Assembly (NCBI RefSeq): GCF_023256195.1
Contig: NZ_JAGDWX010000010.1
Span: 62,001 to 126,000 of the forward strand
Origin: Acidithiobacillus sp.
GTDB lineage: Bacteria > Pseudomonadota > Gammaproteobacteria > Acidithiobacillales > Acidithiobacillaceae
Direction: 5' to 3'
DNA: 64,000 nucleotides
Shown: piece after piece, positions 1 through 64,000 of the stretch
Layout: the number at the start of each line of letters is the position of its first letter
How positions within the stretch are numbered: the stretch's first letter is position 1
The notes under the pieces: model-generated
What the model was told of the DNA's origin: nothing
The model's input: only the letters and a program-made list of their open reading frames with translations
Database searches by the model: none
Program-made: the position numbers and the translations under genes

Positions 1-206
1 ATGAGCAACAGTCCCGCAAGGGTTCTTTTCCGACTGGCCATATTCCCATGCTCCTTTTATGCACACCTGGCCCGCACTGTCACCCCAAATCCAACGGGGT
101 GAAAACACGCTGACCCGCAGACCTTGGCATATCCGGGTATTGTAGTCCCCGGCCCTGGATCAAGACTACCCCGAGCTAGCATGGCTCTCTGGCCTTGTCG
201 CCAACA

Positions 207-1766
207 TCAGGACAGACGACCCTTTTCTGGATTCGGCTCTTTGCCGGGCATGAACAGGACGATGACCAGCACCACCAGGAAGCTCGCCAACAAAAACCAG
301 AAGGCATCGAGAATACCGCGCATGGCCGCGTGACGCTCCAGTTCCATGCCCAGGACCTGCCAAGCCAAAGGTCCTTGGGCCAGGCCCACGGCGTGCAGAT
401 AATGGTGGACTGCAGGGGCAAAGAGGGAAATGTGGCCACCCATCTGATTCCAAGCCACCTGAGCCTGTTCGGTAAGGATGGTGGAGACGATGGCGATGCC
501 AACGGAGCCTCCCAGATTGCGCATCAGATTGAAGATACCCGATCCCGCCGGTGTATCCGCCTTGCTCAGGGTAGTGAAGGCCAAGGTGAAGAGCGGGATA
601 GAGATCAAGCCGAGACCCAGACCACGAATGACTCCGGGCCAGATGATCCAGGCAGGGCTGATATCGAGGTCATAGCTCAGGCTGAGCCATGTGCCCAGGC
701 TGCCCAGGAACACTCCCGCAATGATCATCAGACGTGGACTCGCGCCGCGGTTCAGCAAGCGCCCCGCGGCCCACATGGAGATCCACGAACCGATACCTTG
801 GGGCGCCATCACCAGCCCGGCGGTCTGCGGCTCATAACCCATATAGTTCTGCAGGTAGATGGGCAGCACCACCATGGTACCGTAGAGTGCAAGTCCGAAG
901 AGTCCTATACCGATACTGCCCAGGGTGAGCGAGCGATCGGCCAGGAGGCGTAGGTTGACCACCGGGCTGCACACGGACAGGCTATGCACAACGAAAAGCA
1001 GGGAGGCCAGAGCTGCGACCACCGTTGTTGCGACGATGAAGCGGGAGCTGAACCAGTCATCCTGATCGCCAAGGCTCAGGATCAGCTGCAAACCACCCAG
1101 ACCCAGGGTCATCCACAGCAGTCCCTGCCAGTCCAGGGGGCTTGGGTGCTCACTCCGACCGAAATCCGGCGCATAAAAGAACAGCAGGATCAGAGCGATG
1201 ACGCCGATGGGGAGGTTGACATAGAAGCACCACCGCCAGGATAGATCTTCTGTGAGATAACCGCCCAGCACCGGACCGAGAATGGGCCCGAGCATGGTCC
1301 CCATGCCCAGGGTCGCCATGGCGATGCCCCGCTGGGAGCGAGGATAGCTCTCTACCAGGATCGCCTGTCCCACAGGCACCAGCGAGGCGCCAAAAACTCC
1401 CTGGAAGAAGCGCCACAGGACAATCTCCGGGAGGCTGTGGGATTGCCCGCTCAAGGCCGAACACAGCAGGAAACCGGCGACGCTGGCGAGGATCAGCCGC
1501 CGCTGTCCGAAATGCTCTACCAACAGTCCTGTCAGGGGCGTAACGATGACCATAGCCAGCATATAGGTGGTCAAGGCCCAAGTGATCTGATTGCTGTTGG
1601 CACGCAGGGAGCCCTCCATGTGCGGCAGGGCCACATTGACGATGGTAATGTCCAAGACATTCATCACGATGGCGGTCATGACCGCCACCGTGATGGCCCA
1701 GCGGTGCGGAACTGCCGTCTCGCTCTCTGAATTGCTCGAGTCAATGTCCGTCCCAGCCGCGCTCAT
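207..1766 (-). CDS. MFS drug efflux transporter, DHA2/EmrB-like (14 TM)
   Basis: ORF with many hydrophobic segments, 'MNVLDITIVNVALPHM' motif typical of DHA2; start chosen at MSAAGTD, giving ATGA overlap with the upstream usp stop. Confidence 0.85.
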   Translation of the reverse strand: MSAAGTDIDSSNSESETAVPHRWAITVAVMTAIVMNVLDITIVNVALPHMEGSLRANSNQITWALTTYMLAMVIVTPLTGLLVEHFGQRRLILASVAGFLLCSALSGQSHSLPEIVLWRFFQGVFGASLVPVGQAILVESYPRSQRGIAMATLGMGTMLGPILGPVLGGYLTEDLSWRWCFYVNLPIGVIALILLFFYAPDFGRSEHPSPLDWQGLLWMTLGLGGLQLILSLGDQDDWFSSRFIVATTVVAALASLLFVVHSLSVCSPVVNLRLLADRSLTLGSIGIGLFGLALYGTMVVLPIYLQNYMGYEPQTAGLVMAPQGIGSWISMWAAGRLLNRGASPRLMIIAGVFLGSLGTWLSLSYDLDISPAWIIWPGVIRGLGLGLISIPLFTLAFTTLSKADTPAGSGIFNLMRNLGGSVGIAIVSTILTEQAQVAWNQMGGHISLFAPAVHHYLHAVGLAQGPLAWQVLGMELERHAAMRGILDAFWFLLASFLVVLVIVLFMPGKEPNPEKGRLS

Positions 1767-2191
1767 TGGCGGGCAATCAGTACGGAACAATGAGCCGCTT
1801 GGCAAACGGTCTGCGCGACACTACCAATGAGCAGTTTGCGCATTCCACGCCAGCCATGGCTTCCCAGGATAATCAGCTGCGCGTGCATGCGCTCGGCTTC
1901 GGCCAGGATGAGGTCGCTGATATGCTTGCCGCCGGTATCGGTTTCCAACAGACGCGTCACCACCGAGATGCCCTCCGACTGAGCACGGTGCTGCAAGCTT
2001 TGTAGGAGTTTGTGACCTTCGTTTTGCAGGAAGACTATGGATTCGGGTGTGGCATAATAGGCGCCGAAGACATCGACCACGGTAACGACATGCAAAGGCT
2101 CCGACGAGGTCTGCGCAAGGGCAAAGGCCTGGCGTACAGCAGCCTCCGAGGCGGCGCTACCGTCCGCCGCCAGAAGGATTCTATGGTACAT
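1763..2191 (-). CDS. Universal stress protein, UspA family
   Basis: MYHRILLAADGS...IILGSHGWRGMRKLLIGSVAQTVCQAAHCSVLIAR: typical UspA ATP-binding motif G-2X-G-9X-G-S/T. Confidence 0.9.
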   Translation of the reverse strand: MYHRILLAADGSAASEAAVRQAFALAQTSSEPLHVVTVVDVFGAYYATPESIVFLQNEGHKLLQSLQHRAQSEGISVVTRLLETDTGGKHISDLILAEAERMHAQLIILGSHGWRGMRKLLIGSVAQTVCQAAHCSVLIARQ

Positions 2192-2261
2192 GGCTGAACC
2201 TGCAATGGACTGAACACCTGAAAAACAGCATAGCAGACTCTTTTTATGCCCGCCGCGCCGA

Positions 2262-3722
2262 GTGTTCTCGCATCCACCATCGATGACCGCGGCCTCGATC
2301 CGTCCCAGTGACGGGCAACACCGCCACCCAGGAGTTATTTTGGTCACGGAAACAAGGAAAACTCCCACCGTCAGCAGCCGCGAAGTCTGGGGACATGCCG
2401 TCGCCAACATCACCCCCTCGGCCATGGCAGCCGTTACCGTCGCTCTGGTGGCCATTCACGGCGGCGCCTTCACCTGGCTTGCCTATCTGGTGACGGGCCT
2501 GCTGATGCTTGGAGTCGCCTGGCAGATGGGCATCCTGGCCCGCCATTTTCCGTCCGGGGCTTCTCTGTTCTCCTATCTTGCCCGCGGTCTGCACCCCGTG
2601 GCCGGGCTGGTCGCAGGCTTCAGCATGGTACTCGGCTACGGTGGTGCCCTGCTGGCGGCACCCTTGCTGGGCGGACTCTTCCTGGCCGAGGCCTTGAGAA
2701 TTCTCGTCCCCCTACCCTTTTTTCCCACGGAGATACTGATCGCGCTGGTCTTTACGGGGGTGTCCTGGTACCTGGCGCGCCGAGGCGCAGAACTCTCCAC
2801 CCGCTGGGGCTTGTGGATCGAGCTCTTTTCCTTGGCCTGTATTCTGCTGCTTGCCTTCTGGGTGCTGTGGCACTTTGGTTTTCGCGACCCCGCGCAGGTG
2901 GATTGGGGACAGTGGCGGCTGCGGCCTTTCCTGCAGGCGCTGGTCCTCTCCCTGCTGGCCTACGGTGGCTTCGAGACGGCCGGCAATCTGGTGGGCGAAG
3001 CGCGGCGACCGCAGAGCATTCCCCGGATCATGCTCAGCAGTGTGCTGCTGGTGGGCGGTTTCTTCGTCTTCATGGCCTATGTGGAGACTCTGGCCTTCGC
3101 CCGTCTCGGGCAGACCCTGGCCGACAGCAACGCGCCGCTGTCGCACATCGCCCGCGCGCTGGGACTACCGGAGCTCGCCATCGCCAGCGACCTGGCCATG
3201 GCCGCTGCCGCCTTCTCCGCCACCATCGCCACCTTCAACAGCATCTCTCGTATCTTTGCCGGCATGGCGGAGCGCGGCGTCCTGCCGGCGGCGCTGGCGC
3301 GCCGACATCCGCGCCACGCCACACCCAGCTTCGCTCTCGCCTTGCTCGCTGCCGTGGTACTCGCAGGCATTGCGACGGTGGCGCTGGGCCACTTTCGGGT
3401 GCTGAAGCTCGTCGATATCTTCGGCACCTTTACAGGCCTCAGCTTCGTGCTGCTCTACAGTCTCGCCAACCTGGCGGCGGCGCGCTGTCTCTTTCGCGCC
3501 GGTAACCCGTGGAGCTGGATGAGTCTGGGTCTTGCGGTGCTGACCATTCCCTTCCTGCTCGCCGTCCTCTGGGGGACCGTCTCACCCTGGCCCGGTGGCG
3601 GTGTCGGCCTGGCGGTGCTGGCATTCGCCGCCACCCTCACGGGCAGTCTGATCCTGGGTTGGTTCTGGGCGCGCAAGGCCCCAAAGCGTCTGCTCCAGGT
3701 GCTGGCAGTGGATCGTTCCTGA
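2262..3722 (+). CDS. Amino acid permease, APC superfamily
   Basis: About 12 hydrophobic segments, 'AYGGFETAGNLVGEARRPQSIPR' APC signature; exact start uncertain. Confidence 0.8.
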   Translation: MFSHPPSMTAASIRPSDGQHRHPGVILVTETRKTPTVSSREVWGHAVANITPSAMAAVTVALVAIHGGAFTWLAYLVTGLLMLGVAWQMGILARHFPSGASLFSYLARGLHPVAGLVAGFSMVLGYGGALLAAPLLGGLFLAEALRILVPLPFFPTEILIALVFTGVSWYLARRGAELSTRWGLWIELFSLACILLLAFWVLWHFGFRDPAQVDWGQWRLRPFLQALVLSLLAYGGFETAGNLVGEARRPQSIPRIMLSSVLLVGGFFVFMAYVETLAFARLGQTLADSNAPLSHIARALGLPELAIASDLAMAAAAFSATIATFNSISRIFAGMAERGVLPAALARRHPRHATPSFALALLAAVVLAGIATVALGHFRVLKLVDIFGTFTGLSFVLLYSLANLAAARCLFRAGNPWSWMSLGLAVLTIPFLLAVLWGTVSPWPGGGVGLAVLAFAATLTGSLILGWFWARKAPKRLLQVLAVDRS

Positions 3723-3785
3723 AACCCGGGGCGCGCACGCCGCCGGCCATCCGGTCGCCGTGCAAGACTCCGCGGCGCTATCCTG

Positions 3786-6700
3786 CTAGGCCAGAACCCG
3801 ATAGGCGTTGTGGAAGAGCTCCATCCAGGGGGTCTCTTCGGGCCAGTCGTCCGGGCACCAGCTCATGTTGAGGCGGCGCTGGGTGCGCTCCGGGTGGGGC
3901 ATGAGGATGGTCACCCGACCATCGGCATTGCACAGACCCGTGACGGCGCCGTCCGAGCCGTTGGGATTGGCAGGATAGTGCTGGGCGGGACGGCCATGGG
4001 CATCGACATAGCGCAGCACGATCAGGTCTTCGGGATGCGACCCGGAGGCGAATTCGGCCCGGCCCTCACCGTGGGAAACGACGATGGGTGCCTGCATACC
4101 GGCCAGCCCGGCAAAGAAAGGTGAGGCAGAATCCAAGACCTCCACCATGGCCAGACGGGCCTCAAACTGCTCCGAACGATTGCGCCGGAACTGCGGCCAA
4201 TGCTCGGTACCCGGAATGATGTCGCGCAGTTGCGCCAGCATCTGGCAGCCGTTGCAAACGCCCAGGGCAAGACGCCCGGAGTCGGCAAAGAAATCGGCGA
4301 ACTGCTGGCGCAGCTCGGGGTGGAAACGAATGGACTTGGCCCAGCCCGCACCGGCCCCCAGCACGTCTCCATAGGAGAAACCACCGCAAGCGGCAAAGAG
4401 GGGGAAATCCGTGATGCGTAGCCGCCCGGCGAGCAGATCGCTCATGTGCACGTCGACGGCCTCGAAGCCGGCCCGGTGGAAGGCCGCCGCCATTTCCAGC
4501 TGACCGTTCACGCCCTCTTCCCGCAGGATGGCCGCTCGCGGCCGCCCACCCACACGGACCCGAGGCGCCGAGTGACCAGAGCGCACTCCCGCGGAAAAGA
4601 GCGGCGGTCGGGTCGCCGCCACTTCGGCGTAGGCCTCGGCAGCACAGACGGGATCATCGCGCAGGGCCTGCAGGCGATAGCTGGGCTCGGCCCAAAGGCG
4701 CAGGAGATCGGCTGCGGACTCGCAAAGGATGGCCTGATCACCGTCCTGGACCTGCAGCTCCCAGAGCTCGCACATCACCTCGCCGATGGCCTGGAGCTCG
4801 GCCGCAAGGCCCAATTCCCCGGCGATGGCACGCAGACGCTCGCCATCGCGGCGGCGCACCTGCACCACAAACCCCGGCTCTTCGGCAAAGAGCCAGGCCC
4901 AGGCATCGGCTGCCGCGGGTAGATCCGCCCGGATGCCGAGACGACTGGCAAAGGACATCTCGCACAAAGTCGCCCAGAGACCACCGTCGCTGCGGTCGTG
5001 ATAGGCCAGGACCAGCCCCTCGGCGCGCCAGCGGCGCAGGCACTCCAGAGCTGCCCGTAGCTGCTGAGGATGATCGAGGTCTGCCGGCGTACATCCCACT
5101 TCGCCCCGGATCTCGGCGAGTATGCTCGCTCCCAAGCGTCCGCGTCCCAGTTCCATGAGCCACAGCTGCGTGTCCTCTTCCGCCCGGAGCTGTGGAGTCC
5201 AGGTCGCCCGCACATCGCCCACAGGTGCGAAGGCGCTGATGACGAGACTCAAGGGGGCCACTACCTGCTTGGCTTGCCCCCGTTCGGTCCAGCGCGTCTG
5301 CATGGACAGCGAGTCCTTGCCCACCGGGATACTGAGATCCAGCTGCGGGCAGAGCTCCAGAGCCACGGCACGCACCGTGTCGAAAAGCTTGGCATCCTCT
5401 CCCGACTCGTCCACGGCCGCCATCCAGTTGGCCGAAAGCTTCACATCGCCAAGGTCGCGGACATCGGCGGCGAAGAGGTTGGTCAGGGCCTCGGCCACGG
5501 CCAGACGACCGCTGGCCGGACCGTCCAGGAGGGCTACGGGCGCCCGCTCGCCCAGGGCCATGGCCTCGCCGAAATGGGAACGAAAATCGGCGACGGACAC
5601 CGCGCAGTCCGCTACGGGCACCTGCCAGGGCCCGACCATAGGGTCACGGGCGATGAGTCCGCCAACACTGCGATCGCCGATGGTGATGAGGAATTCCTTG
5701 CTGGCCACCGTCGGATGCTGGAGCACGGCGCGCGCCGCCGCTGTCAGGGTCCACTCGCCGAGGTGTAGGTCGGCCCCCTGGCGCCTGCGCCGTGTCGTCT
5801 CCCGACGCATGCGCGGCGGGCAGGCCAGCAAGGCACCGAGGTCCATACGGATGGGAGTGTTGGCAAAAAGGTTATCGTCTACCCGCAGTTCCTGGGCCTT
5901 GGTGGCCTCCCCCAGCACCGCCACCGGACATCGCTCCCGCGCGCAGAGGTCGAGAAAGTCTTGCAGACGCTTGGGCGACACGGCCAGGACATAGCGCTCC
6001 TGGGCTTCATTGCACCAGATCTCCATGGGCGACATGGCCGGATCCTCGTTGGGCACCAGCCGCAACTGCAGATGGCCGCCGCGCCCGCCATCGTGGAGAA
6101 GCTCAGGAATGGCATTGGCGAGCCCACCGGCACCTACGTCGTGGATGGACAGGATGGGGGAATCCTGGCCCATGGCGATGCAGCGCTCGATGACCTCTTG
6201 GGCGCGCCGCTGCATCTCCGGATTGCCCCGCTGCACCGAGGCAAAATCCAGAGCCTCTGAGCTGCTGCCGCTGGCCTGACTGGAGGCGGCACCGCCACCC
6301 AGGCCGATGAGCATGGCCGGACCACCCAGCACGAGAATCTTGGCGCCGATGGGCAAAGATTCCTTATGGATCAGGCTGGGGCGAATCTGACCCAGGCCTC
6401 CGGCCAGCATGATGGGTTTGTGATAGCCCCAGTGCACCTGGTCGAAATCCGCCTCGAACACGCGCAGGTAGCCCGCTGTGGCGGCGCGCCCGAACTCGTT
6501 GTTGAAAGCGGCCGCACCGATGGGTGCTTCCAGCAGGATGTCCAGACTGGAGCGGATCCGCGCCGGGCGCCCGTAATCCTTTTCCCAGTGCTGTACGAAG
6601 CCCGGGATGCGCAGATGCGACACGGAAAACCCCGAAAGCCCCATCTTGGGTTTGCCACCACGACCGGTGGCGCCTTCATCGCGGATCTCGCCACCACTGC

Positions 6701-7661
6701 CCGTGGCAGCGCCCGGGAAAGGCGATATGGCCGTGGGATGGTTGTGGGTTTCCACCTTCATCAGGATGGCGCCCGCTTCGCGCACTTCGCCGTAGACCCC
6801 GTCGACGCCCGCGTGGAAGTAGGAGCCAGGCGCTGCCGCTGCCATGACCGCCGCATTGTCCTTGTAAGCCGACAGCGTTCCCCGAGGGTGCAAGCGATGG
6901 GTCTCGCGGATCATGGCAAAGAGGCTCTGCTCCCGGGCCACCCCGTCGATGACGAACTCGGCATTGAAGACCTTGTGGCGGCAGTGCTCGGAGTTGGCCT
7001 GGGCAAACATCATGATTTCGGCGTCGCTGGGGTCTTCAGCGCGCCCGGCAAAGATCTGCGCCAGGTACTCCATCTCCGCCTCGTTGAGAGCCAGGCCGAG
7101 GCGCGCGTTGGCCGCTTGCAGCGCCCCCATACCATCGCGGTGCAGGGGAATACGTTGCAGCGGTCGCGGTGCCGGGTGCTGAAAGAGCCGATGAGACTCG
7201 CTCCAATCGGGCAGGATCGACTCCGTCATGGGGTCGTGCAGCAGGTCAAGCGCGTCATCCAGGGGCAGCGTCACGCCGGCCTCAGCCTCCATCTGCAGAA
7301 ACCAGGCGCGACCGCGCTCGACGCGGGTGACACTGGACAAACTGCAGGAGTGGGCGATTTCCGTCGCCTTGGTGGACCAGGGAGAAATCGTACCGAGACG
7401 CGGTACGACGCAGACCTCGGCAAGACGACCTTCTGGCGGGGCTGAAAAGGCCTCATCGTAGGTCAACAGCGCCTGGAGTCTTGCCTGTTCCTCGGCACTC
7501 AGGGGCCCCAGACTCTGTACGAGGTGGACGAACTGGGCGGAGACCGCCACGATGGGCAGTCCCGCATCGCGCAGACGGCGCAGGACCGTGTTGCAGCGAA
7601 ACGCCGATAGGGCACGCGGCCCCCGCAGGACCTGGTAGCAGTGCAAGGATCCGGGAGTCAT
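3786..7661 (-). CDS. purL: Phosphoribosylformylglycinamidine synthase
   Basis: 1291 aa; VETHNHPTAISPFPGAATGSGGEIRDEGATGRG and C-terminal glutaminase GVCNGCQML / PHPERTQRR. Confidence 0.97.
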   Translation of the reverse strand: MTPGSLHCYQVLRGPRALSAFRCNTVLRRLRDAGLPIVAVSAQFVHLVQSLGPLSAEEQARLQALLTYDEAFSAPPEGRLAEVCVVPRLGTISPWSTKATEIAHSCSLSSVTRVERGRAWFLQMEAEAGVTLPLDDALDLLHDPMTESILPDWSESHRLFQHPAPRPLQRIPLHRDGMGALQAANARLGLALNEAEMEYLAQIFAGRAEDPSDAEIMMFAQANSEHCRHKVFNAEFVIDGVAREQSLFAMIRETHRLHPRGTLSAYKDNAAVMAAAAPGSYFHAGVDGVYGEVREAGAILMKVETHNHPTAISPFPGAATGSGGEIRDEGATGRGGKPKMGLSGFSVSHLRIPGFVQHWEKDYGRPARIRSSLDILLEAPIGAAAFNNEFGRAATAGYLRVFEADFDQVHWGYHKPIMLAGGLGQIRPSLIHKESLPIGAKILVLGGPAMLIGLGGGAASSQASGSSSEALDFASVQRGNPEMQRRAQEVIERCIAMGQDSPILSIHDVGAGGLANAIPELLHDGGRGGHLQLRLVPNEDPAMSPMEIWCNEAQERYVLAVSPKRLQDFLDLCARERCPVAVLGEATKAQELRVDDNLFANTPIRMDLGALLACPPRMRRETTRRRRQGADLHLGEWTLTAAARAVLQHPTVASKEFLITIGDRSVGGLIARDPMVGPWQVPVADCAVSVADFRSHFGEAMALGERAPVALLDGPASGRLAVAEALTNLFAADVRDLGDVKLSANWMAAVDESGEDAKLFDTVRAVALELCPQLDLSIPVGKDSLSMQTRWTERGQAKQVVAPLSLVISAFAPVGDVRATWTPQLRAEEDTQLWLMELGRGRLGASILAEIRGEVGCTPADLDHPQQLRAALECLRRWRAEGLVLAYHDRSDGGLWATLCEMSFASRLGIRADLPAAADAWAWLFAEEPGFVVQVRRRDGERLRAIAGELGLAAELQAIGEVMCELWELQVQDGDQAILCESAADLLRLWAEPSYRLQALRDDPVCAAEAYAEVAATRPPLFSAGVRSGHSAPRVRVGGRPRAAILREEGVNGQLEMAAAFHRAGFEAVDVHMSDLLAGRLRITDFPLFAACGGFSYGDVLGAGAGWAKSIRFHPELRQQFADFFADSGRLALGVCNGCQMLAQLRDIIPGTEHWPQFRRNRSEQFEARLAMVEVLDSASPFFAGLAGMQAPIVVSHGEGRAEFASGSHPEDLIVLRYVDAHGRPAQHYPANPNGSDGAVTGLCNADGRVTILMPHPERTQRRLNMSWCPDDWPEETPWMELFHNAYRVLA

Positions 7662-7667
7662 CGGCGG

Positions 7668-8387
7668 CTAGGCGTCCGTGGCAATACCAAGCCGGTGCGC
7701 CACCTCGATGTAGGCCTCGACCACACCGCCAAGGCCTCGCCGAAAGCGATCCTTGTCCATTTTTTCCTGACTCTGTGCATCCCAGAGCCGGCAGCCATCG
7801 GGACTGAATTCATCTCCCAGGAGGATCTCACCGCCCGCGCGGCCGAATTCCAGTTTGAAATCCACGAGAACGAGTCCGGCATCGGCAAAACGGGCGCTGA
7901 GCAGGGTGTTGACCCGCTGTGTCCAGTGCTCCATGAGCTCTACTTCCGTAGTGCTGGCGTAGCCGAAGGTGCGCATGTGCGAACGATTGATCATGGGATC
8001 GTGCAGCGCATCGTTCTTCAGAAAGAACTCCAGTACCGGCGGCTCCAGCAATCGGCCCTCTTCAATACCCAGACGGCGACAGAGGGAGCCAGCGGCGCGA
8101 TTGCGCAGCACCGACTCCACCGGGATCATGTCCAGACGGCGCACCAGGCTGCGCCGCGCATCCAGACGCCGCACGAAGTGGGTAGGCACCCCGTGCTCCT
8201 GCAGATAGGTCTGAATGTAGGCATTGAAGGCATTGTTGATCTCGCCCTTGCGCGCCAGCTGCTCGCGCTTTTCGCCGTCGAAGGCCGAGGTGTCGTCCTT
8301 GAAGAAGAGCACCAGGGTATCGGCATCGTCCCCCGGATAGAGGATCTTGGCCTTGCCTTCGTAGATCGCCGCGGGTGCTTCGCTCAT
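7668..8387 (-). CDS. purC: Phosphoribosylaminoimidazole-succinocarboxamide synthase
   Basis: IYEGKAKILYPGDD, DFKLEFGR...LGDEFSPDGCRLWD. Confidence 0.96.
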   Translation of the reverse strand: MSEAPAAIYEGKAKILYPGDDADTLVLFFKDDTSAFDGEKREQLARKGEINNAFNAYIQTYLQEHGVPTHFVRRLDARRSLVRRLDMIPVESVLRNRAAGSLCRRLGIEEGRLLEPPVLEFFLKNDALHDPMINRSHMRTFGYASTTEVELMEHWTQRVNTLLSARFADAGLVLVDFKLEFGRAGGEILLGDEFSPDGCRLWDAQSQEKMDKDRFRRGLGGVVEAYIEVAHRLGIATDA

Positions 8388-9691
8388 TGCGGACGCCCCT
8401 CCGGGAATACCCGAGCGAATATGGTATCGATGGCCTTGCGGTGGTAATCGAGGTCAAAAAGCGCTGCCAGCGCTTCCCGACTGAGGTAGCGCCCGATCTC
8501 TTGATCCTCGGCCAGCAGATCCTGGAACTCGCCACCGGACTCCCAGACCCGCATGGCATGCTTTTGCACCAGCCGGTAGGCATCTTCGCGCAGCATGCCT
8601 TTTTCCGTCAGCGCCAGGAGCACCCGCTGGGAAAAGATCAGACCGTGGGTGCGGCCCAGATTTTCCAGCATCCGCTGCGGATAGACCACCAGGCCCTCCA
8701 GCAGGCCACTGGCACGGTGCAGCATGAAATCCAGAACGATGCAGGCATCGGGACCGATGACACGTTCGACGCTGGAGTGGGAGATATCGCGCTCGTGCCA
8801 CAGGGCGATATCCTCCAGGGCCATGCCGGCATAGCCACGCATGAGCCGCGCCAGCCCCGTGAGATTTTCCGAGAGGATGGGATTGCGTTTGTGCGGCATG
8901 GCCGAGCTGCCTTTCTGGCCGATGGTGAAAGGCTCTTCTGCCTCGAGGACCTCGGTGCGCTGCAGATGCCGAATCTCGACAGCGATCTTTTCCAGGGATC
9001 CGGCGATCACCGCCAGCGTCGAGAAGAATTGTGCGTGCCGGTCGCGCGAGATCACCTGGGTGCTGGCGGGCTCCACCTGCAGACCCAGCTCGGCACAAAC
9101 CTGGGCCTCGATGGCCGGATCGATGTGGGCGAAGGTACCCACGGCACCCGACAGCATGCCGACGGAGACCGTGGCGATGGCATCGCGCAGACGCTGCAGA
9201 TTGCGCTGCGCCTCGGCCCGCCACACCGCCACCTTCAGACCGAAGGTAATGGGCTCGGCGTGGATGCCGTGGGAGCGGCCGATCATGACGCTGTCCTTGT
9301 ACTCCCAAGCCAGACGCACCAAAGCCCGATCCAGGCGTTGCAGGCCGGTCTCCAGCAGCTGCCCAGCCCGGCGCAGCTGCAGGGCAAAGCCCGTATCCAC
9401 CACATCGGAAGAGGTCAGGCCCTTGTGGATGAAGCGGCTGGCTGGCCCCACGTGCTCCGCCACCGAGGTGAGGAAGGCGATCACGTCGTGTTTGACCTCC
9501 GCCTCGATCTCGGCGATGCGCTGGGCGTCGAAGTCGGCCTTGGCTTCGATCTCCGCCAGCGCCTCCGCTGGAATCTCGCCGCGCGCGGCCATGGCCCGAC
9601 AAGCCGCCAACTCCACCTCCAGCCAGGCCCGATACTTGGCGTTCTGGTCCCAGAGAACCCCCATTTCGGGGCGGGTGTAGCGCTCGATCAT
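8384..9691 (-). CDS. purB: Adenylosuccinate lyase
   Basis: SSAMPHKRNPILSENL signature; ATGA overlap with purC. Confidence 0.97.
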   Translation of the reverse strand: MIERYTRPEMGVLWDQNAKYRAWLEVELAACRAMAARGEIPAEALAEIEAKADFDAQRIAEIEAEVKHDVIAFLTSVAEHVGPASRFIHKGLTSSDVVDTGFALQLRRAGQLLETGLQRLDRALVRLAWEYKDSVMIGRSHGIHAEPITFGLKVAVWRAEAQRNLQRLRDAIATVSVGMLSGAVGTFAHIDPAIEAQVCAELGLQVEPASTQVISRDRHAQFFSTLAVIAGSLEKIAVEIRHLQRTEVLEAEEPFTIGQKGSSAMPHKRNPILSENLTGLARLMRGYAGMALEDIALWHERDISHSSVERVIGPDACIVLDFMLHRASGLLEGLVVYPQRMLENLGRTHGLIFSQRVLLALTEKGMLREDAYRLVQKHAMRVWESGGEFQDLLAEDQEIGRYLSREALAALFDLDYHRKAIDTIFARVFPEGRPQ

Positions 9692-10845
9692 GCCTTGCCC
9701 TGATCTTTCGGGCTCAGGGCGCTCTGCAGGCGGTCGAGAATGTCGATAGCCGCCTTCTGGCCGTCCTTACCCTCGTCGCTGGGAGCTTCGGTTTCCAACA
9801 CACTGCCCTCGTTGTCCTTCATGCGCAGCAGCTTGACGGTGACATCCAGCGGCTTGGTCTTTTTCGACCCACCGAAAATATGGGTGATCTTGTACCAGGC
9901 TTGGCTGAACATATTGCCCACCATGCCGCCGGAATGCTGCGACTCGCCACTGCCCGCGCGCACTTGCACCGACCAGACGCCGACGCCCTCTTGGGTGACC
10001 GGATGGTCCAGACCACGCAGCGCCATGGCCACGGCCGGCTCCGCCTTCTCCGGCACTTGGTCCAGCACCAGATAGGGTCCGAGATCGTCGCGATAGCGAG
10101 TGACCTTGATCACCGGCATCTCAGCCAGGATCACCGAGCGTTCCAGCTGCTGCCGCACGGCCTCGAGCAGGTCCCGGTTGCGGCTGGCTTCCGGGGTCTG
10201 CTTGCGCCAGTTGATGGTGCTGCCCTCGGGATTGTTGAGGTAGCGCTCCTGCTCCAGGTGCAGCTCTTTTTGCCCATCCGCGGCGGCGACCAGTCGGAAG
10301 CGATAGCGCATCTTGTGGCTGGGCGCCAGGGCCGTGCCGAAAATGCGGCTGATACCGGAACGCGTATACTGCCATCCCGTATCCAGGGTGCCCGCTTCCG
10401 CGGAGAATTTTTCTACCGGGATCTTGTCCTTGGCGAGCACTGCGCGCACCGCCTTCCATATCTGGTCGTCGCTGGCCGAGGTCACGAGATAGAGGTCTGC
10501 ACCCTGGCCCGCCACCTGCGCCGACACGCCCGGTAGCGTCTTTTCCTCGATAGGCTTCTCACCCGGCGCCACCCTGGGCACGAACAGGCCGTAGCCGCCG
10601 GAACTGCGCGCTCCCGATACCTCGCTAGCCACTTCACCGGCCGTCACCGGTCCGCCGGGGACCGTCACCCCCGGCGCCGGCGCCTGGGCCAGCAGGTCGG
10701 GCGGAACCTCCAGAGGCTTCATCAGCTTGGCATCCTGATAATTCGGACCCGTGTTGCTCTTGAAGAAGGGTAGATAGGAACAGCCGCTCAAAGCGACCGT
10801 GGCGAGGGTGGCTACGGCAATGCTACGGCCCAGCTTACGGCCCAT
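9688..10845 (-). CDS. bamC: Outer-membrane assembly lipoprotein BamC/NlpB-like
   Basis: Lipobox LSGCSYLPFF, BamC-like repeats, located directly downstream of dapA as is common for bamC. Confidence 0.8.
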   Translation of the reverse strand: MGRKLGRSIAVATLATVALSGCSYLPFFKSNTGPNYQDAKLMKPLEVPPDLLAQAPAPGVTVPGGPVTAGEVASEVSGARSSGGYGLFVPRVAPGEKPIEEKTLPGVSAQVAGQGADLYLVTSASDDQIWKAVRAVLAKDKIPVEKFSAEAGTLDTGWQYTRSGISRIFGTALAPSHKMRYRFRLVAAADGQKELHLEQERYLNNPEGSTINWRKQTPEASRNRDLLEAVRQQLERSVILAEMPVIKVTRYRDDLGPYLVLDQVPEKAEPAVAMALRGLDHPVTQEGVGVWSVQVRAGSGESQHSGGMVGNMFSQAWYKITHIFGGSKKTKPLDVTVKLLRMKDNEGSVLETEAPSDEGKDGQKAAIDILDRLQSALSPKDQGKA

Positions 10846-10847
10846 GA

Positions 10848-11762
10848 TCAATGCGCTCCTTGAGGGGCGGAGGGAGAAACCAGGCACTGTGCCTGCACCA
10901 GACTCTGGCGCAGGCGCTCGTGCAGTGTTTCGGACAGAGGCAGCAGGGGCAGACGGATACCGCCGGGAATCCGCCCCATCTCCTGCAATGCCCACTTCAC
11001 AGGGATCGGATTGGATTCCAAGAACAGGTCGCGATGCAGCGGCACCAGCCGGGCATTGATCGCGCGCGCCTCGGCGAAATCCCCGGCCAGAGCCGCCGTC
11101 ATGAGATTCGCCATGGCCTTGGGCGCAACGTTGGCCGTCACCGAGATCACCCCGTGGGCGCCGAGAGCCACCGCAGCCAGGGCCTCACCATCGTTACCAC
11201 TGTAGACGCGGATGGTTGCCGAGTGCTCCTCACACCGTGCCAGAATCTCCGCTACGCGATCCACGTGGCCGCTGGCTTCCTTGATACCGACGATGCACGG
11301 GCGTACCGCCAGCCTCGCCACCGTCTCCGGAAGGATATCCCCGGCGGTCCGCCCGGGCACGTTGTACAGAATCATGGGGAAGTGGCAGGCATCGGCGACG
11401 GCAAGATAGTGCCGATAGAGTCCTTCCTGGGTCGGTTTGTTGTAGTAGGGGCTGACCAGCAGAGCGGCATCGGCCTGCACGTCCATGGCCGCCTTGGTCA
11501 ATTCGATGGCCTCTGCCGTCGAATTGGCGCCGGTGCCGGCGATGACGGGAATCCGGCCCCGGCTTTGCTGGACGATGGTGCGGATGACCTCCACGTGTTC
11601 CCGAACATCCAGGGTAGCCGACTCACCCGTGGTACCCACCGCCACGATGGCGTGCGTGCCCTCGGCCACATGCCATTCCACCAGATCTCTCAAGGCCTTG
11701 AAATCTATGGATCCGGACGAATCCATAGGGGTGACGAGCGCCACCATACTGCCGTGAAACAT
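10848..11762 (-). CDS. dapA: 4-hydroxy-tetrahydrodipicolinate synthase
   Basis: MFHGSMVALVTPM...GTTGESATL...YYNKPTQEGLYRHY...KEASG. Confidence 0.96.
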   Translation of the reverse strand: MFHGSMVALVTPMDSSGSIDFKALRDLVEWHVAEGTHAIVAVGTTGESATLDVREHVEVIRTIVQQSRGRIPVIAGTGANSTAEAIELTKAAMDVQADAALLVSPYYNKPTQEGLYRHYLAVADACHFPMILYNVPGRTAGDILPETVARLAVRPCIVGIKEASGHVDRVAEILARCEEHSATIRVYSGNDGEALAAVALGAHGVISVTANVAPKAMANLMTAALAGDFAEARAINARLVPLHRDLFLESNPIPVKWALQEMGRIPGGIRLPLLPLSETLHERLRQSLVQAQCLVSPSAPQGAH

Positions 11763-12150
11763 TCGAGCTCCTGCGCATGCCTGCTCTGCAGTGTAAAGGC
11801 AGATGGTACTTGTCGCGCCCCAACCTTGGCAAGGTCGCGGGCCGACTCGGACCGATCCTGGCGGCGCTGCCGCGGGTGCGGCGCCCTTGCCGTCAGGCGC
11901 TGTCGCGACACGCGAGTGCCGAAGGAACCGAGCTCGGGCCAGCGAACCCCACCGCAACGTAAGGCAGCGCCGATTTACCGGTCCCTGTACCGGGGTGGAG
12001 AGATATCCATCTTCGCAGGGACGACCGGTCAACATGCCATGTATTGCGGCCACGATCCAATAGCCATGACGTCGTCCAATGCCTCTGGAAAATGACAGAC
12101 TACAGGATAAGGTTCGCCCAGAATAACTCTATAAAAAGATATATAATTCT

Positions 12151-12162
12151 ACAATTAATTGT
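12151..12162. promoter_or_regulatory. Perfect 12-bp palindrome ACAATTAATTGT in an AT-rich island upstream of an MFS gene
   Basis: Read directly; sits in ~70 bp AT-rich stretch ~120 bp before the start codon. Confidence 0.4.
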
Positions 12163-12284
12163 AATTTATAACAATAATTTGACCGTCCTTCCATCGTATG
12201 TTTTCCTGAAATAGGTCTTCGTTGTCAACGTCTATCATCATCAAATGCAACGAATCCTACCTTCTATCGCTAGGGAGATACATC

Positions 12285-13817
12285 ATGAACGACCAAAATC
12301 CACGTCGATCCCGACGCTCGGAGCGAGTCGCGGCGGTGTTGCGACGCATCAATGAACTCGTGCGCATTCCTCGCCTGCGTCTGCGCCACATCACCATCGT
12401 GGAACCCAAGACCTTCCGCACGGCCATGACCGGCATGATCGTCGGCAATTTCATGGAGTGGTTCGACGTCGGCGTCTACGGTTATCTGGCCGTCATCATG
12501 GGCCAGCTGTTCCTCTCCGGGGCCAGCCCCTCGCTGCAGATATTGTTCAGCCTCGGCGTCTTCGCGGTCACCTTCGTGGCTCGGCCCTTCGGCGGTATGT
12601 TCTTTGGCTGGTTGGGCGACAAGGTCGGACGCAAGAAGGTTCTGGCGACGACTCTGCTGATGATGGCCGGATCCACTTTTCTCATCGGCCTGCTCCCGAC
12701 CTACGACCGCATCGGCGTGCTGGCACCCGCGGCGCTGGTCCTACTGAAGCTGCTGCAGGGCTTCTCTACCGGCGGTGAATATGCCGGAGCCACGACCTTT
12801 ATCAGTGAATACGCTCCGGATAAACGTCGCGGCTTCCTCGCCAGCTTTCTCGACCTCGGCAGCTACATGGGTTTTGCGGTCGGCGCGGCTTTGGTCTCGC
12901 TCTTGCAGATCTTTTTGGATCCCCGGGACATGCTGGCCTACGGCTGGCGGATTCCCTTCCTCGTCGCCGGACCTCTCAGTCTCTTTGCCATCTACTTCCG
13001 GATGCGCGTCGAGGAATCTCCGGCCTTTCGGGAGCTGCTGCACGAGGGCGACCAGGAGGCCAGCACCTCCCCCGAGAGCACGAACCCCGTGGCCGTGATC
13101 CGCGGCTACTGGCGGCCCATTCTCGTGGCCATGGGCCTGGTGGCCGCGACCCAGACCGTGGGTTACGCCCTGACCTCCTACATGCCCACCTATTTCACCA
13201 AGGTACTGAACTACGATGCGGCGCACGGCACCTTGTTGACGGTGCCGGTGATCGCCTTCATGGCGCTGAGCCTGCCCTTCGTCGGCCGTCTCTCCGATCG
13301 TACCGGCCGTCGCCCCATGCTCTGGACCGGCTCTGCCATCACCATCCTTTTGTCGGTACCGGCTTTCGCGCTCATGGGTCTGGGACACACCTGGTCGTCC
13401 CTGGCCGGGCTCTTCGTCATGGCCGTGGCCGCCACCTTCTATACGGCCAACCTCGCTTCCTCCCTGCCGTCACTCTTTCCCACCTCCCACCGCTATGGTG
13501 GCATGGGTATCGCCTTCAATATCTCCGTGGCGCTTTTCGGTGGAACGACACCGTTCATCATCGAATCCCTCGTACAGGCCACGGGCAACCATTTTGCGCC
13601 GGCTTACTACCTGATGTTCATGTCCGTCATCGGCGCCATATCCATCTACTTCATGCCCGAGTCGGCACGGCGTCCCCTGCCGGGCTCCATGCCCATTGTC
13701 GGCAGTGTCGATGATGCGAAGGAACTGGTGGCAACGCAGCGGGAGAACCCGGATCTCGTGGTGCACGAGCTCCCCTTTCCCGACGAGGACGGCACCGTAG
13801 GATCCGGACCGCACTGA
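12285..13817 (+). CDS. MFS transporter, metabolite:H+ symporter (MHS/ProP-like) family
   Basis: TGMIVGNFMEWFDVGVYGYLAVIMGQLFL and GWLGDKVGRKKVL motifs; SD AGGGAG upstream of ATG. Confidence 0.88.
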   Translation: MNDQNPRRSRRSERVAAVLRRINELVRIPRLRLRHITIVEPKTFRTAMTGMIVGNFMEWFDVGVYGYLAVIMGQLFLSGASPSLQILFSLGVFAVTFVARPFGGMFFGWLGDKVGRKKVLATTLLMMAGSTFLIGLLPTYDRIGVLAPAALVLLKLLQGFSTGGEYAGATTFISEYAPDKRRGFLASFLDLGSYMGFAVGAALVSLLQIFLDPRDMLAYGWRIPFLVAGPLSLFAIYFRMRVEESPAFRELLHEGDQEASTSPESTNPVAVIRGYWRPILVAMGLVAATQTVGYALTSYMPTYFTKVLNYDAAHGTLLTVPVIAFMALSLPFVGRLSDRTGRRPMLWTGSAITILLSVPAFALMGLGHTWSSLAGLFVMAVAATFYTANLASSLPSLFPTSHRYGGMGIAFNISVALFGGTTPFIIESLVQATGNHFAPAYYLMFMSVIGAISIYFMPESARRPLPGSMPIVGSVDDAKELVATQRENPDLVVHELPFPDEDGTVGSGPH

Positions 13818-13967
13818 GCCTGGGAGCGTGTCTCTGGCGATAGCGTCCTGCCCCCCTACAAGCTGCCCACCAGGCATGGGGTCCGCCTGGTGGGCGTATC
13901 CGCAGAGGCTCAGCAAGCTATCCACCCTTCGGGGGAACTTTATCGCGACCCCATGCTCTAACTTCCT

Positions 13968-14050
13968 GCAAGCAGCTGTGATGGTTGCGAGCGCATGTTT
14001 CTTCCTCCTTTGGTGGTTTTGGGCGAGACTCCGGTCTCGCCCTTCTTTTA
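13968..14050 (+). ncRNA. Candidate small RNA, copy 1 of a tandem sibling pair, ending in an intrinsic terminator
   Basis: Shares GGTTGCGAGCGCATGTTTCTT(T)CCTCCTTT(G)GTGGTTTT with copy 2; followed by terminator GGGCGAGAC-TCCG-GTCTCGCCC-TTCTTTT. Confidence 0.6.
14021..14050 (+). terminator. Rho-independent terminator (9-bp stem, TTCTTTT tail)
   Basis: GGGCGAGAC TCCG GTCTCGCCC TTCTTTTA. Confidence 0.85.
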
Positions 14051-14108
14051 TCTTCCGACCGGTCAGCATGTAGTTGCATGCTTCCTGGACCTTTGCTAAT
14101 ATTGTCCT

Positions 14109-14186
14109 GCAGCCAAGTGCTGGTTGCGAGCGCATGTTTCTTTCCTCCTTTGTGGTTTTAGGGGCGTCCTTGACGCCCCTTTTTTA
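14109..14186 (+). ncRNA. Candidate small RNA, copy 2 of a tandem sibling pair
   Basis: Same conserved core as copy 1; candidate promoter TTGCAT-N17-(TGC)TAATAT placing +1 at GCAGCC stem; different terminator stem preserved by compensatory sequence. Confidence 0.6.
14161..14185 (+). terminator. Rho-independent terminator (8-bp stem, T6 tail)
   Basis: GGGGCGTC CTT GACGCCCC TTTTTT. Confidence 0.9.
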
Positions 14187-14204
14187 CGGTCTCAAGCTGG
14201 TGTC

Positions 14205-14975
14205 ATGCAGCTGGAAGAAGATTCCTTGATACTCCGCCACGTTCGTGGCGAGCGCATCCGTGGCCGCTGGCGGGACGCTGGCTCCAGCCCCGTGGGCATA
14301 TTCCTGCCGGGCTTTGCATCGCACATGGGCGGCAGCAAGTCTCTGCTGCTCGCGCGCTTCGCCCAACAGCAGGGCTGGTCCTGGCTGCGTTTCGACTATC
14401 GCGGAGTGGGCGAGTCCGACGGCGCCTTCGCCGAACTCACCCTCTCCCGCTACCTGGAAGATCTGGCGCTGGTGCTGGAGTTCCTCCAGGATCGACCGGT
14501 GCTCCTGGTGGGCTCCAGCCTGGGGGGCTGGGTGGCCGCACTGGCCGGGGTGCGCTGGCCGCAACGCATCCGTGCCCTGCTGCTCATAGCTCCCGCCTTC
14601 AACTTCATCCCCCTGCTCTTCGCCGCACTCCCCGCCGCCGAGCAGGAGCAGTGGCGAGAAACAGGTCTGCGCCGCTGGCGCGACCCCTACGGTCTGGGAG
14701 AACTGGAAATGCGTTATGACCTGGTGGCCGACAGCACCCAGTACGACCTTTTCCGGGAGCCGCCCAGCTATCCCTTCCCCGTTCACATCCTGCACGGCAG
14801 CGCCGACGAGGCCGTGCCTTTGCAGCGCAGCTTCGACTTTGCCGCACGGGCCCAGGCCAGGCCCTTGTGCGTTGAACACCTGCCCGGGATCGACCACCGT
14901 TTGCAGGGAGCCGATACCGCACTGCTGCGCGCCAGCCTCCACCTCTACCGTAGCGTCGTTCCACATCGGCCTTGA
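14205..14975 (+). CDS. Alpha/beta hydrolase family protein
   Basis: GFASHMGGSK, VGSSLGGWVAAL nucleophile elbow, HGSADEAVPL, terminal H. Confidence 0.8.
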   Translation: MQLEEDSLILRHVRGERIRGRWRDAGSSPVGIFLPGFASHMGGSKSLLLARFAQQQGWSWLRFDYRGVGESDGAFAELTLSRYLEDLALVLEFLQDRPVLLVGSSLGGWVAALAGVRWPQRIRALLLIAPAFNFIPLLFAALPAAEQEQWRETGLRRWRDPYGLGELEMRYDLVADSTQYDLFREPPSYPFPVHILHGSADEAVPLQRSFDFAARAQARPLCVEHLPGIDHRLQGADTALLRASLHLYRSVVPHRP

Positions 14976-14999
14976 CAGGCCATACACAATCTTTATCAT
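14972..14999 (+). promoter_or_regulatory. sigma70 promoter of groESL: TTGACA-N16-TATCAT
   Basis: -35 at 14972-14977 (overlapping the hydrolase stop codon), -10 at 14994-14999. Confidence 0.75.
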
Positions 15000-15025
15000 T
15001 AGCACTCGATGGCAGCGGCTGCTAA
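14999..15025 (+). promoter_or_regulatory. CIRCE-like HrcA operator TTAGCACTC-N9-GGCTGCTAA
   Basis: Matches CIRCE consensus TTAGCACTC-N9-GAGTGCTAA with two mismatches in the right arm; correctly placed before groES. Confidence 0.85.
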
Positions 15026-15079
15026 CACGCTGTCAGTGAGGATCTGTCCCAACAATCCAGTCACACGAGGAAATGCTTT

Positions 15080-15370
15080 ATGAAACTGCGTCCTTTGCAC
15101 GATCGCGTCGTCATTCGCCGTCTGGAAGAAGAACAGAAAACCGCCGGTGGCATCATCATCCCCGATACGGCCAAAGAGAAGCCCGTCCAGGGTGAGGTGG
15201 TGGCCGTGGGTAACGGCAAGATCCTGGAAGACGGCAAGGTCCGCGCTCTGGATCTGAAGCCCGGCGATCGGGTGCTCTTTGCCAAGTATGCCGGCACCGA
15301 GATCAAGGTCGAGGGTGAGGAGCTGCTGGTCATGCGCGAAGACGACGTCATGGCCGTGGTCGACAAGTAA
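15080..15370 (+). CDS. groES: Co-chaperonin GroES
   Basis: [35 protein letters not shown]. Confidence 0.98.
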
Positions 15371-15408
15371 TCCCCAACGCCATTTCCATTCTTCCAAACC
15401 ATTGATGA

Positions 15409-17067
<1,659 letters not shown>

Positions 17068-17090
17068 GTCCCCCACTACCTGGCTACCGG

Positions 17091-17118
17091 AAAGGCCCCT
17101 TCGGGGGCCTTTGCTTTT
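17091..17118 (+). terminator. Rho-independent terminator after groEL
   Basis: AAAGGCCCC TTCG GGGGCCTTTGCTTTT. Confidence 0.85.
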
Positions 17119-17193
17119 GCATCCCTCAACCATTTGAACGGTGCGCCCCCGTCACGGCTGTGGCAAAATGGAAGCCAGAAAGGAGAACCATAG

Positions 17194-17796
17194 ATGGTCC
17201 AGACCCAACACCGCGGCGCCACCCACCGATTGGACATTCAGGGTGTGGTGCGCGATCTTCCCCTCTTTCCCGTAGCACCCGACCTCGCCATCGCCGTGCT
17301 CAATATTCTGGGCGATGTCGAGCTGTGCGAGGCGGCCGCCCGAGGCCTGACCGAGGCGCTGCAGGGTCTCGACTACGATTGCCTGGTCACGGCCGAAGCC
17401 AAGAGTATCCCGCTGGCTTATGCCATGGCCCGTCAGACCGGCAAGACCCATGCCGTGCTGCGCAAACAGTACAAGAGCTACATGGGCGAGGCCTTGCAGA
17501 GCACCAGCCACTCCATCACCACCGGTCACCCGCAGAAGCTCTACCTGGACGCCAAGGATCGTCCCCGGATTGCGGGGCGTCGGGTCGTTCTGGTGGATGA
17601 CGTCATCAGCACGGGCTCTACCCTCAGCGCCATGGAGACCCTCATGACCGAGGCGGGCGCCCTCGTCGTCGCCCGCGCTGCCATCTGCACCGAAGGGGAC
17701 GCGGATCGCTGGCGGGATGTCGTGGCCTTGGCCCACCTACCGCTCTTCCCATGGCCGGCAGCAGCGTCCACCGGGGACGACCATGACGCGCCCTAG
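17194..17796 (+). CDS. Phosphoribosyltransferase family protein (adenine PRTase-like)
   Basis: VVLVDDVISTGSTLSAME PRPP-binding motif. Confidence 0.85.
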   Translation: MVQTQHRGATHRLDIQGVVRDLPLFPVAPDLAIAVLNILGDVELCEAAARGLTEALQGLDYDCLVTAEAKSIPLAYAMARQTGKTHAVLRKQYKSYMGEALQSTSHSITTGHPQKLYLDAKDRPRIAGRRVVLVDDVISTGSTLSAMETLMTEAGALVVARAAICTEGDADRWRDVVALAHLPLFPWPAAASTGDDHDAP

Positions 17797-19504
17797 TGCG
17801 GGCCCTAATGCGGGCCCTGGTCCGAGCCTACCCGGGTCTATCACGGCCGATGCCGTGCACGTGCTGAGCGAACGGCAGCGCTGCGATCTGGAACTCCTGC
17901 TCAGCGGCGCCTTTGCCCCTCTGACGGAATTCATGGACGAGCAGACCTGGCAGTCCGTCTGTGAACGCCAGCGTTTGCCCGACGGCCGACTCTGGCCCAT
18001 GCCCGTGACCCTGGAAGTGGAGGAGACGACGGCAGCGCGTCTTGGCCCCGGCGCCATCCTGCGCCTGGAGCGCAACGACGGCACACCCCTGGCACGCATG
18101 ACCGTAGCCAGCCTCTACCGCCCCGATCGCCACTGGGAAGTGCAGCAGATCTACGGCAGCAAAGACCGTCGCCATCCCGGTGTGGCGGAGACCCTGGACC
18201 GCCTGCCCGTCAACATCGCCGGAAGCGTGGAGCCCTGGGACGACGGCGCCCTGGAACGGGCCGCCGCCGTCGACTTCCCACCGGAGTATCGCGGCCCGGC
18301 ACAAGTCCGCGCCGAACTGGCCGACGCCCCTGCCCTCGCCTTTCAGACCCGCAATCCGCTCCACCACGCCCACATCGCCATCACCCGGACAGCCCTGGAA
18401 GGACTGGGGCCACGGGCGCGGCTCCTCCTGCACCCGGCCATCGGCCCGACGCGCCCGGGAGATGTAGAGGCCTCCTGGCGGATGCGTGCCTATCGAGCGG
18501 TGCTGAACCACTATCCCCGTGCCCGGGTACTGCTATCGCCACTGCCTTTGGCCATGCGCATGGCCGGGCCCCGGGAAGCGCTGTGGCATGCCCTTATCCG
18601 GCGCAATTTTGGCGCCAGTCATTTTCTCATCGGTCGCGGCCACGCGGATCCGGGGCATTGGCAGGGCGGGCTGTTCTATCCGCCCTTTGCGGCCCAGGAG
18701 TGGGTCGCCGCGCATCGCGATGAACTGGGCATCGAGCCGGTCTTCATGCCCGAGTACGCCTACTCTCGGGCGCGGCAAAGCTATGTGCCCGCCGCCGAGG
18801 CCAACGGCGAGCGTCTCGAAGGCATTTCCGGTTCGGAGCTGCGCCGGCGTCTTGCCGCCAACGAAGAGATACCCCCCTGGTTCTCACCGCCGGAGGTCAT
18901 CCGTATCCTCCGCCAGGCCTACCGGGGTGCCGATCGACGCGGGCTCGTGCTGTGGTTCACGGGACTGTCCGCCAGTGGCAAAAGCACCCTGGCCGGGATG
19001 CTGGCGCGGCAACTGGAAATCCATGACGAGCGCGCGGTGACCTTGCTGGACGGTGATGTGGTTCGTCGCTTTCTCTCCAAAGGTCTGGGGTTTGGCCGCG
19101 AGGACCGCGACGAAAACATCCGTCGCATCGGTTTTGTCGCAAGCCTCGTGGCGCGGCACGGCGGTATCGCCATCGTCGCCGCCATTTCCCCCTATCGCGA
19201 TGCACGTGCCGAGGCCCGCCGACTGGTGGAAGAGGCCGGCGGCGCCTTCGTGGAGATCCACGTGGCCACTCCCCTCTCGGTTTGCGCTGCCCGTGATCCC
19301 AAGGGCCTTTACGCCCGTGCCCTGGCGGGAGAGATTCGCTCCTTCACCGGCGTCGACGACCCTTATGAAGCACCGGAGCATCCGGACATCCGCATCGATA
19401 CCAGCCACCTGGAGGGCCAGGCAGCTCTGCGCCTGCTGCTGGATAAACTGACCGGGCTCGGTATCCTGGGCCCTGGCGACAGCCATCGTGAACCCGGCTC
19501 GTGA
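17783..19504 (+). CDS. Bifunctional ATP sulfurylase / APS kinase
   Basis: N-terminal ATP sulfurylase (QTRNPLHHAH, GRGHADPG) fused to APS kinase (GLSASGKSTLAGML P-loop, LDGDVVRRFLSKGLGF). Confidence 0.93.
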   Translation: MTRPSAGPNAGPGPSLPGSITADAVHVLSERQRCDLELLLSGAFAPLTEFMDEQTWQSVCERQRLPDGRLWPMPVTLEVEETTAARLGPGAILRLERNDGTPLARMTVASLYRPDRHWEVQQIYGSKDRRHPGVAETLDRLPVNIAGSVEPWDDGALERAAAVDFPPEYRGPAQVRAELADAPALAFQTRNPLHHAHIAITRTALEGLGPRARLLLHPAIGPTRPGDVEASWRMRAYRAVLNHYPRARVLLSPLPLAMRMAGPREALWHALIRRNFGASHFLIGRGHADPGHWQGGLFYPPFAAQEWVAAHRDELGIEPVFMPEYAYSRARQSYVPAAEANGERLEGISGSELRRRLAANEEIPPWFSPPEVIRILRQAYRGADRRGLVLWFTGLSASGKSTLAGMLARQLEIHDERAVTLLDGDVVRRFLSKGLGFGREDRDENIRRIGFVASLVARHGGIAIVAAISPYRDARAEARRLVEEAGGAFVEIHVATPLSVCAARDPKGLYARALAGEIRSFTGVDDPYEAPEHPDIRIDTSHLEGQAALRLLLDKLTGLGILGPGDSHREPGS

Positions 19505-21041
19505 TCCCACTCTGTCCATGGATACCCTGCAGTTATGGACAGCCGCCCGTTACATCGCGCCGCTGGCCACTGGGGCCACCCTGCGCGAGGCAGAACTTGG
19601 CTCCGGCTGGCTACGCCTGTGCCTCGGCACGCAGGTCAACCTGGTCATCGCCCAGCACCGGGCACCTCTCGGGCTCTGGCTTGCCGGTCCCTGTCCGCGC
19701 CTGCGAAATGCGCATCCGAACGTCCCAGGGCAGCTCCTGCGCGGTTTTCAACTGCAACAGATCGATGTGCCCTGGGCCGACCGGATCCTGCAGCTGACGT
19801 GGCAGCGAGTAAGCATTACCAAAGAAACGCAGCGTCGCCGGCTCATTGCCGAGTGTTTTGGCGGACGCGGCAACCTGGCCGTCACCGATGAGGACGGGGC
19901 CATCCTCTGGGCCTGGCGCTGGGACCGACTCGATAGCACGGGATTACGCTTCCTGCCGGGGCACGGCTACGTCCCGCCCACGAGATCTGCGGTTCCCGCC
20001 CCGTCGTTCGTCGATGCCTTGCGGGAGCCGCTGCAGCTCATCGCCCCCCGCATCCGCGCCCAGGCAGAGGCGGCATTCCTGGATTCCGCCCGTCTGGCGG
20101 AAACGTTGCGGGCGCGTTATTCAGATCCGGACAGCGACTGGTTTGAGTGGCGCTCCGCCGATGCTGGGGTCCTGCGCTACCCTCTTCGGCTGCATACGCA
20201 GGACTCCGCCATCCCGACTGAAGCAGCGCTGCGCCTCGCCGCAGCCCCCTGGGACGAGGAGGCCGCCGGCGCCGCGGACTCTCTAGCGCCGCATCGACAA
20301 GCGCTGCAGCACCTGGAGCGGCGTTTAGAGAAGGTCCGGGGTGATCTGCTTCGCTGGCAGAATATACCCGATTCCTGGCAGCGCGACGCCGAGGCGCTCT
20401 TCCGCCTCCCCGACGCCACACACCCCGGTGGCGAGGTGGAGGTGACCGACTATCGCAGCGACGGTATCGGCCGCAGAACCATTTCGGTACCTGCCGGATA
20501 CCGCCTGCACGACTATGCTCGCCATATGTTACGACAACGCCAGCGGGCGCAACGCGGTCGCGCGGCCTGCGCCGAGCAGCTAGCGAAGTTGGAACAAGAA
20601 CGCGCCCGTCTGCTTCACACACCGTCCGAGGACGCGCCGGGCCCCACAGAAAAACCCAGGGATCCGCGCCGTCTACCACAAAACAGCAGCCCTGCCATCG
20701 AGTCCAAGGAAGTCGACGGCTTCGAGATCCTCTGGGGTCGTAACGCCAAGGCCAACGACCATCTCACCTTTCGTCTGGCCCAGCCCTGGGATCTCTGGTT
20801 TCACGTGCAGGATCATCCGGGTAGCCACGTCCTCCTGCGCCGCCCTCGAGATCGCGCCGTCCCCGACGCGGTGCTGGAAGCGGCCGCCCAGACCGCACTA
20901 CAGTTTAGTAACATTCAGGCAAAAAGTGCCGACGTCGACTGGACCGAAGTGCGTCACCTCAAGCGTCACCCCAGCGGTTCGCCGGGCCGCGTCCTGTACC
21001 GGCGTTTTCAGACGCGCCACGTGCGGCGCAGCAGCTCCTGA
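19488..21041 (+). CDS. NFACT family protein (RqcH/FbpA-like) with C-terminal NFACT-R domain
   Basis: 'RNAKANDHLTFRLAQPWDLWFHVQDHPGSHVLLRRP' NFACT-R signature; start may be MDTLQLW at 19518. Confidence 0.82.
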   Translation: MNPARDPTLSMDTLQLWTAARYIAPLATGATLREAELGSGWLRLCLGTQVNLVIAQHRAPLGLWLAGPCPRLRNAHPNVPGQLLRGFQLQQIDVPWADRILQLTWQRVSITKETQRRRLIAECFGGRGNLAVTDEDGAILWAWRWDRLDSTGLRFLPGHGYVPPTRSAVPAPSFVDALREPLQLIAPRIRAQAEAAFLDSARLAETLRARYSDPDSDWFEWRSADAGVLRYPLRLHTQDSAIPTEAALRLAAAPWDEEAAGAADSLAPHRQALQHLERRLEKVRGDLLRWQNIPDSWQRDAEALFRLPDATHPGGEVEVTDYRSDGIGRRTISVPAGYRLHDYARHMLRQRQRAQRGRAACAEQLAKLEQERARLLHTPSEDAPGPTEKPRDPRRLPQNSSPAIESKEVDGFEILWGRNAKANDHLTFRLAQPWDLWFHVQDHPGSHVLLRRPRDRAVPDAVLEAAAQTALQFSNIQAKSADVDWTEVRHLKRHPSGSPGRVLYRRFQTRHVRRSSS

Positions 21042-21077
21042 CAGGGCGGGATACCCTATATCGGGATGCTTCGGCCA

Positions 21078-22259
21078 TCAGAGTTTGGCATAGGAGTGTA
21101 GACCGCCCAGGAACAGGTCGACACCAATGAAGCAGAAGGTAACCGTCACCAGGCTGATCACCGACCACCACGCCAGGGTATGTCCCGTCGGCCGCGCCGA
21201 GCTCTTCCGCGAACGGAGGTGCAGAAAGGCAGCATAGTTGAGCCAGACGATGAGGGCCCAGGTCTCCTTGGGGTCCCAGGACCAGAATCCGCCCCAAGCC
21301 TTGGCTGCCCAAATGGCGCCGAGAATGGTACCCGCCGTGAAAAATAGGAAGCCGAACATGATCATGGAGCTCATGATACGCTCCAGGCGTTTCAAGTCGG
21401 GCAAGCGTTCCGCCAAGACCGTACCCAGCCGCCCCGCCCGTTCGCGCAAGAGATAGGCCAGTCCGACCATGGCCGCGAGATAGAAATTTGCATACGCGAT
21501 GAACTCACAGGGTACGTGAATCTTGATCCAAAAACTTTGCAATGCCGGTATGACGGGTTGGATCTGATTCTGATGATAGGCGATGCCCACCCACACCAGA
21601 AAAATATCGGCCAACAGAATCATCGGCATGGCAAAGGCACCCAGCCCGCGCTTTTTTTCCTGGGATTCATAGTAGAGGTAGAACAATGCCGTGGTCGTAC
21701 ACAAGAGCACCATGGCATCGTACATATTGGTAACCGGGATGTGCCCCCAGCCAGGGTGCCCCACATAGGTCTGCTTCCAACGAATTGCCAGCCCCGCATA
21801 GCCCAGGACCACTGCAACCCAGGCAAAACGATGCCCCCAGTCGCCACTAAGCTGATGTCCGGCATAGAGATAGCGGTAATAACCCACCGCGCTTAACGCA
21901 ATGGCCAGACTCATCCAGTAGAACATGGAAGTACTTTGAAAAATCCAGTACAGCAGGGCACTGGTCCTTGCCGTATAGCCTAGATCGTACAGTGCCACGC
22001 CCGGCGCTGCCACCGCCAGCACCACCAGAAACAGCCGGCGAAATGCAGGCCAGCGTAAACCGAACCACATCAGGCCGGCATACCATATTCCCAAAATGAT
22101 ATATTGCCAAAGCCAGAAATCGGCACGGAACCACCACCACACCGACACGGACCCGAGGGTGAGAAAAGCTACCCAGATACGTCTCTGCCATTTTTCCTGC
22201 GCTACGTAACCGCTGAAGCTTTCTCTCAGTTGCCCTATGTCCGCCGTATCCAAAGCCAT
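21078..22259 (-). CDS. Cytochrome c biogenesis protein CcsA/ResC (heme handling, WWD domain)
   Basis: 'WAAKAWGGFWSWDPKETWALIVWLNYAAFLHLR' WWD motif. Confidence 0.93.
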   Translation of the reverse strand: MALDTADIGQLRESFSGYVAQEKWQRRIWVAFLTLGSVSVWWWFRADFWLWQYIILGIWYAGLMWFGLRWPAFRRLFLVVLAVAAPGVALYDLGYTARTSALLYWIFQSTSMFYWMSLAIALSAVGYYRYLYAGHQLSGDWGHRFAWVAVVLGYAGLAIRWKQTYVGHPGWGHIPVTNMYDAMVLLCTTTALFYLYYESQEKKRGLGAFAMPMILLADIFLVWVGIAYHQNQIQPVIPALQSFWIKIHVPCEFIAYANFYLAAMVGLAYLLRERAGRLGTVLAERLPDLKRLERIMSSMIMFGFLFFTAGTILGAIWAAKAWGGFWSWDPKETWALIVWLNYAAFLHLRSRKSSARPTGHTLAWWSVISLVTVTFCFIGVDLFLGGLHSYAKL

Positions 22260-22330
22260 AAATACCTCCTCTCACGGTCACGAGTTCACCGCGGCTTGCG
22301 CCCAGGACCCCGTGACCCACAGGCGTACCA

Positions 22331-23197
22331 TCAGGGCCGATAGCCCGGCACGTTGATCTTGATACCGTTACTGATATAACTCATGAAATAATCGAGATTA
22401 CGGTAGTCCACACTCTGCAGCTTCTCAGGCTTGGCACCTACCTTCTTATCGCAACCGATGAAGCGCTTCTGGAACGTGTTCACCGCACCCCAAGCCGCTC
22501 TATAGGTCGGATAATGTGCACTCTGCCCCAACAGCGGCGAGATGATCTGCGCCCGCAGATACTTGCCAGCGTAAGCCACGTGGCAGGTAGCACAGCTGAA
22601 ATTGAGCTGCCCACGCCGCATGAAATAATAGGCTTTGCCCTCTTCAAAGGCCTTGATTGCACCCGGCCCCTGTACCTTCACATCCACGGGCATCCCATTG
22701 GATAGACTGGTAAAATACGTCTGTAAGGCAATCAGACTGGAGCTGCCGTAGCGCAGGGGCTTGAGGTGATTCTGGACGCGGCACGCATTGATGCTCATGG
22801 CCGCTGTGGTTACCTCATGGGTTTTGGCATCGTAATAGGGATAACTCGCGGCTACACCTTTACCGCCATTGGGAAAACACGACGCATAACTCTTGCCGTC
22901 GGGAAACTTCGTATCCCAAAGTTTCTTGCCCTGACTCAAGGTGAGATCGCCCGGATTGAACTGAATAGCCTCCTGATACTGCTGATAGAGACCCTTGTTG
23001 AAGGCATAGCTACCGAGGGCGTACTGCTGCAGACTCATCTTTGGAAACTGCTCCTTGAAGTACTCGTGAAACTCCTTCAAGGTACGTTGCGGACCCACTT
23101 TGGTGTTGCCAAGATCCCACCAATTGATGGTCTGCGCCTGCACCCCAAAGGCCACCGTCCCAAGTGTCAATATCGCAATGACTGTAGTCTTTTTCAT
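22331..23197 (-). CDS. soxA: Sulfur oxidation protein SoxA
   Basis: Signal peptide; RGQLNFSCATCHVAYAGKYLRAQIISP; single CxxCH. Confidence 0.9.
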   Translation of the reverse strand: MKKTTVIAILTLGTVAFGVQAQTINWWDLGNTKVGPQRTLKEFHEYFKEQFPKMSLQQYALGSYAFNKGLYQQYQEAIQFNPGDLTLSQGKKLWDTKFPDGKSYASCFPNGGKGVAASYPYYDAKTHEVTTAAMSINACRVQNHLKPLRYGSSSLIALQTYFTSLSNGMPVDVKVQGPGAIKAFEEGKAYYFMRRGQLNFSCATCHVAYAGKYLRAQIISPLLGQSAHYPTYRAAWGAVNTFQKRFIGCDKKVGAKPEKLQSVDYRNLDYFMSYISNGIKINVPGYRP

Positions 23198-23228
23198 GAT
23201 AACTCCTCCTGGTTACCCCGCCTTATGG

Positions 23229-23618
23229 TCACTTGAGGGACCATAAATAATCCGTCACCAAGCCGATCTGATGGTTCGTCAACACCTTGTCCTTGCCAAA
23301 GCGCGGCATGTTGATGTGGGGAATGACTTTTTCCGGGTCGTAAATAAACTTCGCGAGTTTCTCCCGGTTCTTGAATATCACATGGATGGGCAGCTCACTG
23401 AGATTAGGTCCGACATTGCCCGCCTGCACTCCGCCGGGCAAGACGTGGCATGCCAGACAGTTTCCCTGGGCCTTGTTGAAGGCGATAGTCCTGCCTGCCG
23501 CGATATTGGCGGCGTTGATGGGTGGGATACCAGCAGCAACCGCCAACCCGGTACCCATTACCGTTAAGCAACCTAGGGCCAACACCTGGCCCCATCCTAG
23601 AGCTCTGAACTTTATCAT
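23229..23618 (-). CDS. soxX: Sulfur oxidation cytochrome SoxX
   Basis: AQGNCLACHVLPGGVQAGNVGPNLSEL heme motif; adjacent to soxA. Confidence 0.88.
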   Translation of the reverse strand: MIKFRALGWGQVLALGCLTVMGTGLAVAAGIPPINAANIAAGRTIAFNKAQGNCLACHVLPGGVQAGNVGPNLSELPIHVIFKNREKLAKFIYDPEKVIPHINMPRFGKDKVLTNHQIGLVTDYLWSLK

Positions 23619-25474
23619 GACCTTCTCCTTTTTTCCGTCCGATCCTGCTCCCCTCCAGCCAGTTTCTCGAGGAACTCAGCAAACTGTTCTGAGAAATCTT
23701 CTATATCGCGTGATGCGTCGCCGCCAGCAATAATGCGCGTCTTACCAGCGCTTCCGTCGTCAAGGGCCAGCCACATCCGCTTTCTCGGTACATAAAACAA
23801 AACAAAGATGCCAACCACCAACAATATGCAGGCAAGGTATACGATGGACATACCGGGGTACTTGGTCATTTCCAATCCGGCCGCCCAATGCAGTGACAGA
23901 CCGTGTATGAGCACCAGAAAAGGCAGCGGATACGTATGCAGAGACTGTAGCGCCACGAGGCTTGCGCGAAGGAAAGAATGGTTTTGAATCGGCGACAGCT
24001 CCACACCCTGGCGCTGCTCTACTTGCGCCAGCGTGCGTTGGAACACTGCGGAGCTTGCGACGGCGCCATGGCGCGCTGCGTTTTCCAGAGCTCCCAGGTA
24101 ATGCACGAAGAGAGAGACGCCTTCTTTTGGTCCCATCGGCAATGCGAGAAAATGGAAGCCCTGTCCATGCCCAGAACGATAGGCCACCAATTTATAGTCC
24201 AAGGCGCCGTGAGGCATCGGACGCAGAAAGGTCTTCACCAGGATGGGGGGCTGTCCGTGCCGCAGGACCGTATAACGCGCCACCGGCCCCATGTTGACCA
24301 TCCCATGCCCGGGACGCGCCGGCAGCCCCACCGAGCTGCGCGGCAAGACATTTTCTACCTTCAGGTCGTCCACCTTGAGGGTATATGCGCCAGCACCCGT
24401 GACCAGGCTCTGGCCGACGCGCGCTCTGAGGAGGGTGGCGGACGCATCGGGTGCCAGCAGCGAGTAACTCACCAGATGCAGCGTAGAGGGATCGGCGTTG
24501 TAGCTGGACTGGTAGATGTTGACCCCATCTACCGTCAGCGGATGATTGACACGAACGTCGTGTGTCTTCAAGACTCTGCCGTCGGGCTTGAGCACCGTCA
24601 CCTTGGACACATAATCCTTCGCAAGACCGTCGCGATAATGCGTTACCCGAAAGCTGTCCAAGCGGACGATGAAAGGCAGCTGCTGCACCAGAAATCCATC
24701 TCCCACCAACTCAAACATGGCGTTGACGCTTTGTCCCACGGGAATGGTAATGATGCCGCGAAAGGACGACTGCTGCGGTGACAGCCAACGATCCTTGGGC
24801 ACCTTGGACAAGGGCAAGGCGAAATCCTGCTCCGGCTTTACGGCGCCAGTCCATTGCGCTATTTTCAGGGGAATATTGGCGTTGTACAGCGCTCCCGCGC
24901 AAAACAGAATGATGGCAACGTGGGTAAAGATGTAACCAAAACGATAATAGCGTCCTTTTTTTGCCGACAACAGCAGCCTGCTATCCTGTGCGGCCAGGCG
25001 GCGGACGACATAGCCCTCTTCCTTCAATAGATCCACGGCCTTATCAAAAACGGCGCCAACCGGCTGCGAGACCGTCGCTTCGTAATGGAGGGGTTTGGCG
25101 GCGATGGCGCGCGTGCTGATGCCAGACTCATGCCGAAACATATCGCGCAGCATGTGGGGGGTATTGCGCGCCACACAGGACGTCGTCGACAGCACCAGGA
25201 AGGCAACGATACCCATATACCAGCCACAACGGTAGACGTCATAAAGGTCGAGATTACCGAAGATCTGATACCAAAAAGGACCGAACTGTTGCAGGTAATG
25301 CGCTGTGGATTCCTGCTGCGGAAGGATGGTACCGATGACGGATGCTATGGCCACAAAGAGCAGCAGATGCACCGCCAAGCGCATGGATATGAGAACCTCC
25401 CACAAAACCCGAGCACGCGGTCGCTGGAATGGACCCACATAGACCGCGTCACGGCTGCTAGCCATTTTGGACAA
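23615..25474 (-). CDS. Cytochrome c biogenesis protein ResB/Ccs1
   Basis: 'SMRLAVHLLLFVAIASVIGTILPQ' ResB N-terminus, partner ccsA in same cluster; ATGA-type overlap with soxX. Confidence 0.92.
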   Translation of the reverse strand: MSKMASSRDAVYVGPFQRPRARVLWEVLISMRLAVHLLLFVAIASVIGTILPQQESTAHYLQQFGPFWYQIFGNLDLYDVYRCGWYMGIVAFLVLSTTSCVARNTPHMLRDMFRHESGISTRAIAAKPLHYEATVSQPVGAVFDKAVDLLKEEGYVVRRLAAQDSRLLLSAKKGRYYRFGYIFTHVAIILFCAGALYNANIPLKIAQWTGAVKPEQDFALPLSKVPKDRWLSPQQSSFRGIITIPVGQSVNAMFELVGDGFLVQQLPFIVRLDSFRVTHYRDGLAKDYVSKVTVLKPDGRVLKTHDVRVNHPLTVDGVNIYQSSYNADPSTLHLVSYSLLAPDASATLLRARVGQSLVTGAGAYTLKVDDLKVENVLPRSSVGLPARPGHGMVNMGPVARYTVLRHGQPPILVKTFLRPMPHGALDYKLVAYRSGHGQGFHFLALPMGPKEGVSLFVHYLGALENAARHGAVASSAVFQRTLAQVEQRQGVELSPIQNHSFLRASLVALQSLHTYPLPFLVLIHGLSLHWAAGLEMTKYPGMSIVYLACILLVVGIFVLFYVPRKRMWLALDDGSAGKTRIIAGGDASRDIEDFSEQFAEFLEKLAGGEQDRTEKRRRS

Positions 25475-26216
25475 GCTCCCCAGGTGCTGCGTGGTTATCT
25501 TTCTCCATGGGCTTTAGGAACCACATCTGTAACAGACTCAGAGCCATCCCCAGCAGAGCCACCGGACAGGATAAAATACCCCCTACCAGTACCAGCCAAA
25601 CGAAGTCCGGATTCTGCTTCGTCAGAAACCAACCGGCGAAATCCAGAAAAAATGCCAGGAATGGCAGACCGACCACCAGGATCTTCAGCCAGACCGGAGT
25701 CCGCGTACGGACAAATATCCAGCCCGCCAAGAAGTAAATCACGCCCAGGGTGCTCAGGTGGATCATCCCGTTCATCAGCATCGCAGAATACGGCATCCCC
25801 ATATCCACGTGTGCCTGGCTTTTGAGAAGCGTGAACGTACCGATGTTCGGCATGCCTATGGCGTGGCACTTCAGGCAGTTGCCATTGATCAAGGGTCGCA
25901 CCTGCTGCTGGTAATAGCTTTTGCTCTCACCTCCTTTCACCCACCGGTTGACCACCGATTCCATTTTGCCACGTTCGTCGACGGGAACATGCGCCATGAC
26001 CATCATGCTGGGCAACATGGTCTGCAGCTTACTGGCGCTGCGGTTGCCGTAATAATGAATGACCAGGTCCTGCATCTGGACGCCGGGCTTACCGTTAAGC
26101 CCGGCTATTGAGATATAGGTATACGCCTCGGCGCACAGCAATCCCAGACCCACCAGAAAGATAAAGCCTGAGAACAGTATCTTTTCCACCAAACTCAGGT
26201 CGGGCAGACTTTTCAT
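25458..26216 (-). CDS. Membrane-anchored c-type cytochrome-like protein of unknown function
   Basis: Signal anchor, NCLKCH heme motif, then ~4 TM helices; between soxB and resB. Confidence 0.7.
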   Translation of the reverse strand: MKSLPDLSLVEKILFSGFIFLVGLGLLCAEAYTYISIAGLNGKPGVQMQDLVIHYYGNRSASKLQTMLPSMMVMAHVPVDERGKMESVVNRWVKGGESKSYYQQQVRPLINGNCLKCHAIGMPNIGTFTLLKSQAHVDMGMPYSAMLMNGMIHLSTLGVIYFLAGWIFVRTRTPVWLKILVVGLPFLAFFLDFAGWFLTKQNPDFVWLVLVGGILSCPVALLGMALSLLQMWFLKPMEKDNHAAPGELVQNG

Positions 26217-26226
26217 GACAGTGGGC

Positions 26227-27960
26227 TCACAGATCGTATTCTTGCGGATAGGCTATTCCCGGGTTGCCTTTCATGTTCTTGGTTAGAACCGGATTGTCGC
26301 GATGATCGACACGGACGGTTTTCTTGTCCTTCAGCCATTTGGAGAAGATGTCCCAGACCGGCGTACCCTCCACCTTCTGCATGGCAGCCCAGCCGGCGAC
26401 CTTGTATTTCTTGCTCGGATGCACCATCTTTCCGCCCACCCGTAGATCGGTGATACGCTTGTTGATAGTCTCTGCAGGGTTGAAGGTATACTGAATATTC
26501 CCCACGCGAATCATATCGCCACCCTGAATGTAATAGGGGTCTGGATTGAAAAGATTGTCCGCCACCTGTTCCATGACGTTCTTCAATTCGGCACCGGTGT
26601 ACTCCGTAACGGTAACCTCCGGATAGGTGATAGCCGTCTGGCCCATGACGTCTTCCATGGTGATGGTTTCTCCCGGAAGCTTGGTATAGCCCCAGCGGAA
26701 GCCCGGTGAGAAGGCCGCCTCACAATCCAATTCTTCACGCAGAGCATTACAGATGAGCTGATCGAATGTACCGTTGAAATTATCCCGGCGGTATAGCAGA
26801 CTCTCCGTTACCGCGAGGGGTTCCGCCAGCTTCTCAGCGTAGGGCGCACGTACCTTCTCGATATACGCAGACATCTCCGGATCAGCCGGTATCATGTTGG
26901 ACAGAATGGGAAGGTAGTAAAAGCGGAATCCCTTCAGACGCCCTTTACCCACGTCCAGATCGAAACGCGCCAGAAATTTACCGTTGGTACTGGTGTTGAT
27001 GATGAGCGTCTTGTTCACCATCACGGGCTTGGGCCCCATGATTTCGTGGGTGTGACCACCGAGGATGATGTCGATCCCGTTTACCTGGGAAGCCATCTTC
27101 TTGTCCACATCGGCACCATTGTGGGACAGCACTACCACGACATCGGCGTGATGTTTTTCGCGGCATTCGTCCACCATCTTCTGCATGTGTTGGGGATGGA
27201 TGCCAAAAGACCACTTGGGAATGAAGTAGGCCGGATTTGCTATGGGGGTAAAGGGAAAGGACTGGCCTATGATGGCCACCTTGCGGCCATTGATCTCACG
27301 AATATCGTAGGGATCGAAGACCGGCTCGTCCCAGGGGATGGTAAAGACATTCTGCGACAGGAATTTTGCCTGGAGTTTGTGCTTGAGCAGATATTCCACC
27401 CGATCGGCGCCGTAAGTGAACTCCCAATGACCGACAAAATAATCTTCCTTGAGAAGATTCTGCGCCCCAACCATATCTTCGGCCTTGGTCCACAGACTCG
27501 TCGCCGAGCCCTGCCAAGCATCGCCGCCGTCTAGAAGGATCGCGCGGCTTCCCAGCTGCTCGCGGTAACGTTTGACCAGAGTCGCGATATGCGCGTAGCC
27601 CCCGATTTTGCCGTACTTGTGCGCCATGGCGTCGAAGTCGAGACAGGAAAGCGCGTAGCCTTCCGGAGTGTCCGCCTTGATGCCGTAATAATCCAGCTTC
27701 CACTTACCCACGATGTGCGGCGTCACTCCCCACTCGTGCTGCTGGTGGGTGCCAATATTGGTACCCGGCTCACGCCACCAGACTGGCAAAAGCTGCGCGT
27801 GGGTATCCGTAATATGCAACAGGGTCACGTTGCCGTAGGGCTGAATTTCGTAGGGATCTTTACCCGATCCCCAGGATGCGGCCACCGCGCCGGGCGCCAG
27901 AAATCCGCTGGCACCGGCGACGCCCAGAATGGCCATGAAATCTCTTCTCGATAGGTTCAT
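26227..27960 (-). CDS. soxB: Thiosulfohydrolase SoxB
   Basis: Tat signal SRRDFMAILG; DTHAQLLPVWWRE, 5'-nucleotidase-type metallophosphoesterase fold GGHTHE. Confidence 0.95.
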   Translation of the reverse strand: MNLSRRDFMAILGVAGASGFLAPGAVAASWGSGKDPYEIQPYGNVTLLHITDTHAQLLPVWWREPGTNIGTHQQHEWGVTPHIVGKWKLDYYGIKADTPEGYALSCLDFDAMAHKYGKIGGYAHIATLVKRYREQLGSRAILLDGGDAWQGSATSLWTKAEDMVGAQNLLKEDYFVGHWEFTYGADRVEYLLKHKLQAKFLSQNVFTIPWDEPVFDPYDIREINGRKVAIIGQSFPFTPIANPAYFIPKWSFGIHPQHMQKMVDECREKHHADVVVVLSHNGADVDKKMASQVNGIDIILGGHTHEIMGPKPVMVNKTLIINTSTNGKFLARFDLDVGKGRLKGFRFYYLPILSNMIPADPEMSAYIEKVRAPYAEKLAEPLAVTESLLYRRDNFNGTFDQLICNALREELDCEAAFSPGFRWGYTKLPGETITMEDVMGQTAITYPEVTVTEYTGAELKNVMEQVADNLFNPDPYYIQGGDMIRVGNIQYTFNPAETINKRITDLRVGGKMVHPSKKYKVAGWAAMQKVEGTPVWDIFSKWLKDKKTVRVDHRDNPVLTKNMKGNPGIAYPQEYDL

Positions 27961-27992
27961 GCGGCTATACTCCTGTTATGAAAACGCGCGAT

Positions 27993-28322
27993 TCAGGCGA
28001 CGGTGATCTTGGCCTCCGCCGTCCAGGAACCACCCTGGTTATCTTTCCAGGTCATCGCCAGGGTGCCACTGCGTTCTGCCCGCATCTTGAAGGCAAGGTA
28101 AGGATTGGCACTGATGGCCGTACTCCAGTCCAGATGGCAGAGCGGTTTACCGTCGAAAGTCGCCGTCACCGTCTGAATGAAGTGGGCCGGAATCAGCTTA
28201 CCCTCCTTGTTCTTCTGCAAGCCCGTCGTCATCGGATTCATGATCAACGAACGGACCTCCACCACCTCCCCCTTTTTTGCGTGGGCAGGCATACGGATCA
28301 TCGGATTACCTAAATCAGCCAT
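27993..28322 (-). CDS. soxZ: Sulfur carrier complex protein SoxZ
   Basis: NPMIRMPAHAKKGEVVEVRSLIMNPMTTG. Confidence 0.95.
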   Translation of the reverse strand: MADLGNPMIRMPAHAKKGEVVEVRSLIMNPMTTGLQKNKEGKLIPAHFIQTVTATFDGKPLCHLDWSTAISANPYLAFKMRAERSGTLAMTWKDNQGGSWTAEAKITVA

Positions 28323-28371
28323 GGGTCAGTCTCCCGTAGAATAAAATGCTAGAATCCAATCACCGGCACAA

Positions 28372-28866
28372 TCAGCCGCCGCAACCGCCAATGGTCACTT
28401 TGACTTCCTGCGGTTTTGAGCCCATCAGTTCACCCTTGTTGGTGCGCGCCACGGCCCGAACCATATCGGTCTTGGCCATCTTGATACGCTGCTGGAAATA
28501 AGCGCGACCATTTTCTGGACTGAAGAAAAATGCACTCGCCAAAGGCGTTGGATTGTGATCTACATAGAGAAATACGGCGTCTATGTAATTATCTGCTGTC
28601 ATCGGATGATCCACATCCACGGTGACGGGCACGGCCGCACCATTTTCGGCAATGGTAGGCGCTGTCAGGTGGACCGCGGCAGACTCAGGGACCGTAGTCG
28701 TGCCGATGCTGTCGTGCATGGCTTGGTCCAGGACTTTGGCATCGAACTCCTTGGCCGGCCACCCTGGAACGTTGGCGGCGCGGGCCAGGCTTGGCAACAA
28801 GGCACTACCAGTGGATACCAGCGCCGAAACCAACACAGATTGCTTCAAGAATTTCCTTCTTTCCAT
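28372..28866 (-). CDS. soxY: Sulfur carrier protein SoxY
   Basis: Signal RRKFLKQ; C-terminal swinging-arm motif GGCGG. Confidence 0.96.
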   Translation of the reverse strand: MERRKFLKQSVLVSALVSTGSALLPSLARAANVPGWPAKEFDAKVLDQAMHDSIGTTTVPESAAVHLTAPTIAENGAAVPVTVDVDHPMTADNYIDAVFLYVDHNPTPLASAFFFSPENGRAYFQQRIKMAKTDMVRAVARTNKGELMGSKPQEVKVTIGGCGG

Positions 28867-28915
28867 GACTTTTCCTTCCATATCCATAGGGAACCATTCA
28901 CTCCGGGCACTCGTA

Positions 28916-29428
28916 CTACTTTTTGCCAATATCCGGGATACCCTTCTCCACCCGCGACATGGGTATGCCTTGCAGTACCTTGATGACGGACGTATCCAGA
29001 GCTTCGGCGATCTTTCGACTCTGGGGCGTCAGCGCATAATCCGCGCGCAATCCGTACACCACATAGCTGGTTTGACCTTTGGAGAAAATATCCAGAGTCA
29101 AGGGGCAGCCTGCGGCCACTGGCCATGAACTGTTGATGAGCTTGCTGAAATCGAAGGGATTACAGAATACGATGGCGCGAATGTCGCTGAAGTGGCGCTC
29201 ATTGAAGTGCGGAATCTTCAGCGTTTTCTGCTGCGCCCCGATGAGCTTCAGTATGTTGAGTTTCAACACGATCTTGTAGCCGCCATCGTGCAGCACGCTT
29301 TCCACTTCGTGTGCCGCAGCGGCCATGGGCATATCGATCTTCTCGATATAGACCGGATTGGCTTGGGCAAAGGCCAAGCCCGGCATCAGGCACATTCCGG
29401 CAGCTAGCAGGACAGATTTTGCGGTCAT
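28916..29428 (-). CDS. Secreted DUF302-like protein leading the sox operon
   Basis: Signal peptide MTAKSVLLAAGMCLMPGLAFAQA; DUF302-like body; SD AAGGAG. Confidence 0.65.
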   Translation of the reverse strand: MTAKSVLLAAGMCLMPGLAFAQANPVYIEKIDMPMAAAAHEVESVLHDGGYKIVLKLNILKLIGAQQKTLKIPHFNERHFSDIRAIVFCNPFDFSKLINSSWPVAAGCPLTLDIFSKGQTSYVVYGLRADYALTPQSRKIAEALDTSVIKVLQGIPMSRVEKGIPDIGKK

Positions 29429-29460
29429 TATCATCTCCTTGGGTAAGGCATAGACTCTAA

Positions 29461-29476
29461 AGCAAACTGTATGCCA
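29461..29476 (-). promoter_or_regulatory. sigma54 (-24/-12) promoter of the sox operon: TGGCAT-N5-TTGCT
   Basis: Minus-strand TGGCATACAGTTTGCT; GG and GC separated by exactly 10 nt; 33 bp upstream of first CDS. Confidence 0.8.
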
Positions 29477-29620
29477 AAAGGCTACGATCCAGTCTGTCCT
29501 CCGGATCAGTCTCATTTGTGAACTGTAATATTTATACTTTTTGGATCTCGGCCCAGGCCAACGGGCGGCGTCGGCGATCATCACTTCGGTGAGCCCGTGC
29601 GCCGCTTCGGACGAAAGGGA

Positions 29621-29636
29621 TGTGCCAGATGGCACA
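29621..29636. promoter_or_regulatory. Perfect palindrome TGTGCCA-GA-TGGCACA, candidate enhancer-binding-protein UAS
   Basis: 7-bp perfect arms, ~145 bp upstream of the -24/-12 element. Confidence 0.65.
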
Positions 29637-29670
29637 GCACACCGCGAGGAGTCTCAGCCGAGCGCACGAG

Positions 29671-29708
29671 AAAGGGGCTCAAGGAGGCTCAACCCTCCTC
29701 TTGCCCCC
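29671..29708 (-). terminator. Putative hairpin terminator/attenuator after cyoD
   Basis: Minus-strand GGGGCAAGAGGAGG GTTGAG CCTCCTTGAGCCCC TTTCT; weak U-tract. Confidence 0.5.
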
Positions 29709-29741
29709 AGGCACGTGTCCTGCGAGAGAGCCCCTGGACTG

Positions 29742-30107
29742 TCAATGCATCCCTGGCATCCCAGGAATCATCGGCATGGTGCGTAGATAGAGTTGCGAGA
29801 ACATCCACCAGGTAAGCCCAATGGTGATGACGAATAGGGGGATGAAAGCCACCAGGGCCACGGTATTCCAGATATTGTGCTCAGAAATATCGATATGCAG
29901 CAGAAAATACACCTGAGCAATGACTGCAAAGCCAGCGCAGGCCATGATGGCCAAGAGCAGGGCAAAGGGTGGGAGGGCGTGGCTGGACACCAGGAAGGTC
30001 GCCAGAGCCATCAAGACCGAGGCCAGAATGAAGCCAGTCATATAACCTCGGCGACTGGCCATCTGCACCTCCGGATGATCTATGGGATTGACGTGACCAT
30101 GACTCAT
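29742..30107 (-). CDS. cyoD: Cytochrome bo3-type quinol oxidase subunit IV
   Basis: Small 3-TM protein; MSHGHVNP start; ATGA overlap with cyoC. Confidence 0.85.
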   Translation of the reverse strand: MSHGHVNPIDHPEVQMASRRGYMTGFILASVLMALATFLVSSHALPPFALLLAIMACAGFAVIAQVYFLLHIDISEHNIWNTVALVAFIPLFVITIGLTWWMFSQLYLRTMPMIPGMPGMH

Positions 30108-30739
30108 GACATATACCCCCACAAATAGACGAAGACATAGATGAAGACCCACATCACTGCCTGAAACTGCCAGAACATGCGCAAGCTGATCAGGCGCCCC
30201 ACTACATCCTCCGTGAATCCCTTGCGTGCCACCTGCCAGAGCATCACGATAATCCAGATCAGACCGGCAAATATGTGGGCAGCATGCACCTGGGTCAGGC
30301 AGTAGAACGCCGACAGACCGCCGCTGACCTCCGGCGTGATTCCGGCGGCCACCAGACGCATCACATCGTGTATATCGAGGGCCAGGAACAATATGCCCAG
30401 CACCAAAGCGCCCAAAAGCCCATTGATCACACCGGATTTATTGCCATCCTTGAGACTTGCCATGGCCCAGCCGTAAACCAGCACGCTCAGAAAAAGAGCC
30501 ATGGTCTGCACGAAGGTATACCAAGGCGCGACAAACTGTGCCGGCGTCGGGCCGGTGTAATAGCTGTGTGGGTAACTGAGCACGCCGTAGGCCGCAAACA
30601 GTGTCGCGAAAAGCATGGCATCGCTGAGCACGTACATCCAGAAGCCGAAGGTGCGCGTGGATATGACATCGTGACCCTCATAATCTTCCGACCACAGGCG
30701 GACCTTATCCGGATCCACTACGGTTTCCGAACTACTCAT
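30104..30739 (-). CDS. cyoC: Cytochrome bo3-type quinol oxidase subunit III
   Basis: FGFWMYVLSDAMLFATLFAAY, VHAAHIFAGLIWI. Confidence 0.93.
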   Translation of the reverse strand: MSSSETVVDPDKVRLWSEDYEGHDVISTRTFGFWMYVLSDAMLFATLFAAYGVLSYPHSYYTGPTPAQFVAPWYTFVQTMALFLSVLVYGWAMASLKDGNKSGVINGLLGALVLGILFLALDIHDVMRLVAAGITPEVSGGLSAFYCLTQVHAAHIFAGLIWIIVMLWQVARKGFTEDVVGRLISLRMFWQFQAVMWVFIYVFVYLWGYMS

Positions 30740-30812
30740 CGCTCTCTCTCCTCAATGCAGCGGTACCGCGGCGACGAGGTGCCATAAGCGCTGCCGCCGC
30801 CGTTCACACAAA

Positions 30813-32951
30813 TCACCAAGATTTCGGTCCCCGATGGCTTCGGTCTTGGTCGGATACCTCACGGGAATAGGCCATGATCTGGCCTCCGGCAAAACCGCCT
30901 ACCGGCACCGTATCGCCACCGTCGACGGGCATCTTTTGCCGAGCCTCGCGATCCAATCGTGCGATTTCCTCAGCAGAGATGACATAGCCCGGGTCGCCTT
31001 TGGCAGAGCGCCAGATCATCAGGGCTACGGTTGCCAGTAGCGCAATACCACTCAGCCACCAGATGCGCCAAGTCAGAGCAAAGCCCAGGAGAAAAAGGGT
31101 CGCACCGATGTAGAGCGCAACGGGGGTATTATTGGGCATGTGGATGGCCTTGTAGTGGTCGGGACGAATATCCAGAAACCCATGCTCCCGACGCCAGGCC
31201 ACCTCATCACGGGCATTGATTTCCGGCACCATGGCGAAGTTATAAAAGGGCACGGGAGAGTCCGTCAGCCACTCCAATGAGCGAGAGGTGCCCCAGGCAT
31301 CGGCACCAACGCGTTCCTTGGCGCGATCGCGGATACTGACGAAAAGCAGCACTACGAAGGACACTACCGACAGCACGTAGATGGCAATTCCAAATTCCTG
31401 GACATCGAACAAGCCCGCCCAGTGCGGATCGAAGGGCCAGTCCAGACGCCGCGTCTCGCCCATGAAGCCCAGCATGAACATAGGGATGAAGACCAGCGCG
31501 GTGCCCGCGCTGAAGAGCCAGAACATGATCTTTCCCCAGGCCTCATTGAGACGGAAACCAAAGACCTTGGGCCACCAGTAGATGACCGCCCCAAACACCG
31601 CATAGACGATGCACAGCAGCATCATGTGAAAATGGGCGACGACAAAGACGCTGTTGTGGACCATGTAATTGATGGCAGGTATGGATAGCATCATCCCCGT
31701 CAAGCCACCAATGAGCAGCAGAAAGAGCGCACCGAGAGCCCAATGCATGGCCGCCGTGTAGCTGATACGCCCGCGGTACATGGTAAACGCCCAGTTGAAG
31801 ACCTTGACGCCCGTAGGTATGCCCACCAGCATGGTGGCCACACTGAACTCGGTACTGACATAAGGCCCCATGCCCATGGTGAAGAAATGGTGGAGCCAGA
31901 CGATCCACGACACACCGGCAATGGCAAAAGTCGCCAGCACCATCGCCACGTAGCCGAACAGCGGCTTTTCAGAAAACGTGGGGATAATCTCTCCCAACAT
32001 ACCGAAGGCCGGGAGAATGACGAAGTACACCTCGGGATGGCCCCAGAGCCAGAATAGGTTGGTGTACAGCATCAAGTTACCGCCAAAACCGGCCGTAAAA
32101 AAATGTGTGCCGAGATAGCGGTCCGCTCCTACCAACGCCAAGGCCACCTGCAGGCAAGGGAAAGAGGTCAGCGCGATGATATTGGCGGACACCGCGGACC
32201 AGGTGAACACCGGCAGCCTGCCCCAGGTCATGCCTGGTGCCCGCATCTTCACCACCGTCGCCAGAAAATTGATGCTGCCCAGGGTAGTGCCAAGTGCTAT
32301 GAGTTCCAAGGTCCAGATCCAGTAGTCTACACCGACACCCGGGCTGTAGGACATCTCAAATATAGGAGCATAGCCAAACCAACCGTTATGGGAGAAATCA
32401 CCCACGAAAAGGGAAATCATGATCAGCGCCGCGCCGGCCGCCGTAATCCAGAATCCCAAGGCGTTGAGATAAGGAAAGGCCATGTCTCTGGCACCGATCT
32501 GCAAGGGTACGATGATGTTCATCAGTCCCACCAGCAGGGGTGTCGCCGCCAACAGGATCATGATCAAACCGTGCGCACTGTAGATCTGACCAAAATGGAA
32601 GGGAGTCAGATAACCGTGGATGGCCCCCATGGCCTTGATCCCATTATCGCCTGGGCCGACTGCAAGCATCTGCTGAGTGCGAATCATGAGACCGTCTATG
32701 AACCCGCGGAACAGCATGACCAGGCCGAGAAAAATATACATGATCCCGAGCTTTTTGTGATCTACCGTGGTAAACCACTCCCTCCAGAGATAACCCCACA
32801 GACCTCGCTTGGTGATCCAGCCGACCAGAGCCAGACCCACCAGGACGATCAACACAAAAAGGGGCGCAAGAATCAGATTCTTATAGGGAATCTCCGACAG
32901 GGCAAGTCGCCCGAGTAATGGACTCCAGGGTCCGGGAACGTGAACCAGCAT
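30813..32951 (-). CDS. cyoB: Cytochrome bo3-type quinol oxidase subunit I
   Basis: WGHPEVYFVILPAFGMLGEI, HHFFTMGMGP, HFHMML heme-copper oxidase motifs. Confidence 0.96.
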   Translation of the reverse strand: MLVHVPGPWSPLLGRLALSEIPYKNLILAPLFVLIVLVGLALVGWITKRGLWGYLWREWFTTVDHKKLGIMYIFLGLVMLFRGFIDGLMIRTQQMLAVGPGDNGIKAMGAIHGYLTPFHFGQIYSAHGLIMILLAATPLLVGLMNIIVPLQIGARDMAFPYLNALGFWITAAGAALIMISLFVGDFSHNGWFGYAPIFEMSYSPGVGVDYWIWTLELIALGTTLGSINFLATVVKMRAPGMTWGRLPVFTWSAVSANIIALTSFPCLQVALALVGADRYLGTHFFTAGFGGNLMLYTNLFWLWGHPEVYFVILPAFGMLGEIIPTFSEKPLFGYVAMVLATFAIAGVSWIVWLHHFFTMGMGPYVSTEFSVATMLVGIPTGVKVFNWAFTMYRGRISYTAAMHWALGALFLLLIGGLTGMMLSIPAINYMVHNSVFVVAHFHMMLLCIVYAVFGAVIYWWPKVFGFRLNEAWGKIMFWLFSAGTALVFIPMFMLGFMGETRRLDWPFDPHWAGLFDVQEFGIAIYVLSVVSFVVLLFVSIRDRAKERVGADAWGTSRSLEWLTDSPVPFYNFAMVPEINARDEVAWRREHGFLDIRPDHYKAIHMPNNTPVALYIGATLFLLGFALTWRIWWLSGIALLATVALMIWRSAKGDPGYVISAEEIARLDREARQKMPVDGGDTVPVGGFAGGQIMAYSREVSDQDRSHRGPKSW

Positions 32952-32974
32952 CAGATATCTCCTTCCGAATAGCG

Positions 32975-33943
32975 TCAGGCGCGGTGCTCTTTTGCCTGTT
33001 TCTGCAAATAGGCGTACATATTCTCGGTCATGAACATGGGCAGCGGCCATTTCTTGCCATTCATCACCTCCAGTATGACGTGATTGAAGAGACCTGGCTC
33101 CACATGCCCGTATATCGGCGTCTTATAATGCACGTTGATATAAGGACGAGCGAATTCATTGAACTGGTGGTAGTTCATGGTCTCCGGCTGCGCCTCCGCC
33201 GTCTTCACCCATCGGTGAAAGTCGCGCATACTCACGACTTTCGTCTTGAAGAGCATCCAGGACGTTCCGGCACCGCAGTAGTCGGCAGCTATTCCCTGAT
33301 AGCTGCCGCGGTGATCGACCTCCAGGGCATCTTTGGTACGCATACCCGGCATGACATCAATCATGCCGACCAGCTGGGGGACAAAGAAATCGGTCGTGAC
33401 CGCAGTGGACGTCAGCTTGAAAAAGACCGGGGTATGGGCCGGCACCACCAACTCATTGGCGACGGCAATATGGTGGAACTGCGGATAGATAAACAACCAT
33501 TGCCAATCCGTCGCAATGACGTCGACATCTACAGGATCGCCCTTTGGCTTCATGGTATGGGTGATGACCGTGGGGTTGTAAGGATTCAGGGCAAAGCTAC
33601 CGTTGATGGCCACTGCCCAGGAAAGAAATGCAACGGCGGCAATGGGAATACCCCAGGTAAAGAACTCGATGGTCATGGAGTGGCTCCATTTACCATCGTA
33701 TTTACCGCCTCCCCCACCCTTGCGGTAACGGATCATAAACCATACGATCATGATTGCCGTCAAACCCACGATGCTCAACATCACAGCAATGTCGATCATC
33801 ATGTAATCATAGCTGGCACGAGCCCCTACTCCCTTGGGATCAAAAATCCACCAGGGGGAATGGCGCGCGCACCCACCCAGCAACATCGTGGTCAGCAGTA
33901 TTGCGGCATATTGCCCCATCTGGAGCCATTTTTTTGTGGTCAT
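32975..33943 (-). CDS. cyoA: Cytochrome bo3-type quinol oxidase subunit II
   Basis: Lipobox LLGGCARHSPWW; cupredoxin domain without obvious CuA cysteine pair. Confidence 0.92.
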   Translation of the reverse strand: MTTKKWLQMGQYAAILLTTMLLGGCARHSPWWIFDPKGVGARASYDYMMIDIAVMLSIVGLTAIMIVWFMIRYRKGGGGGKYDGKWSHSMTIEFFTWGIPIAAVAFLSWAVAINGSFALNPYNPTVITHTMKPKGDPVDVDVIATDWQWLFIYPQFHHIAVANELVVPAHTPVFFKLTSTAVTTDFFVPQLVGMIDVMPGMRTKDALEVDHRGSYQGIAADYCGAGTSWMLFKTKVVSMRDFHRWVKTAEAQPETMNYHQFNEFARPYINVHYKTPIYGHVEPGLFNHVILEVMNGKKWPLPMFMTENMYAYLQKQAKEHRA

Positions 33944-34462
33944 ACCAATAAACTCCGGATCATAGTGAGCCTCCCAAGCATCTTCACCCTCGATTCTATT
34001 AGGGCGGACTGTGCGGAATCGTCAGGGTCACGAACTTTCGAACCTGCCAGATCACGCCACCCATAAAAAGTCGAAGCGGCAGCCGTACCAGGCCAAGAAC
34101 AGGCGTCATCGTGACTCTTTATCCTCAACCAATACGAGCCGTCCCAATGTCGCAGCAGCCGGAACTCCGTGTCGCAACCGAAGGTTCACAAGGAACTCCG
34201 GTAATGTATAGCTTACTAGAATTAGTAATCACAGATGAATTTTCTTATTGCTCCTGCCCCATCAATAAAATGTTTGATTAAAATTAGATGTATATATAAT
34301 TATTTTGATATGTAATGGAACATGGATATTTGGCGCGAGATGCCATAGATCGACGAGTTTGACTTGGAGACCAGATAAGAGCGACGCGAATCCAATCTAA
34401 CCGTTCTCGACCCGAACAGGATTCGGAATGTGGTTTTTGGACTCCAGTTATCCGAGCACCCC

Positions 34463-34492
34463 CCATCCCTTGCAGCTGGAGCTGGGGGATGG
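34463..34492. repeat. Nested inverted repeat (hairpin) CCATCCC-TTG-CAGC-TGGA-GCTG-GG-GGGATGG
   Basis: Read directly; 7-bp outer and 4-bp inner stem in an apparently non-coding region. Confidence 0.5.
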
Positions 34493-34888
34493 ACCGCGCA
34501 AATCACCCCCGCGCGGCGCAGCGACAGGAGTGCGAAACATCGCTTTGCATCGGACACACCCCGTGTAACCTCTTTGCTGCCGTAGCCAGGAGGCAAGGGC
34601 AGCGGCACACAGGAAACGAGGCTTTCCCTGCTATCCCTGGGAACCCTGGTCTCGCCGGTTTTTCAATAGACGTCTTCTGGCGCCCGCGGCGCGCATGGCC
34701 GCGATGATCCACCGCCATAGAACCCATGAGGCTTTGCCTTTGTCAGAGATTTTCTGCTATTATCAGCGTTGAGTTATGTAGGCTTTGGGTGTCTGTCCAT
34801 CACTCTGGAGTGCATCCAAGGCTTTGGTCAGAGATTCGGGTAGATGCCTTGGTAGGATTTCCCCGGTCTGGCATTGTCAGGGAGCGTT

Positions 34889-35146
34889 ATGCCCATCGTC
34901 GCACCGCAGTATGGAATCACCCCGGAGCGTAAAAGGAATCGGGAACACACGGACGGCATGTCCCACCAGGAACATCCCTCCACCTCGCCGACCGCTGCGC
35001 CAGCGGGCAAGCCGCAGTTTTGGTACCCCAAGGATCTCGACATACCTGAGGATAGCCCCACCAACTCCACTCCTCAGCGCCCGACATCTGCAGAAGGCAA
35101 AAAGGTCACCGTCGAAGTGCGCAAGCGCCGCAGCATTCCGCGCTGA
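34889..35146 (+). CDS. Small hypothetical protein with basic C-terminal tail GKKVTVEVRKRRSIPR
   Basis: 85 aa ORF with GGAG SD; tail resembles a motif in bacterial IF-2 N-terminal regions. Confidence 0.4.
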   Translation: MPIVAPQYGITPERKRNREHTDGMSHQEHPSTSPTAAPAGKPQFWYPKDLDIPEDSPTNSTPQRPTSAEGKKVTVEVRKRRSIPR

Positions 35147-35394
35147 AGTACTGCGCTCGGTGCGCCAAATCTAAAACGGCAAGACGGATCGATGTGCATG
35201 CCGCGCAGGATGTCCTCGAAAGCCTGCCTGCATGGAGCGAAAGCTTGGTCCTCCTTCTCATCTGAAAAGTCCACACGGTTCCGCAAGCCGCAGCCAAGCA
35301 GAGCTAAAGATTCATATAGAGTAGGCAAAGGCACAAGCCTTTCACACCGCTCGACGGGCTCGAATCGAGAGTTCGGATTATCGGATTAACTGTG

Positions 35395-35701
35395 TGGCGG
35401 AGGCGGTGAGATTCGAACTCACGAGGGGCGTGAACCCCTGCCGGTTTTCCGTACCCGCTATGGCTTTCGCCACGACCCTAGGGCCTTTGGGGTCTGGATC
35501 ATGCCTTCACCCTAGCCGCTTCCGGGCCTTAGGTGGGAACCGTCTGATCTCTACACCTTCCAGATCGCTCCGGCTTGGCTCGGCATTACCTCGGACAGCA
35601 TCCAGGGGCTTCGCCGAATTTGATTCCCTTCACCACCACCGTTTCCCGTGATGGGCTCGATGTTTCAAGACCGGTGCATTCAACCACTCTGCCACGCCTC
35701 C
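35395..35701 (-). tRNA. tRNA-Ser(UGA), split gene interrupted by an intron in the anticodon loop; CCA encoded
   Basis: Exons GGAGGCGTGGCAGAGTGGTTGAATGCACCGGTCTT + GAAAACCGGCAGGGGTTCACGCCCCTCGTGAGTTCGAATCTCACCGCCTCCGCCA fold into a complete type II tRNA (acceptor, long variable arm, T arm); 5' exon 35667-35701, 3' exon 35395-35449. Confidence 0.93.
35450..35666 (-). mobile_element. 217-nt group I intron (Azoarcus/IC3-like) in tRNA-Ser(UGA), inserted after U34
   Basis: Core strings ATCAAATTCGGCGAAGCC, GGTAATGCCGAGCCAAGCC, GAAGGTGTAGAGATCAGACGG..CCCACCTAAGGC, GGTGAAGGCATGATCCAG, GTGGCGAAAGCCAT; U at 5' splice site, terminal G. Confidence 0.93.
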
Positions 35702-35949
35702 GTGACGCCTTTAGTCTAATGCAAAGGTCCCTGAAACCAAAGCACCAAGCCAGAAAAAGCCCGGCAAGGGGATCCGAAGCGCAGTACGAGCGGTACTATT
35801 TCACTCGCTTGCTCGGGCACACACGCACAACATTCTATATCTGCTTATATTATAATGTCTTACTTCCCTGGATTTTATTCCCGGATCAAAAGGCCTTGCT
35901 AGGAGATCTGCCCTCGGATCAATATACTGAGGTGGGCTTTGTGTAGAAG

Positions 35950-35965
35950 CCCGCAATTTTGCGGG
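35950..35965 (+). repeat. 5'UTR hairpin CCCGCAATTTTGCGGG before the SCP2-like gene
   Basis: 6-bp perfect inverted repeat just upstream of SD AAAGGAGAG. Confidence 0.5.
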
Positions 35966-35985
35966 ATAGAGAAAGGAGAGAACCG

Positions 35986-36495
35986 ATGATCAAAAAAACC
36001 CTATGCTTGGCACTGTTGGGAATGGGGATGGCAGCGTCTACAGCGGCCTGGGCCAGCGACGCGCCGGAATTCATGTCCGCAGGCTGGGCCAAGGATCTGT
36101 GCGCTGCCTGGAACAACAACGCCACTCTTACCGAGAAGTTGGCCGGCTCCTGGATCAAGAACGACGGCAAGCAAGGCTACAAAGTCATGGAGATTTCGGA
36201 CTCTAGCCTCAAGGGTGTAGCACCCGTCCAGCTGGAGATTGCGCCCAAAGATGGCAAAGCCATGTGCATCTACGGTGGCGCCGTCAAGGTGCAGAAGCTG
36301 AACTACAATTACGACTACAAAATGTGGGCCACCACCCACGACTGGCACCACATGGGTTCACCCATGATGGCCATGATGATGGGTCGCCTCAATTTCAAGG
36401 GACCAAAGATGGAAGCCATGGAAAACATGGGGCCCTTTGCGGAATTCCTGAAGCTGGTTGCGGAAACGCCAGCAACTGTCCCTCCGGCATCCTAA
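35986..36495 (+). CDS. Secreted SCP2 sterol-binding-like protein
   Basis: Signal peptide MIKKTLCLALLGMGMAASTAAWA; hydrophobic C-terminal segment GRLNFKGPKMEAMENMGPFAEFLKLV resembling SCP2. Confidence 0.55.
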   Translation: MIKKTLCLALLGMGMAASTAAWASDAPEFMSAGWAKDLCAAWNNNATLTEKLAGSWIKNDGKQGYKVMEISDSSLKGVAPVQLEIAPKDGKAMCIYGGAVKVQKLNYNYDYKMWATTHDWHHMGSPMMAMMMGRLNFKGPKMEAMENMGPFAEFLKLVAETPATVPPAS

Positions 36496-36510
36496 GGCGC
36501 AAGCCGTCTT

Positions 36511-36537
36511 CCTCAGGGGCGTCATTGGCCCCTGAGG
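36511..36537. terminator. Strong hairpin between convergent genes CCTCAGGGGC-GTCATTG-GCCCCTGAGG
   Basis: 10-bp perfect stem; no clear U-tract on either strand. Confidence 0.5.
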
Positions 36538-36545
36538 GGGCGCTC

Positions 36546-37979
36546 TCAAGAAGGCTGGTCCAGCCGCTCTCGTAGTATGCGGTTGAGCTGCTCCGGGTTG
36601 GCCTTGCCCTGAGACGCTTTCATCGCCTGCCCGACGAAGAAACCAAACAGTTTGTCCTTGCCAGCCCGGTAATCGGCCACCTGCCCAGGGTTCTTGGCCA
36701 GGACCTCATCGATCAGACGGGCAATCGCTGCGGGATCCGTGATCTGGCGCAAGCCCTTGCGCTCGATGATATCGTCCACATCTGCGCCCTGTTCAAAGAG
36801 CACATCGAAGACTTCCTTGGCAATCTTACCGGAGATGGTCTCGTCCTGAATGCGCTGTAGGAGTTTGCGCATCTGACCCGCCGGTACCGGGCAGGATTCG
36901 ATCTCTGCACCACTGCGGTTCAGGGCGCCTAGCAGGTCGCCCATCAGCCAATTGGCCGCGAGCTTTGCATCCAGACCTTCCGCAACGACCTCGTAATAAT
37001 CGGCCAGGGCCCGGCTGCTGGTGAGCACACCGGCATCATAGGCCGGCAGCCCATACGCTTCCATGAAGCGCTGTTTTTTGGCGTCCGGTAGTTCCGGCAG
37101 ACTTGCCCGCACGGTCTCGATGTGGCTCTCCTCGAGAACCAGGGGCAGAAGATCCGGATCGGGAAAGTAGCGGTAATCGTTGGCCTCTTCTTTGCTGCGC
37201 ATGGAGCGAGTCTCGCCCTTGTTGGCATCGAACAGGCGCGTTTCCTGCACAACCTTGCCGCCCGACTCGAGAATATCCTGCTGCCGCTCCATCTCATACT
37301 CGATAGCCTTTTCCAGGAAGCGGAAGGAATTCAGATTCTTGATCTCGGCGCGGGTCCCGAAGGGCTCGCCTGCACGCCGCAGGGAGACGTTGGCATCGCA
37401 GCGAAAAGAACCCTCCTGCATATTGCCATCGGATATATCCAGATAGCGCACGAGGGCGTGCAGTTTCTTGAGGTAGGCCACCGCCTCCGAGGGCGAGCGC
37501 ATGTCGGGTTCCGACACGATCTCCAGCAGCGGCGTACCGGCCCGGTTAAGATCGATGCCCGTTTCCGCCGAAAAGGCTTCGTGCAGCGATTTTCCAGCAT
37601 CTTCTTCCAGGTGCGCACGCGTGATGCCTACGACCTTTTCCGTACCATCGGCCAAGGTCAGCAACAATTGGCCGCGACCGACAATGGGAATCTCATACTG
37701 ACTGATCTGATAGCCCTTGGGCAGATCGGGGTAGAAATAATTCTTCCGCGCAAAGATACTGCGCCGATTTATCTCGGCTCCAACGGCCAAGCCAAAGGCA
37801 ATGGCCTTGTCCACCGCCGCGGCGTTGAGCACCGGCAGCGCCCCGGGCAAGGCGAGGCAGACGGGACAGGTGTGCAGATTCGGCTCGGCGCCATAGCGGG
37901 TGGGACAGCTGCAGAATATCTTGCTCTGCGTATTGAGCTGTACGTGTACCTCAAGACCAATGACGACCTCCCAACTCAC
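36546..37979 (-). CDS. gatB: Asp-tRNA(Asn)/Glu-tRNA(Gln) amidotransferase subunit B
   Basis: [26 protein letters not shown] start overlapping gatA stop. Confidence 0.96.
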
Positions 37980-39448
37980 CCTTGTACCTCCGCCAGATCC
38001 GGACGCTGAAGATGCCACGACGTGGCCTGCTGATAAGCGTGGCCGACGGCCAGCAGCAGTTCATCGGCAAAGTAATTTCCCATGAGCTGCATCCCTATGG
38101 GCAGGCCTTCTCGGGTAAAACCGCAGGGCAGATTGAGCGCCGGGATACCCGCCAGATTGACGGCGATGGTATAGATATCCGCTAGATACATGGACACCGG
38201 ATCTTCCGTTTTGGCGTCCAGGGCAAAGGCCGGCGTAGGCGTCGTCGGCCCGACGATGAGATCGACCTCAGCGAAGGCCCGACGGAAATCCTCGCGGATG
38301 AGACTTCGCACTTTTTGAGCCTTGAGATAATAGGCGTCGTAGTAACCGGCCGAAAGTACGTAGCTGCCGATGAGAATACGCCGCCGCACCTCGGCACCGA
38401 ATCCCTCGAAACGCGATTGCTGGTAAAGTTCCTGAAGGTTATCCGCATGCTGACTGCGATGGCCGTAGCGCACGCCGTCGAAACGCGCCAGGTTACTGGA
38501 GGCCTCCGCCGGCGCTAGCACGTAGTAAGCGCTCACCGCCACCGCATTATGCGGGAGGTGCACCGGGACGATCCGGGCGCCGAGGCTCTCCAACTGCGCG
38601 ATGGCCGCGCGTACCTGTTCGGCTATCTGTGAGTCCAGACCGTCGGCGAAGAACTCTTCCGCCACGCCGATGCGCAGGCCCCGTACCGGGCGGTCCAGAG
38701 CGGCGGAAAACTGGCCGGCCGCTTGCGGATGGCTGGTGGAGTCGCGCGGATCGTGCCCCGCCATGGCATCCATGAGCAGAGCGCAGTCCTCGGCGCTACG
38801 GGCCATGGGGCCTGCCTGATCCAGACTGGAGGCGAAGGCGATCATGCCGTAGCGAGATACCCGGCCGTAGGTGGGCTTGAGGCCCGTGATACCGCAGAAT
38901 GCAGCCGGCTGGCGGATGGAGCCGCCGGTATCGGTACCCGTTGCCGCCGGCACCAGACGAGCTGCTACCGCGGCCGCCGAACCACCGGAGGAACCGCCGG
39001 GCACCATCCGAGTATCCCAGGGATTGCGCACGGCACCGTAATGGCTGGTCTCATTGGAGGAGCCCATGGCGAACTCGTCCATGTTGAGCTTGCCCAGTAA
39101 TACCGTACCCGCCTGCTCCAGACGCTCCACCACGGTGGCATCGAAGGGCGGAATATAATTCTCCAGCATGCGTGAACCGCAGGTGGTACGCAGTCCGCGG
39201 GTAGAGAAGATATCCTTGTGGGCAATGGGCAGACCCAGCAGCGCTTGTGTAGAGCCATCCGCCCGCTGCCGGTCGGCCCGATGGGCCTGCACGAGGGCAT
39301 TTTCACCATTCAGGGTGATGAAGCTCCGTAGCTGGGGATCCACCGAACGGATGCGTTGCAGAAAGTGCGTGGTCAACTCGACGGCGGATATTTCTTTTTT
39401 CTGCAACAGGCGGCGCAGGTCGGCAAGACCATGATCGTGGAGTTCCAC
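37976..39448 (-). CDS. gatA: Asp-tRNA(Asn)/Glu-tRNA(Gln) amidotransferase subunit A
   Basis: Amidase signature [33 protein letters not shown]. Confidence 0.97.
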
Positions 39449-39456
39449 GCTGACTC

Positions 39457-39750
39457 CTATTCAATGACTTTGGGGACCAGAAACAGGCCATCGGCGCTGA
39501 CCGGCGCATTCTTCAAATAGATATCCCGACCCGCGAGGTCGCGCCCATCGGCACGGTCTTCGCGCAGCGGCTGCTGCAACTCCAGGGGATGGGCCATGAT
39601 CTCCACACCCTCGGTGGGCACGGCGCTCAGTTTTTCGATGAGGACAAGAATCCCTTCCAGTTGCTGGGCGACATGGGCAAGATCGGCTTCTGGCAGGGCC
39701 AGGCGCGCCAGACTGGCTGTGCGTTTTACCGTATCGGTGGTGAAAGACAT
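39457..39750 (-). CDS. gatC: Asp-tRNA(Asn)/Glu-tRNA(Gln) amidotransferase subunit C
   Basis: Small ORF upstream of gatA, typical GatC N-terminus [18 protein letters not shown]. Confidence 0.93.
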
Positions 39751-39774
39751 GGCTTATCCCGGATGGTGTGATGC

Positions 39775-40560
39775 TTAGGGCAGACTACCCGCCGATTCCG
39801 TAGCAGCAGACGGACCCGAAGCGGGCGGCAACTCGAGTCCCTGCAGGAGCTGAGACGAACTGACCTTACCGCCATCGATAAGGTACTGCTCGTGTTGCTC
39901 CCAGGCGTTACGCATGAAAATATAGGGATTGACCGCTTCCTGGACCATCCGGATCTTCGGTCCGTCGACGTAACCGGTGTTGATGATGCCCATACCCGTC
40001 AGCGCGTACTGGGCGTTGCTACTGGAGATATAGTAGGTCGGTCCGGTGAAGATGGCCAGAGCGAGGCCCGGCAGACTGCGCAGGGAGCTCGGTCCGTAGA
40101 ATGGCAGGACCAGATACGGCCCCTGCGGCACCCCCCAGACACCCAGGGTCACGCCCAGACTGTTCTCGTGCTTGGGCAGATCCAAGTGATTGGCCACATC
40201 GAAAAGACCACCGAGACCAAAGATCGTGTTGACGAGGAAGCGGCTCAGATCCTCCATGCCCATCTGCACACGGCCCTGGAGAAAATCGTTGACGAATATG
40301 TAGGGGGTGTCGGCGTTGGCAAAGACATTGCTCACACCCTGCCGGAAAAAGGCAGGAGTCACCGCCTTGTAGCCGCGATCCACCGGCTCCAACACGTAAT
40401 CGTAAAGCCCCATGTTGAAGTGAAAGATAGGCCGGTTCACGGCCTGCAGGGGGTCGCCCGATGCCTGATCGGCAACGCTCTTCGGTCCCTGGGTGGTCGC
40501 GCAACCACTCAGTGCGCCCAGCACGATGATGCTACCCAACCATATGCGCCAAGGTCTCAT
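39775..40560 (-). CDS. mlaA: MlaA/VacJ family lipoprotein
   Basis: Lipobox LGALSGCATT; DPLQAVNRPIFHFN, LPFYGPSSLRSLPG. Confidence 0.9.
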   Translation of the reverse strand: MRPWRIWLGSIIVLGALSGCATTQGPKSVADQASGDPLQAVNRPIFHFNMGLYDYVLEPVDRGYKAVTPAFFRQGVSNVFANADTPYIFVNDFLQGRVQMGMEDLSRFLVNTIFGLGGLFDVANHLDLPKHENSLGVTLGVWGVPQGPYLVLPFYGPSSLRSLPGLALAIFTGPTYYISSSNAQYALTGMGIINTGYVDGPKIRMVQEAVNPYIFMRNAWEQHEQYLIDGGKVSSSQLLQGLELPPASGPSAATESAGSLP

Positions 40561-41231
40561 TGCTTGGCCCCGTCGCGATAGGCCGCAATCTGTTTCTTCA
40601 GATGCTGGATGAGCGCCTCGAAACCCTTCTTGCGGAGGGTCTCGGTATATTCGGCCCTTTTCAGGGCGAGATCGCTGACACCATCGGCCACGACATTGAC
40701 GATGCGCCAATCGTCACCGTCTTTCTGCAACAGATAATCGAAACGGTGAACCTTGCCGTTGCGTTCCGTCAGAGTGGCATAGACACCTACGGTTCCCGGC
40801 TGGAAGGCCTGCGTCTGCACGATGGCGAAACGTTCACCGTCGTAACTATCGAAGCGACCGGCATAGGTTGCGAGGGTGTATTCCCGCAGGACCTCGACAA
40901 AGGTCTTCTGCTGCGCCGCGCTGAGCTTCTGCCAGTCCGGGCCCAGGGTAAGCTCGGCAATGCGCTCGAAATTGAAAACCTTGGAAAGCACCGGTGCGAG
41001 GGCTTGATAGCGTCCGGAGTAACCGGCGGACTTGCCCATCTGCATGGATTTCAGCAGCGCCGCATCCAGGCTCTGGATGGCAGCATCCGGCGATCTCTGG
41101 GCAGGGCCTGCCGACTCCGATTTGGGCGCTGCCGCGCTGGATCCGCTGTCGGCGGCCATCCCGGAGATCGGGACGACGATCAGGGCCAGCAGCACCACAC
41201 CGATATGGGTACCGAATCCGTTTCTCTGCAT
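40557..41231 (-). CDS. hpnM: MlaC/Ttg2D family periplasmic lipid-binding protein (HpnM type)
   Basis: Signal peptide; MlaC-like 'YTLATYAGRFDSYDGERF', 'DWRIVNVVADGVSDLALKRAEYT'; inside hopanoid cluster. Confidence 0.85.
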   Translation of the reverse strand: MQRNGFGTHIGVVLLALIVVPISGMAADSGSSAAAPKSESAGPAQRSPDAAIQSLDAALLKSMQMGKSAGYSGRYQALAPVLSKVFNFERIAELTLGPDWQKLSAAQQKTFVEVLREYTLATYAGRFDSYDGERFAIVQTQAFQPGTVGVYATLTERNGKVHRFDYLLQKDGDDWRIVNVVADGVSDLALKRAEYTETLRKKGFEALIQHLKKQIAAYRDGAKQ

Positions 41232-41287
41232 CGCATTCCTCCTGCACCCTCCAGCGAGCGGGTGCCAAAGAAAACCTCGCGCCACTT

Positions 41288-42391
41288 TTATCGCTCCACG
41301 CGCAAAGGGAATACCGGATGATTGGCCGACGCACTGGGCGGACTGATGGGCATGTCCGGCGCCATGGGGCCCGAAGTGCGTGGGCCGAACAGAGCGACCC
41401 GCAGCGCTTTCAAGGGATGAGCAAAGGTGTCATTGACCGCCGTCGGCTCGAAACCCGAGTGCACCTGACACTGATCGCATTTGCTGTTACGTCCCAGACC
41501 GTACTTGTCCCAGGGTGTGGTCTCCATGAGCTCACGGAAACTCTGAGCATAACCCTCGGACACCAGCAGGTAGCAGGGCTTCTGCCAACCAAAGATATTA
41601 CGGGTAGGATTGCCCCAAGGCGTGCACTGGTAATCCTGATTGCCCGCCAGGAAATCCAGGAACAGGCTGGACTGGTTGAACTTCCAGCCCGCCTTGCGCT
41701 CCTTGCCGATGCGGAAGAGATCGCGGAAGAGCTGCCGGGAGGCTTGGCGCTTCATGAATACTTCCTGCTGCGGCGCCCGTTCGTAGTTGAAGCCGGGCGA
41801 GATGGTCACACCCTCGACCCCCAGAGCCTTGCAGTCGTCCAGAAAGGCCGCAATCTCGTCCGCCTGCTCTCCCTGAAACAGAGTACAGTTCACGGTCACG
41901 CGAAAGCCCCGCGCCACCGCCTCGCGAATGGCGTCCGTGGCACGCTGGTAGGTTCCGGGCTGACAGACGGAGCTGTCGTGACGATGCTCGTTGCCGTCCA
42001 GATGCACCGAGAAGGTCAGGTAGGGCGAGGGCTGATAGTCGTCCATCCGCTTTTTCAGTAGGAGGGCGTTGGTGCACAGATAGACGAAGCGCTTGCGCTG
42101 GATGAGCCCCTGGACGATGGCCGGCATCTCCTTGTGAATGAGCGGCTCTCCGCCAGCGATGGAGACGATGGGCGCACCGCACTCCTCGGCGGCGCCGATG
42201 CATTCGTCTACGGACAGGCGCTTGTCCAGGATATCGTCCGGATAGTCGATCTTCCCACACCCGGCACAGGCCAGGTTACAGCGAAAAAGGGGCTCGAGCA
42301 TGAGCACCAAGGGATAGCGACGGCGCCGGCGCAGCTTCTGCGCGAGAATGTATCGACCGACCCGATAGCTTTGCACCAAGGGAACACCCAT
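41288..42391 (-). CDS. hpnH: Hopanoid biosynthesis radical SAM protein HpnH (adenosylhopane-forming)
   Basis: MGVPLVQSYRVGRYILAQKL...PLFRCNLACAGCGKIDYP. Confidence 0.95.
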   Translation of the reverse strand: MGVPLVQSYRVGRYILAQKLRRRRRYPLVLMLEPLFRCNLACAGCGKIDYPDDILDKRLSVDECIGAAEECGAPIVSIAGGEPLIHKEMPAIVQGLIQRKRFVYLCTNALLLKKRMDDYQPSPYLTFSVHLDGNEHRHDSSVCQPGTYQRATDAIREAVARGFRVTVNCTLFQGEQADEIAAFLDDCKALGVEGVTISPGFNYERAPQQEVFMKRQASRQLFRDLFRIGKERKAGWKFNQSSLFLDFLAGNQDYQCTPWGNPTRNIFGWQKPCYLLVSEGYAQSFRELMETTPWDKYGLGRNSKCDQCQVHSGFEPTAVNDTFAHPLKALRVALFGPRTSGPMAPDMPISPPSASANHPVFPLRVER

Positions 42392-42476
42392 TCTTGCCTC
42401 TCCTTTCCGAAGCACTACGACTCAATTGCCGAAACTATAACATACCAAACCGTATGTCGACCATGCGGTCAGCCTC

Positions 42477-43319
42477 TCAGGCCGCTCTACGCCGCGCCAG
42501 AAAGAAGAAGAGAAAATTCGCGATCCGAGGAGCAAGCTTTGGCCGCAGCAGGCGCTCATCGTAGTAGCTGAAGCGCCGCTCGTTCTCCTGTCGACACAGA
42601 GCCAGAAGCTCCGTCAGGCTCATGTCCCGGCTGACCTCTTCGTGGCCGGTGAGGGTAAAATTTTCCGACTCACGCCCACCCAATCCCCGCGCCGTCTGGA
42701 TTCGCCCCCATGCCTGCAGCAGGATCACCTGAATGCGCTGGAACTCCAGGACGATGCGCCGATACCAGGGCAATTGCCGGCGATACCAGGCCAGCCAATT
42801 GACGAAGAAGATGATGTGGCGCGCCTCTTCCTGCATGATGGGGTCGAAGATCTTGACCAGCTCCTCCGGGAAGAAACCGGACTTCTTGGCAGCTGCGAAA
42901 AGGCCGAATGCGAAATAGGAGTCCAGACATTCTCCATAGCCCGTGTAGAGGAATTCCCAGTATGGATCGCGGATGGCTGGCGGAGTGGGCAAGGGCGGGA
43001 TGGCAATGCCGTAATGCTCCACCAGGGCGCTCAGCAGCTCGGCGTGGCGCCGCTCCTCAAAGCCGTCCAAGGCGACCGCGGCTTTGACCACCGGATCCTT
43101 CTCGCAGTCCGCCATGTGCTGCACCATGCGCGCGGTGACACTCTCCGTGGCCACTGCCTCACCCCAAAAGGGCAGCGACTTGAGACGCCGTTCCGCTGCA
43201 GGATCCAGCTCCGGCCAAACAATGCGTCGCGGGTCGAATTCGATGTGCGTGTCGTGAAAAAATCGGCAAAAAAGATCCCTGTGACTCGATGGAGTCATCT
43301 CGGCCGATGCTGCCGTCAT
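42477..43319 (-). CDS. Ferritin-like (diiron carboxylate) protein of unknown function in hopanoid operon
   Basis: Two ExxH motifs: [10 protein letters not shown] and [14 protein letters not shown]; start inside longer track ORF, giving ATGA overlap with hpnL stop. Confidence 0.75.
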
Positions 43320-44332
43320 ATCACACCCTCCCTGGAAGCGTCCTGTCCTTGCCATCTCTGCTGCCACCGCTGGCTCTCGTAAATATACCAAGAACCCAAC
43401 AGTGGCACACCCAAAACGAGCTCGCGCAGGCGGCGAGCGAGGGAAAAAGCCAAGGCCAGATCCGGGCCGATGCCTACGGCTGCACCCAACAGCAGAAAGC
43501 CGCCCTCCTGAACACCCAGCCCTCCCGGCACAAAGAAGGCCGCACTGCGCAAAGCCTGCCCGAGACTCTCTAGAAGTACCGCCGACCACAACGGAATGGG
43601 GTTTCCGAGCAGCCAGAATGTCAGCCACACTTCCAGGGCGCCTGCAAAAAGGCCCGATAGCTGCCAGAAATTGGCCCACAGCAATGCCCAACGCCGGCTG
43701 TAGATACGCTGGATCTCCGCATCCAGATGCTCGAGGTCGACCACGCGCATCAACCATTGGTCGGCGTCGAGAAAGCGACGTAGGACCGACTGAAAGCGCG
43801 CGAAGAGCCGGCCACGGCTCTGCAACCAAAAGACGGTCCCGACCGCTGGTATGGCCGCGACCAGAAACCAGAGTGTGTAGTGGAGGATCTGACGATCGGC
43901 GACGGTCGCCAGCAGAATGACGAGACCCACCAGAGTGAATAACAGTTGGCTGGCGAGAGTCAGGCTGACCTCCACCAGCACGCTGGCCGCAGCGGTATAG
44001 ATGGGCACACCGGACTTGCCCAACAAGCGTACCCCCAGCACCTCCCCACCGATGCGAGCTACAGGCAACAGCGCATTGACGGCCTCCCGCAACAAGGCGA
44101 GCCAGGTCAGGAAGAGCCGGGAGGTCCGCCCCGGACTGTCGAGGAGCCAGCGCCAACTGAGGGCGTCCAGAAAGATGGGCACGACGTGTACCAGCGGCAG
44201 CAGAAGCAACAGCCATCCAGCACGATGCAGCAGGGCAAAGATCTGGTGCCAACCCTCCGCCCGCAAGAGGTAGACGGTAAATCCGAGCCCGACCAGGAAG
44301 CTCAGCAGGGTCAGGATTTTCCCCCGCTGCAT
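43316..44332 (-). CDS. hpnL: HpnL family membrane protein (lysylphosphatidylglycerol synthase TM-like/flippase-like)
   Basis: Multi-TM, '[23 protein letters not shown]' motif. Confidence 0.85.
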
Positions 44333-44336
44333 GGGC

Positions 44337-47060
44337 TCAACTCCCCTCGTCCGCGGCCATCCCCTCTTCCTGCGGCGAATGGGTAAAGATCAGCAGCAGG
44401 GCCGGTAGAACCACCAGGATGGAGAGCAGCACCATGGCCAGAGCAAGGCTCAGGGCCTTTCCCAGACTGGCCATTCCGGGATCGCTGGAGAGGGCGAGGC
44501 TGCCAAAGGCGCTCAAGGTGGTCAGGCCGCTGAAGAATACCGCCATGGGAGTAGAGGTCTGCAGCAGATGGGCGACGTCCACCCCGCTGCGCCAGCGCAG
44601 TACCAGGTAGATGGCAAAGGCAACACCAAGGCCGATGAGCAGTGGCAGAACGATGATATTTCCCAGATTGAAGCTGAGCCCGAACAGGGACATGGCAGCG
44701 ACGGTAAAGAGTGCCGCCAGCATCAACGGTCCCATGATCAGCAGCATGTCGCGATAACGGCGCAGGGCAAGCAGGAGCAGCAGGCTTATACTGATCAACG
44801 CCGTGAAGGTAGCTTGACGAAAGGCCGAGAGCACCGCCTCACCACCCTCGATGAGCATCACCGGTGTTCCCACGGCATCCGGCACGACCCGCTGAACCGA
44901 ACGCACGAATTCCAGCATCTTGCGATTGCTGTCCAGATTTTCCTTGGGGAACACCTCGACCCGAGCCTGCCCGCGAGCGTTCAGGTAACGTTCCCGTAGA
45001 TCCTTGGGCAAGGTATCCACGGTCACCGGAGATGCCATGAGCGCCTCTCCCAGTTTCTTCAGCTCACCGGGCAGGGTCCCCAGCACACTCTCCTGCAGCG
45101 CCTGGATGCGTGCAGGATCCTGGCGCGCTGCGGGCAGGAAGCGGGCGAGACTTGCGGACAGCTGCCGAGCGGCGATCAGCTCGGCAGAGGGTTTGGATCC
45201 TTTCGACGCGTCCGTATCGCGATGGATGAGTTCCTGCAGCTTCGTCTGCAGCTTTTCCAGATCCGCTAGGCTTTTCTGATCGTCGGGGCGGGTCAAGGTA
45301 GCGGGCATGAGCAAGGAAAAGGGCGGTACGAGAATCTGCAGATTCTGCAGAATCGCCAACTTGGCCGGCTGATCCTTGGGAATGTAGCTATCGATGGTGA
45401 GGGTACGCGCCACGGTGGGCACGCTGTCCAGACGCCGGGCGGTGGCCAGGGCGCCGGCAAGGTTGGGGCGCAGCACTTCAATGCGGTAGGGAGCGGTGTC
45501 GGGGTCAGCCAGTAGGGACTCGAACACCCGCACCCCCTCCGCCTTCTTGTCGATCATGTGCAAGGGATTGAAATCGAAGGATACCCGTAGGGCCGCCGGG
45601 ATGGCGGCAAGGGCCAGCAGGACCACGGCCCCCAGGACCCAGTAGGCGTAACGGTGGATGGGGTGCCGGGCCAGGGTCGGCACCTTGCGGAAGTGCGGAT
45701 AGGTGACCCGCCGCAACGAACTTGCCGATATGGGCCAGGCGGTCAGGATGGCCGGCACCATGGTGATGGTCAAGAACAGGGCAATGAGCATGCTGCCCCC
45801 GGAGACGAGTCCGAGATCGACGATACCGGCGTAGGTCGTGGGCACGAAGGCAAAAAAACTCAAGGCCGCAGCCACCGCCGCCAGGGTCAGGGCAGCGCCG
45901 ATGCCACGGGTCACCAAGCTTATGGCCTCGCGATGCGGCGCCCCGTTGAAGAGCTCCTCGCGGTAGCGCATGCAGAACTGGATGCCGAAATCCACGCCCA
46001 GACCGACGAAGAGTATGGCGAAAGCGATGGATATCAGATTGAAGGGACCGATGAAGAAGAGCGCCCATGCGGTCGTGAACGCAATCCCACTGATCAGGCT
46101 GACGAATACCGCAGTCACCAGCCGCACCGAGCGCAGGGCGATGCTGACCAGCAGTATCTCCAGAATGAAGGTCAGGATCAGCGAGAAGGCGGCACCGTGA
46201 CTCACCGTCTGCAGCTGCTCTGCGTCCAGCACGGCGGAGCCCGTGATACCCACCTGCACGCCATGGGCCGGGTCCAGCTGCAGCGAGTGCAGGCCGGCCC
46301 GCAGGCTATGGATGGCGGCTGCGGCAGGCTCCAGAGCCTGGTAGTTCATTGCCGGCTGGATGATGACGAAGCGTTTGCTCGGCCCAAGATCGCCGAGCTT
46401 GCCACCCATGAGCTCGGCCCAGGACACGGTATAGGGCTTGCCTTGCAGGTTGGCGAGGATGGCACCGTTCAGTGCGCCGTAGACCTTGGTCAGGCCGCTG
46501 AGAGAGCTACCACCGGAGAGCTCGTGGTCAATGGCCTGGGAGAGCAAGGTGCTGAGACCACCGATGCTGGGGTCTGCGGAAAGGCGGGCGATGAGGGGCT
46601 GTGCGTCGGTGATCCGTTTGGCGAATTCCTCTACCTGCGCCGTCGGCAGATACAGCAGACCATTGCGCCGAAAGAAGGATCCACCCCCCGGCACGTAGAC
46701 CTGGGGGAATGTCTCGCGATGGGCTCGCAGCCAGCCCTCCAGACGGTCCACCGCATCGTCCGTAGCGCTGCGACTCTGCCCCTGAATGACCACGACGATG
46801 CTGTCGTGATCCTGGGGGAAGGCCTTTTTGTAGGCGGCTTCACGCTGTTGGAAAGGGAGATCGCGCGACAAGGCGTTGCTGGTATCGGTATTGATGGCAA
46901 AATGGCCGACCACGAAGTACACCGACGCCGCCAGTGCCACGAGAAAAAACAACAGGACGGCGCCGGAGAAACGCACACAGCCATCCACTATGGTCACGAG
47001 CAAGCGACCGTAGGCCTTGCCCAGGCGCTCGAGAAATCTATCGGCAGCCGGAAAAATCAC
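44337..47060 (-). CDS. hpnN: Hopanoid transporter HpnN (RND/MMPL family)
   Basis: ~900 aa, two 6-TM RND blocks; GTG start overlapping hpnK. Confidence 0.92.
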   Translation of the reverse strand: MIFPAADRFLERLGKAYGRLLVTIVDGCVRFSGAVLLFFLVALAASVYFVVGHFAINTDTSNALSRDLPFQQREAAYKKAFPQDHDSIVVVIQGQSRSATDDAVDRLEGWLRAHRETFPQVYVPGGGSFFRRNGLLYLPTAQVEEFAKRITDAQPLIARLSADPSIGGLSTLLSQAIDHELSGGSSLSGLTKVYGALNGAILANLQGKPYTVSWAELMGGKLGDLGPSKRFVIIQPAMNYQALEPAAAAIHSLRAGLHSLQLDPAHGVQVGITGSAVLDAEQLQTVSHGAAFSLILTFILEILLVSIALRSVRLVTAVFVSLISGIAFTTAWALFFIGPFNLISIAFAILFVGLGVDFGIQFCMRYREELFNGAPHREAISLVTRGIGAALTLAAVAAALSFFAFVPTTYAGIVDLGLVSGGSMLIALFLTITMVPAILTAWPISASSLRRVTYPHFRKVPTLARHPIHRYAYWVLGAVVLLALAAIPAALRVSFDFNPLHMIDKKAEGVRVFESLLADPDTAPYRIEVLRPNLAGALATARRLDSVPTVARTLTIDSYIPKDQPAKLAILQNLQILVPPFSLLMPATLTRPDDQKSLADLEKLQTKLQELIHRDTDASKGSKPSAELIAARQLSASLARFLPAARQDPARIQALQESVLGTLPGELKKLGEALMASPVTVDTLPKDLRERYLNARGQARVEVFPKENLDSNRKMLEFVRSVQRVVPDAVGTPVMLIEGGEAVLSAFRQATFTALISISLLLLLALRRYRDMLLIMGPLMLAALFTVAAMSLFGLSFNLGNIIVLPLLIGLGVAFAIYLVLRWRSGVDVAHLLQTSTPMAVFFSGLTTLSAFGSLALSSDPGMASLGKALSLALAMVLLSILVVLPALLLIFTHSPQEEGMAADEGS

Positions 47061-47922
47061 GGAAGCTCCCGCGGACGAAGTGGGCCTCGTCCAGATAGCT
47101 GGCAAGGTCCGGATTCAACAGGGATTGCCACTCGGCCACCGGCCGATAGTGGGGCATGAGTTGCTGCAGCAGAGGTGTCTGACGACTGGCCGGGTGGAAG
47201 TAGACCTCCGCCAGCACGCCATCGGGCAGACACTGCAAGGCACGCGACAGGGCCATGCTATCCATACGTCCGGTGGCCTGCAGGCCCACCAGAACCTCGT
47301 TGCAGGCCATGCCCGCGGCGTGAATCTGGCGCCGCATGCGACGCACCCAGGGGCTCAGCAACAGCGCTCCCAGGCTGTCCTGCCAGGAGAGCTTTTCCAT
47401 GCAACGTTTGAGCGGGAGCGGCTCCCAGGGCAGCCGCACCCAGCCGAGACCGTAGTCCTTGCCGATGTCCAGCAGCAGGCGCAGCACCGTCGGATGCACG
47501 TGCAGGTGCTTGTGGGCATTGGCGTGGTCCAGGGGCAGACCCGTGGCCGCGAAAGCCTCGAACTGGGCGCGGATCTCCGCTGCGAGCTGCCGGCGCACGC
47601 GCGGCAGAAAAAAATAACGAACCCCACGGCGCCATAGGTCGGCGGCAAAACGGCCCTGTGCGTCCACCAGATCCGGTACGGCCTTGGCCGGAAGCGTCGG
47701 CACTCCGTCCACCAGGGTCAGATGCAGCCCAACCCCAAGGCCCGGGAGCCGCCGCGCCCGCGCTACGGCATCGGCGGCCGCCGGCGCCGACACCATCAGG
47801 CTGGTACTGGTGAGCAGACCATCCCGAAATGCCGACTCCACGGCCTCATTGACGGCCACATCCAGACCGAAGTCATCGGCATTGAAGACGATACGCCGAG
47901 GGGCGAGGCTGGCGGCACTCAA
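47038..47922 (-). CDS. hpnK: Hopanoid biosynthesis deacetylase HpnK (YdjC-like)
   Basis: RRIVFNADDFGLDVAVNEAVESAFRDG; HANAHKHLHVHP. Confidence 0.93.
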   Translation of the reverse strand: MSAASLAPRRIVFNADDFGLDVAVNEAVESAFRDGLLTSTSLMVSAPAAADAVARARRLPGLGVGLHLTLVDGVPTLPAKAVPDLVDAQGRFAADLWRRGVRYFFLPRVRRQLAAEIRAQFEAFAATGLPLDHANAHKHLHVHPTVLRLLLDIGKDYGLGWVRLPWEPLPLKRCMEKLSWQDSLGALLLSPWVRRMRRQIHAAGMACNEVLVGLQATGRMDSMALSRALQCLPDGVLAEVYFHPASRQTPLLQQLMPHYRPVAEWQSLLNPDLASYLDEAHFVRGSFRDFSGCR

Positions 47923-49346
47923 CCGTGGCGCTGACGCAGGAAACGGACGAATTCCACACCTTCCCGCAGACGCCGTTTCATCATCTGCGAGCTGCGGAGC
48001 ATCTCACCGGTGATCTCGGCAATCTTGCCGGCACGGAAGTAGAAGCGCTTGTACATCACCTCGACCGAATCGAAAATCTCGGTGTGGTTGAGATGGGGGT
48101 AGCTCATGGGGCTGATCTGCACCCCCCGATCATTGACCAGGTGCGCCTCGTCCTCGTCCGTGAGCCAGCCTTCCTGCTTGGCCTGATTGTAGAGATAGGT
48201 TCCGGGATAGGGCGCCGCCAGCGACACCTGGATGGTGTGCGGATTGATCTCTTTGGCAAAATCGATGGTCTTCTGGATGGTTTCCCGCGTCTCTCCGGGC
48301 AGGCCGAGGATGAAGGTGCCGTGGATGGTGATGCCCAGTTCGTGGCAATCCTTGGTGAACTTGCGCGCCGCTTCGACCTTCAGCCCCTTCTTGATGTTGT
48401 TGAGGATCTGCTGGTCTCCGGACTCATAGCCGACCAGCAGCAGGCGCAACCCGTTGTCGCGCAGGACCTTGAGGGTCTCGTAAGGCACATTGGCCTTGGC
48501 ATTGCAGGACCAGGTCACCCCCAGCTTGCCCAGGCCGCGCGCGATTTCCTCCGCCCGCGGACGATCGTCGGTGAAGGTGTCGTCGTCGAAGAAGATCTCC
48601 TGGACCTGTGGAAAATGCTTCTGGATGTAGCGCACTTCCTCGATCACGTTGGCGGCACTGCGGGTGCGATAGCGGTGCCCGCCCACGGTCTGCGGCCAGA
48701 GGCAGAAGGTGCACTGGGACCGACAACCGCGCCCGGTGTAAAAAGAGATATAGGGGTGCTTGAGATAACCGATGAAGTAATCCTCGATCCGCAGATCCCG
48801 CTTGTAGACCTCGGACACAAAAGGCAAGGCGTCCATATCCTCGATCATGGCGCGGTCGGGATTACCGATAATGCGTCCGTCGGCATCGCGGTAGTGGATG
48901 CCGTCCACCTCCGCCAGAGGACGCCCTTCGGCAATCTCCTTGAGCGTGTAGTCGAACTCTTCGCGGGCGACGAAATCGATGGCCGGCGATGCCTGCAGGG
49001 ACTCTTCGGGCTCTACCGCCACCTTGGCGCCCACGAGGCCGATGCGCATGTGTGGATAGTGCGCCTTGAGGGTCTCGGCCATTCGCAGGTCCGAGGGAAA
49101 AGAAGGGGTACTGGTGTGGATGATGCAGAGTTCGTAGTCTTTGGCCACCCGCAGGGTTTCTTCGACGCTGACGTCGGCAGGCGGAGCGTCCAGCAAGCGG
49201 CTCCCGGGAATCATAGCCGCCGGCTGCGCCAGCCAAGTGGGGAACCAGAAAGAACGGATCTCCCGCTTGGCTTGGTAACGCGAGCCCGCACCGCCATCGA
49301 AGCCTTCAAAGGATGGCGCCTGCAAAAATAGGGTCTTCATGGTCAT
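47919..49346 (-). CDS. hpnJ: B12-binding radical SAM protein HpnJ
   Basis: MKTLFLQAPSFEGFDGGAGSRYQ; YTGRGCRSQCTFCLWPQT cluster motif. Confidence 0.95.
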   Translation of the reverse strand: MTMKTLFLQAPSFEGFDGGAGSRYQAKREIRSFWFPTWLAQPAAMIPGSRLLDAPPADVSVEETLRVAKDYELCIIHTSTPSFPSDLRMAETLKAHYPHMRIGLVGAKVAVEPEESLQASPAIDFVAREEFDYTLKEIAEGRPLAEVDGIHYRDADGRIIGNPDRAMIEDMDALPFVSEVYKRDLRIEDYFIGYLKHPYISFYTGRGCRSQCTFCLWPQTVGGHRYRTRSAANVIEEVRYIQKHFPQVQEIFFDDDTFTDDRPRAEEIARGLGKLGVTWSCNAKANVPYETLKVLRDNGLRLLLVGYESGDQQILNNIKKGLKVEAARKFTKDCHELGITIHGTFILGLPGETRETIQKTIDFAKEINPHTIQVSLAAPYPGTYLYNQAKQEGWLTDEDEAHLVNDRGVQISPMSYPHLNHTEIFDSVEVMYKRFYFRAGKIAEITGEMLRSSQMMKRRLREGVEFVRFLRQRHG

Positions 49347-50509
49347 CGTTCCACTCCGTCTCCGCCACGCATGCGACCGTGGCTGTCGTAGGCAAAGTCA
49401 CCGCCCCGCCAGTATACCCGGCGAGAGATCCAAGCCTCGGCCCAGATCACCAGGGCAAGCATGTCGCCGAGCCATACCGCCGCGGGCGGCAAGGGATTTT
49501 TGAGCTGCTTCGCAATCGCCCTATGGTACACGAGCCTCAGCGTGAGAACCACAGGAATGAGGCTCCAGCCCGGCCAGCCGAGCCAGGGCGCGAGCAGCAC
49601 CGTCAACGGCCCGGGATAGCTGAGAAAGGAAAAGGCGTGCCCCAGCGGCTGTACCGAACGGGTGGTGCGCGCCCAGCGCAGGGCGTGGCGGTGAAAATCC
49701 CGAAAGCTGGCCTCCGCCACCTGCGTATCCACCACATAATCCGACAGCGCTATGCGCTTGCCCTGGGCGCGAACACAGGCGCCCAGGGCGTAGTCGTCGG
49801 CGAGACTATCGGCAATGGCCCGCCAACCCCCGCAGCGCTCCAAGGTGTCGCGGCCAAGGGCCATGGTGGCACCGGCGCAATAAATGGTCGGACCGAGGCG
49901 GGTAGCGGTCAACACCGAAGGCAGGAAAAGCTCCTGAATCTGTACCGCCAGTACCCTGGACCAGAAACGCTGGTCCGGCCGCGGGCGGTAGAGGCAGGTC
50001 ACGAGACCCACTTCGGGATCCTGCAAAGGAGCGACGACGTGACGCAGATAGTCCGGCCCGACGACGATGTCGGCATCCTGGATCACCAGACATTCGGCAA
50101 GACCGAGCGTGCTTATCCCGGCCAGATTGTTCACCTTGGGATTGCTGCCCAGCCGACAGTCGTGCAGGTGCCAGTACAGCGGCAGCTCCGGATGCTGCTG
50201 CCGCAGCGCTTCCAGCACGGAGATGGCAGGGTCCGCAGGGCGCTGTACACCGCAGAGCAGCGTATAGCGGGGATAGTTCTGGCGCGCCGCCGCCAGGATC
50301 GAGGTGCCGAGACCGGGCTCGGCATCGTGCAGGGGTTTCAGCAGGCTCACCCTCGGCCAGGACGACACCTCGGGAGCTCTGCCATCGTCCATCTCCTTCA
50401 GATGCGGCCGCCAGCGCCACAGCGAAATCCAGGCCAGACCCCAGTAGACGAAGCTTGCGACCAGCAGGAATGCGCACAGCAGCTGCCAGATACCCCACCA
50501 GCCGGACAT
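49343..50509 (-). CDS. hpnI: Hopanoid glycosyltransferase HpnI (GT2)
   Basis: VSLLKPLHDAEPGL, QDADIVVGPDYL, WARTTRSVQP. Confidence 0.92.
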   Translation of the reverse strand: MSGWWGIWQLLCAFLLVASFVYWGLAWISLWRWRPHLKEMDDGRAPEVSSWPRVSLLKPLHDAEPGLGTSILAAARQNYPRYTLLCGVQRPADPAISVLEALRQQHPELPLYWHLHDCRLGSNPKVNNLAGISTLGLAECLVIQDADIVVGPDYLRHVVAPLQDPEVGLVTCLYRPRPDQRFWSRVLAVQIQELFLPSVLTATRLGPTIYCAGATMALGRDTLERCGGWRAIADSLADDYALGACVRAQGKRIALSDYVVDTQVAEASFRDFHRHALRWARTTRSVQPLGHAFSFLSYPGPLTVLLAPWLGWPGWSLIPVVLTLRLVYHRAIAKQLKNPLPPAAVWLGDMLALVIWAEAWISRRVYWRGGDFAYDSHGRMRGGDGVER

Positions 50510-50511
50510 GC

Positions 50512-51495
50512 TCAGCGGGGCGGCGCCTGCAAGAACCAGCGCACGGCATCGCGCAGTGCCTCTTCCGCCGGCCGATGGCGATAGCCCAACTCGGCCTCTG
50601 CCTTGGCGGAACTGAAATACATGCGATGGGCGGCCATGCGCAGCTCGTCCACCGTCACTATCGGCGTACCCCGACCGCGGGCGCGTACCCAGCCTTGCGC
50701 CGCCCAGGCGATGGGGTATAGAGCCTTACGGGGTAGGCGCAGACGCGGCGAAGGGCGACCCGTGAGCCCGGCGATGCGGGTGAGGATCGACGCCAGGGAG
50801 AGGTTATCGCCACCCAGGATGTAGCGCTCTCCCGGCCGACCGTGTTGGAAGGCTTGCCAGTGCCCCTCCGCCACATCGTCCACGTGGACGATGTTGAGCC
50901 CGGTATCGACATAGGCGGGCACGCGTCCCAGGGCCGCATCGCGCACCATGCGCCCCGTGGGCGTGGGTTTGACATCGCCGGGACCGACAGGGGTCGAGGG
51001 ATTGACGATGACGATGGATGCCTGATGCTGCCGTTGGATGCGTCGCACCGCCTCCTCGGCCAGGAATTTGGAGCGCTTGTAACTGCCGATCATGTCGTCG
51101 ACGCTGGCCCAGGCCTCCTCATCGCTGGGACGGCCGTCGGGGTAAAAACCGAGGACGGCGACACTGCTGGTGTAGACGATGCGCTCGACGCCGGCAGCCA
51201 GGGCCGCTTCCAGAAGTGCTATGGTACCGTCGACGTTGGCCCGCATCATGGCCGCCGGATCCGGTACCCAGAGCCGGTAATCGGCGGCGACGTGAAAGAG
51301 CGCCTGACAGCCTTGCACCGCTGCCTCGAGGCTCGCGGGATCGGCCAGATCGCCGTAGCAGAGCTCCACATCGTCGGCCTCAAGAGCGGCGGAGGGTGTC
51401 CGCAGGAGCAGGCGGATGTCCAGATTTTCCGCGCGCAGGCGGCGCAGGACGGCACTGCCGACGAAGCCGGAGGCTCCCGTCAACAGGACCTTCAT
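50512..51495 (-). CDS. hpnA: Hopanoid-associated sugar epimerase HpnA (NAD-dependent)
   Basis: MKVLLTGASGFVGSAVLRRL; YTSSVAVLGFYPDG; ATGA overlap with hpnG stop. Confidence 0.92.
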   Translation of the reverse strand: MKVLLTGASGFVGSAVLRRLRAENLDIRLLLRTPSAALEADDVELCYGDLADPASLEAAVQGCQALFHVAADYRLWVPDPAAMMRANVDGTIALLEAALAAGVERIVYTSSVAVLGFYPDGRPSDEEAWASVDDMIGSYKRSKFLAEEAVRRIQRQHQASIVIVNPSTPVGPGDVKPTPTGRMVRDAALGRVPAYVDTGLNIVHVDDVAEGHWQAFQHGRPGERYILGGDNLSLASILTRIAGLTGRPSPRLRLPRKALYPIAWAAQGWVRARGRGTPIVTVDELRMAAHRMYFSSAKAEAELGYRHRPAEEALRDAVRWFLQAPPR

Positions 51496-52199
51496 AGGCT
51501 CCATTCCTGCCGCAGTGCCTCCCCCGCCAGGCGCAGACTGGTACTGGCGGTATCCAGATCTCGGCCCAGCAGCATCAGTACCGGCAGATCCTGCGGGCGT
51601 CGCGAGAGCAGGCCGAGAAAGACGCGGGGTTGCAGGCGACCAAAGGCATCCACACCGCCCAGGGCGGCCCTAGGCAGGCGGCGCTGCAATGGGTCGATGA
51701 TGGCGCGCACCGCGAGCCAGGGCACCTGCGCGCCGGCCGCCGCCGCCGCCACGGCACCGCTTTCCATGTCCAGGGCTGCGGCACCGAAACGTCGGCCCAG
51801 CGCCTCCTTGGCCTGGGGGTCGACGCAGGCCTCCGCCACCGTGAGCAGCGGCCGGCTACAGACCGTCCAACGCCGCCGCGCCGGCAGCTTTGCCATGAGC
51901 CTGCCGCGCAGGGACTCGTCCGTCGGCCAACGCTGCTCCTGCCACAGCACTTCCTGGGGCAGACAGAGCGTGCCGGGGCGAAGCTCCGGCTGCAGGGCAG
52001 CGGCCGTGCCGAAGGACACCAGGGCCTGCGCGCCATCTTCCAGCAACTGCTGCGCCGCCAGACTTGCCCGCTCGGGCCCCATACCCGACAACCGCACCAG
52101 GAGATGGTCACCGAGGCACTGGGTTTGTCCCGGGCGCGGCCTTCTCAGGCCCAGACTGCGAGCCTCCGCGAGCAGCGCCGTGACAATGCCTAGACGCAA
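51492..52199 (-). CDS. hpnG: Hopanoid-associated phosphorylase HpnG (nucleoside phosphorylase fold)
   Basis: Nucleosidase-like 'ALVSFGTAAALQPELRPGTLCLP', 'AALDMESGAVAAAA'. Confidence 0.9.
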   Translation of the reverse strand: MRLGIVTALLAEARSLGLRRPRPGQTQCLGDHLLVRLSGMGPERASLAAQQLLEDGAQALVSFGTAAALQPELRPGTLCLPQEVLWQEQRWPTDESLRGRLMAKLPARRRWTVCSRPLLTVAEACVDPQAKEALGRRFGAAALDMESGAVAAAAAGAQVPWLAVRAIIDPLQRRLPRAALGGVDAFGRLQPRVFLGLLSRRPQDLPVLMLLGRDLDTASTSLRLAGEALRQEWSL

Positions 52200-54136
52200 T
52201 GCCGCTCCGTCAGATTGCGGTAGCGCGCCAAGGCCCAGAGCGGGAAGTAGATCTTGTAGCCGTGATAGGTGAGATAGAACACCCGAGGGAAGCCCGGTGC
52301 ATTGAAATACGGATCCCGCCAGTCACCAGGCTGCTCCTGGTGACGCTGGAGCCAGTCGATTCCGCGGCGCAGGGACTCGCTGTCGCGATCGCCCGCAGCC
52401 ATCAGACCCAGGCAGGCCCAGGCGGTCTGTGCCGCATTGCTCTCTTGACCCAGGCCCGCCAGACCGGGATCGGCGTAGCTGTCGTTGCTCTCACCCCAGC
52501 CACCATCGTCCTGCTGCACCGAGCGCAACCAGTGCGCCGCCCGCGACATGGCATCGCGGACCTCGGCGCTGGGATTGCGAACCTCGGCCAGGCCCATGAG
52601 CACCGACCAGGTGCCATAGATGTAGTTGGTCCCCCAGCGACCGAACCAGGCTCCCGAGGCCTCCTGCTCCCGCAGGAGATACTGGATGAGACGCGCGCGC
52701 ACCGGCGCGTCCACCTCGCGGTCGAGGATGGCCAGGAAAGCCAGCACCCTTCCGGAGACATCGGCCGTGGGCGGATCCAGCAAGGCCTTGTGATCGGCAA
52801 AGGGGATCTCGTTGAGGTAATAGTAGGTATTGTCGACGTCGTAGGCGCCGAAGCCACCATTGCGGGACTGCATGCCCGCGAGCCAGTTCGCTGCCCGCTC
52901 GATGGCGGGACGATCCTCCGGGCGACGGGCGCGGGCCAGTGCCCAGGCCACAGCGGCGGTATCGTCCAGATCGGGATAGTAAGGGTTGGCATATTGGAAG
53001 GCCCAGCCTCCTCCAGCCAGCTCCGGCCGCCGCTCACGCCAGTCGCCCGGCGCGTCCGTGATCTGCCGATCCAGCAACCACTGCATACTGCGCTTGGCCG
53101 GTTCAGCTACATCGCCCTCCGCTTCCAGGAGTGCGTGCAGAGCCAGGCAAGTATCCCAAACCGGCGACACGCAGGGCTGGCAGTAGGCTTCGCCGGCACG
53201 TTCCACCACCAACTTCTTCAGGGCCGCGCGGGTCTGCTGGCGGTAGGGGTGTTCGGCTTCGTAGCCCAGCAACGCCAGGGCCTCGTGGGCGTTGACCATG
53301 GCCGGGAAAATGCCGTTGAGCCCGTCCTCGCCGTTGAGGCGTTCGATGAACCAGGCCTCGGCCCGGGCGATGGCTCGACGCCGCAGCGCCCCAGGGATCC
53401 AGGGCTCCATGGTCCGGCCCAGCCGGTCGAACCAGAGGAAGATCCGCGACACCCAGCCCTGCAGAGCGTGGGCGAAATAATCGTCGATATCCTCCGGTGG
53501 CCGCGTGAAGAGTTCGCGGATCTGCACGCCCGTCGGATTCTTGGCCTGCGGCTTCAGGCTGCAGAGGATGAACAGGGGCACCATCACGGTCCGCGACCAG
53601 GACGCCACCTTGTAGATGTGCATGGGAAACCAGCGCGGAAAGAGCAGGATCTCCACGGGGATGAAGGGCACGGCGCGCCAGGGTACCTGACCAAAGAGCG
53701 CCAGGGTGATGCGCGTAAAGACGTTGGCGCGCTCGGCGCCGCCATGGGCCAGAATGGCGCTGCGCGCACGGCGCATGTGCGCCGCTTCGGGATCGTCGCC
53801 GGCGAGCTTCAGGGCAAAATAGGCCTTGACCGAGGCGCTCATGTCGAAATGACCGCCGTGATAAAGGGACCAGCCGCCGTGATTCTCCTGCTTGCGCCGC
53901 AGGTACACGGCCATCTTGGCCTCGAGATCGGCATCCCGCTCGTCCATGTAGTGCATCATCAGGATGTATTCTGCGGGGATGGTGCAGTCCGCCTCGAACT
54001 CGAAACACCAATGGCCATCGACGGCCTGGTGCCGGAGCAGAGCGGCCTCAGCCGCCGCAATGGCCCGCTGCAGGGGCTCGTGGCACCCCTCCGCAGGGCG
54101 ATGGGCACGCGAAAGACTGTGCACGGTGGGATTCAT
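52190..54136 (-). CDS. shc: Squalene-hopene cyclase
   Basis: Class II cyclase: DVDNTYYYL region, QW repeats (DGGWGESNDSY, NGGFGAYD). Confidence 0.95.
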   Translation of the reverse strand: MNPTVHSLSRAHRPAEGCHEPLQRAIAAAEAALLRHQAVDGHWCFEFEADCTIPAEYILMMHYMDERDADLEAKMAVYLRRKQENHGGWSLYHGGHFDMSASVKAYFALKLAGDDPEAAHMRRARSAILAHGGAERANVFTRITLALFGQVPWRAVPFIPVEILLFPRWFPMHIYKVASWSRTVMVPLFILCSLKPQAKNPTGVQIRELFTRPPEDIDDYFAHALQGWVSRIFLWFDRLGRTMEPWIPGALRRRAIARAEAWFIERLNGEDGLNGIFPAMVNAHEALALLGYEAEHPYRQQTRAALKKLVVERAGEAYCQPCVSPVWDTCLALHALLEAEGDVAEPAKRSMQWLLDRQITDAPGDWRERRPELAGGGWAFQYANPYYPDLDDTAAVAWALARARRPEDRPAIERAANWLAGMQSRNGGFGAYDVDNTYYYLNEIPFADHKALLDPPTADVSGRVLAFLAILDREVDAPVRARLIQYLLREQEASGAWFGRWGTNYIYGTWSVLMGLAEVRNPSAEVRDAMSRAAHWLRSVQQDDGGWGESNDSYADPGLAGLGQESNAAQTAWACLGLMAAGDRDSESLRRGIDWLQRHQEQPGDWRDPYFNAPGFPRVFYLTYHGYKIYFPLWALARYRNLTERHCV

Positions 54137-55176
54137 GCCGATACCCCGAGGGGCACTTGCGGCAGGGGCCGAATACCTACACGGAACGCCAGGCGCAGGA
54201 GATCATCGGAACGGTGCAGCAACTGCGACATCCACACCACCCGGCGCACGCTGTCGCGGCTGATCTTGACCTGATCGGCGCGCTGGAAGGCCGGCTGGGC
54301 GGCGATGCGGCGCAAGGTCAGCACGGCCATGGCGATGGCCCAGAGACAGAAATCCCGCATGCCGGTCTGCTCCTTGGGGATCATCAGGGTATAGCGCAGG
54401 GCCTGGTCCAGATGCCCGCCGGCAATGGCGACGAGCTCGAGCAATGCATTCTGGAAGGCGGGATTGTCCTGACCCGGCTCCAGCGCTTCCACATCGACGC
54501 CGTGGCGCTGCAGCAGATCCCGGGGCAGCCAGTTCACGCCGCGTTCCCAGTCGGTCCAGAAATCCTTGAGGATATTGGTCATCTGCAGGCCCTGACCGAA
54601 GCGCACGGCGAGGCGCTGCATTTCGGCCTCGTGAGGGGCCAGGCGCTGCTCATGGTGGACGAAGAGACTGGTGAGCATCTCGCCAACCACGCCGGCGACG
54701 ACATAGCAGTAGGCATCCAGAGCGGCGAGGTCTGCAAGGCCCGCGCGCGAGGCCTGCTCCTGAAATTTGGCCATGCCCGAGCCCATGATGGCCACGCAGC
54801 GGGCCAGGGCTTCCTGCTGAACCCTATCGAAGCTGCGGGTCAGGCGGATGACCAGCGGGGTGCTGCGGATGAGCTCCTGCTCGCCCGCCGGCATCTGTCG
54901 CGACATGACGGCGGCGAAATCCGCCGCAAAGGCCTCTGGCGCTGCCTCACCCTGCACTACCGCCACAAAGGCTTCCTGCCAGCGCGCCTTTTCGGTCCAC
55001 GACAACTCCGGATCGTCCTCGATGGTATCGGCGATACGGCACAGGAGGTAGCCGTTGCCCACGGCCTCCCGCAAACCTGCGGGAAGGCGGGGAATGGTCA
55101 GGGCAAAGGTGCGCGAGACGGCCTGAAGACTGTGTTCCTGAAAAGCCAGCGCCGGGGCGAGATCCGCGTTCAGCAT
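54133..55176 (-). CDS. Squalene/phytoene synthase family protein, squalene synthase-like
   Basis: SRTFALTIPRLP, RIADTIEDD, YCYVVAGVVGEMLTSLF, GLQMTNILKDFWTDWERG. Confidence 0.88.
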   Translation of the reverse strand: MLNADLAPALAFQEHSLQAVSRTFALTIPRLPAGLREAVGNGYLLCRIADTIEDDPELSWTEKARWQEAFVAVVQGEAAPEAFAADFAAVMSRQMPAGEQELIRSTPLVIRLTRSFDRVQQEALARCVAIMGSGMAKFQEQASRAGLADLAALDAYCYVVAGVVGEMLTSLFVHHEQRLAPHEAEMQRLAVRFGQGLQMTNILKDFWTDWERGVNWLPRDLLQRHGVDVEALEPGQDNPAFQNALLELVAIAGGHLDQALRYTLMIPKEQTGMRDFCLWAIAMAVLTLRRIAAQPAFQRADQVKISRDSVRRVVWMSQLLHRSDDLLRLAFRVGIRPLPQVPLGVSA

Positions 55177-55406
55177 GGACGTAGCAATGGTGGCAAGACG
55201 GCTCCTCGTATTGTGGTGATGCCGGATTCGCGTGAAAACCACACTTTAAGTGCGAAAATGTAACCATGTGCCCGCTCCGATGCAAGTCTTTGCACGATTT
55301 TTTGCAAGCACTTGGGGCGTCGATTCGGCTACTTTCCAAACCGCGGCGAGGCTGGCAGTGGGGTCCAAAATCCATTAATGTGAACCTATGTTTTGGCAAG
55401 ATTCCC

Positions 55407-56090
55407 GTGGCTGACGTGGCGGAGCTCCTGACCCTCGAAGGCGTCAGCAAGCGCGTCCCGGACGCTGTGGATCGGTGGCTCTTCGAGGAGGTCGCGCTGC
55501 GGCTGGACCGCGGCGAATTCGTGGCCATCCTGGGGGAAAGCGGGGTCGGCAAGAGCACCCTCATGCACATCGTCGCCGGCCTGGATCGCAAGGACGGCGG
55601 ACGCCTGTGCTTCGCCGGTCAGGATCTGGACGATCTCGACGACGACGCCCGGACCCTGTTGCGGCGACGGCAGATGGGCTTCATCTTTCAGGCCTTTCAC
55701 CTCATTCCGCAGCTGACGGTGGCCGAGAACATCGCCCTGCCCTGGCGCCTGAATGCCCTGCCGCGCAAGGGTCTGCCGGAGCGCGTGCGCAAACTGGCCC
55801 GTTTCCTGGGGATTGAGCACCGTCTGGAGGCCTGGCCCCGAGAGCTGTCCGGGGGCGAGATGCAGCGCGTGGCGGTGGCCCGCGCCACCCTCCACGACCC
55901 GGCTCTGATCCTGGCCGACGAACCCACGGGCAGCCTCGATCCCGATTCCGCGGCACAGGTTCTGGACCTCCTGCGCGATGCAGGCCTACGGGCCGGCTCG
56001 GCCATTCTCATGGTGACCCACTCCGAGGTGGCAGCGGCCTGCGCTCATCGTCGTTTCCTTCTGGAAAGGCGGGGCCTGCGGCAGCTATGA
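55407..56090 (+). CDS. ABC transporter ATP-binding protein (LolD/MacB/AttE-like)
   Basis: LGESGVGKSTLMHI Walker A, LSGGEMQRVAVARA signature, LADEPTGSLD Walker B; GTG start inferred. Confidence 0.88.
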   Translation: MADVAELLTLEGVSKRVPDAVDRWLFEEVALRLDRGEFVAILGESGVGKSTLMHIVAGLDRKDGGRLCFAGQDLDDLDDDARTLLRRRQMGFIFQAFHLIPQLTVAENIALPWRLNALPRKGLPERVRKLARFLGIEHRLEAWPRELSGGEMQRVAVARATLHDPALILADEPTGSLDPDSAAQVLDLLRDAGLRAGSAILMVTHSEVAAACAHRRFLLERRGLRQL

Positions 56091-58588
56091 GTCTCCACAT
56101 TCCCTGGCGGGCTGCGGTGTGGCGGCCACTGCGCCAGCGCCCGGGAGCAGCCGCACTGGCCGTTCTTGGAGTGGCCCTGGGTGTGGCGCTGGGACTCGCC
56201 GTCGCCCTCATCAATCTGCAGGCGGTACAGGACTTCGCCGGGGGCCTGCGGCGTCTGGCCGGGCAGGCGGATCTGGTCCTGCAGGCGCCGGGCAAAGGGT
56301 TTCCGCAAGACTGGTATCGCCGCCTGGCGACGGCCCCTGGGGTCCGCGCGGCAGCACCGCAGCTGCGGGTCTATGGCGAGATTCGCGCGGGCGGAGCCTG
56401 GCAGAGTTTCCCCGTCTGGGGCATCGACCCCTTTGCGACCGCCCGTCTCGGACAACCCCTGCTACCCACACAGCTTGCCCGTCCCGAGTTGCTCTTCGAC
56501 CCGCACAGCATCGTCCTCAGTCCGGCCGCGGCGGAGCAGTTTCACCTGCGGGTCGGAGAATCCATGACCCTGCGGGTGGCAGGCGTGACCCGAAACTTTC
56601 GGATCATCGGCCTGCTTCCCATCAATCCGCCCGAGGGGGCGCTGGGAGTGGTCGACATCGCCTCAGCGCAGTGGCTCTGGGGGCGCATCGGCTGGCTCAA
56701 TCGAGTCGACCTGCGTCTCGCCGCGGGTGTCGATCCCGCCAGCTTCCAGCGCCATTGGCAAGACCAGTTGCCCCCCGGGGCGAGCCTGGAGACACCGCGG
56801 CAGCAGGGAGCGGTAGCCGCCCGGGCATCCCGAGCCTACCGGGCCAACCTTCTGGTGCTGTCCCTGGTGGCCCTCTTCACCGGCGCCTTCCTGATCTACG
56901 CCACCCTGGCCCTGGGAGTGGTTCGACAGCGCCGAAGTCTGGCCGTTCTGCGCGTCCTGGGTCTGAGGCGACGTGAGATCCTGGCGAGCGTGCTGGCACA
57001 GGGACTCGCCCTGGGACTGCCGGGCATCGCCTTGGGTATCCCGCTGGGCAATCTGGCCGCTGCTCTCGCCTTGGCGCGCCTGGGCGGCGATCTGGGCGCG
57101 GGCTATTTCCGTGCCAGCCATCAGGTGCTTCACGGACACCTGGGCTTGTGGCTCGCTTTCTCTGGCGCCGGCCTTTCAGCGGCGCTTGCGGGCGCCGGTC
57201 TGCCGGCGTGGCAGGCCAGCCGAAGCACCGTGGTGAGGGCGCTGGGTCAGGGTAGTGAGGAGGACGAAGCCGGACAGAAGCTCGGACCCGGATTGATCCT
57301 GCTGATCCTGGCTGCCCTCAGTGCCGCCATCCCGCCCGTGGGTGGGATTCCTTACGGCGCCTATCTGGCCATCGCCATTCTGCTTTTTGCCACCCTCTTC
57401 CTCATCGGGCCATTGGCGCGGCTGCTGGGCGTGGTCCTGCCGGTGCCCGAGGCTCCCCTCGCGCGTCTGGCCTTTCTTCAGATGCGGGGGACACCGGGGC
57501 GGGTAGCCCACAGTCTGTCGGCCATCGTCGTAGCTTTCAGTCTGGTGGTGGCAATGGCCATCATGGTGGGCTCCTTTCGCGACTCCGTTGCCGACTGGCT
57601 ACTGGACATTCTGCGGGCGGACCTCTATCTGCAGGCGGGATCGGGGCCGGCGGCGCGCATCTCGGGAGACCGCATCCACGCCATTTGCGACGATCCTGTG
57701 GTACGGCAATGCTCGCCCATGCGGCGCCTGCAGATCGCGCTGCTACCAGGACGGCCGCCGGTGGAGTTGCTGGCGCGCGGCATGGACCTGGCCGATCCGA
57801 ATCGGGAGCTGCAGATCCTGCGCGCCATTCCCCTGCCGAAAAGCGGTCCACCGCCAGCCTGGATCTCGGAGATACTCGCGGGAATCAGCCATTGGCGGCC
57901 CGGCCAGATCGTCCAGATCCCGGTGGACGGCCGTACCCATGCGGTGCGCATCGTCGGTATCTATCGCGACTACGCCTACCAGCAGGGCGCCGTATCCATC
58001 CCCATCGAGGTCTATCGCCGCTGGACCGGTGACGACAGCGCCAACGGTCTTGCCCTGTGGTTGCGTCCCGGCACCTCCGTAGCGGCGGCACGGGCGCAGC
58101 TCACCCGGCGCTTCCCGGAACTGCGCCAGTGGCAGGTGGAAACGCCGCGCCAGATCCGCGCCGAGAGCCTACGGATATTCGACCGCAGTTTTGCAGCCAC
58201 CTACGCCCTGGAGGCGGTGGCCATCGTCATCGGTCTACTGGGTGTCGCCAACGGCTTCGGTGCCCAGATACTGCTGCGCCGGCAGGAGTTTGCCCTGTTG
58301 CGGACCATTGGTCTGCGGCGGCGCGACGTCGTCGGTCTTCTGCTGCGGGAGTCGCTTCTGCTGTCCCTCTTCGGGGTGGCGCTAGGGGGAGGTCTGGGCT
58401 TCGCCATCAGCCTCCTGCTCATCGATCTCGTCAATCCCCAATCCTTCCACTGGCAGATGGGCTTCCACCCGCCTTGGGACAATTTACTTCTGGTGGCGGC
58501 GGCGCTGATCGTCGCGAGTGTGACCACCATGCTCCTGAGCGCGCGCAAGGCCCTGTCCCAGCCCCTGACCATGGTGCGCGATGAATAG
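56087..58588 (+). CDS. ABC transporter permease, FtsX/MacB-like (AttF/G-like)
   Basis: 833 aa, two FtsX blocks; ATGA overlap with the ATPase. Confidence 0.88.
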   Translation: MSLHIPWRAAVWRPLRQRPGAAALAVLGVALGVALGLAVALINLQAVQDFAGGLRRLAGQADLVLQAPGKGFPQDWYRRLATAPGVRAAAPQLRVYGEIRAGGAWQSFPVWGIDPFATARLGQPLLPTQLARPELLFDPHSIVLSPAAAEQFHLRVGESMTLRVAGVTRNFRIIGLLPINPPEGALGVVDIASAQWLWGRIGWLNRVDLRLAAGVDPASFQRHWQDQLPPGASLETPRQQGAVAARASRAYRANLLVLSLVALFTGAFLIYATLALGVVRQRRSLAVLRVLGLRRREILASVLAQGLALGLPGIALGIPLGNLAAALALARLGGDLGAGYFRASHQVLHGHLGLWLAFSGAGLSAALAGAGLPAWQASRSTVVRALGQGSEEDEAGQKLGPGLILLILAALSAAIPPVGGIPYGAYLAIAILLFATLFLIGPLARLLGVVLPVPEAPLARLAFLQMRGTPGRVAHSLSAIVVAFSLVVAMAIMVGSFRDSVADWLLDILRADLYLQAGSGPAARISGDRIHAICDDPVVRQCSPMRRLQIALLPGRPPVELLARGMDLADPNRELQILRAIPLPKSGPPPAWISEILAGISHWRPGQIVQIPVDGRTHAVRIVGIYRDYAYQQGAVSIPIEVYRRWTGDDSANGLALWLRPGTSVAAARAQLTRRFPELRQWQVETPRQIRAESLRIFDRSFAATYALEAVAIVIGLLGVANGFGAQILLRRQEFALLRTIGLRRRDVVGLLLRESLLLSLFGVALGGGLGFAISLLLIDLVNPQSFHWQMGFHPPWDNLLLVAAALIVASVTTMLLSARKALSQPLTMVRDE

Positions 58589-59753
58589 GCCACTCGGTAT
58601 CCTCGGCGTCTGTCTGACGCTGCTGACTGGGTTCCTGCTGGTAGCCCCGAGCGTCGCTTCGCCCCTACCGCCCGAGCCACTGCCGCTGGCGAAAACGCCG
58701 CAGGTAGAGGTCAGCCCCACGCAACCCATGCGTTTTCCCAATGCCTACGGCAGTCACCCGGAGTTTCCGCTGGAGTGGTGGTACGTCACCGGACACCTGC
58801 GGGACGATTCCGGTCAGACCTACGGCTTTCAGGTGACCTTTTTCCGGGTGCGTCCTACCAAGGTCTGGGACAACCCCAGTGCCTTCAATCCGCGTCAGCT
58901 GATTTTCGCCCAGGCAGCCATCGCCGATCCGCGCATTGGGCATCTGCTGACTGCCCAGAGCAGTGCGACCACGGCCCTGGGTCTCGCCGGCGCGGCCCGG
59001 GATCGCACCCAGGTCTGGATCGACTCCTGGCGCCTGCAGCAGGACGGTGATGGGTACCGGACGCAGGTGGACAGCCGCCATTTCCGCCTGAATCTGCAGC
59101 TGCAGACCACTGGGAAACCTTTGCTGGAGGGGCCCGATGGGATCAGCCAGAAGGGTCCCGATCCCCAGAATGCCAGTTACTATTACAGCCTGCCGCAACT
59201 GCGCGTACACGGTCAGCTGCGCCTGCAAGGCCAGGAGCATCGGGTAGAGGGACGCGCCTGGCTGGACCACGAGTGGTCCGACGCCTATCTGCCCAAAGGC
59301 GCGGTAGGCTGGGACTGGTTGGGCCTCAATCTCGACGACGGGGGCGCCTTGATGCTGTTCCGCATGCGCGCGGGAAATGGCAAAGCGCTGTGGCTGGCCG
59401 GCACCTGGCGACACGCCGACGGACGCGTGGAATATCTGCCTGCCAGCGCCATCCACATGCAGCCCACGCAGTTCTGGACCTCCGCCAGCACCGGCGCGCG
59501 CTACCCCATTGCCTGGAAGATCCGCGCCGGTTCCCTGGAATTTGCTCTCCGCCCCCTGATGGCGGACCAGCAATTCCGCGCCCTGGCCAGCACCGGTACC
59601 ACCTACTGGGAGGGTGCGGTGACGGCCTGGCAGAAGAACCGGCAGGTGGGCTCGGGATATCTGGAACTGACGGGCTACGCCAAGGCCCTGCAGCTGCCGG
59701 AAGCGCCCGTGACCGGCAAGACCGGCGTGCCGCAACGCAGCCCCTCCCCCTGA
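58581..59753 (+). CDS. AttH/CrtC-like lipocalin-related protein (carotenoid 1,2-hydratase family)
   Basis: PLEWWYVTGHL, WLDHEWSDAYLPKGAVGWDWLGLNLDDG signature. Confidence 0.85.
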   Translation: MNRPLGILGVCLTLLTGFLLVAPSVASPLPPEPLPLAKTPQVEVSPTQPMRFPNAYGSHPEFPLEWWYVTGHLRDDSGQTYGFQVTFFRVRPTKVWDNPSAFNPRQLIFAQAAIADPRIGHLLTAQSSATTALGLAGAARDRTQVWIDSWRLQQDGDGYRTQVDSRHFRLNLQLQTTGKPLLEGPDGISQKGPDPQNASYYYSLPQLRVHGQLRLQGQEHRVEGRAWLDHEWSDAYLPKGAVGWDWLGLNLDDGGALMLFRMRAGNGKALWLAGTWRHADGRVEYLPASAIHMQPTQFWTSASTGARYPIAWKIRAGSLEFALRPLMADQQFRALASTGTTYWEGAVTAWQKNRQVGSGYLELTGYAKALQLPEAPVTGKTGVPQRSPSP

Positions 59754-59813
59754 GACAGACGGATCGGTCAAGGCACTCTTGGCAGTCAGGGCAGGACGGC
59801 GCTACCATGAGGC

Positions 59814-60260
59814 ATGCCTCATTCCGCATCGCCTCTGACCTTGCAGGAGCGCTTCTTCCAGCGCTTCCAAGGGCGCACCATCATCCTGCACCGCGGTTTT
59901 CCCCCGGGGTATCTGGCAGAGCTTCTGAAGCAGCCTGGCGGTGGTGGCCATTTCCGGGTCGACCTGCGCCAGCTGGGCACGGAAGTCGACTCGCCCATGG
60001 ACTGGCTCCTGCAGCGCCACGTGCTGCCTCTGGACCTACCCACGCCCCTGCTCATCAAAGTAGAGGATGAGGCCATCTACCTCCGCCATCTGCTGCAGGG
60101 GAGCAGTCCCGGCCATCCCAGCGAGATCCTGTGGATGCTCGATGCCATCCACGAACGTCACCACGCCCTGCTGCGTCGGCTGCAGACCGAACTGCAGCCA
60201 CAGCGCGGCATGGCCCTCGACGACAATGCCATCGACTACGACCTCTACAACGATGCATGA
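59814..60260 (+). CDS. Conserved hypothetical protein preceding thiF/moeB-like gene
   Basis: 148 aa ORF with overlap to the next gene; no recognised domain. Confidence 0.6.
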   Translation: MPHSASPLTLQERFFQRFQGRTIILHRGFPPGYLAELLKQPGGGGHFRVDLRQLGTEVDSPMDWLLQRHVLPLDLPTPLLIKVEDEAIYLRHLLQGSSPGHPSEILWMLDAIHERHHALLRRLQTELQPQRGMALDDNAIDYDLYNDA

Positions 60261-61017
60261 CCTCGGTAGCGACCGCGATCTGCTGCGCTATGCCCGTCAA
60301 CTCGTCCTCCCCCAATGGTCTCTGGCTGCCCAGGAAAATCTCCTGGAATGTCGCGTCCTCATCATTGGCCTGGGCGGTCTCGGTTGCCCGGCGGCGCAGT
60401 ACCTGCTGGCCGCGGGGGTTCTGCACATCACCCTCTGCGATGGCGACCGGGTGGACCTCAGCAATCTGCCGCGGCAGATCCTCTACGGCGATGGCGATCT
60501 CGGTGAGCTGAAGGTGGAGGCGGCGCGGCGCGCCCTGGAGCGTCTCGATCCCGCGGCACGCATAGAGACGGTGGCCGCCACCGTCGATGCCGAACTCCTG
60601 GACACCCTGATACCGCAGCACGACATCGTACTCGACTGCACGGACAACTTTGCCGCGCGACACAGCATCAATCGCGCAGCCTGGCGTGCCCGCAGGCCAC
60701 TGGTCTCGGCCGCCGCACTGCGCTGGGAGGGTCAGCTGACCGTCTTCGACTTTCGCCGGGAGGATACCGCCTGCTACGCCTGCCTCTATCCGGAACTGGA
60801 CGCAGACAGCGGCGACAGCTGTGCCAGCTCGGGTGTGCTCGGACCGGTACCTGGCATCCTCGGGTCCATGCAGGCCCTGGAGACCCTGCGTCTCCTGCTC
60901 GGGCAGGAGTCTCCTCTGGGCGGACGGCTTCTGCTCCTGGACCTGCTCCGCTGGGAATGGCGCACGCTGGGTCTGCGCCGCGATCCGCACTGTCCGGTCT
61001 GCGCATGCCCCGCCTGA
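60253..61017 (+). CDS. ThiF/MoeB/HesA family E1-like adenylyltransferase
   Basis: RYARQLVLPQW, IIGLGGLGCPAAQYLLAAGV, DCTDNFAARHSIN. Confidence 0.9.
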   Translation: MHDLGSDRDLLRYARQLVLPQWSLAAQENLLECRVLIIGLGGLGCPAAQYLLAAGVLHITLCDGDRVDLSNLPRQILYGDGDLGELKVEAARRALERLDPAARIETVAATVDAELLDTLIPQHDIVLDCTDNFAARHSINRAAWRARRPLVSAAALRWEGQLTVFDFRREDTACYACLYPELDADSGDSCASSGVLGPVPGILGSMQALETLRLLLGQESPLGGRLLLLDLLRWEWRTLGLRRDPHCPVCACPA

Positions 61018-61331
61018 CCCTCTCCCGACAAGTGGCCAATACCCTGATGGAGCATCTCCTGAAGGGCGAAGGGAGTGGCTGGCTGGCCCAGCGCGACGGT
61101 CGGCTCAGTGGTATCTATCCAGGTACGGCCGAGCACTGGCCCCAGGTTGCCGAGCAGTTGCAGGCCCGGGGTGAGCGGCTCTTCGCCACTTACGGCGAAG
61201 TCCTGACGCCAGCCGAGGAAGGTGTCCTGCACTTCGATCTTGCGGAGACCGAGCGGGGGGTCCTGAGCCTCGGTCTGCGCGACCCTGCCACGGACGAGAT
61301 CTGGGAAATCACCCTTGAGCAGCACGACTGA
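61005..61331 (+). CDS. Small protein translationally coupled to ThiF-like; possibly degenerate JAB/MPN-like
   Basis: MPRLTLSRQVANTLMEHLLKGEGSGWLAQ; JAMM metal motif not seen. Confidence 0.45.
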   Translation: MPRLTLSRQVANTLMEHLLKGEGSGWLAQRDGRLSGIYPGTAEHWPQVAEQLQARGERLFATYGEVLTPAEEGVLHFDLAETERGVLSLGLRDPATDEIWEITLEQHD

Positions 61332-62142
61332 GGGCGCTTGCCAGGAGTTCACGGTCCTCAGCCACAATATTCAGGTGGGCATCGGCTCCCGGCGCAGCCG
61401 TCACTTGGTCCTGCACGGATGGCGCTACCTGCTGCCGCACCAGCAGAGCCTCGGCAATCTGGAGCGTATCGGCCAGGCCCTGCGGGATGCCGACATCGTC
61501 GGACTCAACGAGGTGGACGCCGGCTCCTACCGCAGCCAGTACGTCAATCAAACCGCCTATCTTGCGGACAAGGCGGGCTTTCCCTACTGGACTCAGAGCC
61601 GTACCCGGAATTGGGGCGAGATCGCCCAACACAGCAACGGCCTGCTCAGTCGCTGGCCCATCCTCGAAGTACGCAGGCGCGCGCTGCCCGGTTGGCTGCG
61701 TGGACGTGGCCTGCTGGAGGCCAGCATCGACCTCGCCGGGCATCCCCTTAGCGTCGTGGTGACCCATCTGGCTTTGAGTCGCCACGGACGTTTTCGCCAG
61801 TTCGAGGAGCTCGCGGAATACCTCGCCGGACGGCAGAGCCTGGTGGTCCTGGGGGACCTCAACTGCGGTGCACGCTCACCGGAATTGCGCCTGCTCCTGC
61901 GGGCCAGCGGACTGCAGCAAGCGGAACCGCCTCTGGCGACCTTCCCCAGTTGGGCCCCGCGTTTTTCCTTCGACCACATCCTTTGCAGCCCGGACCTGGA
62001 GTTCGTCGACTGGCGCCGTGGCGCCGAACCGCTCTCGGACCACCTGTCGGTCATGGCCCGCCTGCGTTGGTGTCACGGCGACGCGCATGCGCCGTCGGGC
62101 CCCGGGCAGTCTGGGAAGCGCGCCAGCGACGTGCCACAATAA
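61315..62142 (+). CDS. Endonuclease/exonuclease/phosphatase family protein
   Basis: VLSHNIQVG, VGLNEVD, VVLGDLNCG, SFDHILCSPDL, LSDHLSVMARL. Confidence 0.9.
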   Translation: MSSTTEGACQEFTVLSHNIQVGIGSRRSRHLVLHGWRYLLPHQQSLGNLERIGQALRDADIVGLNEVDAGSYRSQYVNQTAYLADKAGFPYWTQSRTRNWGEIAQHSNGLLSRWPILEVRRRALPGWLRGRGLLEASIDLAGHPLSVVVTHLALSRHGRFRQFEELAEYLAGRQSLVVLGDLNCGARSPELRLLLRASGLQQAEPPLATFPSWAPRFSFDHILCSPDLEFVDWRRGAEPLSDHLSVMARLRWCHGDAHAPSGPGQSGKRASDVPQ

Positions 62143-62176
62143 GGCGCCATCGGCAGCCAGGAGAAGCGAGCAAGCG

Positions 62177-63319
62177 ATGACCTCCCAGCATCCCGCATCC
62201 TCGACGGGGGAGCCGCAGGAAGATCCCCACTGGGAAATCGAGGGCGAGTTCCTTGCGCTGCGCGGGCGCTGGACCCTGCGTCGGTTGACAGGAGCCATCG
62301 ACACGGTGCGTGAAGGGCTCCGCCAGGCGGGCCGCGATCGCCCCTGGGACCTGCGCGGCATCGAGCGCCTGGATAGCGTCGGTGCTCTGGTCATCTGGCA
62401 CGCCTGGGGTGGCGCACTACCCAAGGACGCGCGCCTCGGCGCGGAGCAGCAGGCCATCTTCCAGCGCTTTGCCACGCTGGAGACGCCGTCTCCGCCGCGC
62501 CAGCCTTGGGGGCTCTGGGCGCGGCTCGAGGCCCTGGGTGCACACATCCTCGGCGTCGGCGGCGATCTCTGGGGCCTGCTGCTCCTGCTCGGCGCCCTGC
62601 TCACGGAATTCTGGCGTGCTTTGCGCCACCCCCGGCATTTTCCCTGGCGGGAGATTTCCGCCACCATCGTGCGCACGGGACCGGACTCCCTGCCCATCCT
62701 CTCTCTCATCGGATTTCTCATCGGCATCGTCATCAGCTTTCAGTCAGCGCCCACCCTGGCGAGCTACGGCGCCAACATCTACATCGTCAGTATTGCCGGA
62801 CTCAGCATCCTGCGGGAATTCGGGCCACTCATCACCGCGGTGATCCTGGCTGGACGCACGGGCTCTGCCTTCACTGCGCAGATCGGCGCCATGCGAGTGA
62901 CGGAAGAGCTGGACGCACTGCGTACCTTTGGCATCTCTCCGGTGCAGCGCCTGATCCTGCCCAAGGTCATCGCGCTGGCCATCACCCTGCCCCTGCTGGT
63001 GGTGTGGACCGATGCCGTCGCCATCCTCGGTGCCGTCATCGTCGCCAAGCTGGACCTCGGCATCAGCGTCGGCTTTTTTCTGCGAGAGATGCCCGTCATG
63101 GTGCCCAACTTCAATTTTTGGCTGGGTATCTGCAAAGGGGTCCTCTTTGGCATCCTCATCGCCTGGGTGAGCGGCTATCACGGCCTCAAGGTGCAGCCCA
63201 ATACGGACAGCCTGAGCCGCGAGACCACCGATTCCGTGGTCCTCACCCTGACTCTGGTCATCGTCATCGATGCCGTGCTCGCCATGATCTTCGCCAATAC
63301 CGGGATCTCCGTGGGATGA
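62177..63319 (+). CDS. mlaE: MlaE-type ABC permease with N-terminal STAS-like domain
   Basis: SLIGFLIGIVISFQSAPTLASYGANIYIVSIAGLSILREFGPLITAVILAGRTGSAFTAQIGAMRVTEELDAL. Confidence 0.93.
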   Translation: MTSQHPASSTGEPQEDPHWEIEGEFLALRGRWTLRRLTGAIDTVREGLRQAGRDRPWDLRGIERLDSVGALVIWHAWGGALPKDARLGAEQQAIFQRFATLETPSPPRQPWGLWARLEALGAHILGVGGDLWGLLLLLGALLTEFWRALRHPRHFPWREISATIVRTGPDSLPILSLIGFLIGIVISFQSAPTLASYGANIYIVSIAGLSILREFGPLITAVILAGRTGSAFTAQIGAMRVTEELDALRTFGISPVQRLILPKVIALAITLPLLVVWTDAVAILGAVIVAKLDLGISVGFFLREMPVMVPNFNFWLGICKGVLFGILIAWVSGYHGLKVQPNTDSLSRETTDSVVLTLTLVIVIDAVLAMIFANTGISVG

Positions 63320-64000
63320 GCGAAACCTGCGCCATCGTCTGCCGCGATGTGGCCACCCGTTTTGGCCCCCACTGGGTGCATCGGCACCTGGATCTCGAAG
63401 TCCGTGCCGGGGAGATCCTGAGCATCGTCGGCGGCAGCGGCAGCGGCAAGACCACCCTGTTGCGAGCCATGGTCGGCCTCGTCCCCCACGTCGAGGGCGA
63501 CATCCGTATCCTCGGATCCTCCCTGGCGGAGCTGCAGGGGCGGGCCGCCGTAGCCCTGCGCCGACGCTGGGGGATGCTCTTTCAGCAGGGGGCTCTGTTC
63601 AGTGCGCTCACGGTATTCGAGAACATCGCCTTCCCGATGCGCGAATGGGGCGGTCTCAGCGAAGGGGATATCCGTGAGCTGGTCGGTCTCAAACTGCAGA
63701 TGGTGGGTTTGCGCCCTGCCGATGCCTACAAGCTGCCAGCGGAGCTCTCGGGTGGCATGGTCAAGCGGGCGGCACTGGCACGCGCCCTGGCTCTGGAGGC
63801 GGAGATCCTCTTTCTCGACGAGCCCACATCGGGTCTCGACCCCATCACTGCTGCCGACTTCGACGATCTGCTACGAGAGGTCCATCGGGATATCGGTCTG
63901 ACGGTGGTCATGGTGAGCCACGACCTGGACAGCATCGCTGCCACCTCCGACCGCATCGCCGTGCTCTCCCAAGGCAAGGTCCTGACCGTCGGCCCCTTGT
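63316..64000 (+). CDS. mlaF: MlaF-type ABC ATP-binding protein, truncated by window end (not in ORF track)
   Basis: Manual translation MSETCAIVCRDVATRFG...IVGGSGSGKTTLLRAMVGL...LSGGMVKRAALARALALEAEILFLDEPTSGLDP; ATGA overlap with mlaE. Confidence 0.93.
   Translation, partial: MSETCAIVCRDVATRFGPHWVHRHLDLEVRAGEILSIVGGSGSGKTTLLRAMVGLVPHVEGDIRILGSSLAELQGRAAVALRRRWGMLFQQGALFSALTVFENIAFPMREWGGLSEGDIRELVGLKLQMVGLRPADAYKLPAELSGGMVKRAALARALALEAEILFLDEPTSGLDPITAADFDDLLREVHRDIGLTVVMVSHDLDSIAATSDRIAVLSQGKVLTVGPL

Follow-up and report, generated by a model that had tools for sequence, protein, structure and literature searches.

A small group I intron of the bacterial tRNA kind interrupts the anticodon loop of tRNA-Ser(UGA) in the Acidithiobacillaceae

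The window analysed here, a stretch of 64,000 nucleotides from a contig of an Acidithiobacillus sp. genome, carries on its minus strand (35701-35395) a tRNA-Ser(UGA) gene that is interrupted in the anticodon loop by 217 nt lying between U34 and G35. The gene is 307 nt long, the intron occupies gene positions 36-252, and the three parts are as follows.

35667..35701, minus strand: 5' exon of tRNA-Ser(UGA), 35 nt, ending in C32 U33 U34, i.e. CCGGTCTT; placed by ARAGORN on the joined exons and by empty-site alleles in relatives
35450..35666, minus strand: group I (IC3-like) intron, 217 nt, with no ORF on its own strand and a terminal omega-G at 35450
35395..35449, minus strand: 3' exon of tRNA-Ser(UGA), 55 nt, starting with G35 A36, i.e. 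GAAAACCGG, and ending in an encoded CCA

ARAGORN reads the joined exons as a tRNA-Ser(tga) of 90 nt that has the entire cloverleaf and the long variable arm of a type II tRNA; given the unspliced gene it reports no tRNA, and its intron mode likewise misses the gene. From the sequence of the window alone the splice junction is ambiguous, with GAAA beginning both the intron and the 3' exon. The uninterrupted 90-nt gene of relatives aligns with the two exons and nothing else, and these empty alleles, together with the need for a U·G pair at the 5' site and a G at the intron end, place the junction at U34|G35. A preliminary description of this DNA had proposed a split tRNA-Ser with a 217-nt insert, and its coordinates are correct to the base; every core string that it listed is found in the sequence, as are its terminal G and its GTGGC-GAAA-GCCAT hairpin, and its remark that the intron lacks an ORF agrees with our failure to find any of at least 80 aa on the intron strand. 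No direct repeats were found flanking the tRNA-Ser(UGA) gene.

When 96 genomes were searched with the 307-nt gene, the intron turned up at the same site in 16 of 29 Acidithiobacillaceae genomes (the window's own included), in all four genera of the family and with identities of 81-100%. Chance is ruled out as the origin of the split gene by its recurrence at one site in these 16 genomes. One carrier copy (L046) is incomplete because it ends at a contig edge, both exons are intact in all 15 full-length copies, and intron length ranges from 210 to 221 nt across all carriers. Other Acidithiobacillaceae genomes have an uninterrupted tRNA-Ser(UGA) with a clean empty site, and both genomes from the sister family in the same order have an intronless Ser(UGA) gene. 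In several genomes, filled and empty alike, the tRNA gene adjoins gatB, which indicates that the filled and empty sites are orthologous. A scan of named genome records for the core pattern returned 12 contigs, from Acidithiobacillus ferrianus, A. ferriphilus, A. ferrivorans, A. ferruginosus and A. sulfuriphilus, the remainder being three Acidithiobacillus sp. metagenome-assembled genomes (MAGs) and four MAGs with no label beyond Proteobacteria. The close named relatives are thus Acidithiobacillus species, and the guess in the preliminary description that the host is an acidophile was right.

The insert folds into the following helices, all of them read on the minus strand.

35656..35669, minus strand: P1, exon CUU (35669-35667) with internal guide GAG (35658-35656) and U·G at the 5' splice site; 100% paired in 15 rows
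35634..35653, minus strand: P2 hairpin with a GAAA loop (35645-35642); two-sided changes in 5 of 7 pairs
35535..35628, minus strand: P3, GGGAATC (35628-35622) with GGTTCCC (35541-35535); two-sided changes in 5 of 7 pairs
35580..35617, minus strand: P4 (35617-35613 / 35584-35580) around P5 (35608-35605 / 35592-35589); 97.8-100% paired
35556..35578, minus strand: P6 and P6a; 100% paired, two-sided changes in 4 of 6 pairs
35496..35551, minus strand: P7, GAGATCA (35551-35545) with TGATCC (35501-35496); 97.6% of cells paired in 77 introns
35509..35534, minus strand: P8; 100% paired, with A-U to G-C change
35453..35493, minus strand: P9.0 (35493-35491 / 35455-35453), P9a (35485-35474) and P9 with a GAAA loop (35473-35460); pairing in the precursors

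We examined the core in an alignment of 15 introns whose hosts are 11 Ser, two Leu and two Ile tRNA genes. Standard pairs fill 97.3% of the cells of the P3-P8 core, including the P3/P7 pseudoknot, and 17 of its 32 pairs show two-sided changes; when the partner strand is slid by 1-3 bases as a control, pairing falls to only 20-50%. For an independent test of P7, a covariance model was built with P3 and without P7, and 77 introns were aligned by that model. On this alignment, which had not been fitted to P7, 97.6% of P7 cells are paired and there are 73 two-sided changes. Among 15 full-length Ser precursors, 98.1% of the cells of P1, P2, P9.0, P9a and P9 are paired, with compensatory variation in P2 and P9a, while almost no variation is seen in the P1 U·G, in P9.0 or in the P9 stem. 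The P1 that had been proposed from a GAGCCC near the 5' end of the intron is borne out in its inner part, in that all 15 rows of the alignment share CUU:GRG and the splice-site U·G; beyond a U·C mismatch, the outer GG:CC portion is in competition with P2. The intron ends in G, and P9.0 adjoins the 3' site. By analogy with known group I anatomy, the guanosine-binding pair is presumed to be G35549-C35497 in P7.

The insert also has the features of subgroup IC3, namely a length of 217 nt, a short P5 without P5abc, GNRA loops on P2 and P9 (both GAAA, L2 and L9) and a U34/G35 site in the anticodon loop. The covariation of the core and the P7 pairs on the unfitted alignment identify it as a group I intron, one that belongs with the small, IC3-like introns of bacterial tRNA genes; the identity first suggested from core strings is therefore supported by covariation across the entire pseudoknotted core.

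The Rfam model for group I introns (RF00028, Intron_gpI) gives no match to the intron at either gathering or permissive thresholds, and it also misses all five other Ser introns tested (L032, L034, L036, L039 and L044). The preliminary description had named the lack of a group I model hit as an outcome that would count against it, and for RF00028 that outcome was formally obtained; however, the same model accepts the related introns L080, L092, L155 and L160 above its gathering score, and these belong to the same alignable family as the Ser introns (91-112 bits with the covariance model built here). Since alignable relatives score above its cut-off, the missing match is a false negative that reflects the limited sensitivity of RF00028, which is a detection tool and not a defining feature of such introns. 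A tmRNA match at 17 bits, low-scoring and below cut-off, falls on the tRNA 3' half and was rejected.

These features suggest a familiar course of events. The pre-tRNA would fold so that a guanosine held at the P7 G-C pair attacks the 5' splice site marked by U·G in P1; the freed U34 would then attack after the terminal G of the intron, and the joined product would be a tRNA-Ser(UGA) that reads UCA. That a group I intron leaves the pre-tRNA in this way to give tRNA-Ser(UGA) accounts for the locus as a whole, and we regard it as almost certainly correct, with catalysis and its timing deduced from conserved sequence and structure. The Azoarcus tRNA-Ile(CAU) intron, an IC3 ribozyme of solved structure, has a similar size and order of elements, GAAA loops on P2 and P9 and a 3-bp P1. 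The Ser intron differs from it in its host tRNA, its insertion point and the sequences of P3, P6a and P9a; L070, a relative of the Ile(CAU) type, aligns directly with the Ser intron. A real intron might nonetheless need a host protein, such as a synthetase or an RNA chaperone, in order to splice in vivo. Some group I introns are known to splice with the help of host factors (PMC3984707), and the growth conditions of the host are unlike those of a test tube, but all of the core helices, the GAAA loops L2 and L9 and the short P1 match those of independent self-splicers of the same type, and we consider such a requirement quite unlikely.

The range of host genes was surveyed by 768 class and phylum genome searches, whose sets overlap and which cover about 740 Pseudomonadota genomes. 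Exon matching in these searches identified mostly Leu hosts; others were Ile(CAU), Arg(UCU) and further genes resembling Arg or Lys tRNAs, some of these labels being provisional given the small tRNA reference set. In the roughly 740 sampled Pseudomonadota genomes, where weak matches were typed in part, no serine host was recognised outside the Acidithiobacillaceae. Several individual hosts may be recorded here. The tRNA-Arg(UCU) introns of several Gammaproteobacteria (L103, L118-L123) form a well-supported branch of their own, the tRNA-Leu(CAA) introns L053 and L154 have a 5' exon that appears to end in C and not U, and L093 and L104 lie in genes that look by eye like tRNA-Lys(UUU).

The closest relatives found are the Leu introns of Gammaproteobacteria, mostly with 74-78% core identity to the Ser intron, and the Ser introns fall together with introns from Leu(UAA) and Leu(CAA) genes of other Gammaproteobacteria, supported at 99/95, in a tree of 132 columns in which many branches are weak. 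The tRNA-Leu(UAA) introns share with the Ser intron the insertion after U34 (a likeness that the preliminary description had pointed out and that the exon matching confirms), the CUU at the end of the 5' exon and the core; the Ser introns are set apart by their tRNA-Ser(UGA) host and by a P7 variant, AUCA/UGAU, that is confined to them among the 77 aligned introns. Because the nearest relatives are gammaproteobacterial Leu introns at the same loop position, a Leu-to-Ser transfer is suggested, and there was probably one old movement of a Leu intron into the Ser gene of the family ancestor via the shared CUU, its direction and route being read from the relationships of present-day introns.

Within the family, two changes on a GatB tree of 27 genomes are enough to explain the presence of the intron (mean of 8.9 after shuffling; as low a number in none of 500 shuffles). 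In the intron tree genera g2, g3 and g4 are separate groups and the two g1 introns come together at 74%, deeper branches being weak. All of this fits an intron present in the ancestor of the Acidithiobacillaceae and passed on mainly by vertical descent with two losses, although the root of the tree is open to doubt. A fuller scenario, in which the Leu intron moved once into the ancestral Ser(UGA) gene via CUU and has been kept without an endonuclease because it is useful to the host, for example in controlling the supply of the UCA-reading tRNA, is speculative and on balance unlikely.

The patchy presence of the intron in the Acidithiobacillaceae, and the occurrence of its relatives on plasmids and in one phage record, might instead be taken to mean that it is currently mobile and spreading among tRNA-Ser genes. 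Against this, it encodes no endonuclease (the overlapping ORFs of at least 80 aa are all antisense), two changes suffice on the GatB tree, and most genera stay apart on the intron tree; moreover, the plasmid and phage searches returned partial, distant relatives only, with no match covering more than 64% of the intron and none above 80% identity. We judge present mobility to be very improbable.

Two of the records from these searches may be described here. A related intron (108.8 bits) lies in a tRNA-Leu-like gene on a Bradyrhizobium conjugative plasmid (L199, CP094621.1, 160779-160912), where the matched stretch has no annotated features. An uncultured phage record of 595 kb (L198:1250-1800, in LR756511.1, 407732-410822, reverse complement) has an IC3-like intron core (46 bits) that adjoins what resembles the 3' half of a tRNA-Leu; a reading frame like that of an HNH endonuclease lies immediately upstream of P7. 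According to a 2014 review, the phage introns observed by then were all in protein-coding genes (PMC3984707).

How far the cell depends on splicing turns on the number of Ser(UGA) genes. RF00005 marks 39 tRNA-like places in the window's genome, and the Ser genes among them are GCU, GGA and CGA; the pattern GGTCTTGAAAAYCG, which marks the anticodon loop of an uninterrupted Ser(UGA), is absent from the assembly. The split gene is accordingly the sole Ser(UGA) gene of this assembly, the case that the preliminary description had put forward conditionally, and a pattern search likewise found no second Ser(UGA) in 14 of the 16 intron-bearing genomes. GGA and CGA anticodons are not known to read UCA, a codon that accounts for 5 of the 2818 counted in ordinary genes of the window. 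With no other Ser(UGA) gene found, splicing would probably be required to decode UCA in the window's genome, essentiality being deduced from this gene content. The assembly is also without some other tRNAs, for example Ile-GAU and Ala-UGC, so a Ser(UGA) gene could have been missed. In two intron-bearing relatives, G018 and G026, an extra intronless Ser(UGA) lies in tRNA arrays or clusters, and splicing may thus be dispensable in some carriers. That the gene has decayed into a pseudogene whose intron is dead, UCA being read by another tRNA, is scarcely credible: two relatives do have an intronless Ser(UGA) elsewhere, but the exons form a perfect cloverleaf, exons and core are kept across four genera with compensatory changes, and a substitute is lacking from the window's assembly and, by pattern, from those 14 genomes.

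The extra intronless tRNA-Ser(UGA) genes in the tRNA clusters of these two intron-bearing relatives (L194 and L195) are divergent. These clusters are likely to be the mobile tRNA arrays known in Acidithiobacillus, of a kind described for that genus (PMC5468388). The window's own genome also holds, at C19:2380-2452, a tRNA 3'-half fragment resembling tRNA-Arg(UCU) (L069; RF00005 30 bits, missed by ARAGORN) that looks like the attachment-site remnant of an integrated element.

In the literature, the bacterial tRNA hosts named for group I introns are Leu, fMet, Ile and Arg (PMC4033280, PMC8450103, PMC3984707, PMC5733544), and one survey adds short inserts in Gly and Lys genes (PMC5733544). That 2017 cyanobacterial survey labels inserts of 22-49 nt as group I introns (PMC5733544); they are too short to be introns of the IC3-like kind. 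We found no report of a serine tRNA host in the main texts of the open-access papers searched, though an earlier record may exist elsewhere, and among the surveyed genomes Ser hosts occur only in the Acidithiobacillaceae, in keeping with the initial impression that a Ser(UGA) host is uncommon and perhaps undescribed. What appears to be new is the serine host; the kind of element is long known, and its mechanism is not new. Serine thereby joins the amino acids whose tRNA genes host group I introns in bacteria. Because ARAGORN and Rfam both miss the gene, genomes of this sort appear to be without a UCA-reading tRNA. For the family itself, the orthologous locus beside gatB, filled in some genomes and empty in others, offers a natural allelic series, a small ribozyme candidate from an acidophile and a case in which a change of intron host from Leu to Ser may be studied.
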